Positions 1 to 39,691 of a stretch of DNA of 39,691 bases are shown here, piece after piece. The first letter of the stretch is position 1. Each line of letters starts with the position of its first letter. Origin of the DNA: Lachnospiraceae bacterium (lineage in GTDB: Bacteria > Bacillota > Clostridia > Lachnospirales > Lachnospiraceae); NCBI GenBank assembly GCA_024693925.1, contig JAILKH010000099.1, positions 1-39,691 of the forward strand, given 5' to 3'. The notes under the pieces were generated by a model. It saw nothing but the letters and a program-made list of their open reading frames with translations, was not told the DNA's origin and made no database searches. The translations under genes were made by a program, and so were the position numbers.

Positions 1-201
1 GAGAATATATTGACTATAGAGTTGGTAAACGGTATGTTATGTTATTCCAGCGGCGGAGCTTACGGGGCACCTTATATACATTTGGGACCTATCGGTGTTA
101 ACAATAATGTAGAGAAACATAACGGAATGGAGCATTATAAAGATTATTTCATTATTTTCGGTAAACGTTTTGCTACTAAGGCGAAGGAAATTTTTTCATA
201 G
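1..201 (+). CDS. C-terminal fragment of a probable flavodoxin-family oxidoreductase
   Basis: The reading frame is open from base 1 and ends at TAG 199-201, so only the last 66 codons are present and the true start lies outside the window. The segment YSSGGAYGAPYIHLGP resembles the C-terminal glycine-rich loop of flavodoxin-like NAD(P)H-dependent reductases, where a YGA/YGxP loop sits near the flavin. It is followed by a helix ending FGKRFATKAKEIF. No domain can be checked in full, so the family is a tentative call from this loop alone. A terminator at 250-291 follows, so it ends its transcription unit. It could equally be another small cytosolic flavoprotein or an unrelated protein. Confidence 0.45.
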   Translation, partial: ENILTIELVNGMLCYSSGGAYGAPYIHLGPIGVNNNVEKHNGMEHYKDYFIIFGKRFATKAKEIFS

Positions 202-249
202 ATCAATGATATAAATTTATTGTTTTGTTAATGATATTAAAATCAGAAT

Positions 250-291
250 GGCTGCATAAAATGATAGGTTTATTGCAGCCGTTTTATTTTG
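250..291 (+). terminator. Intrinsic terminator after the flavoprotein fragment
   Basis: GGCTGCA at 250-256 pairs with TGCAGCC at 274-280, with TAAA/TTTA able to extend the stem inside the loop. GTTTTATTTT follows at 281-290. This is a normal rho-independent shape, 49 bases after the stop codon. Confidence 0.75.
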
Positions 292-339
292 GAAATAATT
301 AATGTTTAATAAATCATAATTTTGAAAGAATGTTATATA

Positions 340-1230
340 ATGGGAAAATACAGAAGTAAAACAGGTTCGATCCTGATCATAATCGCCGGTATTCTCTGGG
401 GGAGTATGGGTATTTTTGTCAGGAGATTAAGTTCGTATGGTTTTGATCCGGTTCAGATCGTGGCAATAAGAATTACTCTGGCGGCGGTTTTTTTTTGTTT
501 AATACTGTTTATTAAAGATCCTTCCGGATTCAGAATTTCATTTAAGGATATTCCTCTTTTTTTCGGGTTGGGAATCGGAAGTATTCTTTTTTTTACCATA
601 TGCTATTTTAAAGCTATAACCATGATGTCTCTTTCCATAGCTGCGATCCTTTTGTATACATCTCCGGTGTGGATCGTGATCATGTCGGTCTGGTTTTTTA
701 AAGAAAAAATAAATAAAAGGAAGCTGATCGCGCTTGCGTTTGCATTGGGAGGCTGCATTCTGGTCTCCGGTATATCGGACGAAAGAGTATCTGTGTCCGG
801 TTTGTTGGTTGGATTGGGATCGGGCATCGGATATGGATTATACAGTATTTTAGGTACGGTTGCTCTGCGTAAATATTCGACATATACTGTTACTGCTTAT
901 ACATTTATGTTTGCGGCTTTCGGATCCTGGTTTTTCTGTCACCCTTCGGATATGGTAAAAAAATATTCGGAGGCACAGGATTTTGGATTTTTATTGCTGC
1001 TTAGTTGTTTAACGGCTTTGATCACGGCCTTTTTGCCTTTTTTGGCTTATACACAGGGGCTGAGTTCAGTGGAAGCGGGTAAGGCGGGTATTTTGGCTAC
1101 TGTTGAACCTATGGTTGCTACCTTATTCGGGATCGTAGTTTATTCGGAACGTTTAACTCTTATTTCCGGTTTGGGTATTATTATGATTTTATCTGCGGTG
1201 ATAATTCTGAATTATAATGTTGAAAGGTAG
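340..1230 (+). CDS. EamA-family (DMT superfamily) membrane transporter
   Basis: This is a roughly 296-residue, strongly hydrophobic protein with about ten predicted membrane segments arranged as two EamA repeats, the usual size for drug/metabolite exporters. The first half contains GILWGSMGIFVRRLSS, a typical EamA start. The second half contains TAFLPFLAYTQGLSSVEAGKAGILATVEPMVA (residues given only as motif context across 1030-1110), the conserved 'A.....PV.a' region. Substrate cannot be read from the sequence; amino acids or metabolites are common. An upstream in-frame TTG at 322 is possible, but ATG 340 gives the normal N-terminus MGKYRSKTGS. No strong ribosome site is visible for either start. 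It may be co-transcribed with the antiporter, whose likely start is 31 bases downstream. Confidence 0.85.
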   Translation: MGKYRSKTGSILIIIAGILWGSMGIFVRRLSSYGFDPVQIVAIRITLAAVFFCLILFIKDPSGFRISFKDIPLFFGLGIGSILFFTICYFKAITMMSLSIAAILLYTSPVWIVIMSVWFFKEKINKRKLIALAFALGGCILVSGISDERVSVSGLLVGLGSGIGYGLYSILGTVALRKYSTYTVTAYTFMFAAFGSWFFCHPSDMVKKYSEAQDFGFLLLLSCLTALITAFLPFLAYTQGLSSVEAGKAGILATVEPMVATLFGIVVYSERLTLISGLGIIMILSAVIILNYNVER

Positions 1231-1261
1231 AAATATACTATGTTTTTATGGGGTGGATATT

Positions 1262-2443
1262 ATGTTGTTGAGTATTTCTTTAATTCTTATTGTCGGTATG
1301 TCAATGGGTTGGATATGTGGTAAATTTAAGTTACCTGCTTTGTTGGGAATGCTTGTTACCGGTATTGTACTTGGCCCGTATGTACTTAATCTTTTGGATG
1401 ACAGTATACTTGGAATATCGGCCGAGTTACGTAGGATTGCGCTGATAATCATACTAACAAGAGCAGGTTTGGGTTTGGATATATCCGGCCTTAAGAAGAT
1501 CGGAAGACCGGCCCTGCTTATGTGTTTTCTTCCGGCTACGTTTGAACTGTTGGGAATACTTTGGCTGGCACCTGTATTACTGGGGTTAACTGTTTTGGAA
1601 GCGGCAGTGATGGGGGCTGTACTTGCGGCTGTTTCGCCTGCGGTTGTGGTTCCCAGAATGGTTAAGCTTATGGAGGAAGGGTATGGAGTAAAAGAAGGGA
1701 TTCCTCAGTTGATCCTTGCAGGGGCATCGGTTGATGATGTGTATGTTATTGTTTTATTTACCACGTTTGTTGGAATGATGCAGGGAGAAAGTGTATCTTT
1801 ATTGAGTTTTATTAATATTCCCGTGTCTATAATTTTGGGAATTGTCATAGGGATAACGGTGGGATTTTTACTGGCATATTTTTTTAAAAAAATTCATATA
1901 AGAGATACTGCTAAAGTTCTTGTGGTCTTAAGTATTTCTTTTATCCTTGCGGTGATAGAGGATGAACTTACTACTCCGATCACATTTTCAGCTTTAATTT
2001 CCATTATGTTTATAGGTATAGGATTACAGAAGAAATCGGAAAGTGTTGCCAAAAGACTTTCTGTAAAATACGGAAAATTATGGGTGGCAGCAGAAGTTTT
2101 TTTGTTTGTCCTGGTAGGTGCAACAGTTAATATCGGTTACCTTGGGAACGTTGGTATAAAAGCACTTATGGTGATAATTGGCGCATTGGTATTCAGGATG
2201 CTCGGAGTATTTGTCTGTCTGTTGGGAACGAGTCTTAAGTGTAAGGAACGATTATTTGCTATGATGGCATATACTCCCAAGGCAACGGTTCAGGCTGCAA
2301 TCGGGGGAATTCCTCTTTCCCTGGGCTTTGCATGCGGAGATACGGTTCTAACGGTTGCAGTGCTTGCAATAGTTCTTACAGCTCCGTTGGGAGCATTTGC
2401 CATAGACCTTTCTTATGAACGGTTTTTAAATAAAAACGGTTGA
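1262..2443 (+). CDS. Cation:proton antiporter, CPA family
   Basis: About 393 residues with a dozen hydrophobic segments. The fold and motifs match Na+/H+ (CPA1/CPA2-like) exchangers: GKFKLPALLGMLVTGIVLGP near the N-terminus, AAVSPAVVVPRM in the middle, and GASVDDVYVIVLFTTF, which contains the paired aspartates expected at the ion-binding site of the family. This would exchange Na+ or K+ for protons at the cytoplasmic membrane. ATG 1262 is chosen because GGGGTGG lies about 7 bases upstream; the longer frame from 1217 overlaps the previous gene and adds an unlikely hydrophilic tail. Distance to the EamA gene is 31 bases, so a shared transcript is plausible. Ion specificity cannot be told. Confidence 0.85.
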   Translation: MLLSISLILIVGMSMGWICGKFKLPALLGMLVTGIVLGPYVLNLLDDSILGISAELRRIALIIILTRAGLGLDISGLKKIGRPALLMCFLPATFELLGILWLAPVLLGLTVLEAAVMGAVLAAVSPAVVVPRMVKLMEEGYGVKEGIPQLILAGASVDDVYVIVLFTTFVGMMQGESVSLLSFINIPVSIILGIVIGITVGFLLAYFFKKIHIRDTAKVLVVLSISFILAVIEDELTTPITFSALISIMFIGIGLQKKSESVAKRLSVKYGKLWVAAEVFLFVLVGATVNIGYLGNVGIKALMVIIGALVFRMLGVFVCLLGTSLKCKERLFAMMAYTPKATVQAAIGGIPLSLGFACGDTVLTVAVLAIVLTAPLGAFAIDLSYERFLNKNG

Positions 2444-2543
2444 AGATATAAGAATCATGAAATATTTTAGGAAGATTTCCTATGATATTATTATATAATG
2501 AATTCAGATTGAAAATGTTTTATGGAGATGCTAATCTAAATTT

Positions 2544-3923
2544 ATGGATGAAAGAAAAAAATATCAAAATAACCAAATAAATATGATCGAGGGCAGTCTT
2601 CTTGATAAGATTGTCAGATTTGCTCTTCCTCTGGCGCTCAGCAGTATATTGCAGCAGTTGTTTAATGCGGCGGATCTTGCGGTTGTGGGAAGGTTTGCAT
2701 CCGCAAAGGCTATGGCGGCAGTGGGCAGCAATGCGCCTGTTATCAATCTTATTATTGGATTATTTGTCGGACTGGCGGTGGGAGCAAATTCGGTAATTGC
2801 CATGCAGATAGGCGGAGGACATAAGGAGAGGATAAATAAGACCGTTCATACGGTGATAGCAGTTTCTTTGATAGCCGGTTTTTTACTTGTTATAATAGGA
2901 ATATTACTGTCGGGGCCGATACTTCGTTTAATGGGAGCGCCTGCAGAGGTTATGGAGCTTGCAATATTATACTTAAGGATATATTTTCTGGCAATGCCGG
3001 CAATTATGATCTATAATTACGGTTCCGCAATATTAAGGAGTAAGGGAGATTCGCAGCGTCCTCTTTATGCACTGGTGTTATGCGGCGTTATAAATATTCT
3101 GCTTAATCTGCTTTTTGTAATTGTATTTAAGCTCCATGTTATAGGCGTTGCATTGGCCACTGTTATATCAAATGTTTTTGGTGCGGCGCTTATTCTTAAA
3201 TACCTGATAAATGAGGAAGAAACCTTCAGGCTGAGTTTTAGAAAATTAAAGGTTGAAAAGAAATATTTATACCGTATGTTGCGAATAGGACTTCCTGCAG
3301 GCCTGCAGGGAGCTGTTTTTTCCTTATCCAATGTTGTTATTCAGTCAACTGTGAATAGTTTTGGTGCGGATGCTATAGCCGGTTCTACGGCGGCGGCAAA
3401 TTTTGAGTTTATTTCTTTTTGCGTTATAAGTGCCTTTGCCCAGGCCGGAGTTACTTTTACAAGCCAGAATTTCAGTGCTGCCAGGTTTGACAGATGTAAG
3501 AGGGTGTTTATGATATGTATGTTGTGCGGAGCTCTTACTTCGGCTTTTTTTGTGTTTATCCTGGTGAGCTTCAGATACCAGCTGATAAAGATATTTACCA
3601 CAGATCCTGCAGTAATTGAATATGCGATGATAAGGGTTATGAGTGCATTTGCTTTTCATTATCTTATAGCAGGATATGAGATCAGTGGCGGGTGTTTAAG
3701 AGGAATGGATAAATCTCTTCTTCCTGCTCTTATTTCGGTTTTCGGTACCTGTGTTTTCAGGCTTATTTATATTTTTACATACGTTTCCAGGGTTCATACC
3801 TTTAGAGCACTGTTTCTTGTATACCCGTATTCGTGGATATTAACCTGTGTGATTACGCTTACGGCATATTTTGCGGTTAGAAATAAGCTGTTTAGAAGTA
3901 TGTCTGTATCAAATCGGGAGTAA
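2544..3923 (+). CDS. MATE-family efflux transporter
   Basis: 459 residues with about twelve membrane segments in two similar halves, the normal MATE length. The N-terminus carries the family pattern EGSLLDKIVRFALPLALSS followed by LQQLFNAADLAVVGRFA. The second half has GLPAGLQGAVFSLSNVVIQS. Such proteins export cationic drugs or metabolites using Na+ or H+ gradients; the substrate is unknown. ATG 2544 follows GGAG at an unusually long distance of about 17 bases, so translation may be weak, but no better in-frame start is seen. It is followed after 3 bases by the radical SAM gene, suggesting one operon with that gene and dihydrofolate reductase. A -10-like TATAAT is present around 2494-2499. 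Confidence 0.9.
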   Translation: MDERKKYQNNQINMIEGSLLDKIVRFALPLALSSILQQLFNAADLAVVGRFASAKAMAAVGSNAPVINLIIGLFVGLAVGANSVIAMQIGGGHKERINKTVHTVIAVSLIAGFLLVIIGILLSGPILRLMGAPAEVMELAILYLRIYFLAMPAIMIYNYGSAILRSKGDSQRPLYALVLCGVINILLNLLFVIVFKLHVIGVALATVISNVFGAALILKYLINEEETFRLSFRKLKVEKKYLYRMLRIGLPAGLQGAVFSLSNVVIQSTVNSFGADAIAGSTAAANFEFISFCVISAFAQAGVTFTSQNFSAARFDRCKRVFMICMLCGALTSAFFVFILVSFRYQLIKIFTTDPAVIEYAMIRVMSAFAFHYLIAGYEISGGCLRGMDKSLLPALISVFGTCVFRLIYIFTYVSRVHTFRALFLVYPYSWILTCVITLTAYFAVRNKLFRSMSVSNRE

Positions 3924-3926
3924 ATC

Positions 3927-5714
3927 ATGAAATTTTTGCTGGTTGCGGTTAATGCAAAATATATTCATTCAAATCCTGCTGTATACTCTCTTTATGCATA
4001 TGCAAAAAAAGACTATGCGGATGTTGTTGAGATCGCGGAGTATACCATAAATCAAAGGGTAGAAGATATTCTTGCAGCTATTTATGATATAAAGCCTGAT
4101 GTTATAGGGTTTTCCTGTTATATATGGAACCGGAACATTATAGAGGAATTACTTTATGATCTGCCTAAGATATTACCATATGCGGATATTTGGTTGGGCG
4201 GGCCTGAGGTCAGTTATGGTTCTGCCGCAATATTGGAACAGTTTCCTAGTGTTAGAGGAATTATGGTAGGGGAAGGGGAAATTACTTTCCGCGAGCTGTT
4301 AAAAAAATATTGCGGAAATGATACGGATGATTTTACCTCTGTTGAAGGCTTATGTCTGCGGTCCGGTTTTACACCGGAAAGAAAGATGACGGATTTAAAT
4401 AAACTTCCTTTTCTGTATCAGAATACAGAACCCTTTGTAAACAGGATATTGTATTATGAGAGCAGCAGGGGCTGTCCGTACAGATGCAGTTATTGTCTTT
4501 CGTCAATAGATAAGACCGTCAGGACCCGAAATATAGATACCGTAAAAAAAGAATTGAAATTTTTCCTGGATAATAAAGTCAGTCAGGTAAAATTTGTAGA
4601 CAGAACCTTTAATTGTATTCATGAGCATGCAATGCAGATATGGGAATATCTGTATGAAAACGATAATGGGATCACAAATTTTCATTTTGAAATATCGGCG
4701 GATATAATCAATGATGAGGAGCTGAAACTTTTAAGTAAATTCAGACCCGGTCAGGTACAACTGGAGATTGGTGTACAATCGGTTAATGAAAAAACACTTG
4801 CTGCAATTAATCGTCATATGAATCCGGAAAAATTGGAATATGTGGTTTCGAAGATCAAACAAAATCATAATATTCATCAGCATCTGGATCTGATAGCCGG
4901 TCTTCCCTATGAGGATTATGAAAGTTTTGGTAAGTCTTTTAACAGGGTTTATGCAATGAAACCGGATCAATTGCAGCTGGGATTTTTGAAGGTATTGAGA
5001 GGGACTCCGATTTCATATCGGACCGGGGAATTTGGTATTGAGTATACTAAAAGACCGCCTTATGAAGTTCTCTGCACCAAATGGATTTCTTTTGCGGAGA
5101 TTATCCGTCTGAAAAAAATAGAAGAGCTGGTGGAAATATATTATAACAGTAATCAGTTTGTTAATACATTGAACCTGATCGTGGGAAAGTTCGACTCGCC
5201 CTTTGGAATGTTTGAAAAATTTGCTGATTTTTATGAAGAAAACGGATATTATGTAAACAGCCCGAAAAGAATTTATCGTTATGAAGTTCTTTTGGATTTT
5301 TTGACAAAATATGATGGGATCAACAGGGAAGTATATATTGAACTTTTGACTTATGATGTGTATCTGAGGGAAAATATGAAAAGTCGTCCGGATTTTAGCA
5401 GATCATTAAATGATGAAGTTTATAAAAAATTCAGACGGGAGTTTTACAGGAAAGAAGAGAAGGAAAGATATTTCCTGCCGAATCTTACGGAGTATGACAG
5501 CAGGCAGCTTTCTGGAATGACGCATCTTGAACCGTTTAAATATCCGGTTTGGGATGTGGATAAAATGAATAAGCTGATAAGCGATCCGGAACCAAATTTT
5601 ATAGATACGGATGAGTCAGAGGACCGGACTTATTATCTGCTGTTTGATTATTCGGTAAGAAATCCTCTGACCGGGGAAGCATTAACGATTAAGATGGAAG
5701 GAAGAGATTTATGA
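3927..5714 (+). CDS. B12-binding domain/radical SAM protein with DUF4080-like C-terminus
   Basis: 595 residues in three parts. The N-terminal 150 residues form a cobalamin-binding-like Rossmann domain (NAKYIHSNPAVYSLYAYAK, then a GGPEVSYG loop). The middle has the radical SAM cluster motif CPYRCSYC, with cysteines at about 183, 187 and 190, which would bind a 4Fe-4S cluster and S-adenosylmethionine. It continues with QLEIGVQSVNEKTL and HLDLIAGLPYED, typical radical SAM strands. The C-terminal 200 residues match the DUF4080 type found in many clostridia, of unknown reaction. Cytosolic. It starts 3 bases after the MATE gene, and its TGA overlaps the ATG of dihydrofolate reductase by 4 bases (ATGA), indicating translational coupling. 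Substrate unknown. Confidence 0.88.
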   Translation: MKFLLVAVNAKYIHSNPAVYSLYAYAKKDYADVVEIAEYTINQRVEDILAAIYDIKPDVIGFSCYIWNRNIIEELLYDLPKILPYADIWLGGPEVSYGSAAILEQFPSVRGIMVGEGEITFRELLKKYCGNDTDDFTSVEGLCLRSGFTPERKMTDLNKLPFLYQNTEPFVNRILYYESSRGCPYRCSYCLSSIDKTVRTRNIDTVKKELKFFLDNKVSQVKFVDRTFNCIHEHAMQIWEYLYENDNGITNFHFEISADIINDEELKLLSKFRPGQVQLEIGVQSVNEKTLAAINRHMNPEKLEYVVSKIKQNHNIHQHLDLIAGLPYEDYESFGKSFNRVYAMKPDQLQLGFLKVLRGTPISYRTGEFGIEYTKRPPYEVLCTKWISFAEIIRLKKIEELVEIYYNSNQFVNTLNLIVGKFDSPFGMFEKFADFYEENGYYVNSPKRIYRYEVLLDFLTKYDGINREVYIELLTYDVYLRENMKSRPDFSRSLNDEVYKKFRREFYRKEEKERYFLPNLTEYDSRQLSGMTHLEPFKYPVWDVDKMNKLISDPEPNFIDTDESEDRTYYLLFDYSVRNPLTGEALTIKMEGRDL

Positions 5715-6205
5715 TAGGTATAATAGTAGCAAGATCTAAAAACAACGTGATCGGCAAGGATGGTAAAATACCCTGGAGGATAAAAGGAGAGCAGAAACAG
5801 TTTAAAGAACTTACCACAGGTAATGTTGTTATAATGGGCAGAAGATCATACGAAGAAATAGGTCATCCATTGCCAAACAGATTAAATATAATAGTTTCAA
5901 AGACTTGTAAATTTGAAGGGGATAATCTTGTGACTGCAACTTCGCTCGAGGATGCGATCACAAAAGCAAAAGAAATAAAAGGCGGGGATGCGAATATTTA
6001 TATATCGGGTGGATATGGTCTGTTTAAGGAGGGACTTGAATACGCAGACAGATTGTATATAACGGAGGTTGATATTGAGATAGAGGACGGGGATACATTT
6101 TTCCCGGAGTTTGATAAAAATGATTATGATGTTATAGTCGGTGAAACCGGGGGAGATGATATTTGCTTTACAAGGGTTACATATATAAAAAATAAAATTC
6201 TTTAA
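5711..6205 (+). CDS. folA: Dihydrofolate reductase
   Basis: 164 residues, normal for bacterial DHFR, which reduces dihydrofolate with NADPH for thymidylate and purine synthesis. Motifs in order: MIGIIVARSKNNVIGKDGKIPW at the N-terminus with the conserved IPW, an acidic residue (GEQKQF) at the substrate-protonation position, VVIMGRRSYEEIG for NADPH binding, LPNRLNIIVSK, and IYISGGYGLF, the conserved GG loop. ATG overlaps the preceding radical SAM stop codon by 4 bases, so it is the third gene of a MATE/radical SAM/DHFR operon. Notably the usual neighbour thymidylate synthase is absent. Confidence 0.95.
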   Translation: MIGIIVARSKNNVIGKDGKIPWRIKGEQKQFKELTTGNVVIMGRRSYEEIGHPLPNRLNIIVSKTCKFEGDNLVTATSLEDAITKAKEIKGGDANIYISGGYGLFKEGLEYADRLYITEVDIEIEDGDTFFPEFDKNDYDVIVGETGGDDICFTRVTYIKNKIL

Positions 6206-6225
6206 AGAATGATGCCGGTATATGA

Positions 6226-6231
6226 TATAAT
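6226..6231 (+). promoter_or_regulatory. Possible -10 element (TATAAT) before the 146-residue unknown gene
   Basis: A perfect TATAAT lies 43 bases upstream of ATG 6274, in the gap after folA. The matching -35 region is poor, so this is a weak promoter call. Confidence 0.3.
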
Positions 6232-6273
6232 GAACATAAGGATATAGGTAAGCCAAAAGGCAGGTTTAAATAA

Positions 6274-6714
6274 ATGACATTAAGACAATTATTTCAAAAA
6301 TCTGTTATAGTTACGGAATTGCGGATGGATGATGGAAGTATAATACATCTTCATAAAATTCCCTTAAGGAGCGTAGCAAAAATGAGCGGCGCGGTGTGTG
6401 TTAAGGATATTTATAATAGGGAATTGGTTATAAATATGCTGAAATTAAAAACGGCACATGAAAAGATTGGATTATTTATTGAAGAAGAGAATAAGCTGTT
6501 ATTATTTGAAGAGGATGTTTTTGATGTATTAACGGAAGAGCTTCTTGATATTGAACTTTATATTAGTTCCGAATTAGATAATAACAGTTGTCGTATCCGA
6601 GTGGGAAATAATCTGTTGATCAGTTCGAATGTTACCATGACAAGTGCGGTTTTTGTGAATACATTGAAAATCAACAGAAAAATCCTGGAATTTCAAAATA
6701 AACAAAAAGAGTAG
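6274..6714 (+). CDS. Hypothetical protein, 146 residues
   Basis: I do not recognise this protein. It is soluble, with no signal peptide or membrane segment. It is mostly alternating beta-like and helical stretches: an N-terminal RQLFQKSVIVTELRMDDGS, then a leucine/glutamate-rich middle (FIEEENKLLLFEEDVFDVL) and a C-terminal NTLKINRKILEFQNKQ. ATG 6274 follows AAGGCAGG about 8 bases upstream, which is an acceptable ribosome site. It has its own possible -10 element upstream and is followed by the convergent CYTH gene after 27 bases. No function is suggested by the neighbours. Confidence 0.6.
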   Translation: MTLRQLFQKSVIVTELRMDDGSIIHLHKIPLRSVAKMSGAVCVKDIYNRELVINMLKLKTAHEKIGLFIEEENKLLLFEEDVFDVLTEELLDIELYISSELDNNSCRIRVGNNLLISSNVTMTSAVFVNTLKINRKILEFQNKQKE

Positions 6715-6741
6715 TTCTAAGTTAATGTCGTTTTTGTTAAT

Positions 6742-7296
6742 TCAGGTATTCTCCATTGCCTGAAGCATTGAAAGATAGGAAGTTGTAATTGAGTCTTTTG
6801 GAGAATATCCGAGAGCTGTAAGTGTATTCCAAAGTTTGCTCAGAGCTTTATCTTTATCGGCTTCATCCGATATGGTTTCAAGTTCAAGGAAGTAACCCAA
6901 ACCGTCGACTTTGTCCAGACAGGCATTGATATTATCTTTTCGGAAGAGAATGCGTTCTTTGATAACGGATGGGGAGACCGAATGGTATCCCAGAGCATTA
7001 AATATTTTTGTCATACAAGTATCGGAATCTATTGCTGTTTCAAATTCGGGGCGGGTCATAGAAGAACAGTCTGAACGTTTCCCTTTGAAGGTGATCAGTC
7101 TTTGGGTTTTATCGGAATCGGGCCATATAATGGTTCGTATACGCAGTGCATTGTCATTTAAACGTATATCCTGATTTTTATTATCAAAATAAATATCTGT
7201 TTCTTTAACATGATCGGATCCTATAAAGCCGTTTTTTATTAAGCTTTCTCTTGCTTTGTCCGGTTCGATTCTGATTTTTATCTCTACTTCTATCAT
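6742..7296 (-). CDS. CYTH-domain protein (class IV adenylate cyclase/triphosphatase-like)
   Basis: 184 residues, the usual length of a single CYTH domain. It begins MIEVEIKIRIE, the ExExK signature that binds metal and triphosphate. Next come KETDIYFDN (the family 'x-D-x-Y-F-D' strand), DNALRIR, and LITFKG, which supplies conserved basic residues. Near the end is LGYFLELETI, the conserved 'G.f.ElE' strand. Members hydrolyse inorganic or thiamine triphosphate or make cyclic AMP; which applies here is not decidable. On the minus strand GGGGGAA lies just before the ATG. It is divergent from the RNA methylase gene, with a perfect inverted repeat between them. Confidence 0.85.
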   Translation of the reverse strand: MIEVEIKIRIEPDKARESLIKNGFIGSDHVKETDIYFDNKNQDIRLNDNALRIRTIIWPDSDKTQRLITFKGKRSDCSSMTRPEFETAIDSDTCMTKIFNALGYHSVSPSVIKERILFRKDNINACLDKVDGLGYFLELETISDEADKDKALSKLWNTLTALGYSPKDSITTSYLSMLQAMENT

Positions 7297-7329
7297 TTTT
7301 CCCCCAATAATATGTATTTGCTGTATCAG

Positions 7330-7356
7330 TATATCATAAAACGTGTTTATGATATA
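7330..7356. promoter_or_regulatory. Operator-like perfect inverted repeat in a divergent promoter region
   Basis: TATATCATAAA at 7330-7340 and TTTATGATATA at 7346-7356 are perfect 11-base inverted arms around ACGTG. The plus-strand TATAAT at 7355-7360 touches the right arm, and a minus-strand TATACT (7333-7328) touches the left arm. Lying between divergent genes, a terminator role is unlikely, so a protein-binding operator is the better guess. Confidence 0.5.
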
Positions 7357-7441
7357 TAATAAATAGAAATTGTTAAAGCTGTAAATAAAATACAGATTTA
7401 AGTGATGATGATAAGATCATGCAATGCGGAAAAGAGGAACA

Positions 7442-8245
7442 GTGATAAAAGTAACCAGCCTTAATGAACCGGAACTTGCGGTGTACAAGAATCGAAATGA
7501 ATCACAGTTAAAGCATATGAATGAACCGAGAGAAGGGATATTTATCGCGGAAAGTCCCAATGTAATCCTACGCGCGCTTGAAGCGGGTATGAAGCCGGTT
7601 TCATATTTAATAGAAGAAACTCAGATTAAAAATGCATATGAGAAAAAAGTAATAACAGATGAAGAGGTTCCGGTGTATGTCGGTGATCATAAAGTATTAA
7701 CACAGATAATAGGATATGAGATGGCAAGAGGAATGCTTTGTGCATTTGAAAGAAAAGAATTATCCAAACCTGAGGATATTTGTAAAGGAGCAAATAAAAT
7801 CGTCGTAATGGATGATATAGAGAACCCGGCAAATATAGGAGCGATTTTCAGAAGTGCCGCAGCTCTTAATATGGATGGAATATTGTTAACAAAGGGGTGT
7901 TCCGACCCATTATACAGAAGAGCGGCTAGGGTTAGTATGGGGGCAGTTTTCATGATTCCGTGGACATATATAAGCAGAGAGGACTATGTTGAGATATTAA
8001 GGGAACTGGGTTACTTCACGGTTGCATTGGCTCTTTCGCCGGATTCGTTTTCTGTGTCAGATCCGTTATTTAAAAGAAAAAACCGGATTGCGGTGGTACT
8101 TGGAAATGAAAGTGATGGATTGAGCTCTGAAATAGTTAATAAGGCGGATGCGGTGGCTATGATACCTATGAGCAATGGTGTGGATTCATTGAATGTGGCA
8201 ATGGCCGGCACAGTGGCATTCTGGGAATTTGGAGGGAAAAAATGA
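7442..8245 (+). CDS. TrmH/SpoU-family RNA 2'-O-methyltransferase
   Basis: About 267 residues; SPOUT methyltransferases of this kind put a 2'-O-methyl group on rRNA or tRNA using S-adenosylmethionine. The N-terminal substrate-binding half includes FIAESPNVILRALEAG. The C-terminal SPOUT knot shows all three motifs: NIGAIFRSAAALNMDGILL (motif 1, with the catalytic-type Asn and Arg), IAVVLGNESDGLS (motif 2) and IPMSNGVDSLNVAMAG (motif 3). GTG 7442 is preferred because AGAGGAAC lies directly before it; ATG 7424 in the same frame is the alternative and lacks a clear site. The stop overlaps the ATG of dtd by 4 bases, so both are made from one message. The RNA target cannot be assigned. Confidence 0.88.
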   Translation: MIKVTSLNEPELAVYKNRNESQLKHMNEPREGIFIAESPNVILRALEAGMKPVSYLIEETQIKNAYEKKVITDEEVPVYVGDHKVLTQIIGYEMARGMLCAFERKELSKPEDICKGANKIVVMDDIENPANIGAIFRSAAALNMDGILLTKGCSDPLYRRAARVSMGAVFMIPWTYISREDYVEILRELGYFTVALALSPDSFSVSDPLFKRKNRIAVVLGNESDGLSSEIVNKADAVAMIPMSNGVDSLNVAMAGTVAFWEFGGKK

Positions 8246-8688
8246 AGCTGGTTATACAGGTTTGTTCAAAGGCATACGTAGAAACGGACGGAAACAGAGT
8301 GGGGCAGATTGGTAAAGGTGCGGTTATTTTCGTTGGTATAGGGAAAGATGATGATACAAAGACAGTGGATAAAATGACCGATAAGTTAATTAAAATGCGT
8401 ATATATCCGGATTTAAAGGGTAAGACAAATCTGGCGTTGAAGGATATAGGAGGAAGTCTGTTGATAATTTCTCAATTTACCTTGTATGCAAATTGCAGAC
8501 ATGGAAACAGACCGAGCTTTGTTGAAGCTAAAGAACCGATTGAAGCAAATAAATTATATGAATATTTTATAGACAGATGTAAAAGAAACGATATACATGT
8601 GGAACATGGTATTTTTGGGGCGGATATGCAAGTAGGATTGGTCAATGAGGGACCTTTTACTATTGTATTGGACTCGGAGGAATTATAA
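8242..8688 (+). CDS. dtd: D-aminoacyl-tRNA deacylase
   Basis: 148 residues, exactly the usual size. The enzyme hydrolyses D-amino acids wrongly attached to tRNA. Both diagnostic motifs are present: SQFTLYA (the SQFTL motif) and NEGPFT near the C-terminus (NxGPxT, carrying the cross-subunit Gly-Pro that rejects L-amino acids). The N-terminus KLVIQVCSKAYVETDG is slightly divergent from the common RxVIQRVxxAxV form. GGAGGG lies 7 bases before the ATG, inside the end of the methylase gene. Together the two genes form a translation-quality pair. Confidence 0.95.
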   Translation: MKLVIQVCSKAYVETDGNRVGQIGKGAVIFVGIGKDDDTKTVDKMTDKLIKMRIYPDLKGKTNLALKDIGGSLLIISQFTLYANCRHGNRPSFVEAKEPIEANKLYEYFIDRCKRNDIHVEHGIFGADMQVGLVNEGPFTIVLDSEEL

Positions 8689-8743
8689 AGTGATATAAGA
8701 AAATAATATTAATGATAAAGTTGTACATAAGGAGGGAAAATGT

Positions 8744-9418
8744 ATGGAAAACACTGAAACTGTGAGAATGCCAATGATAGGTGATGAGGCACCGCGATTT
8801 AAAAGTATGACAACAAAGGGTAAAATTAATTTTCCGGAAGATTATAAAGGAAAATGGGTGGTGTTTTTTTCTCATCCTGCTGATTTTACACCCGTATGCA
8901 CGACTGAATTTATTGCTTTGTCAAAGCGAATAAATGAGTTTCGCGAATTGAATACGGAATTGCTGGGATTATCTATTGATTCGTTGCATTCGCATCTTGC
9001 CTGGGCCAAGAGTATTGAAACGATTGATTGGAAAGGCGAGGGAAAGACAGCTGTACCTTTTCCTATAGTGGCTGATATAAGTATGAAGGTTGCAAAGCTC
9101 TACGGAATGTTGCAGACAGTTGCTAAAACTCAGACGGTAAGGGCTGTTTTTATTATTGATCCCGATTCGATAGTGCGTGCGATCCTGTATTATCCCATGT
9201 CTACGGGTAGAAATATAGACGAAATAAAGAGGATTATCTTGTCTTTGCAGAAGCATGATAGAGAGAATATATCTACTCCGGCAGACTGGTGTCCGGGAGA
9301 AGATGTCGTACTTGGATCACCGCTTACGCTTGAAGAAGCCGAAGAAAGAATTAAAAGCGGCGATGATACATTGATCCCTTATGACTGGTATCTGACCGCA
9401 AAAAAGGAGGTTCAGTGA
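8744..9418 (+). CDS. Peroxiredoxin, Prx6-type (AhpC/TSA family)
   Basis: 224 residues, the length of Prx6-type peroxiredoxins. The peroxidatic cysteine is C52 in HPADFTPVCTTEF, with the conserved Thr and Pro before it. A long C-terminal domain follows the thioredoxin fold, as in this subgroup. A second cysteine, C183 in PADWCPGEDV, sits where Prx6 proteins have the PANWxPGD loop; it could act as a resolving cysteine. The enzyme reduces hydrogen peroxide or organic hydroperoxides in the cytosol. An excellent AAGGAGGG site precedes ATG 8744; an ATG at 8740 is out of frame and stops at once. No clear terminator is visible before the non-coding RNA promoter at 9530. Confidence 0.93.
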   Translation: MENTETVRMPMIGDEAPRFKSMTTKGKINFPEDYKGKWVVFFSHPADFTPVCTTEFIALSKRINEFRELNTELLGLSIDSLHSHLAWAKSIETIDWKGEGKTAVPFPIVADISMKVAKLYGMLQTVAKTQTVRAVFIIDPDSIVRAILYYPMSTGRNIDEIKRIILSLQKHDRENISTPADWCPGEDVVLGSPLTLEEAEERIKSGDDTLIPYDWYLTAKKEVQ

Positions 9419-9529
9419 TAAGAACAAATCAAATATTGATAAAAATCACAAAAACCTATATCGGTAACAAATGCAAAATATACATATTTTACAAAATGTC
9501 ATATTATAAAGAAAATGTGATTTTAGGTG

Positions 9530-9557
9530 TTGACATATGAAAAAATGATGATATAAT
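9530..9557 (+). promoter_or_regulatory. Strong sigma-A promoter of the riboswitch/GGA-rich RNA
   Basis: TTGACA at 9530-9535 and TATAAT at 9552-9557 are both perfect and separated by 16 bases. Transcription should begin near 9564. No protein gene starts within the next 500 bases, so this promoter serves the RNA described at 9564-10120. Confidence 0.8.
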
Positions 9558-9577
9558 TAAACCATAAGATGAATTGA

Positions 9578-9676
9578 ATATTGGCAAACTTATCGAAAGG
9601 TAAGGACGCAAAGCTATAGGGTCTAATCCGAAGATCGAAGCCAAGACGTAGAATTTCTTGAGTGTACCGAATAAGT
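9578..9676 (+). promoter_or_regulatory. c-di-GMP-I (GEMM) riboswitch aptamer
   Basis: The conserved core is present: GGCAAAC at 9592-9598-region, a six-pair stem CTTATC/GGTAAG capped by a GAAA tetraloop, then GGACGCAAAGC, the exact GEMM joining sequence. The second arm pairs CTA 9614-9616 and GTCT 9621-9624 with AGAC 9644-9647 and TAG 9649-9651, leaving an asymmetric loop where the tetraloop receptor should be. TGTACCGA near 9663-9670 resembles the closing GGUUACCGA strand. The G before GCAAAC is retained, which favours cyclic di-GMP over cyclic GMP-AMP. The outer P1 helix and 3' arm are longer and less regular than in textbook examples. No terminator follows directly, so the expression platform is not obvious. 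Confidence 0.75.
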
Positions 9677-10083
9677 TCCCAAAAGGGTAAGTCGAAGACG
9701 ATGGATTCTGAAGGGTTCGCAACCGGGAGGAATGAAGTTGGAGAGATGTAGGATAAGACACGGGGATTGGAGTCATAAGGCGAATGTCGGAGTTGGTCGT
9801 AAGACGTGGCTTAATAGGAGGAGGGTATAACCTGAATCGAGAGGAGACATTAGTCGAAAGGCCTATAGTGCTGAGGCAGATCGGAGAGAAGATAGCCAGT
9901 TGCCGGATCGACAGAGGTTGGAGCTTTGGCATACCTGGAAAAGGAGGATTTCTTCAGGAATGGGGAAAAGATGAATTTTCAGGAGAGCGGAGTACCGATT
10001 GAATGTGTAGGATTCGTGATAGTCGCAAAGTTGACCAATATGAGATGAAATCTTATCATCCTATAACGATACATGTTACACCA

Positions 10084-10120
10084 AACAGCCGGGTCTCCCA
10101 CCCCGGCTGTTTTGGTTTTT
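10084..10120 (+). terminator. Intrinsic terminator of the GGA-rich RNA
   Basis: AACAGCCGGG at 10084-10093 pairs perfectly with CCCGGCTGTT at 10102-10111 around an 8-base loop, followed by TTGGTTTTT. It closes the RNA begun at about 9564 and insulates the liv operon, which has its own promoter. Confidence 0.9.
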
Positions 10121-10134
10121 AGGCTATATAGTAC

Positions 10135-10164
10135 TTGACAATATGTTGTATATGAATTTATAAT
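10135..10164 (+). promoter_or_regulatory. Sigma-A promoter of the liv operon
   Basis: TTGACA at 10135-10140 and TATAAT at 10159-10164 are both perfect, with an 18-base spacer. Initiation should fall near 10171, about 70 bases before the livK start codon. Confidence 0.75.
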
Positions 10165-10179
10165 TTAGCAGAAACCAAA

Positions 10180-10212
10180 GGCGGTTCCAATAGGAACCGC
10201 CGGAATTTTTTT
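10180..10212 (+). terminator. Terminator-like hairpin in the livK leader (possible attenuator)
   Basis: GGCGGTTCC at 10180-10188 pairs perfectly with GGAACCGCC at 10193-10201, loop AATA, followed by GGAATTTTTTT. It has the form of an intrinsic terminator, yet lies between the operon promoter and the livK ribosome site, only about 10-40 bases into the transcript. It may attenuate transcription or simply protect the 5' end. Confidence 0.6.
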
Positions 10213-10241
10213 GAAGAAAAGTTTTATAAGAGGAGGAAAAT

Positions 10242-11513
10242 ATGAAAAAGAGATTATTATTGGCAATACTTTCGGCAATGATGGTAGTTTCTCTTGCAGC
10301 TTGTGCAGGAGCTGCACCTGCTCCGGCTGCAAATGATGCTGCGGCAGAAGAAACATCGGATTCTGAGGAAAGTGAAGAAGCCACAGAGGATGAAACAAAG
10401 ACAGAAGGTTCTGCAGATGGAACACTGACAGGTACTTTGAAGCTCGGAATGATAGGACCGCTTACCGGAGCAGCAGCTCTTTATGGAAATGCTGTTACAA
10501 ACGGAACCAAAATTGCAGTTGATGAGATTAATGCTATAAGCAGTTCTTTCCAAATGGAATATCAACCTGAAGATGATGAACATGATGCTGAAAAATCGGT
10601 TAATGCATATAATAAACTTCGTGACTGGGATGTTCAGGCAATAGTAGGTTGTGTTACAACAACACCTTGTGTAGCTGTTGCGGCAGAAGCAAATAATGAC
10701 CGTGTATTTATGCTTACACCGTCAGCATCCGCCACATCTGTAACCGAACAGGGAGATGATGTGTTCCAGTTATGTTTTTCGGATCCTAATCAGGGATCGG
10801 CATCCGCTCAGTATATCAAAGATAATTCCCTGGGAAGTAAAATTGCAATAATATACAATAACTCAGATGTATATTCTACAGGTATTTACCAGACTTTCAG
10901 TGATAAGGCTGCAGAGGTAGGGCTTGAAGTGGTTTCTACAACTACTTTTACGGATGATACCGCAAATGACTTTTCTGTTCAGCTTACAGATGCAAAGAAT
11001 GCAGAAGCCGATCTGATCTTCCTGCCAATTTATTATACCCCTGCATCTCTTATTCTTCAGCAGGCTGATGCAATGGGTTATGATGTGCCTATGTTTGGCG
11101 TTGATGGTATGGATGGTATTTTGGGCCTTGAAGGGTTTGATACTGCGCTTGCGGAAGGTGTAATGTTATTAACACCTTTTTCGGCAGATGCTAAGGATGA
11201 AGCCACTGTAAATTTTGTAACAAAGTATCAGGAAGATTATAAGGAAGTGCCTATTCAGTTTGCAGCGGATGGCTATGATTGTCCTTATGCAATATATGAA
11301 GCTCTTAAGTTTTATGCAGATAAGAATGGCGGTTTGGATGTAACCGGCATGTCAAATGAGGAAATATGTGATATACTTGTTTCTGTATTTTCTGATTCTA
11401 CTTTTTCGGTTGACGGAATTACCGGCGAGGACATGACCTGGACTGCTAACGGTGAAGTTAATAAGGCGCCTAAGGCTGTAGTGATCAAGGACGGAGTATA
11501 CGTAGGTCTTTAA
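10242..11513 (+). CDS. livK: Branched-chain amino acid ABC transporter, substrate-binding lipoprotein
   Basis: 423 residues. The N-terminus KKRLLLAILSAMMVVSLAAC is a lipoprotein signal with cysteine C21 as the lipid-attachment site, followed by an acidic, alanine-rich linker to about residue 60. The mature part is a periplasmic-binding-protein type 1 fold: LKLGMIGPLTGAAALYGNA at its start, VVGCVTTTPCVAVA in the first lobe and VDGMDGILGLEGF near the hinge. It captures leucine, isoleucine, valine or related amino acids outside the membrane for LivHMGF. Ribosome site GAGGAGG precedes the ATG. A hairpin after the gene may raise its level relative to the membrane parts. Exact ligand is not certain, since the same family also binds amides or urea. 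Confidence 0.92.
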   Translation: MKKRLLLAILSAMMVVSLAACAGAAPAPAANDAAAEETSDSEESEEATEDETKTEGSADGTLTGTLKLGMIGPLTGAAALYGNAVTNGTKIAVDEINAISSSFQMEYQPEDDEHDAEKSVNAYNKLRDWDVQAIVGCVTTTPCVAVAAEANNDRVFMLTPSASATSVTEQGDDVFQLCFSDPNQGSASAQYIKDNSLGSKIAIIYNNSDVYSTGIYQTFSDKAAEVGLEVVSTTTFTDDTANDFSVQLTDAKNAEADLIFLPIYYTPASLILQQADAMGYDVPMFGVDGMDGILGLEGFDTALAEGVMLLTPFSADAKDEATVNFVTKYQEDYKEVPIQFAADGYDCPYAIYEALKFYADKNGGLDVTGMSNEEICDILVSVFSDSTFSVDGITGEDMTWTANGEVNKAPKAVVIKDGVYVGL

Positions 11514-11532
11514 ACCGGAGTATATTATAAAG

Positions 11533-11556
11533 GAGCCGTGTTCATTACGGCTCTTT
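11533..11556 (+). terminator. Intercistronic hairpin between livK and livH
   Basis: GAGCCGT at 11533-11539 pairs with ACGGCTC at 11547-11553, with AAA/TTT able to extend it, then only TTTG. The T-tract is short, so it is more likely a partial terminator or 3'-end stabiliser that gives more binding protein than permease. Confidence 0.6.
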
Positions 11557-11654
11557 GAAATATATTCCGGATTTCCGTATATTGACGGTTTCAATAGTAA
11601 TTAACTGTAAAAAGTATTCGATTCTAGTATGTATAAAATTAATTTGGAGGAGAT

Positions 11655-12524
11655 ATGTTATCATATTTTATTAATGGGATCAGTTTGGGAAGTGTATACG
11701 CTATAATAGCATTGGGATATACCATGGTATATGGAATCGCAAAAATGCTGAATTTTGCTCACGGTGACGTGATAATGATAGGGGGATATATGGCCTTTTG
11801 TTCGACAGCATATTTAGGATGGCCTGCGATTCCTTCAGTTCTTTTTGCTATTCTGGTATGCACTGTTTTAGGTGTTATAATTGAAAAACTTGCATATAAA
11901 CCACTGAGAGATGCAAGTTCATTAGCGGTGCTTATCACAGCTATCGGGGTTTCATATTTTCTTCAGAATGCGGCATTGCTGATCTGGTCTTCTAATCCCA
12001 AGGCTTTTCCCAATATGGTTAAGTTTCCTAATCTGGTGATTGGTGACATACAGATATCCTCGGTAGCGATAGTTACAATAATTGCTTGTATTATTATAAT
12101 GATCGTACTTACTTTATTTACAACAAAAACAAAGATGGGAAAGGCAATGAGAGCAGTATCGGAAGATAAGGGAGCAGCTCAGTTGATGGGTATAAATGTT
12201 AATGCTACAATTTCCATGACCTTTGCTATTGGTTCGGGACTTGCAGCTATAGCAGGAGTATTACTGTGTTCGGCATATCCTACGTTGATGCCTACAACGG
12301 GTGCAATGCCCGGAATAAAAGCATTTACTGCAGCCGTATTTGGAGGAATAGGCTCTATACCGGGAGCCATGCTTGGAGGTATTTTACTTGGAATAATAGA
12401 GATTTTTGCCAAAGCATATATTTCAACGCAGCTCAGTGATGCTATAGTTTTTGCGGTATTGATAATAGTGCTTATTGTGAAACCCACAGGTCTTCTCGGT
12501 AAGAAGATTTCAGAAAAGGTGTAG
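11655..12524 (+). CDS. livH: Branched-chain amino acid ABC transporter permease LivH
   Basis: 289 residues with about eight membrane segments. It starts MLSYFINGISLGSVYAIIAL and continues GYTMVYGIAKMLNFAHGDV, the very characteristic LivH N-terminal signature. The conserved loop KTKMGKAMRAVSEDKGAAQLMGI, which contacts the ATPases, is in the middle, and GGIGSIPGAMLGG lies near the end. It forms the membrane channel with LivM. GGAGGAG precedes the ATG by 5 bases. It is separated from livK by 141 bases containing a hairpin and from livM by 8 bases. Confidence 0.95.
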   Translation: MLSYFINGISLGSVYAIIALGYTMVYGIAKMLNFAHGDVIMIGGYMAFCSTAYLGWPAIPSVLFAILVCTVLGVIIEKLAYKPLRDASSLAVLITAIGVSYFLQNAALLIWSSNPKAFPNMVKFPNLVIGDIQISSVAIVTIIACIIIMIVLTLFTTKTKMGKAMRAVSEDKGAAQLMGINVNATISMTFAIGSGLAAIAGVLLCSAYPTLMPTTGAMPGIKAFTAAVFGGIGSIPGAMLGGILLGIIEIFAKAYISTQLSDAIVFAVLIIVLIVKPTGLLGKKISEKV

Positions 12525-12532
12525 GTGGCATT

Positions 12533-13606
12533 ATGGATAATATAAAACGTAAATATTCTAAAAAAACAATTTCATCATTTATTAATTATGGTATAGTGAT
12601 CGCATTTTTTCTGGTATTGCAGATACTATCTGTTACCGGGCATCTTGGAAGTTCCATGAAGGGGCAGCTGATTCCTATATGTTCATATATTATTATGGCT
12701 TTATCGCTTAATCTTGTAGTAGGAATATCGGGTGAGCTTAGTCTCGGACATGCGGGATTTATGTCGGTTGGAGCATTCTCGGGTGTTGTAGCAGCGAGCA
12801 GTCTTGCCGACGCTGTACCTAACGGTATCATAAGATTATTGATCGCGTTAATGGTTGGAGCCTTATTTGCGGGATTGGCAGGAATGGTTATAGGAATTCC
12901 GGTTTTGAGACTACAGGGAGATTATCTTGCTATTGTTACTTTGGCATTTGGTGAGATAATTAAGAATGTGCTTAATTGTCTTTATGTCGGTGCTGATTCA
13001 AAAGGGCTTCATTTTTCACTTAAGGATCAGCAGTCTCTCCATATGGAGAGCAGTGGTAAGGTTATATTATCGGGGCCTATGGGGGCGCTTGGAATTACAA
13101 AGCTTTCTACCTTTTTTATAGGGATCGTATTGATAATTTTAGTGCTGTTTTATATTCAGAATTTTGTTAATTCGAGACCGGGGAGAGCTATTGCAGCTAT
13201 CAGAGATAATAGGATCGCAGCTGAGGCCTGCGGTATCCCGGTGACGAAATATAAACTTATGGCTTTTGTTACAAGTGCTGCTATGGCCGGAGCGGCAGGA
13301 GCACTTTATGCATTAAATTATTCAACGGTTGTACCGAAGAAATTTGATTTTAATACATCGATACTGGTTTTGGTTTTTGTTGTTTTGGGTGGTATCGGTA
13401 ATTTAAGAGGTTCTATAATAGCGGCAACGGTGCTTACGATTCTTCCTGAGCTGCTCCGCGAGTTTCAGGATTACAGGATGCTGGTATATGCGGTTGTGCT
13501 TATATTGGTAATGCTTATAACCAATAATGAGAAAGCTATGGAATATTTAAGGAAAACTATTAAAAAGTTATTAAAGAGTAAATCTGAAGGGAGGCATACG
13601 ACGTGA
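12533..13606 (+). CDS. livM: Branched-chain amino acid ABC transporter permease LivM
   Basis: 357 residues, hydrophobic with about nine or ten segments. Family signatures are present: ALSLNLVVGISGELSLGHAG early, GIPVLRLQGDYLAIVTLAFG in the middle, GRAIAAIRDNRIAAEACGIP as the ATPase-coupling loop, and VLGGIGNLRGSIIAA late. It has an N-terminal basic stretch (KRKYSKKT) before the first membrane segment. It pairs with LivH as the translocation pore. TAGGTGG precedes the ATG. The 3' end overlaps the GTG of livG by 4 bases. Confidence 0.95.
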   Translation: MDNIKRKYSKKTISSFINYGIVIAFFLVLQILSVTGHLGSSMKGQLIPICSYIIMALSLNLVVGISGELSLGHAGFMSVGAFSGVVAASSLADAVPNGIIRLLIALMVGALFAGLAGMVIGIPVLRLQGDYLAIVTLAFGEIIKNVLNCLYVGADSKGLHFSLKDQQSLHMESSGKVILSGPMGALGITKLSTFFIGIVLIILVLFYIQNFVNSRPGRAIAAIRDNRIAAEACGIPVTKYKLMAFVTSAAMAGAAGALYALNYSTVVPKKFDFNTSILVLVFVVLGGIGNLRGSIIAATVLTILPELLREFQDYRMLVYAVVLILVMLITNNEKAMEYLRKTIKKLLKSKSEGRHTT

Positions 13607-14451
13607 GTAATAAGGATATTAAACTGGTTCAATTGCCTAGTCCCAATTTTGTTCCCGAAAGGGATAGAGATAAGCCTCTAATGTTGGAAGTTTCGCATCT
13701 TGGAATTGATTTTGGAGGCCTGACAGCCGTAAATGAATTTAACATTGGAATAAGTCCCACAGAGATAGCCGGATTGATAGGTCCGAACGGTGCGGGAAAG
13801 ACAACGGTTTTTAATTTGCTTACAAAGGTGTATGAACCCACAAGAGGAACAATACTTCTGGATGGTAAAGATACTCATGGAATGAATACTATTCAGGTGA
13901 ATCAGGCAGGAATAGCCAGAACGTTTCAAAACATAAGATTATTTGATAAGCTGACGGTCGAGGACAATGTTAAGATTGGTTTGCATAATAGCATAAAATA
14001 TCATATGCCCACCGGTGTATTCAGACTTCCAAAGTATTGGCGGGAAGAAAAGAAAGCACATGAAAGAGCCTTGGAGCTTTTATCTATTTTTGATATGCAG
14101 GATATGGCGGGATATATTGCCGGTTCACTTCCGTATGGTGCGCAACGTCGACTGGAGATTGTGCGGGCGCTTGCTACGGGACCTAAGCTATTGTTACTTG
14201 ATGAACCCGCTGCCGGAATGAATCCCTCTGAGACCTCGGAGTTGATGGAGAATATAGAAAAAATAAGGGATGAGTTCAAAATTGCGATTCTTTTGATCGA
14301 GCATGACATGAATCTGGTAATGGGAGTTTGTGAAAGTATTGCGGTGCTAAATTTTGGCGAAATAATAGCAAAAGGTACACCTGCTGAAATACAGAACAAT
14401 CCAAAGGTAATCGAAGCGTATCTTGGAGCTGATGAGGAGTCATCAAACTAA
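13603..14451 (+). CDS. livG: Branched-chain amino acid ABC transporter ATPase LivG
   Basis: 282 residues. The Walker A motif is GPNGAGKTTVFNLL (about residues 59-72). The region GIARTFQNIRLFDKLTVEDN is the LivG-type Q-loop. The signature motif is SLPYGAQRRLEIVRAL, a slightly altered LSGGQ form typical of LivG. Walker B is LLLLDEPAAGMNP and the switch histidine is in LLIEHDMNLVMG. It hydrolyses ATP at the cytosolic face to drive uptake. The first 25 residues before the ABC core (KLVQLPSPNFVPERDRDKP) are a longer leader than usual. Start is GTG with GGGAGG 9 bases upstream, overlapping the end of livM. Confidence 0.95.
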   Translation: MSNKDIKLVQLPSPNFVPERDRDKPLMLEVSHLGIDFGGLTAVNEFNIGISPTEIAGLIGPNGAGKTTVFNLLTKVYEPTRGTILLDGKDTHGMNTIQVNQAGIARTFQNIRLFDKLTVEDNVKIGLHNSIKYHMPTGVFRLPKYWREEKKAHERALELLSIFDMQDMAGYIAGSLPYGAQRRLEIVRALATGPKLLLLDEPAAGMNPSETSELMENIEKIRDEFKIAILLIEHDMNLVMGVCESIAVLNFGEIIAKGTPAEIQNNPKVIEAYLGADEESSN

Positions 14452-14492
14452 GTATAAAAAGTAGATCCTTATAATTTAAAGGAGGAGTGATA

Positions 14493-15200
14493 ATGGCTTT
14501 ACTCAAGGTTGAAGACCTTCACGTATATTATGGAAGTATACATGCAATAAAAGGAATATCATTTGAAGTTAATGAAGGAGAAGTTGTTACATTGATAGGC
14601 GCTAATGGCGCCGGAAAATCAAGTACGCTTAACACAGTGGCAGGGCTTTTGAAACCCAAAAGCGGAAGCGTTATATTAAATGATAAGAGCCTTGTGGGTA
14701 TACCTGCACACAAAATAGTAAACGAAGGGATGGCACTTTGTCCGGAAGGACGACGAATATTTCAACAGCTTTCGGTAAGAGAGAATCTTGAAATGGGGGC
14801 ATATACAAGTGATGTTTCACGACTTGAAGAGGATATAGATAAGGTATATACGTTGTTTCCGCGATTAAAAGAAAGATATAAACAGATAGCAGGAACACTC
14901 TCCGGTGGGGAACAGCAAATGCTTGCTATAGGTCGTGCTCTTATGTCACATCCCAAAATCCTTATGCTTGATGAGCCGTCTATGGGATTGGCACCTATTC
15001 TTGTGAGTCAGATTTTTGATATTATTAATCGATTACATGAGCAGGGTACTACGATTCTGCTTGTAGAGCAAAATGCTAAAATGGCTCTTTCTGTTGCAAA
15101 CAGAGGATATGTTTTGGAAACGGGAAGAATAGTTACAACAGGTACAGGTAAAGAATTGTTGCATAATGATTCTGTAAGAAAGGCATATTTGGGTGGATAA
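14493..15200 (+). CDS. livF: Branched-chain amino acid ABC transporter ATPase LivF
   Basis: About 235 residues, the second ATPase of the importer. Motifs: Walker A GANGAGKSSTLN, signature TLSGGEQQMLAIGRALMS, Walker B ILMLDEPSMGLAP, and switch region TILLVEQNAKMAL with Gln after Glu as in LivF. ALCPEGRRIFQQLSVRENL is the typical LivF Q-loop. ATG 14493 is chosen because AAAGGAGGAG ends 6 bases before it; the in-frame GTG 14487 lies inside the ribosome site. It is the last liv gene and is followed by a terminator at 15233. Confidence 0.95.
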   Translation: MALLKVEDLHVYYGSIHAIKGISFEVNEGEVVTLIGANGAGKSSTLNTVAGLLKPKSGSVILNDKSLVGIPAHKIVNEGMALCPEGRRIFQQLSVRENLEMGAYTSDVSRLEEDIDKVYTLFPRLKERYKQIAGTLSGGEQQMLAIGRALMSHPKILMLDEPSMGLAPILVSQIFDIINRLHEQGTTILLVEQNAKMALSVANRGYVLETGRIVTTGTGKELLHNDSVRKAYLGG

Positions 15201-15232
15201 AAATTGTTGTAATTATTTAGAAACTGTGATAT

Positions 15233-15256
15233 ACTCACTTGGTGTGTGAGTTTTTT
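15233..15256 (+). terminator. Intrinsic terminator after livF
   Basis: ACTCAC at 15233-15238 pairs with GTGAGT at 15246-15251, followed by TTTTT. The stem is short but the T-tract is good. It closes the liv operon before secG. Confidence 0.7.
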
Positions 15257-15356
15257 GCATTTGATTATGTAGTGTAGAGTGAAATATTAAACAATGAATC
15301 GGTATAGGGTTTTTGGTGGTAAGCTGATCTCTGTGCCTGATCCCGGAGGAATCATA

Positions 15357-15590
15357 ATGTTAAGAATTGTACTTACTGTTTTATTTATATTGGTTTGTAT
15401 TGCTTTATCGGTTATAGTACTTGCTCAGGAAGGTAAATCTGCAGGTCTTGGAGCTATAAGCGGTGCGGCTGAGACATATTGGGGTAAAAATAAGGGACGT
15501 TCAATGGAAGGAAAGCTTGTTAAGTTCACAAGGATACTGGCTATAGTGTTTATGGTGCTTGCGGTCATTCTTAATTTGAAGAGACTATGA
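15357..15590 (+). CDS. secG: Preprotein translocase subunit SecG
   Basis: 77 residues, the right size for SecG, which assists the SecYE channel in protein export. It has two membrane segments: LRIVLTVLFILVCIALSVIVL and a C-terminal ILAIVFMVLAVILNL. The conserved loop QEGKSAGLGAISGAAETYWG between them is diagnostic. ATG 15357 is chosen because CGGAGGA lies 7 bases upstream; the frame continues upstream to 15294, but that extension is hydrophilic and unlike SecG. The order secG-rnr-smpB-ssrA is common in Firmicutes. A terminator follows at 15623. Confidence 0.93.
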   Translation: MLRIVLTVLFILVCIALSVIVLAQEGKSAGLGAISGAAETYWGKNKGRSMEGKLVKFTRILAIVFMVLAVILNLKRL

Positions 15591-15622
15591 TCGGCTTTCA
15601 GATATTAATATGTGTGTTATGG

Positions 15623-15654
15623 ACGCTCTTGGGTTATCCTGAGAGCGTTTTATT
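15623..15654 (+). terminator. Intrinsic terminator after secG
   Basis: ACGCTCT at 15623-15629 pairs with AGAGCGT at 15642-15648, with GG/CC able to pair inside, followed by TTTATT. It separates secG from rnr. Confidence 0.75.
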
Positions 15655-15733
15655 ATTCGTAAGAACAGGAAATAATATAGATATATGATGATTATTACAG
15701 GTTAATTGTTTGCGTTTATGAAAAGAGAGTAAT

Positions 15734-18004
15734 ATGAAAAGTAAGGTTGACAAAAATAAAAAAAATGATAAAAAAAATAATAAAATTAAGGATGTCAGGA
15801 ATAAAAAATTAATAAATATAGATTTGGTAAAGGCTAAAAGTAAGGGGAAAAAACATGCTGACAAGAATGGAACATCGGTAAAAGAAGCGGATAGGATTGA
15901 GTTTAGAAAGCAAATGCTTTTAAAACTTATGCAAGAAAACTCCTATGTCCCGATGAAAGAGAAAGAACTGGCAGTATTGTTACAGGTTTCTAAGAAGGAT
16001 AGGGATGAACTTAGTTATATTTTAAAAGAATTACTTAAGGAAGGTTTACTTAACATATCAAAGAGAGGAAAATACAGTATTTCCAAATCGGAATACTTTA
16101 AAGGAATCTTCAGAGCCACACAACAGGGATTTGGTTTTGTGGAAGTTGATGGTTTTGACGAAGAATTTTTTGTTCCGGAAAGTGATGTTCATGGAGCCAT
16201 GCATCTGGATACGGTGAAAATCAAGCCGGTATTTGCAAAAAGAGGAAAACGGGCAGAGGCCTCTGTTATCGAAGTTCTGGAAAGGGCTACAAATATTATC
16301 GTCGGTACTTTTGAAAAAGCCAAAATTAATTACGGGTTTGTGGTACCGGATAATACGAGATTTAACAAGGATATTTTTATACCCGTTGAAAGGTCAATGG
16401 GAGCCGTCGATGGTCATAAAGTCGTGGTTGAAATTACGGATTACGGTTCCAAATTTAAAAGTCCGGAAGGGCGTATAATAGAAATACTCGGGCATGAAAA
16501 TGATCCGGGTGTTGATATACTTTCAATAATAAAAGGTTATAATCTGCCGCTGGAGTTTCCCAAGAAAGTTATGAAACAGGCCGAAAAAATTGAAGAAGCA
16601 GTAAAAGATGAAGATATATTTGGACGATTGGATCTTAGAGATGTTACAATGGTTACAATTGATTCTGAAGAGGCCAAAGATCTGGACGATGCGGTAAGTT
16701 TATATATGGATGGAGATGACTATGTGTTGGGAGTACATATAGCAGATGTCAGTGAATATGTACAGGAAGCTTCCGCTTTGGATAAAGAAGCTTTAAAACG
16801 AGGTACCAGCGTGTATCTTGTTGACAGGGTAATTCCCATGTTGCCTCATAGATTGAGTAACGGTATATGTTCTCTTAATGAATCCGTTGATCGTCTTACG
16901 TTAAGCTGTATAATGACTTTTGATAGAAAAGGAAATCTGCTGAAACATAAAATAGCGGAAAGTGTTATAAAAACAAACAAAAGAATGACTTATACGGCGG
17001 TAAACGGTATAATTGAAAACAAAGACAAGGAATTATGTGAAGAGTATAATGAACTTGTACCTATGTTTTTGCTTATGAAAGAATTGGCAGATATACTTAA
17101 GGAGAAAAGAAGAAAAAGAGGTTCTGTTGATTTTGATCTTGCAGAAACTAAAATAGTTCTGGATGAGAACGGTGAACCTATAGATATTAAACCATATGAG
17201 CGTAACAGTGCAACAGGTATTATTGAAGAGTTTATGCTTGCTGCAAATGAAACGGTGGCGGAACATTTTTGCAGACTTGAAATTCCTTTTGTATACAGAA
17301 TTCACGAAAATCCCGATCCTGAGAAGATAAGAAAACTCGAAATGTTTATTCGAAATTACGGATATGGTATAAAAACAAAAAACGATGAGGTGGCCCCCGG
17401 AGAAATTCAGAAGTTGCTGAGACATATAGAAGGAACTCCTCAGGAGGCACTTATAAGCAGACTCACTTTACGTTCAATGCAGAGGGCCAGGTATTCCACA
17501 GATTGCAAAGGACATTTTGGATTGGCTTGCATGTATTACTGTCATTTTACTTCGCCTATCAGACGGTATCCTGATCTGCAGATACATAGAATCATAAAGG
17601 AAAAATTACATCATAAATTAAATAAGGAAAGACTTGAACATTATAATGGAATTCTTAATGATGTAGCATCGCAATCAAGCAGCAGGGAAAGACTTGCCGA
17701 TGAGGCTGAACGGGAGACGGACAAGTTGAAAAAGGCTCAGTATATGAGTGAACATATAGGAGATGTATTTGCAGGCGTAATATCCGGTGTTACGAATTGG
17801 GGTATATACGTTGAACTTTCAAATACTGTTGAGGGACTGGTACATATATCCAAAATTGAAGGTGATTACTATTATTTTAATGAAGACAGTTATGAACTTA
17901 TCGGAGAACATACGGGGAAGCGATATATTTTGGGGCAAACCATCAATGTAAAAGTCAATGCGGTTGATATGTCGATGAGAACGATTGATTTTGTATTGGA
18001 ATGA
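15734..18004 (+). CDS. rnr: Ribonuclease R (3'-5' exoribonuclease)
   Basis: 756 residues. The first 50 are extremely Lys/Asn-rich (KSKVDKNKKNDKKNNKIKD). Then come a winged-helix-like segment (about 55-115, LLKLMQENSYVPMKEKELA), two cold-shock-like RNA-binding domains (about 120-270), the catalytic RNB domain, and an S1 domain at about 677-756 (GVISGVTNWGIYVELSNTVE). The RNB active-site signature is TIDSEEAKDLDDAVSL near residue 308, with the metal-binding aspartates. The enzyme degrades structured RNA and, with SmpB-tmRNA, faulty messages. It lies directly upstream of smpB. A basic C-terminal tail, common in RNase R, is missing here; the basic tract is at the N-terminus instead. Confidence 0.95.
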   Translation: MKSKVDKNKKNDKKNNKIKDVRNKKLINIDLVKAKSKGKKHADKNGTSVKEADRIEFRKQMLLKLMQENSYVPMKEKELAVLLQVSKKDRDELSYILKELLKEGLLNISKRGKYSISKSEYFKGIFRATQQGFGFVEVDGFDEEFFVPESDVHGAMHLDTVKIKPVFAKRGKRAEASVIEVLERATNIIVGTFEKAKINYGFVVPDNTRFNKDIFIPVERSMGAVDGHKVVVEITDYGSKFKSPEGRIIEILGHENDPGVDILSIIKGYNLPLEFPKKVMKQAEKIEEAVKDEDIFGRLDLRDVTMVTIDSEEAKDLDDAVSLYMDGDDYVLGVHIADVSEYVQEASALDKEALKRGTSVYLVDRVIPMLPHRLSNGICSLNESVDRLTLSCIMTFDRKGNLLKHKIAESVIKTNKRMTYTAVNGIIENKDKELCEEYNELVPMFLLMKELADILKEKRRKRGSVDFDLAETKIVLDENGEPIDIKPYERNSATGIIEEFMLAANETVAEHFCRLEIPFVYRIHENPDPEKIRKLEMFIRNYGYGIKTKNDEVAPGEIQKLLRHIEGTPQEALISRLTLRSMQRARYSTDCKGHFGLACMYYCHFTSPIRRYPDLQIHRIIKEKLHHKLNKERLEHYNGILNDVASQSSSRERLADEAERETDKLKKAQYMSEHIGDVFAGVISGVTNWGIYVELSNTVEGLVHISKIEGDYYYFNEDSYELIGEHTGKRYILGQTINVKVNAVDMSMRTIDFVLE

Positions 18005-18113
18005 TCAGATATACGTATTATATGTTTGTAATATGAAATTTAAGGAAAGGAATAATATAGGGTATAAGTATTCTTAGGTGAAGTATATCTTATGCTAAGG
18101 GTTGGATTTTAAT

Positions 18114-18584
18114 ATGAGTAAAGAACATTCGGCATTTAAGTTAATAGCAAATAATAAGAAAGCATATCATGATTATTTTATTGAAGATAAGTATGAAGCC
18201 GGAATAGCATTATTCGGGACGGAAATTAAATCTTTACGTCAGGGAAAGAGCAGTATAAAGGAATCGTATATACGGATAGAAGAGGGTGAAGTATATATAG
18301 TCGGCATGCATATAAGTCCTTATGAAAAAGGGAATATCTTTAATAAAGATCCGTTAAGAACCCGTAAATTGCTTCTTCATAAACAGGAGATAAGGAAGCT
18401 TACCGGAAAATTAACCGAACAGGGTTATACAATTGTTCCTCTTCAGGTTTATCTTAAGGGAAGTCTTGTTAAAATAGAAATTGGACTTGCAAAAGGTAAG
18501 AAGTTATATGATAAGAGGCAGGATATTGCAAAGAAAGATGCACGACGAGAGGCGGAGAGGGATTTCAAGGTAAGGAATCTATAG
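18114..18584 (+). CDS. smpB: SsrA-binding protein SmpB
   Basis: 156 residues, the usual length. SmpB binds tmRNA and places it in the A-site of stalled ribosomes. Motifs: [22 protein letters not shown] at the start, [18 protein letters not shown] in the core beta-barrel, and a basic C-terminal tail [20 protein letters not shown] that folds in the mRNA channel. ATG 18114 has GGGTTGG upstream; the in-frame TTG at 18102 is less likely. It sits 125 bases upstream of its RNA partner ssrA. Confidence 0.96.
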
Positions 18585-18645
18585 GACGGTTATAAGAATA
18601 TTTCAATAATGATTCGTTATAAATAAATTTTGTTTACAGGATAAA

Positions 18646-18674
18646 TTGACCCTGTATTATATGTAGTATATAAT
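18646..18674 (+). promoter_or_regulatory. Sigma-A promoter of ssrA
   Basis: TTGACC at 18646-18651 and TATAAT at 18669-18674 with a 17-base spacer. Initiation near 18681 would give a short 5' leader removed by RNase P to yield the mature tmRNA start at 18710. Confidence 0.75.
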
Positions 18675-18709
18675 GTTAAGAGGATTCAGGTATGAATTGA
18701 TCGGTACAA

Positions 18710-19053
18710 GGGCTTGTACTGGTTTCGACGGGGGTCTAGCAGTTAGGATAGCCATCCGTGGTCCCATTCCACGTTAAACCGGGGAAATAAATATAAACGC
18801 TAACAATAGAGTAGCTTTAGCAGCCTAAGTGCTGTTTGTCCGCCTTAAGTATCCCGCTGCTTAAGGGTCGGGCATCAAACCTGCGGGGAACTCCCGGGCC
18901 AAAGCTTTGAGGTTCGGGAAGCAAATATGAAGCTACCAAGATGATAAGCCTGTCATTGGGCGTATTGTTGAGGGAATAAAGGTACAATGACTGTGATGGG
19001 AGAGGTCTTAATGAAAGGGCTTTCGGACGCGGGTTCGATTCCCGCCAGGTCCA
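18710..19053 (+). ncRNA. ssrA: Transfer-messenger RNA (tmRNA)
   Basis: Mature ends are set by the acceptor stem: GGGCTTG at 18710-18716 pairs with CAGGTCC at 19046-19052 (two G-U pairs), followed by discriminator A 19053; CCA is not encoded. TACTGGTTTCGACGGGG after the 5' stem is the tmRNA hallmark, and GCGGGTTCGATTCCCGC is the T-arm. The resume codon is GCT 18799, after the expected TAAAC. The tag reads ANNRVALAA and ends at TAA 18826-18828, matching the ALAA protease signal. Pseudoknot-forming GC-rich stretches follow. It rescues stalled ribosomes with SmpB. Length is 344 nt, slightly short but normal. Confidence 0.97.
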
Positions 19054-19095
19054 TAGGAAGAAAGGAGAGCAAAGCTCTCCTTTTTGCATATAAAA
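19037..19095 (+). repeat. 59-bp direct repeat, copy 1 (tmRNA 3' end plus terminator)
   Basis: This stretch, running from the tmRNA T-loop through the terminator to TATAAAA, is identical base for base to 19204-19262. Copy 1 is the functional tmRNA 3' end. Confidence 0.9.
19064..19085 (+). terminator. Intrinsic terminator of ssrA (copy 1)
   Basis: GGAGAGC at 19064-19070 and GCTCTCC at 19074-19080 around AAA, followed by TTTTT. It lies 11 bases past the tmRNA end and belongs to the 59-bp duplicated segment. Confidence 0.9.
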
Positions 19096-19203
19096 AAGTG
19101 AGTAGGGAATCGAACGGCAAGGCCGAGGGGGAAGCCCGAGAGGAAGCTCCGGTGGAGGTTCCGTGCCGAAGCCCGGCCTGAAAGGCGGCAAAGCCGCCGG
19201 CGG
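19096..19203. repeat. GC-rich tandem mini-hairpin block between the two repeats
   Basis: This 108-base block is far more GC-rich than the surrounding DNA and holds a string of tiny perfect stems: CGGC/GCCG 19115-19125 (loop AAG), GGG/CCC 19128-19137 (loop GAAG), GAG/CTC 19140-19149 (loop GAAG) and GGCGGC/GCCGCC 19184-19198 (loop AAA). It begins with GGGAATCGAAC at 19105-19115, the exact reverse complement of the tmRNA T-loop at 19033-19043. GGGAATC 19105-19111 can also pair with GATTCCC 19204-19210 to close the whole block. No protein is supported. Confidence 0.7.
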
Positions 19204-19262
19204 GATTCCCGCCAGGTCCATAGGAAGAAAGGAGAGCAAAGCTCTCCTTTTTGCATATAAAA
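19204..19262 (+). repeat. 59-bp direct repeat, copy 2
   Basis: A perfect second copy of 19037-19095, including the terminator hairpin GGAGAGC/GCTCTCC at 19231-19247 with TTTTT at 19248-19252. Just before it the T-loop TTCG of the tmRNA is missing, so this is not a second working tmRNA end. It may also help end transcription of the opposing phosphatase gene. Confidence 0.9.
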
Positions 19263-19264
19263 TG

Positions 19265-20041
19265 TTAAATATTTATTGGGATCAGTTTAACTGTATTATC
19301 TCCATATTTTATATTGTTGGATTTAAGAAAATCCGTGAAGCCTTCTAAATTTTCAGGCTGCCTGACTACGTCCGGTTTATGGGCATCACATCCTATAATG
19401 AAATCAGCTCCCATTTCAGAGGCTAATTTAAAGAACCGGTTACAGGGATAGTTCCGTTTGTCGAGAAAACCATACATATTTATTTCCAAAGGAATATTAA
19501 GGTCGATGGAAGCTGCGATAAGATGTTGCATATGTTTTTGGAAGGTAAGGTCATCGCCGGTATAATTAATAAGATCGGGATGAGCCAGGTAACTGAACAT
19601 TCCTGTTTTCATACCTTCGATAGTATAGTCAACATATGATTTGAGAATCTTTTCGTCACCGGTTTTACTGCCGGCATAAAAACCATCTATTTCATCCGGT
19701 ACATTATGCTGCCCCTGGATAATATAATCAATCGGATAATCCTGCAGGATATTCATAAGCTTATTAAAATATTTAATTGAGTATTCGACTTCAAAACCTA
19801 TGAGTAATTGGATTTTATCTTTATATTCTTCCCGGAGTTGTAATAAAACTTCAATGTATTCGGGAAGCTGCCCCATTGACATTCTTATATTGGAGGTAAA
19901 ATCATTGGGGTAGGGCTGTGGTACATGGTCGGAAAACCCCAAAATTCTAAAGCCTTGTGAAATTGCATGTTCAATATATTCGCGTTCCGTTCCGACGGCA
20001 TGCTTGCAGCGGACTGTATGAGTATGATAATTAGCTAGCAT
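19265..20041 (-). CDS. PHP-domain phosphatase, histidinol-phosphatase type
   Basis: 258 residues, the usual size of HisJ/HisK-type histidinol phosphatases, which remove phosphate in the penultimate steps of histidine synthesis. The N-terminal motif is NYHTHTVRCKHA, with the metal-binding HTH. Other metal ligands appear as GFSDHVPQPYP, a conserved glutamate in GFEVEYS, GQHNVP, and late FIIGCDAHKPDVV with the final DAH. The ribosome site GGAGAA lies inside the end of the upstream GGDEF gene, and the two overlap by 11 bases. No other histidine genes are nearby, so other phosphoester substrates are possible. Confidence 0.82.
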   Translation of the reverse strand: MLANYHTHTVRCKHAVGTEREYIEHAISQGFRILGFSDHVPQPYPNDFTSNIRMSMGQLPEYIEVLLQLREEYKDKIQLLIGFEVEYSIKYFNKLMNILQDYPIDYIIQGQHNVPDEIDGFYAGSKTGDEKILKSYVDYTIEGMKTGMFSYLAHPDLINYTGDDLTFQKHMQHLIAASIDLNIPLEINMYGFLDKRNYPCNRFFKLASEMGADFIIGCDAHKPDVVRQPENLEGFTDFLKSNNIKYGDNTVKLIPINI

Positions 20042-21965
20042 TGTATTCTCCTATATTATGTTTATCGTTTTTTTTCATTGCTGCTTTGTTTAGGTACATT
20101 TCTTTATCTGCACGTTTTACAACATCTGACACTTTGTAATCCGTATTCGGATCAAAAATGGAGAAACCGCTTGCTATAGATACATATTTGGAGTCTGTAA
20201 GTTTTAAAGCAGATACTGAATTCATATGGTTTTGTATTTGTTGTATCAGTGTATCGATGTTTTCGAGATCTTCACCAAGTAAAATGACAATAAATTCGTC
20301 GCCGCCTATTCTGTATATCGGGCTATGCTTAAAAGTGTTACAGATCAGTTTGCAACATCTCATAATATATATATCACCTGCGTCGTGTCCGTAGGTATCA
20401 TTTATTATTTTTAGATCGTTTATATCAAACATAACTATACCGAAGCGGAGGTTTGGGTTGAGATTAATTTCTGTTTGCAGATATCTTTCTTTGTCTTCAT
20501 AAGCGGTTCGGTTGTTAACATTCGTCAGCGGATCTCTTCGCATAATATCAATCAGACGTTTGTTAAGAAGATTTAAACTAAGGGATTGGCGAAATTTTTC
20601 AAGAGCCATGGATAAACGTTCTGTGTATGTCTGAAGACTGTGATTGCGTATGGAATCAATTGCATCTCTAAATATAACATATCCAAAAGATTCTGCATTA
20701 TTATGGATAGGCAGGAAAGTATATAAATGATTGGCGCCCTGTCCGGTATATCCGGGAATTATTTTTGTGGTATTAATAGTTTCCTGCTTAAATTCTATGC
20801 CATCCTCAGTGGAATAAATTATATCCATTTCCTCACTGTATCCGCTTCCGGCAAGCTTTATATTTCTGTCATAAATTGAGGGACCAAATCTTTGGTCAAA
20901 TAAAATATGAAAAGAATTCCCTTCATAATCATGGTCATAAGTATATAGTTCTTTAATAGATTTTCTAAATGAATCAAATGACTGCGCGTCCATGGTGGTT
21001 TCGTCTATTCTGTTTAATTTGCGGTTGAAATAAGTGGTTTCCGAACGCTGACGTACTGCAATTCTTGCAGACATTCGACGTATGCTGTCACTGTCACGGT
21101 GATCAAAACAACCGCAGCTTTCCCCGGGGATGAATCTGGCGGAAACCGTATGAGTCATTGGAGCGGTATGTCCGGTAATCAGATTTAACCATAATTCACC
21201 GCTTTTTTTTCCCATTTCATAAAAACACTGGTCTACCGAAGCGATTGAAGGATAAAACATTCTGCTATCATTTATATAATCGAACCCGGTTACTATTATA
21301 TCTTCCGGAACGGAATATTCATTATCGGAGAGGGTAAGGCAGGTTTGCATGGCAAGCCCATCATTTGCACAAATAATAGCATCCGGCGGAGTCCAGCCCG
21401 ATGCTATGTGTTTGTTAAGATAGTCGGCGACCTTTTCATTTTCCCAATTTGTATAGAAAACATCTATCAGAGCATCGGACATATTGTTTTCATTAAGTAC
21501 TGCCTCGATTGCCTCAAGTCTTACCTGTGAGTCTACGGATTCTCTGTTGCCGGCAAAAAACAGAAGGGATTTAACGTTATGTTCAAAAATCAGATGTTCA
21601 CCCAGCCGGTGAGAAGCATCATAATTGTCGGAGTGTACAAAATACATATTATCAATAGGTTTACCTTGGGATATAACAGGTATAGATAATTTATTTAAGC
21701 GGCTTATTAAATTATTTAGTTCATCGGAATATCCAATGCTGCTTGTAAACAGAATAACCCCCTCGAAAATACCATAATCAGGGAGATGAAAGATGTTAAG
21801 GTCACTTTGTATTTTTGAAGGCTTGTCCGAATATGAAGGATAACAGTTAAATAGAAAAATATCCGAGTCTGTATTTTTTAAAGATTCGGTTAATCCGTCA
21901 ATGAATTCCGCTAATATTTCACATCCCCATCCGGTTGCCAATAATGCTATTTTTTTCTTCATCAT
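20031..21965 (-). CDS. Cytosolic sugar-binding-like/GGDEF diguanylate cyclase
   Basis: About 644 residues with no signal peptide or membrane segment. The first 290 resemble the periplasmic-binding-protein type 1 (LacI-like) sensor fold: KKIALLATGWGCEILAEFI, HSDNYDASHRLGEHLI, then ICANDGLAMQTCLTL and PEDIIVTGFDYINDSRMF. There is no helix-turn-helix. A middle region (about 290-480) has no clear family. The C-terminal GGDEF domain is intact: FDINDLKIINDTYGHDAGD and YRIGGDEFIVIL, so it should make cyclic di-GMP. ATG 21965 is favoured by AAGGACAGG just upstream; the frame can start at 22007. It is the first gene of a two-gene unit with the PHP phosphatase. Ligand is unknown; a sugar is a guess from LacI relatives. 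Confidence 0.85.
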   Translation of the reverse strand: MMKKKIALLATGWGCEILAEFIDGLTESLKNTDSDIFLFNCYPSYSDKPSKIQSDLNIFHLPDYGIFEGVILFTSSIGYSDELNNLISRLNKLSIPVISQGKPIDNMYFVHSDNYDASHRLGEHLIFEHNVKSLLFFAGNRESVDSQVRLEAIEAVLNENNMSDALIDVFYTNWENEKVADYLNKHIASGWTPPDAIICANDGLAMQTCLTLSDNEYSVPEDIIVTGFDYINDSRMFYPSIASVDQCFYEMGKKSGELWLNLITGHTAPMTHTVSARFIPGESCGCFDHRDSDSIRRMSARIAVRQRSETTYFNRKLNRIDETTMDAQSFDSFRKSIKELYTYDHDYEGNSFHILFDQRFGPSIYDRNIKLAGSGYSEEMDIIYSTEDGIEFKQETINTTKIIPGYTGQGANHLYTFLPIHNNAESFGYVIFRDAIDSIRNHSLQTYTERLSMALEKFRQSLSLNLLNKRLIDIMRRDPLTNVNNRTAYEDKERYLQTEINLNPNLRFGIVMFDINDLKIINDTYGHDAGDIYIMRCCKLICNTFKHSPIYRIGGDEFIVILLGEDLENIDTLIQQIQNHMNSVSALKLTDSKYVSIASGFSIFDPNTDYKVSDVVKRADKEMYLNKAAMKKNDKHNIGEYNAS

Positions 21966-22088
21966 CCTGTCCTTCTTAATGATTTGATCAGAGTTATTTA
22001 TTAACATAATATAAGTATATAACAGTTAATACAAAAGCGAAAGGCTATAATTGGTACTTTATACCGGAACAAGTGGGTGAAAAGTTAA

Positions 22089-22117
22089 TTGAATTTGTTT
22101 ATATATTAAAGTATTAT
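22089..22117 (+). promoter_or_regulatory. Putative sigma-A promoter for the DUF3592 gene
   Basis: TTGAAT at 22089-22094 and TATTAT at 22112-22117, 17 bases apart, within the divergent gap 22008-22174. Start codon is 58 bases beyond the -10. Confidence 0.5.
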
Positions 22118-22174
22118 AAAGTCAGAAAAAATCATGGTCACAGAAAATAATATGTGATCATCGGGGAGAATAAG

Positions 22175-22612
22175 ATGGATAATTCATTGCGGATATCCGC
22201 CTTTACTGTAGGTGTCATCTTAATATTGTTTGGACTTATATCAATTTTTTATTTGAGCAGTTTAAGTGAACAAAAAATAGAGCGATGCACCGAAGAAGTC
22301 AGGGCGACGGTTGTAAAGGTAAAAGAAAAGGGTAAAAAAGAGAATAAAAGTCAGGAATATGTAACTGATATTGAGTATGAGATAGATGATGAAGCATATA
22401 AAGTAAGGTATGTTTTAAAAGAATATTATGAAGTGGGGGCAAAGATTGACGTTATGTATAATCCTGAAAATACATCGGAATATTATATACCGGGTTGGGA
22501 TCCGAACGGCAATAATAATCGTATAATCGGTATTATATCATTGATGACCGGGATTGTTATAATTGCGATAGCCGGTGGTATAATTACGACAAGAACCTTT
22601 GGCGATTTTTAA
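22175..22612 (+). CDS. DUF3592-type membrane protein
   Basis: 145 residues. A first membrane segment (AFTVGVILILFGLISIFYL) and a last one (IIGIISLMTGIVIIAIAGGII) enclose an external or cytosolic beta-rich domain of about 75 residues. That domain has VRATVVKVKEKG, DIEYEIDDEAYKVRYVL and GAKIDVMYNPENTSEYY, the pattern of DUF3592 proteins, whose role is unknown. ATG 22175 is chosen because GGGGAG lies 8 bases before it; the frame opens at GTG 22154. It precedes the flavoprotein gene by 39 bases with no terminator, so co-transcription is possible. Confidence 0.75.
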   Translation: MDNSLRISAFTVGVILILFGLISIFYLSSLSEQKIERCTEEVRATVVKVKEKGKKENKSQEYVTDIEYEIDDEAYKVRYVLKEYYEVGAKIDVMYNPENTSEYYIPGWDPNGNNNRIIGIISLMTGIVIIAIAGGIITTRTFGDF

Positions 22613-22651
22613 TCCGGTAACCGGTGTATAGGATTTTAAGTTGATTTATAG

Positions 22652-24076
22652 ATGAATATGAGAATTGATCATAAAACAAATACTAATTCAAGGAAAAAGA
22701 ACAGATCGAAGAAGGCATCGGATAATAATGATTTTCTGTCTGCATTTAATAATTGTGTAATAAAAAAGGAGAATAATGCAGATGTGGTCGTGATAGGAGC
22801 CGGACCTGCAGGTTTGATGGCGGCTATTCAGGCGGCAAGGCTTGGGGCTTACGTTATGGTTCTTGAAAAAAATGATAAGCCGTTAAAAAAATTATATGCC
22901 ACGGGTAACGGAAGGTGCAATTTTTCGAATCTGAATATGGATGATAAGGTATATAGAGGTAATAACAGTGATTTTGCAATGAAAATAGTTGATTACTATG
23001 ACCGTAATGATCTTCTTTTGTTTTTTCATGAACTTGGTATGATGACAAAGCATATAGGAGATTATATATATCCTTATAATGAACAGGCAAGATCTGTTGC
23101 ATCGGTTCTGCTTCTTGAATGCAGAAGACTGGGGATAGACATTATATGTAATGAACCTGCTATAGATATTATAACAAGAGATGTCGGTTTTACGGTAAAT
23201 GCTTATGAACATAAATATCATTGCCTTAAGGTAATAGTTGCTCCCGGAGGAAAAGCCAGTCCGGTGCATGGTAGTGACGGAAATTTTAATAATGTACTAT
23301 TATCATTGGGTCATCATATGATAAGCCAGCAACCGGCACTTGTACCGCTTGGATTTGTGGATTCAAAGCTTGCGGAACTTGCGGGAGTAAGAGTTAAGTG
23401 TGGAGTGAAATTAGAGGTTGAGGGAAATATAATATCATCTGAGAAGGGTGAGATCATATTTAATAAAGATAACATAAGCGGAATTCCCATAATGCAAATG
23501 AGCAGATATGCAACTACAGAACTTGTTTATAATAAATCGGTGGCGGTACATATAAATATGTTTCCGGATATATCTGTGGAAGAGTTGGCTGGGTTTATCA
23601 ATACGACTTTTGGGGGAGAATTTGGTATCTTTGATGAAACTATTTCGGGCGAGGAACATATAAATGCAAAGAATACTCCTTTGGGGAGAGAGAGAAATGC
23701 ACTTGAAGCATTGTCTTTATGTCTTAATGAAAAATTGGCGAGGATATGTCTGGAAAGAGCCTCAATAATTCCCAAGAGTCTGGCTGGAAATGTATCTACA
23801 CAGCAATTGAATAAATTGGCAGATGTTTTATCGGATTTTGTGGTTGATATAGATAAAGATGCGGGCTTCGAAAGAGCGCAGGTTACTGCAGGCGGAATTC
23901 CGGTTGATGAAATAACTGATAATATGGAATCACGTAAGGTTCCGGGATTATATATTATCGGAGAAATATGTGATGTTGACGGAACATGCGGCGGTTATAA
24001 TCTTCAGTGGGCTTTTTCCGGGGGTGCTGTTTCGGGTAGAGCGGCGGTAGAAAGTATCAGAAGCACATATTTATAA
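22652..24076 (+). CDS. HI0933-family (BaiN/RdsA-like) FAD-dependent oxidoreductase
   Basis: 474 residues. The FAD-binding Rossmann motif is ADVVVIGAGPAGLMAA (about residues 43-58). It is followed by EKNDKPLKKLYATGNGRCNFSN, the signature of the HI0933 group, and near the C-terminus TAGGIPVDEI and GLYIIGEICDVDGTCGGYNLQWAFSGG (split motif, FAD contacts). Family members reduce various substrates, including bile-acid intermediates in some gut clostridia, but most are uncharacterised. The 42-residue N-terminal Lys/Asn/Ser-rich extension before the Rossmann motif is unusual. No ribosome site is seen before ATG 22652, whereas AAGGAG occurs at about 22767 near an in-frame GTG, so the true start is uncertain. 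Confidence 0.85.
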   Translation: MNMRIDHKTNTNSRKKNRSKKASDNNDFLSAFNNCVIKKENNADVVVIGAGPAGLMAAIQAARLGAYVMVLEKNDKPLKKLYATGNGRCNFSNLNMDDKVYRGNNSDFAMKIVDYYDRNDLLLFFHELGMMTKHIGDYIYPYNEQARSVASVLLLECRRLGIDIICNEPAIDIITRDVGFTVNAYEHKYHCLKVIVAPGGKASPVHGSDGNFNNVLLSLGHHMISQQPALVPLGFVDSKLAELAGVRVKCGVKLEVEGNIISSEKGEIIFNKDNISGIPIMQMSRYATTELVYNKSVAVHINMFPDISVEELAGFINTTFGGEFGIFDETISGEEHINAKNTPLGRERNALEALSLCLNEKLARICLERASIIPKSLAGNVSTQQLNKLADVLSDFVVDIDKDAGFERAQVTAGGIPVDEITDNMESRKVPGLYIIGEICDVDGTCGGYNLQWAFSGGAVSGRAAVESIRSTYL

Positions 24077-24112
24077 AATATTGCAATAACCTCGATAAAT
24101 TGAATTGAATGA

Positions 24113-24142
24113 TTGACCGGATTCTATTTGGAGGTATATACT
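24113..24142 (+). promoter_or_regulatory. Putative sigma-A promoter for the GGDEF-EAL gene
   Basis: TTGACC at 24113-24118 and TATACT at 24137-24142 with an 18-base spacer, about 70 bases before ATG 24213. Confidence 0.5.
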
Positions 24143-24212
24143 TAAAATGAATATAGTTTGTATTGTATGTGGGACAATATACAGATATTTATGAGAATTT
24201 AGCGGGGATTAT

Positions 24213-26126
24213 ATGTGGGATTATGTAGTTGGTTTGTTGGGAATAAGAAAACAGGATGATTATGTAAAAAATTATATTGAGGGATCAAACATGAAGGCAA
24301 TAAAATATATGTGTGCCTTTGTTATTTTTGTTGAGACCTGGATGATCTTACGTATAGTAAAGATTGTTTTTATAGGAGGTGAACAGCGAACCGTTGAATG
24401 GATTGTTGTTCACCTCCGTTTGTATGTAGTTTTGCTGATCTCCAGCAGTTTGATGATGTGGTTTGCTGTTACCTACGGAAAAGGAAAAAAACGAAGCCAT
24501 GTAATTGTTATGACCTGGAAAATTATATATTCGATCATATGTGTTGTCTTTGGCATTTATGTATCATATCTTGATTATATTAAAGGTGAACAGATCATGG
24601 GTTTTTTAACTATGATATTGTTTGTGGGATGTTTGCTGGTATGGCCTCCGTTTATCTCTCTAATCATATTATCATTATCATTCGGGATTTTTTATATTAT
24701 GTGCGATAATACAGTGCCGGCGACAGTGGCAACGGATATTAATATGTTTACGACATATGTTGCCATGGTAATGGTCAGTATCGGAAATTTCAGACAAAGA
24801 CTGAATGAGGCAAATAAGGATAAAGGACTTGAATATGTTTCAAGACATGATGAACTTACAGGGATTTACAATATGTATTATTTCCGGAAGAAAGCAAAAG
24901 AGTATTTGCGGGAATCTCAGAGTTTGGGAGATACCATTGATTTAATATATTTTGATATTGTAAATTTTAAAAATTATAATGAGCGTTATGGATTTGAAGC
25001 GGGTAATGAGTTGTTAAAAGAAATTGCACAGACTTTAAAAGATTTATTCTGTAATGGGGAGGTTGCAAGGCTTTCCGATGATCATTTCATTGTTTTGTCC
25101 AAAGAGCAGTTGCCGGAAAGGAAGATCCGTTTATTGCAGGAAAAAATATATTCAAGACAACGGGATGTTTTTCTCGGCCTTAAAGCGGGCATATATAGGA
25201 CGGACGGAAAGAAAAAAGAAGGCGGCGAGGGCTTGGAAGATATTAATCTTTTGTGTGACAGGGCTCTTTTTGCGGTAAAATCAATAAAAAATAAAACGGA
25301 TATTGATATTTGTTATTATGATGAAGCTATATATGGTATGCAAAAACGTAAGAATTATATAATAAATAATATTGATAAAGCAATTAAAGAAGGTTATATA
25401 AAAGTGTATTATCAGCCTATTGTCGAAGCAAAAACCGGTAAGGTAAGTTCTCTGGAAGCGTTGGCAAGGTGGAAAGATCCTAATTTAGGAATGCTTTCTC
25501 CGGGTGAGTTTATAGAAACATTAGAAGAATTCAGACAGATTCATAAACTTGATAAACACATATTAGAGCTTGTATGTAGAGATTATTGTATGGGCTGTGA
25601 ACTGAACAGAGTGGTTCTTCCCGTATCAATAAATTTATCCAGGCTTGATTTTGAATTGTGTGATATTTCCTTTGAAATCAACAGAATGCTATCGGAGTAT
25701 AATGTGCCGAAAGAGTACATTGAGATTGAAATAACGGAAAGCGCTTTGACAAAAAACCGAGAGGACCTTGATAAGGCAATTTCCGAGTTTAAGAATTTAA
25801 AATATAATCTTTGGCTGGATGATTTTGGAGCAGGATATTCGTCCTTTAATGTTCTTAAGGATTATGCTTTTGACGTTTTGAAAATTGATATGAAATTTCT
25901 TGAGGATTTTGGAGAAAATGAAAGATTTGAACCCATATTTGTTTCTATCATTGAGTTGTGTAGTAAACTTAATATGATATCGTTGGCGGAAGGAGTAGAA
26001 ACAGAAGAACAATATGATTTCCTGAAAAACTGCGGTTGTGACAGGATGCAAGGATATTTATTCAGCAGACCGGTTATTATGGATGAACTTCAAAGTATGT
26101 TTAAATCCGGAAAGCTTGAAGCTTGA
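24213..26126 (+). CDS. Membrane GGDEF-EAL protein, likely c-di-GMP phosphodiesterase
   Basis: 637 residues. About six hydrophobic segments fill residues 25-195. The GGDEF domain (about 205-365) is degenerate: the signature position reads RLSDDHF near residue 287 rather than GGDEF, so cyclase activity is unlikely. The EAL domain (about 385-625) looks intact: SLEALARW, SINLSRLDF, EIEITESA, LWLDDFGAGYSSF, DVLKIDMKF, LAEGVETEEQ and RMQGYLFSRP, retaining the catalytic Glu, Asn, paired Asp, Lys and Gln. It should hydrolyse cyclic di-GMP, with the GGDEF part perhaps binding GTP as a regulator. GCGGGG precedes the ATG. It opposes the cyclase at 20031-21965 in function. Confidence 0.9.
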   Translation: MWDYVVGLLGIRKQDDYVKNYIEGSNMKAIKYMCAFVIFVETWMILRIVKIVFIGGEQRTVEWIVVHLRLYVVLLISSSLMMWFAVTYGKGKKRSHVIVMTWKIIYSIICVVFGIYVSYLDYIKGEQIMGFLTMILFVGCLLVWPPFISLIILSLSFGIFYIMCDNTVPATVATDINMFTTYVAMVMVSIGNFRQRLNEANKDKGLEYVSRHDELTGIYNMYYFRKKAKEYLRESQSLGDTIDLIYFDIVNFKNYNERYGFEAGNELLKEIAQTLKDLFCNGEVARLSDDHFIVLSKEQLPERKIRLLQEKIYSRQRDVFLGLKAGIYRTDGKKKEGGEGLEDINLLCDRALFAVKSIKNKTDIDICYYDEAIYGMQKRKNYIINNIDKAIKEGYIKVYYQPIVEAKTGKVSSLEALARWKDPNLGMLSPGEFIETLEEFRQIHKLDKHILELVCRDYCMGCELNRVVLPVSINLSRLDFELCDISFEINRMLSEYNVPKEYIEIEITESALTKNREDLDKAISEFKNLKYNLWLDDFGAGYSSFNVLKDYAFDVLKIDMKFLEDFGENERFEPIFVSIIELCSKLNMISLAEGVETEEQYDFLKNCGCDRMQGYLFSRPVIMDELQSMFKSGKLEA

Positions 26127-26157
26127 ATGGCAGTATATTATTATATTTAAGGAAACA

Positions 26158-26165
26158 GCCGATAA
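26158..26165 (+). promoter_or_regulatory. Sigma-28-like -10 motif (GCCGATAA)
   Basis: GCCGATAA at 26158-26165 is identical to the motility sigma factor -10 consensus, 58 bases before the 372-residue gene. The expected TAAA 15 bases upstream is not there (TATT instead), so this is a weak call. Confidence 0.3.
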
Positions 26166-26222
26166 ATAATATAAGGATGTATTAACGGTTGGGGTGTATT
26201 TTGTCCATGGAGGGAAATATTC

Positions 26223-27341
26223 ATGAGTGGATTGAATATTAATAATAAATACGGAAATTCAGTATATACGCAGTCGTTTTTCGGCGTGAGGAAAACAGTG
26301 GATGATGGTATAAAAAGTGATGTAATGGTTAATAAAAACAGTAATTCGGGGTGGAATATAGGAAGTGCCAAGGTCGATGTGAATTCAAGTGATTCTGTCA
26401 GAAAACAGATGCAGGATCAGTTGAGAAACCTCTTTGAGAAAGAAAACTCAAAGAATGGAAACATGGGCCTTATTGGTTGCCCGGAAAATAAAACAGATGC
26501 TGTAGATTCTGAAGATGATAATTCAGAGGATAAGCTGTTAAACAGTGGAAAAATATATAATTTTAAGGAAATATCAAATCGGATAATGAGAGCCAAAAAT
26601 CCTATAAGTGCCGGTCAGGCTCTTATAGCGGCTAAGAGAAAGATAAGTGAGATCAAGCGTAAGCTTGCAAACGGTAATGGCGACAGTGATGAACTTCAGA
26701 TGGCATTAGTTCATGCAAAAAAAATGGAAACGGTGGCGAAACGTAAGAAGAATAACCTGGAAATGGAAGAATGGGTTCAAAATACCGAAAAAAGAGATGA
26801 AATGTTTGATAAAGAAAAGAAGGCATCTTCTTTATCTATAGATGAGTATGAAAGGATAAAAGATGAGATACTCGATAAACAGATGAAACTTATAGATGAC
26901 AATTCTGCTAAACTTAGGGAAGAGTTTGAGAAAAAACAGATAGAGCTGGAGAAGGATATAGAAGACACTAAGGAAGAAACAGAATTATTAACCGAAAAAA
27001 TGCAGGAGCAGATGGAAGGTTTTCTTGATGAGATGGATGATTCCCAAAGTGAAATGTTAAGGGAATTATCGGAGGTTATAGATTCTATGGAAATTATCGA
27101 TCCGCATATGAGTGAACAGGAGTTAAATAAATTAAAGCTTAAGCACAGGTTGTCGGAAAATAAAGCAATGATGAAAGCAGATATGGATTATTTGAAAGGA
27201 ACCTTTGAGGGGATGGATGCAAAGGGAAGTGCATTTTCGACATTTGGCGGAATAAATGCGTCTATGACATCAGCAGCTTTGGATACATCTTTTTCAGATA
27301 GTTCAAACCAGGCGGGGGATTCGGTTAATATTTCCGTATAA
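26223..27341 (+). CDS. Coiled-coil hypothetical protein, 372 residues
   Basis: I do not recognise a named domain. There is no signal peptide or membrane segment. The N-terminal 110 residues are Asn/Ser/Asp-rich and probably disordered (MSGLNINNKYGNSVYTQSFF). Residues about 115-175 (RIMRAKNPISAGQALIAAKR, ending AKKMETVAKRKKNNLEM) form a basic helical block that resembles conserved unnamed proteins of Lachnospiraceae. Residues 175-310 are a long charged coiled coil (KLREEFEKKQIELEKDIEDT). The last 50 residues are Ser/Ala/Gly-rich. GGAGGG precedes the ATG. A sigma-28-like -10 motif upstream and GGDEF/EAL and ABC genes around it hint at a cell-surface or motility role, but this is speculation. 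Confidence 0.7.
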   Translation: MSGLNINNKYGNSVYTQSFFGVRKTVDDGIKSDVMVNKNSNSGWNIGSAKVDVNSSDSVRKQMQDQLRNLFEKENSKNGNMGLIGCPENKTDAVDSEDDNSEDKLLNSGKIYNFKEISNRIMRAKNPISAGQALIAAKRKISEIKRKLANGNGDSDELQMALVHAKKMETVAKRKKNNLEMEEWVQNTEKRDEMFDKEKKASSLSIDEYERIKDEILDKQMKLIDDNSAKLREEFEKKQIELEKDIEDTKEETELLTEKMQEQMEGFLDEMDDSQSEMLRELSEVIDSMEIIDPHMSEQELNKLKLKHRLSENKAMMKADMDYLKGTFEGMDAKGSAFSTFGGINASMTSAALDTSFSDSSNQAGDSVNISV

Positions 27342-27370
27342 TGTTTAGAATAGTAGAAAGAAGGATATAA

Positions 27371-28072
27371 ATGAGCGGAATAATAGAATGCAGGAATCTT
27401 ACAAAGTGTTATCCGAACGGAAAGAAGGCCGTGGTCGATCTTAATCTTACTTTGAACAGAGGGAAGATAATCGGTTTGTTAGGGCCTAATGGGAGCGGAA
27501 AAACCACTTTGATAAAAATGATAAACGGTTTACTTGTACCAACCGGTGGAAATGTGTATATAGATGGGTATGAGCCGGGTATTGAAAGTAAAAGTATTGT
27601 TTCGTACCTTCCTGAAAGGACTTATCTGGAAGCACGTAGTACGGTGAAAGACATTGTAGCTTTTTTTGAAGATTTTTATTATGATTTTGATGTTGAAAGA
27701 GCAAGAAATATGATAATTTCTTTGGGCATCGATGAAAATGCTCCCTTAAGAACATTGTCAAAGGGTACCAAGGAAAAGGTTCAGCTTATTCTGGTTATGA
27801 GTAGAAATGCAGGATTATATGTACTGGATGAACCAATAGCAGGTGTTGATCCGGCAGCAAGAGATTATATAATCAAAACCATTGTGAAGAATCATAATCC
27901 GGGTTCGACCGTGCTTATTTGTACTCATCTTATTTCGGATATAGAAGACATATTGGATGAGGTGATTTTTCTTAAACAGGGACATTTGGTTTTATATGGG
28001 ACACCGGATGAGATTAGGAATAAATATAATTGTTCGGTAGACAGACATTTCAGGGAGGTGTTTGCATGCTGA
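27371..28072 (+). CDS. ABC transporter ATP-binding protein (exporter type)
   Basis: 233 residues, a single ABC domain. Motifs: Walker A GPNGSGKTTLIKMI, Q-loop VSYLPERTYL, signature LSKGTKEKVQLIL, Walker B LYVLDEPIAGVDP and switch His in LICTHLISD. The signature LSKGT is the variant seen in small two-gene exporters of the YtrB/EcsA kind. AAGAAGGAT lies before the ATG. Its stop overlaps the permease start by 7 bases. No GntR-type regulator, the usual partner of YtrB-like pairs, is adjacent. Substrate unknown. Confidence 0.9.
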   Translation: MSGIIECRNLTKCYPNGKKAVVDLNLTLNRGKIIGLLGPNGSGKTTLIKMINGLLVPTGGNVYIDGYEPGIESKSIVSYLPERTYLEARSTVKDIVAFFEDFYYDFDVERARNMIISLGIDENAPLRTLSKGTKEKVQLILVMSRNAGLYVLDEPIAGVDPAARDYIIKTIVKNHNPGSTVLICTHLISDIEDILDEVIFLKQGHLVLYGTPDEIRNKYNCSVDRHFREVFAC

Positions 28073-28914
28073 AAAGATTATTGGCTTATGAGTGGAAAGA
28101 CACCTGGAAACTTATGACAATTCTTAATTGTATTGTTATGGGCCTGACGCTTGCGGGAAGTCTGTTTTTGTTATTTACCCATTTGGATTTAAGTGAGATT
28201 TTTGAACAAATAGGAAGGTCTGATCTGGGCATACTGTATTTTCTGTCCGGTATGGGTTTTTTTATGCTTTATGTGGGCAGTATAATGGTTTTGACTTTGG
28301 GGTCCATGATTTTCTTTTTTGTCAGATTTTATAAGAATCTGTACGCGGACCAGGGTTATCTAATGCATACCTTGCCGGTTGGTAAGCATGAGCTTATATG
28401 GTCAAAAATCCTGGTGTTTATAGTTTGGAGAGTTATCAGTTTAATTGTTATTTGCGTATCGGTTTCCATGCTTGCTTATGCGGGCTTTGGAGATGGTTTT
28501 ACAACTGTTGCGGCAGAAACTGTGAAGGCTTTTATTGATGAAGTAGGTGGTTTTAGGTGCGGAGTTTATATAATTATTCTGATTTTAATGTTTATGGCAG
28601 GAGTGTTATATAATATATTTACGGGATATTTATCGATAAGCATTGGCCAGTTGGCCCATAAAAATAAAGTACTTGCTTCGGTGGGTGTTTATATAGGCAT
28701 CATATTTGTGATAAGAGTATTGTCAAGTATATTCTCAAATGTCTTTTTTGTGATGGAGGAATTTTCGGAAAAGTCTATAATACGGAATTTATTGGAATAC
28801 AGGGATGCGCCGATAATGTTATGTCTGGTGGCAATGGTAATTCAATATGTTATTTGTGCAGCGATGTATTTTGTAATTTATTCTATCATGAATAAACGAT
28901 TGAATCTTGACTGA
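28066..28914 (+). CDS. ABC transporter permease
   Basis: 282 residues with about six membrane segments, the partner of the ATPase just upstream. It begins MLKRLLAYEWKDTWKLM, the usual short amphipathic start of ABC-2-like permeases, then ILNCIVMGLTLAGSLFLLF and FFVRFYKNLYADQGYLMHTL; that last Tyr-rich loop with LPV (NLYADQGYLMHTLPVGK region) is common in clostridial homologues. ATG 28066 follows GGGAGGT 8 bases upstream and overlaps the ATPase stop, so expression is coupled. The gene ends 4 bases before the convergent ABC-class ATPase. Export of a peptide or lipid is possible but not shown. Confidence 0.85.
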   Translation: MLKRLLAYEWKDTWKLMTILNCIVMGLTLAGSLFLLFTHLDLSEIFEQIGRSDLGILYFLSGMGFFMLYVGSIMVLTLGSMIFFFVRFYKNLYADQGYLMHTLPVGKHELIWSKILVFIVWRVISLIVICVSVSMLAYAGFGDGFTTVAAETVKAFIDEVGGFRCGVYIIILILMFMAGVLYNIFTGYLSISIGQLAHKNKVLASVGVYIGIIFVIRVLSSIFSNVFFVMEEFSEKSIIRNLLEYRDAPIMLCLVAMVIQYVICAAMYFVIYSIMNKRLNLD

Positions 28915-28918
28915 TCGT

Positions 28919-30616
28919 TTATTTTAGATTAAGTCCCCGATATCGGCATATCATGGCATAAAGTTCCTGAAAGCGTATCATTGCATAATTACCGGGGATC
29001 ATACCGGAATAGTTTGCAACAATAAACCCTTTTTTTTCTAAATCGTTATATACGGAATTAAGACAAGTCATAAGATTGTTTTTTCCATTGAAATATTTTT
29101 CTTCCAGAATTCTTAATAAGGCTCCTAAAAGGTTTGTTTGTTCATTGTCCGTTAGTTGCTCTACAAATCTAAGCTCTACGCATTCATGATTAATACTTAC
29201 ACTGTTTGTTCCCTGTCCGCGAATCTTGACTTTTTTAGAATCTGCAACAAGGTTGTTATGTATAGGGATTCTATTGTCATAAAAATTGGGAAGTTCATTT
29301 GGGGCAGTAATATCATTGTGAAAATTAAGGGCGGTTTCTTTGGCTTTAAACGTTATATTTATGGGGTTATAGTTTTTCATTTGCAGAATGTTATCCGAAA
29401 CATTAAAGAATGTTCCGCAGCTTCCGGCCACCAATATAGTGGAAATTCTGCGTTCGGTATAAAGTTGCTGCATTCTTGTTATAAATGGAATTATTGGTTC
29501 CTCGGCAGCACTGATCACTTTGTGCATGAGAGCATCCCTGACAAGAAAATTTGTAGCACTTGTGTCTTCATCTATCAGAAGGGTGTGTGCACCCGAAAGA
29601 ATAGCTTCGACTGTGGAAGCAGCCTGGGAAGTTGAACCGCTGGCGTCTTCAGTATTGAAATTCATAGTGTTTTTACCGTTTGGAAGATCGCAAATAAAGG
29701 CACTTATATCAGTTTGTATTATGCTGCGTCCATCTTCTGCACGAAGCTTCATTGCACTGTCTTCGGTTATTACATATTCCCTGCCGTCTCCCGGAATATG
29801 ATCGTAAACACCTCGTTCAAGTGCTTTTAAAAGAGTGGATTTTCCATGATATCCCCCGCCTACTATAAGGGTAATACCTTCTTTGATCCCAAGCCCCTTT
29901 ATTGATCTGTTATTGGGAAGATTAAGTGTGACCTCATCCTCTTTGGAACTGGTAAATTTTACGGCATTCTGCATCGGTCTGTCATCAACACCGCTTTTTC
30001 GGGGAAGAATAGAGCCGTTTGCAACAAAGGCAATCAGATTCAGGTCCTTTAATTGTTCGCGGATTGCTTTTTGATCATTTGACAGATTGATCCATTTGTT
30101 TAATTCTTTTATATCGGTCGCAGTATATTTAAGTGATTTAGATATACATAGAGGGATAAAATCAAATAAAATTTTTTTTAATTCCAGTGCGAGAGTTGTG
30201 CGTCCGGCGGCCGGGAAACCTATATTGAATCTTACTGTGAGGGACTTATCGGTTCTGTCAAAAGAAAGTGCGGAGCGTTCAAGGATTTCCTGATTACAGG
30301 AACTAATACTTATTAAGCCGCTTTTGCCGGATCCGCTGATTTTATGATCGTATTTTTTGAGTTCTTTATGAAAATTTCTTAACAGATAATCCTGAAGAGC
30401 GATCCTTCTGTGTTTTGTATTTAAAAATCCATCAGGGAAACCGTGTACATTGGCTGAAATCTTAATGCTAAGTGATGATGGAGCGGCAAAAGGATCCCCC
30501 TGTACGTGTTCGACGGATATACTATACTCCGGGAAGAAATATGTTCCCTTTAAATTTTTGTACACCGGATATGGTTTGTGATCCGAATTATATAATAATT
30601 GTTCAAGTTTTTTCAT
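28919..30616 (-). CDS. Predicted ATPase of the ABC class (PF09818-like)
   Basis: 565 residues, soluble. The P-loop is LIVGGGYHGKSTLLKALERG, a distinctive form of Walker A with YHGKS that marks this family. Next come HIPGDGREYVITEDSAMKLR, then ADDGRSI-like and FICDLPNGKNT, then SGSTSQAASTVEAIL, which acts like the ABC signature, and TLLIDEDTSATNFLVRD as Walker B. These are conserved in PF09818 proteins, which have no known transport partner and whose function is not established. On the minus strand AGAGG precedes the ATG. It is convergent with the ABC permease and divergent from the chemotaxis receptor. Confidence 0.9.
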   Translation of the reverse strand: MKKLEQLLYNSDHKPYPVYKNLKGTYFFPEYSISVEHVQGDPFAAPSSLSIKISANVHGFPDGFLNTKHRRIALQDYLLRNFHKELKKYDHKISGSGKSGLISISSCNQEILERSALSFDRTDKSLTVRFNIGFPAAGRTTLALELKKILFDFIPLCISKSLKYTATDIKELNKWINLSNDQKAIREQLKDLNLIAFVANGSILPRKSGVDDRPMQNAVKFTSSKEDEVTLNLPNNRSIKGLGIKEGITLIVGGGYHGKSTLLKALERGVYDHIPGDGREYVITEDSAMKLRAEDGRSIIQTDISAFICDLPNGKNTMNFNTEDASGSTSQAASTVEAILSGAHTLLIDEDTSATNFLVRDALMHKVISAAEEPIIPFITRMQQLYTERRISTILVAGSCGTFFNVSDNILQMKNYNPINITFKAKETALNFHNDITAPNELPNFYDNRIPIHNNLVADSKKVKIRGQGTNSVSINHECVELRFVEQLTDNEQTNLLGALLRILEEKYFNGKNNLMTCLNSVYNDLEKKGFIVANYSGMIPGNYAMIRFQELYAMICRYRGLNLK

Positions 30617-30805
30617 AATTTACCTCTGCGTGATAATATATTGTAAATTCTATCACGATTCCGGTATTGATAAAAGTATTATATAAATCAAGTTTTTATG
30701 GTTATATGTTTGCATATCTGACTTGTTTTAAAGCCTGTTTATGACAAAAAATTATAAATATATATTATATTTGGTAAAAAAATGACGGAATTGTACTAAA
30801 ATTTA

Positions 30806-30834
30806 TTGAAAATTATATATAAAAATGATAAAAT
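30806..30834 (+). promoter_or_regulatory. Putative promoter of the chemotaxis receptor gene
   Basis: TTGAAA at 30806-30811 and TAAAAT at 30829-30834 with a 17-base spacer, in the AT-rich divergent gap 30617-30868. The form is sigma-A; I see no sigma-28 motif here. Confidence 0.4.
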
Positions 30835-30868
30835 ATACACATCTTTTTAAGAAAGTGGGGAATACACA

Positions 30869-32563
30869 ATGAAACTAAAGGGAAAATTTATAATGTTATC
30901 GGTATTACCGGTTGCAGCGCTTGCGCTCATCACCTGTATAGTGTCTTATATTATGGTTGAAAGCAAGATGTCTGAAGAGGTGTATGCTGCGTTGAAAGCA
31001 GCAACAATAGCAACCAGAGATCGGATTTCTGTTATGGCACCCGGGGATTATGAACTTAAGGGTGAAGAGATGTATAAGGGAGAATTTAATATTACAGCTG
31101 ATGTTACTCCCTTTGATAATATTAAGCAGATATCTGATATAGATACCACGGTATTTTTTGGTGATACCAGATATGCAACTTCTGTTGTGAGTAATGGAGC
31201 CAGGGCTGTGGGTACGCAGGCATCCGCAGAGATAGTGAGTAAGGTATTAACAGGTGGTCAGCCATTGCTTTCTAATTCGGCAAATGTTGCAGGCCAGAAA
31301 TATTTTGCATATTATATGCCTTTGACACAACCGAGCGATGGCTCCGTTTGCGGTATGGTATTCGCGGGTAAGAGTCGTGTTAATGTCCAGAAAGAGGTTA
31401 TGGGTGTTGTTGGAGTGATCATAGGGATATCGATTGCGATCGTTATTATATGTGCTATCATTGCATGGATAGTTTCCAATAGCATCGTAAGTGCAATAGG
31501 CAAGAGCATAGATGTTGTAGGAGAGGTAAGTAAGGGTAATCTTTCTGTAAAACTTGATGAAAAACTTACAGTAAGAAAAGATGAAGTTGGTCAGTTATGT
31601 AAATATGTTTCGGATCTTAGAGATGAATTGGCTGCTATAATCGGTAAACTTAAAACTGAAAGCGGTCATCTCTATTCATCCTCAAATCGTCTGCATACGA
31701 CTTCACAGAATGCTAATGATGCTGTTGGTCAGGTAGAAAGAGCGGTTCATGAGATTGCAGATGGCGCAACATCACAGGCAGATGAGACACAGAAAGCTAC
31801 AGAAAACGTAATTCTTATGGGTAATATGGTTGAAGAAACCAGTGCACAGGTTGAGGAACTTCAGAGGAATGCGGTTGAAATGCAGAAGTCTTCGGAACAG
31901 GCAAGTGCTATTCTTGCAGAACTTGCATCTGTAAATCAACAGACTGTAGATGCGATTGAGGTTATTTCTCAACAGACTAATACAACGAATGAGTCTGCAC
32001 ATAAGATCAGAGAAGCTACAAATCTTATTACGGAGATTGCTGATGAAACAAATCTGTTATCTTTGAATGCCAGTATTGAGGCTGCAAGAGCCGGTGAGCA
32101 GGGTCGTGGATTTGCCGTTGTTGCGGCACAGATCAGTAAATTGGCAGAGCAATCTAATGAATCGGCAAGGACCATCGAGGAAATTATTACAAGTCTGATA
32201 GCTGATTCTACCAAGTCGGTAGAAACGATGAACAATGTACGTGATATAATGACGAGACAAAATGAGAATGTTAAGAAGACTGACGAAGCTTTCCGGGTTG
32301 TAAAGGAAGGTATAGACAGATCTATGGATGGAGTTCAGTATATAGCTGACAAGACTCAGAAGCTGGATGAAGCAAGAGTTAATGTAGTTGATGTAGTTCA
32401 GAATCTTACTGCTATTGCCGAAGAAAATGCCGCAGGTACTCAGGAAACGAGTGCTTCGGCAACAGAGTTCGGAAATATGATAGGTGAGATTGAAACCGAG
32501 ACTGAGGGACTTAAGAGTGCAGCTAATATTATAGAAGAAAGTGTAGGTATGTTCCAACTCTAA
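30869..32563 (+). CDS. Methyl-accepting chemotaxis protein
   Basis: 564 residues. A first membrane segment (about 7-28, [20 protein letters not shown]) and a second (about 178-203) enclose a 150-residue extracellular single-Cache-like sensor ending with [23 protein letters not shown] (split motif). A HAMP domain follows (about 203-255), then the signalling coiled coil with the highly conserved tip [20 protein letters not shown] near 388-407 and [18 protein letters not shown]. It would pass ligand signals to CheA/CheW to steer flagella. GAAAGTGGGG precedes the ATG. There is no C-terminal CheR tether. A 12-bp terminator hairpin follows at 32626. The ligand is unknown; Cache sensors commonly bind small organic acids or amino acids. 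Confidence 0.93.
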
Positions 32564-32625
32564 AGTCGGATAGTTAAGAATCGTAATAATGGATTGGTTG
32601 CAATATGATCATGTAATCGGTTATA

Positions 32626-32658
32626 ATACAGGGAAGCGGGGGCTTCCCTGTATCTTTT
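32626..32658 (+). terminator. Intrinsic terminator after the chemotaxis receptor
   Basis: ATACAGGGAAGC at 32626-32637 pairs perfectly with GCTTCCCTGTAT at 32642-32653 around GGGG, followed by CTTTT. The stem ends only about 25 bases before the likely start codon of the next gene. Confidence 0.8.
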
Positions 32659-32677
32659 AATGGAAAGGATTTTCGGC

Positions 32678-33250
32678 GTGGAAGAGGATAGCGGAAGAAT
32701 TATTGACGGTTATGTCTTTGTGGATAGGGAAAATGGCAGTATTGCAAAGGAAGAGGTTCAAAGGATCAATTATATTTCTTCAAAAATAAACGAAGACAAT
32801 CCGGAAGCAGTTTTGTCTGTATATAATAAGATGATAGATAGTAATACTTTTTTAACACCAATAGGTTTAGAGTATTTAAGACGTCTTCAGGATTATTTGT
32901 ATAAACGTCATGATATAGATGATTCCAAGATTAAAGATATTCCGGTTATGGTATCTTATGTGGATATACATAATCAATTAAATAATAAAAAAGATATTGA
33001 GAGGGATGAACGTTTATCACGAAAAAAAAAGGTAAAAACTTTTAGGAAGGAATATAGAAATTCATTATTTCTCAATCTTATAATGGCGCTTATGATCATA
33101 GTAATGTATTTAATAGTTATTAAATCGGATACTCCCAATATGATAAATTATGAAAATGCCATTACAAATAAGTATGCTTCCTGGGAACAGGAACTTACGG
33201 AAAGAGAATCAAAGATACGCGAAAAGGAAAACGAGTTGGATATTCAGTAG
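32678..33250 (+). CDS. Small single-pass membrane protein of unknown function
   Basis: About 190 residues. I do not recognise it. The first 125 residues are soluble and charged (IVDGYVFVDRENG-like start in EEDSGRIIDGYVFVDRENGS, then VLSVYNKMIDSNTFLTPIGL). One membrane helix lies near residues 132-150 (LFLNLIMALMIIVMYLIVI), followed by a short charged helix at the C-terminus (ELTERESKIREKENEL). This suggests a tail-proximal anchor with the bulk in the cytosol. GTG 32678 is preferred because GGAAAGG sits 8 bases upstream; ATG 32660 has no ribosome site and abuts the terminator. It lies 55 bases before the response regulator and may be co-expressed with it. Confidence 0.65.
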   Translation: MEEDSGRIIDGYVFVDRENGSIAKEEVQRINYISSKINEDNPEAVLSVYNKMIDSNTFLTPIGLEYLRRLQDYLYKRHDIDDSKIKDIPVMVSYVDIHNQLNNKKDIERDERLSRKKKVKTFRKEYRNSLFLNLIMALMIIVMYLIVIKSDTPNMINYENAITNKYASWEQELTERESKIREKENELDIQ

Positions 33251-33305
33251 AGTATCGGGAAATAATGGATAGCAGATAAGGATTTAATTTACTTGGAGGT
33301 AAATT

Positions 33306-33980
33306 ATGGAAAAGATCAAGATATTGGTAGTTGATGATGAAAGTCGAATGAGAAAATTGGTCAGAGATTTTTTGGTTAAGGAAGGTTACGATGTCATTGA
33401 AGCAGCAGATGGAAGTGAGGCTTTAGATAAGTTTTATGAGGATAACGGAATTTCGTTATTAATACTGGACGTAATGATGCCAAAGGTTGATGGATGGGAA
33501 GTATGTAAAGAGGTTAGATCCCAGTCAAAGATTCCTATAATCATGCTTACTGCAAAAACAGAAGAAAGAGATGAGTTACAGGGTTTTGATTCGGGGGCAG
33601 ACGAATATATATCCAAACCTTTTAGCCCTAAAATACTGGTAGCTCGAGTAAATGCTCTTTTAAGAAGAAGTAATAAACTGGAAACCGAAGAACGCATTGA
33701 AATAGGAGGTATTTTGCTGGATAAGACCTCTCATACCGTAAGTATAGATGGAAGAAATGTTGAATTGAGTTATAAAGAATTTGAATTATTGGCATATTTT
33801 ATGGAAAACCAGTCTGTAGCATTATCCCGTGAAAAAATATTGAATAATGTTTGGAATTATGATTATTTTGGTGATGCAAGAACGATAGATACGCATGTAA
33901 AAAAACTTAGAAGTAAGATAGGAGATAAGGGAGATTATATTAAAACTATTTGGGGTATGGGATATAAATTTGAGGTATAA
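33306..33980 (+). CDS. OmpR/PhoB-family response regulator
   Basis: 224 residues, two domains. The receiver (1-120) has the acidic pair D10/D11, phosphorylation site D55 in LLILDVMMP, a switch Thr in IIMLTAK and K104 in YISKPFSP. The C-terminal winged helix (about 128-224) shows VELSYKEFELLAYFMEN and SREKILNNVWNYDYFGDART, then DTHVKKLRSKIG and IKTIWGMGYKFEV. It is a DNA-binding transcription factor activated by a sensor kinase, probably the one at 35651-37126, which lies downstream past a terminator and the hydrolase gene. ACTTGGAGG precedes the ATG. Confidence 0.95.
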   Translation: MEKIKILVVDDESRMRKLVRDFLVKEGYDVIEAADGSEALDKFYEDNGISLLILDVMMPKVDGWEVCKEVRSQSKIPIIMLTAKTEERDELQGFDSGADEYISKPFSPKILVARVNALLRRSNKLETEERIEIGGILLDKTSHTVSIDGRNVELSYKEFELLAYFMENQSVALSREKILNNVWNYDYFGDARTIDTHVKKLRSKIGDKGDYIKTIWGMGYKFEV

Positions 33981-34008
33981 AAAGACTCCTTTTTTAATGA
34001 GTCTTTTT
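33980..34008 (+). terminator. Intrinsic terminator after the response regulator
   Basis: AAAAGACTC at 33980-33988 pairs with GAGTCTTTT at 33999-34007; the T-tract continues to 34008. The A-rich left arm makes it usable in both directions. It starts at the last base of the stop codon. Confidence 0.8.
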
Positions 34009-34061
34009 ATTATACAAAGATATTTTAAAGGGCAGGAAACAAAATTATCACAATTTAAACA

Positions 34062-34090
34062 TTGAACTTAGTTACAATGAGATTTATAAT
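34062..34090 (+). promoter_or_regulatory. Sigma-A promoter of the wall-hydrolase gene
   Basis: TTGAAC at 34062-34067 and TATAAT at 34085-34090 with a 17-base spacer, about 60 bases before the ATG. It shows that the hydrolase is not simply read from the regulator gene. Confidence 0.65.
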
Positions 34091-34150
34091 GTATTAAGAT
34101 TTTGATGGGTGTAGTCGGATTATTAGATTGATCAGGGGAAAACAGGGGAT

Positions 34151-35620
34151 ATGATGAGAATCAGAAATATTAAAATAAGAGTCGTTTGCGGTATTATGGT
34201 GGCTTTATTAACATGTACCAATTCTTTTGATATATGCAGAGCGGATGAATTTGATAATGCTTTATCTGTGATGCAGCAGCAGGAAGCACAAACACAGGAA
34301 ACTATAACAAATCTGGAAAAAGCAACTCAGTATACCAAAAATTCCATAGAAGAATTAAAAAAACAAAAAGAATCTGTAGAAGACAATGTGGATAATTTGA
34401 AGGATAAGAGTGAAAATTTACAGGATAAAATAGATACTTATTCCGGAAAACTGGATGATATTAACGGGCAGATTAAGGCTACCGAGGATGCGATGTCAGT
34501 TGTTTCATCGGAAATAATTCAGTTGAATTCTGAGCTTGATTCCATAAAGAGTGAAATGAATGAAAGACAGGCTCTTCTTAAGAGTCGTATTAAAAGCGTA
34601 TATGAAAAGGGTGGTTCTAAAGGAATGTTGCAGCTTCTTGTGGAGTCTAAATCCTTTAGAGATGTTCTTAACAGATATGTTTATATGGATGCTATGGTAA
34701 GCTATGACAGAACAAAGCTTGCGGAGTGTCAGAGCTTAAAGGAAGAATTAGAGCAGAAGATAGAAGAAGTTCAAAAAAAAGAAGAAGAGCTTAAAACCTA
34801 TCAGGATGAACTGGATAGTAAGTATGAAGAAATAGAGAGTTTGAGTGATGAAGCCAGGGGGATGCTGGATTCGACAAATGAAAGCATCAATTCCGAGGCC
34901 GGTAAATTAGAAGATTTTGATAATCAGTTGGCGGCTCTTGATAAAACTATGAAGTCTTTGGCCTCTCAGACTGCAGCAGCACAGGCGCAGTTGGCGAAGC
35001 AGATAGCGCAACGGCTTGCTATGAAACGAGAAGATACTTCGGGTGCATATTCGGCAAGTTCATCTGAATTGGAATGGCTGGCAGCAACTATTCAGGCTGA
35101 AGCCGGTGGTGAATCTTATACGGGTAAATTGGCAGTTGGTTCGGTTATAATGAACAGAGTTAAAAGCTCTGCATTTCCGAATTCTATTGTTGGAGTTATA
35201 ACTCAGAATATGCAATTTGCATCTTATAGATCCGGTAAGGTTGAGCTTATAATGTCAAAGGGAGCCAGCTCTACTTGTGTTCAGGCAGCGCAGGAAGTGC
35301 TTAATGGGGCCAGGGTTGGAGATTACTTATTCTTTATGACCAAGTATTATGCGGATTATTATGGAATAAGTGAATATACAATGATAGGTAATCATGCATT
35401 TTTCTATACCTGGACAACAAAAAATAAACAGGAAAATATTCAGGAGCAGGTAACGGAAACACCTGAAGCAACAGATAATCCCGTCACAAACGAGCAAACA
35501 GAACAACAACCGGTTGAGAATGAACAGGAATCGGTTCAGGAAGGCACCGGGGAAGGTGAAAATTCGGGAGATGCAGCCCCGGAAGGTGAAGCTTCGGAGG
35601 GTGATAATCCGTATGAATGA
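34151..35620 (+). CDS. Secreted coiled-coil protein with SleB-type cell wall hydrolase domain
   Basis: 489 residues. A signal peptide (about 1-32: basic start, hydrophobic GIMVALLTCTNSFDICRA, cleavage before DEF) leads to a long coiled coil (about 35-285) like that of CwlO/PcsB-type wall hydrolases (QEAQTQETITNLEKATQYTK). The catalytic part (about 306-425) is of the SleB/CwlJ Hydrolase_2 family: WLAATIQAEAGGESYTGKLA with the conserved Glu, then VGSVIMNRVKSSAFPNSI and TMIGNHAFFYTW. The last 65 residues are an acidic Glu/Gln/Pro/Gly tail. It should cut peptidoglycan outside the cell. GGGGAT precedes ATG 34151 (34154 also possible). It lies between a regulator and a sensor kinase. Confidence 0.88.
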   Translation: MMRIRNIKIRVVCGIMVALLTCTNSFDICRADEFDNALSVMQQQEAQTQETITNLEKATQYTKNSIEELKKQKESVEDNVDNLKDKSENLQDKIDTYSGKLDDINGQIKATEDAMSVVSSEIIQLNSELDSIKSEMNERQALLKSRIKSVYEKGGSKGMLQLLVESKSFRDVLNRYVYMDAMVSYDRTKLAECQSLKEELEQKIEEVQKKEEELKTYQDELDSKYEEIESLSDEARGMLDSTNESINSEAGKLEDFDNQLAALDKTMKSLASQTAAAQAQLAKQIAQRLAMKREDTSGAYSASSSELEWLAATIQAEAGGESYTGKLAVGSVIMNRVKSSAFPNSIVGVITQNMQFASYRSGKVELIMSKGASSTCVQAAQEVLNGARVGDYLFFMTKYYADYYGISEYTMIGNHAFFYTWTTKNKQENIQEQVTETPEATDNPVTNEQTEQQPVENEQESVQEGTGEGENSGDAAPEGEASEGDNPYE

Positions 35621-35650
35621 ATAAGTGGTGAAGCCTTGATGAGGTGATAA

Positions 35651-37126
35651 ATGAAGCATTCTATAAGAAAGCAATTTATGCTGATATTCAGTGCGACAAC
35701 AGTAAGTACGATATTATTATGCATTTTAGCTAATAGTATTTTTCTTGAGCCTTTTTATATAAATCAGAAAGAAAAGGCTTTAACAGATGCATATGAATTA
35801 ATAGATGAATCTTCTCTTGATGGCGGATTAAAGACGGATGAATTCTCTGTAACACTCGAGCAGGTGGCTGCGAAGTATAATTTGGAAATGCTGGTTATTG
35901 ACGCTGATACAAATACCTTACATTCAACGGTTAAAGATTCAAAGATTCTTACCGATAGATTATTAGGATACATTTTTTCGAATAAGTCGGTAGATGAGGT
36001 TTTGTATTTGACAGATAATTATACTGTTCAGAGAAATTCGGATATAAGAATGCATACCGATTATATTGAATTGTGGGGGATTCTTTCCGGCAGCGAGCTG
36101 ATTCTTATGCGAAGCCCGGTGGAGGGAATTAAATCAAGTGTAAGAATAGCAAACAGACTCCTTGTTTATATAGGTATTATAGTTTTGGTGATCGGCTTGA
36201 TAATGAATGTTTACCTGTCGGGACGTTTGTCTAATCCTATTTTACAACTTGTGGATATATCCGAGAGAATGTGTAAACTTGATTTTGATGTCAAGTATAC
36301 AGGAGGCGGGAATAATGAAATTGCGCTTCTTGGTAATCATATGAATAAGCTTTCTAAAATACTTGAAAGTAATATTAGTGAATTGAAAACAGCTAATACA
36401 AATCTTATAAATGAGCTTGATAAAAAATCGGAAGCAGAGGAGATGCGTAAGGAATTTCTTTCGAATGTATCTCATGAATTGAAAACACCTATAGCCTTAA
36501 TTCAGGGTTATTCAGAAGGATTAAAGGATTGCGTAAATACGGATGAGGAAAGCAGAGATTTCTATTGCGATGTAATTATAGATGAAGCCGGTAAAATGAA
36601 TAAGCTTGTTAAGAATCTTTTGGAGCTTAATCAACTGGAATTTGGGAACGATAACATATTTGTGGAACGGTTTGACATAGTTGAGTTGGTGGCTAATTGT
36701 ATTCAGGCAGATGATATTCTTATTAAGCAGAATGGGATTAAAGTCGATTTCTGGCATAGTGATGATGTGATGTCCGTTTGGGCGGATGAGTTTAAGATAG
36801 AGCAGGTCGTAAATAATTATCTTTCGAATGCTATACATTATTGTAAAAATGAAAAACGAATATCGGTAAGAATACAGAGACGGGAAGATATAGTCAGTGT
36901 AGGAATATTTAATTCCGGTGATCCGATTCCGGAGGAATCAATCCCTCATTTATGGACAAAATTTTACAAAGTGGATAAAGCAAGAACAAGAGAGTATGGC
37001 GGAAGTGGCATAGGGTTGTCAATTGTAAAGGCTATTATGGATTCTCATAATAGGGAGTATGGTGTTATAAACCATGAAAATGGTGTTGAATTCTGGTTTG
37101 AGCTTGATGCAAAACAAGTTGTTTAA
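35651..37126 (+). CDS. HAMP-domain sensor histidine kinase
   Basis: 491 residues. Membrane helices at about 9-30 and 168-190 surround an extracellular sensor of about 135 residues without a recognised family. HAMP follows (about 190-243), then HisKA with the phospho-accepting H275 in NVSHELKTPIALIQGYSEG. The ATPase domain has N-box NNYLSNAIHYC near residue 386, GIFNSGDPIP (G1), LWTKFYKVDKARTREYGG (F-box) and GSGIGLSIVK (G2). It likely phosphorylates the regulator encoded at 33306-33980. GAGGTGATAA is upstream of the ATG, 30 bases after the hydrolase gene, so the hydrolase, kinase and lipoprotein appear to form one transcript. Confidence 0.93.
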   Translation: MKHSIRKQFMLIFSATTVSTILLCILANSIFLEPFYINQKEKALTDAYELIDESSLDGGLKTDEFSVTLEQVAAKYNLEMLVIDADTNTLHSTVKDSKILTDRLLGYIFSNKSVDEVLYLTDNYTVQRNSDIRMHTDYIELWGILSGSELILMRSPVEGIKSSVRIANRLLVYIGIIVLVIGLIMNVYLSGRLSNPILQLVDISERMCKLDFDVKYTGGGNNEIALLGNHMNKLSKILESNISELKTANTNLINELDKKSEAEEMRKEFLSNVSHELKTPIALIQGYSEGLKDCVNTDEESRDFYCDVIIDEAGKMNKLVKNLLELNQLEFGNDNIFVERFDIVELVANCIQADDILIKQNGIKVDFWHSDDVMSVWADEFKIEQVVNNYLSNAIHYCKNEKRISVRIQRREDIVSVGIFNSGDPIPEESIPHLWTKFYKVDKARTREYGGSGIGLSIVKAIMDSHNREYGVINHENGVEFWFELDAKQVV

Positions 37127-37152
37127 ATTGATTATATAGAGAGAGTTGATGA

Positions 37153-37923
37153 ATGATTAAAAATTTACCTCTGTGGAAAAATATTAAATATTGTATCTGG
37201 GTAATGACACTGGCTGTTTCATTGAATGGTTGCAATCTTATTGCATCCTCCGGTTTGAGTGAAAGTGATGAAGAACTGGTTGCTGAATATGCTGCAGGGG
37301 TTATTATGAGGTACAGTGCGGACTCAAACGGAGGATTTGGCAATCCAAGACCAACGCCTGTTCCTATTACGGCATTGCCTACAACGATTCCTTCTGTTTC
37401 CGAGAGTGATATGGAATCAACCGGGCTGGAAGATGATGTTCCGGTACAAAGTGATTCCGGTGAATATGATGTTGATGGGACGCAGGCTATTGGAAATGTT
37501 AGCAATATAGCGGAAGCGATCGGAATAGATGGGCTTGATATCTCTTATAGTGGAATAGAAATAGTGGATGTATATCCTAAGACCACCGAAGAATCATTTA
37601 CCTTTTCGATGCAGGCCGAAGAAGGCAATAAACTAATGGTTGTTCATTTTAATGTTGCAAATATATCCGAGCAGGCTGTTGTATGTGATATGATGGATAA
37701 GGATATAAAATTCAGAGCATTAGTGAATGGAAGTTTAAGGGTAAACGAACAGATGACTATATTGTTAAATGATCTTAAATCTTACAGCGAAACACTGGAG
37801 GTTGGGCAGGTTAATGATGCGGTTCTTGTATTTTCTGTTGATGAAGATACAGCAACACAGGTTAATACCCTTGATCTTATAGTAAAGGAAGGGGATAAAG
37901 AATCTTCATTTTCGCTATTTTAG
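37153..37923 (+). CDS. Putative lipoprotein, DUF4352/DUF5067-like
   Basis: 256 residues. The N-terminus IWVMTLAVSLNGC is a lipoprotein signal with C27 as the modified cysteine. Residues 28-130 are an acidic low-complexity linker with a TPVPITALPTTIPS-like proline/threonine stretch. Residues about 135-256 are a beta-rich domain: GIEIVDVYPKTTEESF, LMVVHFNVANISEQAVVCDM, and SETLEVGQVNDAVLVFSVDE, a pattern like DUF4352/DUF5067 extracellular immunoglobulin-like domains. It starts 26 bases after the kinase gene and may be a wall or sensor accessory. Its stop overlaps the stop of the opposing gene by 3 bases. Confidence 0.75.
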   Translation: MIKNLPLWKNIKYCIWVMTLAVSLNGCNLIASSGLSESDEELVAEYAAGVIMRYSADSNGGFGNPRPTPVPITALPTTIPSVSESDMESTGLEDDVPVQSDSGEYDVDGTQAIGNVSNIAEAIGIDGLDISYSGIEIVDVYPKTTEESFTFSMQAEEGNKLMVVHFNVANISEQAVVCDMMDKDIKFRALVNGSLRVNEQMTILLNDLKSYSETLEVGQVNDAVLVFSVDEDTATQVNTLDLIVKEGDKESSFSLF

Positions 37924-39356
37924 TGTTCCTGAGTTAGTGATAATAAAATGTTAAAGATAACAGGATTATTAACAACTATTATGGCAAGACCGTATCTTGC
38001 GCGGTTGAGACCATGGAATAATTGTCTTACACGGGATTCCGAGCATATATTATTGCGAAGGAATCCTTCTTGATCGTAATAAAAATCTTCGTTTATAGTC
38101 ATAACTACTTTAATAAATTCACGACGGCTTATATCATTTTTTCCCGATATGTGGGTGTAACCGTTAAATATACAATCCTCAAGTAAAATATCAGCTTCCT
38201 GATCATTGGACGCATAGTATAAAGAAACTGAAGGATACGAGTGTAATCGGTGAATTCCCGTTAATTTCATCAAGCAGCAAATAAAGGATGAGAGTTGACT
38301 ATTCATTCTTATTCTGTTGGTAAGCCTGTATTTTATAATATCAGGGAGGGAGTCTATTACTTCCCCGGTATCTGCAGGACGTTCTTTGGGGGAAATTATG
38401 GCTTCATAGTCGTATGAAATTATTATAGGAATTTTATTTTTTTTGCTATAGTCCCTTAATCTGTTAAGAAGAGAAAGGCTCATTCGATGTCCTTCATCTA
38501 TAAATATATAATTATAGTATGAGAGCATAGAATCCATTTCAGAAATGATACCCGGGTTAAAATCAATTCTTTTAAGACGATCATTTAAGTATTTCATTTC
38601 ATCCGGAAAGGAACCAAAATGAAGGATGCACGCTCTTTTAGATACTTTTGTTAAATCCATGGCAAGGTCATAAAGCAATAATGTTTTACCCGTGCCGGGA
38701 AGTCCTGTAAATCCGTGTATAATATAGTTTTCGGACTTGGTATTCTGGATATTTGATAATATTTGTTTTTTTATATCCTTTTGCTGTGATGTGAGAAAAT
38801 AATGCCCCTTAAGAAAACGATCGGGTGCAGTAAGAGGAGATATCAGATATTGTTCCTCTTTGAAAAATTGTTCTATATTATCGTTTATACAATCAGTCTG
38901 TTTTAAAATATCTTTAACAAGAGTGTCGAAGCTTTCACTTATTAAGTTTCCGCTGTTGCTTAATCTGAAAAGTTGATTTTCGCTGCTTATGTAGGTATAG
39001 GAACGAATTGTTTTATTGAGAGATGCAAGATAGTTGCGATTAAGCTGTAACTGGTATTTGATTTTTTCGGAGTTAACGCTATGACTTTTTAATTCTATGT
39101 TAATTACTGTATCGCAATTAATGCGTAAAAGATCAAATTCTTTTCCTAATTTCGGGATACTGAAAGAATAAAAGAAATTCAACAAGGTAATGTTTCCGAG
39201 TTTTTCATATAGTTGATCAGCAAGTAAAAGAAGCCCGCTTGTTTCCCATTGTTTTATTTTGAGAAAATAGGGTCTTCTCGACATTTGACGTTCAAAACGA
39301 GATTGTTCTTCAGGATTATTTATTCTTGTTAATGCATATATATTTATTGTTTTCAT
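37920..39356 (-). CDS. Nuclease-like/P-loop helicase-like protein (DUF2075-type)
   Basis: 478 residues, soluble. Residues about 60-115 look like a PD-(D/E)XK (NERD/restriction-like) core: GKEFDLLRI (D75), VINIELKS (E88, K90) and a following helix with QLQLNRNYL. The P-loop is GLPGTGKT at 218-225, Walker B YIFIDEGH at 283-290, and LNRARYGLAIIVVNN near 450-464 resembles superfamily 1 motif VI, as in DUF2075 ATPases. DNA or RNA processing, possibly defence, is inferred. The start ATG 39356 has no clear ribosome site. It is convergent with the lipoprotein gene and divergent from the leader at the window end. Confidence 0.72.
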   Translation of the reverse strand: MKTINIYALTRINNPEEQSRFERQMSRRPYFLKIKQWETSGLLLLADQLYEKLGNITLLNFFYSFSIPKLGKEFDLLRINCDTVINIELKSHSVNSEKIKYQLQLNRNYLASLNKTIRSYTYISSENQLFRLSNSGNLISESFDTLVKDILKQTDCINDNIEQFFKEEQYLISPLTAPDRFLKGHYFLTSQQKDIKKQILSNIQNTKSENYIIHGFTGLPGTGKTLLLYDLAMDLTKVSKRACILHFGSFPDEMKYLNDRLKRIDFNPGIISEMDSMLSYYNYIFIDEGHRMSLSLLNRLRDYSKKNKIPIIISYDYEAIISPKERPADTGEVIDSLPDIIKYRLTNRIRMNSQLSSFICCLMKLTGIHRLHSYPSVSLYYASNDQEADILLEDCIFNGYTHISGKNDISRREFIKVVMTINEDFYYDQEGFLRNNICSESRVRQLFHGLNRARYGLAIIVVNNPVIFNILLSLTQEH

Positions 39357-39469
39357 ATATAAAGATTACCATAAAATGTCTGTTAAAACTATATATGAAA
39401 AGCTTACGTAATTGAATTTTTGAAATTAAATTGAAAAATATAAAGTATTCTTTCGGCGTAATTATATGT

Positions 39470-39546
39470 GGTCATAGAAAATAATTAAAAATATTTAAAA
39501 ATAATTTAAAATAATGCTTGACTTTGAAATAATGTGGTGGTATTCT
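39470..39546 (+). promoter_or_regulatory. Promoter with AT-rich upstream element (probable rRNA-type)
   Basis: TTGACT at 39518-39523 and TATTCT at 39541-39546 are 17 bases apart. Bases 39477-39516 are almost purely A and T with phased A/T runs, as in an UP element. Together these suggest a strong stable-RNA promoter. Confidence 0.55.
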
Positions 39547-39552
39547 TGTAAA

Positions 39553-39691
39553 GCTGTCGCTGATAAATTGACAGCAAGAACCTTGAAAATCTAATAGTAT
39601 AAACCATCCCTGAAAAATTTCAAAAATTTTATTTTTCAGAACGACCCTAAGTAAATATTTAGGATTGATCATAAGGAAGGCCATCAAAGAT
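39553..39691 (+). other. Structured transcript leader, possibly of an rRNA operon (runs off the window)
   Basis: Hairpin GCTGTC/GACAGC at 39553-39575 comes first, then AACCTTGAAAA at 39579-39589, a string typical of clostridial rRNA leaders and spacers. Two more hairpins follow: CTGAAAAAT/ATTTTTCAG at 39610-39639 and CCTAA/TTAGG at 39646-39663. No credible protein gene starts here. The 16S gene, if present, lies beyond base 39691, so the assignment rests on resemblance. Bases 39357-39469, between the divergent gene and this promoter, show nothing I can identify. Confidence 0.4.

Follow-up and report, generated by a model that had tools for sequence, protein, structure and literature searches.

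A conserved, apparently stand-alone RNA of Lachnospiraceae with a c-di-GMP-I aptamer split around a folded domain

The transcription unit and its neighbours

The window, by which we mean the whole stretch of DNA analysed (39,691 nt), contains an apparently non-coding RNA that is preceded by a peroxiredoxin gene and followed by livK, which starts at ATG 10242 and encodes a periplasmic binding protein (Table 1). An earlier note, made from the sequence alone, had read this RNA as a c-di-GMP-I aptamer fused to a stand-alone long RNA in place of a gene. Both promoters it relied on are confirmed: that of the RNA and that of the next operon each match the consensus at all 12 positions, and they are the only perfect ones among the 14 promoter-like sites found in 8800-11200 (6.6 expected). 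The terminator it called strong stands only in part, since the hairpin is present but the U-run behind it is short and broken (UUUUGGUUUUU). The scan returned three terminator-like hairpins against 1.5 expected and reported none between the RNA promoter and the 3' hairpin. Across the 11 relatives, both sides of the stem changed in 2 of 12 pairs (a count of 2 or more came up in 25 of 500 shuffles) and in three cells (1 of 500 shuffles as high). Its loop (10094-10101) carries CUCCCAC in all 11 relatives, and we take this sequence to resemble the C-rich loops that pair with ribosome sites.

The roughly 400 nt described as lacking a credible gene indeed hold no ORF of at least 20 codons common to all 11 members, as judged from ORF lists compared by position rather than by alignment, and we reject a coding RNA. 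Judged by its sequence features, with an own promoter, a terminator and no conserved ORF, the unit would qualify as a trans-acting riboregulator. The minimum-energy fold of the single sequence only mildly beats shuffled sequences (z -1.75; 5 of 100 as stable), so the case rests on the relatives. The pattern GTCATNTN{5,10}AAATGTGAT, which describes the conserved upstream element, occurs exactly once per genome, at the RNA promoter, in all 11 RNA-bearing genomes and in none of the three RNA-less genomes examined.

Table 1 Features of the RNA and its surroundings (positions in the window)
Feature	Position	Strand	Basis
Conserved upstream element GTCATATTATAAAGAAAATGTGAT, possible regulator site	9498..9521	+	Pattern search and upstream alignment
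Sigma-70-type promoter TTGACA-16-TATAAT	9530..9557	+	Consensus 12/12; small changes in relatives
Stand-alone RNA, apparently non-coding	9564..10120	+	Ends predicted from promoter and hairpin; 11/37 genus genomes
5' end strand AUAAGAU, outer part of terminal helix P0	9564..9570	+	Invariant 11/11
AUAUUGGCAA, holding the P1 5' strand; P0 switching strand	9578..9587	+	Invariant 11/11
Aptamer 5' half: P1 5' strand, P2, GGACGCAAAGC core, P3 5' strand	9578..9629	+	RF01051 match
Folded domain within P3, about 260 nt in this RNA	9630..9887	+	Lengths, covariation
Real aptamer 3' half GAAGAUAGCCAGUUGCCGG: P3 3' strand, P1 3' strand (9900-9906)	9888..9906	+	Profile, RF01051
Post-aptamer domain, type A built differently from type B	9907..10030	+	Alignments A1 and A3, type B consensus fold
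Anti-P1 strand UUGACCAAUAU plus AUCUUAU, 3' side of P0	10031..10056	+	Invariant 11/11
Candidate antisense segment AUCUUAUCAUCCU, 13 nt complementary to greA ribosome site	10050..10062	+	Seed search
Terminator-like hairpin, invariant CUCCCAC in loop	10083..10112	+	Hairpin scan and stem covariation
Separate livK operon promoter TTGACA-18-TATAAT, outside the RNA	10135..10164	+	12/12

A blastn search of 61 genomes used the whole RNA as query, and one of the genus's 37 genomes used its 3'-terminal 120 bases. Relatives turned up in 11 of these 37, all Lachnospiraceae MAGs and the window genome among them. One genome (G036) carries two pieces on two contigs that look like both sides of a contig break. 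The members range from 349 to 559 nt in length. Little or nothing changes in the first 66 bases, in about the last 85 and in a central block of 19 bases, whereas both sequence and length differ elsewhere. Ten of the 11 relatives (L037-L046), four of them from rumen samples, are recovered by a 23-base pattern taken from the 3' block; this exact pattern matches no viral contig. When a model of the 3' block was run with strict filters over 392 genomes of the order, it found no true relative in the other genomes; the weak matches L081 and L082 look like mere terminators with no aptamer nearby and were rejected. As far as searched, the RNA does not extend beyond part of one genus, whose other c-di-GMP aptamers (in G008, G024 and contig C85 of G017) are short and ordinary.

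On a GreA tree of 30 genomes, from which one RNA-bearing genome (G023) was left out, the ten RNA-bearing rows cluster (3 changes against a shuffled mean of 8.6, with 0 of 500 as low). They still fall short of a single clean clade: well-supported branches require two changes or more, partly because G036 shares its GreA with G021, an 82% complete genome in which the RNA was not found.

The gene next downstream is livK in nine relatives and secG in two, always co-directional with the RNA (one secG call, in L041, was made by eye with only the first codons in view). In both genomes with secG (G009 and G032) the livK orthologue sits on a different contig, behind a promoter and leader hairpin of its own and without the RNA, and G004 likewise has livK without the RNA; the promoters were found perfect by scan in G009 and G004 and were read by eye in G032. 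The RNA is thus separable from liv, and we reject a livK leader as its sole role, given secG downstream in two genomes and liv without the RNA in three. Among the 11 genomes, the constant association with one type of gene that a cis riboswitch would show is absent. The idea of a stand-alone RNA instead of a gene therefore holds to the extent that this is a conserved, apparently non-coding unit untied to livK; it fails where it treats the aptamer as a simple add-on.

Several features of the surroundings deserve mention in their own right. The livK leader holds a hairpin, GGCGGUUC...GAACCGCC (10180-10207), followed by a U-run, which recurs in the liv leaders of G009 and G004 and, from its sequence, looks like an attenuator of the liv operon. 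The livK of G004 (L069, L188) is 86% identical to that of the window and its GreA only 64%, which suggests transfer of the liv operon.

Upstream neighbours vary among the relatives: L042 has a heavy-metal ATPase and L041, read by eye, its counterpart; seven others have a protein of 268-304 aa, with a sortase family match in both of two tested; the contig of L044 begins at the RNA. The large upstream proteins of L037 and L039, the two tested, match Cna_B/SpaA repeats. A sortase-like gene and large surface proteins thus precede the RNA in relatives and are absent upstream in the window; in a C. difficile study, c-di-GMP reportedly controls sortase substrates. Palindromic repeats of about 85 bases lie upstream of the RNA in G009 and G032 (L021:1221-1307 and L022:1956-2042), and their weak Rfam matches to mir-31, on both strands, are surely spurious.

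An aptamer split around a folded domain

The Infernal run proposed in the earlier note gave a significant result: cmscan placed an RF01051 match at 9573-9653 that scores 43.1 bits against a gathering score of 35 (E 2.5e-5), the only one in the whole genome at E <= 0.001. By sequence, a c-di-GMP-I aptamer is present. In the scan against all Rfam, likewise proposed there, only c-di-GMP-I reaches its gathering score within the RNA, with no other family (ribozymes, OLE, raiA and ROOL included) doing so; the sole other Rfam match in the window is a tmRNA at 18710-19056. RF01051 also scores above its cut-off in all 11 RNA genomes (43.1-63.3 bits), and in the ten relatives only c-di-GMP-I types match within the RNA at E <= 1, all other weak matches lying outside it. 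Two of these ten (L025 and L006) are listed under the sister family RF03167, below its cut-off of 59. We therefore reject any Rfam RNA other than c-di-GMP-I for the window RNA and its ten relatives.

The 5' half of the aptamer, including P2 with its GAAA tetraloop (9589-9604), is invariant or nearly so across the 11 relatives. A G appears to occupy the position that we take to confer selectivity for c-di-GMP against cyclic AMP-GMP. The 3' half distinguishes two groups. In two short members, the RF01051 match spans 120-121 bases, scores 63.3 and 63.2 bits and uses GAAGAUAGCCAGUUGCCGG as the 3' half. In the nine long members the score is 43.1-49.1 bits, and the match runs out in a nearby stretch that is not conserved.

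We scored candidate sites with a 3'-half profile hand-aligned from nine ordinary aptamers from other genomes or loci, leaving out L015 and L018 (for length and an unclear 3' half) as well as L016 and L019. In all 11 RNAs the best site was the 19-base block GAAGAUAGCCAGUUGCCGG at 17.7-18.0 bits (17.7 here). No position scored as high among about 200,000 random ones (maximum 16.0 bits), and the zone just 3' of the 5' half, which Rfam had chosen, reached -1.5 bits here and at most 4.2 in any member. The 3' half taken by Rfam (to 9653) is very probably a decoy. By its sequence, the block at 9888-9906 would provide a canonical 3' half that closes P3 and P1, beginning about 260 nt after the 5' half in the window RNA. 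With this 3' half, the aptamer covers more than half of the RNA and not just its first 90 nt. The identity that the earlier note assigned to the aptamer thus holds and its position does not, nor does the picture of a 5' module fused to a long RNA, because the long RNA lies partly inside the aptamer. Evidently, a large insert in a stem can lead a covariance-model match to misplace half an aptamer, and other split aptamers may be going unnoticed for this reason.

Between the aptamer halves lie 158-260 nt in the nine long members and a hairpin of 45-46 nt in the two short ones. Across all nine long members, the window RNA included, 22 of 60 pairs of the insert showed changes on both sides (mean of 15.0 in shuffles, with 0 of 500 as high), as did 50 cells (22.7 in shuffles, 0 of 500), with 89% of cells able to pair; further pair types did not exceed the shuffles (121 of 500). 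In the five long members of type B (defined below), both sides changed in 19 of 71 pairs (mean 7.4, 0 of 500), with 94% paired. These covariation scores are inflated by related rows, and the slid control is partly favourable by construction because the same alignments had supplied both folds. What sits inside stem P3 is a folded, covarying RNA domain.

Downstream of the aptamer the members fall into type A (four, including the window RNA) and type B (seven). The type B domain contains two near-identical UUGACCUUGAYUUAGGAGR-like hairpins with six-base loops (for example L037:4055-4130). Covariation in its consensus fold, over these seven members, is weaker than in the insert, with both-side changes in 5 of 24 pairs (33 of 500 shuffles as high) and in 10 cells (0 of 500), and with further pair types below the shuffles (481 of 500). 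As a side observation, the paired hairpins of type B, with their UUGACC-UUGAYUU-AGGAGR-like arrangement, look like tandem protein-binding sites.

Predicted competing end helices and a candidate target

The P1 5' strand has a potential alternative partner near the 3' end of the RNA, UUGaCCAAUAU, and pairing with it would exclude P1. AUAUUGGCAA is complementary to UUGACCAAUAU (10031-10041) with one bulged A, and AUAAGAU at the 5' end is predicted to pair with AUCUUAU (10050-10056) at a best pair probability of 0.85-0.99; together these would form the terminal helix P0. ViennaRNA predictions without ligand gave best pair probabilities of 0.89-1.00 for P0 and 0.00-0.07 for P1 in all 11 RNAs, and only 0.00-0.57 for the base of P3, where L041 has an A-C mismatch. 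The models thus allow mutually exclusive P0 and P1 pairing in every one of the 11 RNAs.

In the three RNAs tested, the duplex of the 5' strand with the 3' block was equalled by only 3, 2 and 7 of 2000 shuffled blocks, and by 7, 8 and 5 of 500 when set against the whole rest of the RNA. Since the P0 and P1 strands are invariant, they offer no covariation to confirm the switch. Without ligand, the state with P1 and P3 formed lies 4.9-14.7 kcal/mol above the predicted minimum in the 11 RNAs, and this cost, together with the weak P3 base, means that ligand energy alone may fall short without kinetic trapping.

A seed search revealed one candidate partner: the ribosome site of greA (Pfam GreA), which overlaps the reverse complement of AUCUUAUCAUCCUAUA. 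The full 13-base match occurs in 7 of the 11 RNA genomes (five by script, G035 and G023 read directly) and is weaker in the other four; among 20 of the 26 RNA-less genomes it was found in one, G021. The RNA genomes are close kin, so that the match may reflect shared descent. Two further matches at ribosome sites, both in G026, precede UxuA and GtrA-type genes.

The 11 genomes hold 112 sites for the seed pattern, 11 being the RNA's own; its reversed form has 18 and a permuted control 154, and the count is thus not above chance. Outside the RNA's own loci, 23 sites have the exact 12-nt core; six of them fall at ribosome sites by the script rule, or nine when three greA sites missed by that rule are counted, and they represent three distinct genes; the control gave 2 of 29 among the matches listed. 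No target stands out by gene count against the control pattern in the 11 genomes. From complementarity, the greA ribosome site is a weak candidate for a target and serves as a lead only.

Mode of action and relation to known systems

We favour, with moderate confidence, a stand-alone, c-di-GMP-gated structured RNA whose aptamer is split around a folded domain, whose ends are tied by a switch and which then acts in trans. The RNA would be made from its own promoter to its own terminator, and the aptamer halves would flank a separately folded domain seated on stem P3. Without ligand, the P1 5' strand would pair with the anti-P1 strand just before the terminator, and this pairing, extended by AUAAGAU and AUCUUAU into P0, would tie both ends of the RNA together. 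Transcription would finish the aptamer some 125-135 nt ahead of the anti-P1 strand, so that c-di-GMP could bind during synthesis and lock P1; with P1 locked, neither the 3' segment nor the 5' end would be tied up. Either the released 3' segment or the opened RNA might then act in trans, with pairing to sequences near ribosome sites the likeliest route and protein binding a less likely one. Such a gated RNA would probably be trans-acting. More tentatively, we propose that it is a free RNA whose ends are tied and released by the second messenger, with an effector domain inside P3, so that c-di-GMP would gate action in trans, perhaps on greA, and not on the RNA's own mRNA.

A cis riboswitch with a long leader, in which c-di-GMP would set read-through at the 3' hairpin into livK or secG beside that operon's own promoter, is unlikely. 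It agrees with the shared orientation of RNA and downstream gene in all 11 genomes, with the broken U-run and with the promoter-like site before secG, which is imperfect in L042 (10 of 12). Also in its favour, the GCCGG of P1 is complementary to the CCGGC in the 3' arm of the terminator hairpin (5 bp, by eye), a pairing that would favour a role in cis if it formed; yet the P1 and anti-P1 strands lie outside the hairpin arms. Distance alone is not odd, given that ordinary aptamers of the order lie a median of about 150 nt from the next same-strand ORF, with a range of -20 to 1168 (28 of 30 loci; the best 30 aptamers by score, with crude ORF starts). The exchange of livK for secG in two genomes speaks against a cis leader, as does the perfect promoter of livK, which is kept where the RNA is absent. 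C. difficile c-di-GMP-I riboswitches are described as acting mostly by premature termination (PMC3649979, PMC7699646), and RCd11 as having two tandem start sites (PMC7699646), both of which would suit a cis leader.

We hold it to be quite improbable that the RNA is a c-di-GMP-gated sponge whose repeated hairpins titrate a protein, as Rli55 and EutX do with EutV (PMC8383071). The two near-identical six-base-loop hairpins in 7 of 11 members and the conservation of the inserted domain as structure are what such a sponge would show, but the four type A members are built differently after the aptamer. ANTAR sites follow an A1/G4 loop rule, which the hairpin loops do not seem to fit.

A degenerate or selfish element, that is, a duplicated riboswitch without present function, would accord with the narrow distribution (11 of 37 genomes of one genus, and no true relative elsewhere among the 392 genomes of the order) but is very improbable, because the aptamer core, anti-P1 strand, promoter and terminator loop are near-invariant in 11 genomes while the middle diverges, the insert covaries and each genome has a single copy.

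To our knowledge, riboswitches are almost always read as parts of mRNAs. The absence of an attached protein gene and the split sensor suggest an RNA that acts elsewhere in the cell when c-di-GMP changes. If this is true, a sensor built around another RNA domain, with a free RNA as output, would let one RNA carry the second messenger to many genes. The host genome has 32 GGDEF matches and one such aptamer found (18-53 GGDEF matches in each of the 37 genus genomes).

Compared with the c-di-GMP-I (GEMM-I) family RF01051, the RNA has the same core, GAAA-capped P2, P3 base, P1 and 3' half; it differs in that the halves stand 158-260 nt apart in 9 of 11 members, that it is not tied to one gene and that P1 competes with a strand from the RNA's own 3' end. 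The earlier note had taken the layout as undescribed. This is no longer tenable for a riboswitch placed before a non-coding RNA: in C. difficile, the c-di-GMP-I riboswitches Cdi1_4 and Cdi1_5 precede the antitoxin RNAs RCd11 and RCd12 in one transcript (PMC7699646, PMC11477304), and the same sources list an orphan c-di-GMP-I riboswitch of no known function. Novelty may hold for the split, end-tying form of the aptamer and for the present RNA, neither of which is reported among the open-access matches listed.

The nearest of these systems, Cdi1_4 and Cdi1_5, are described there as a riboswitch with its own premature terminator, followed by an antisense antitoxin RNA with a second promoter; the window RNA, in contrast, is predicted to be one transcript, with no internal terminator-like site reported by the scan, and its aptamer is wrapped around a domain. 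Trans-acting riboswitch RNAs are covered in PMC7266159 and PMC8383071. In SreA/SreB, Rli55 and EutX, all derived from riboswitches, a ligand-sensing RNA likewise acts on another mRNA or protein, but their ligands are SAM or cobalamin, they arise from terminated or processed riboswitch leaders, and the excerpted text of PMC8383071 mentions no split aptamer. The C. difficile c-di-GMP-II aptamer joined to a self-splicing group I ribozyme (PMC3649979) also combines a c-di-GMP aptamer with a second large RNA domain; there, the aptamer is of another class and the ribozyme controls the following ORF, whereas the window RNA has no ribozyme match in Rfam. Finally, the raiA motif, or ModT, is likewise a stand-alone, large, structured clostridial RNA linked to c-di-GMP; by PMC11706538 it alters c-di-GMP levels, with binding of c-di-GMP left open by its authors, and it differs from the window RNA, which has no raiA match in Rfam.
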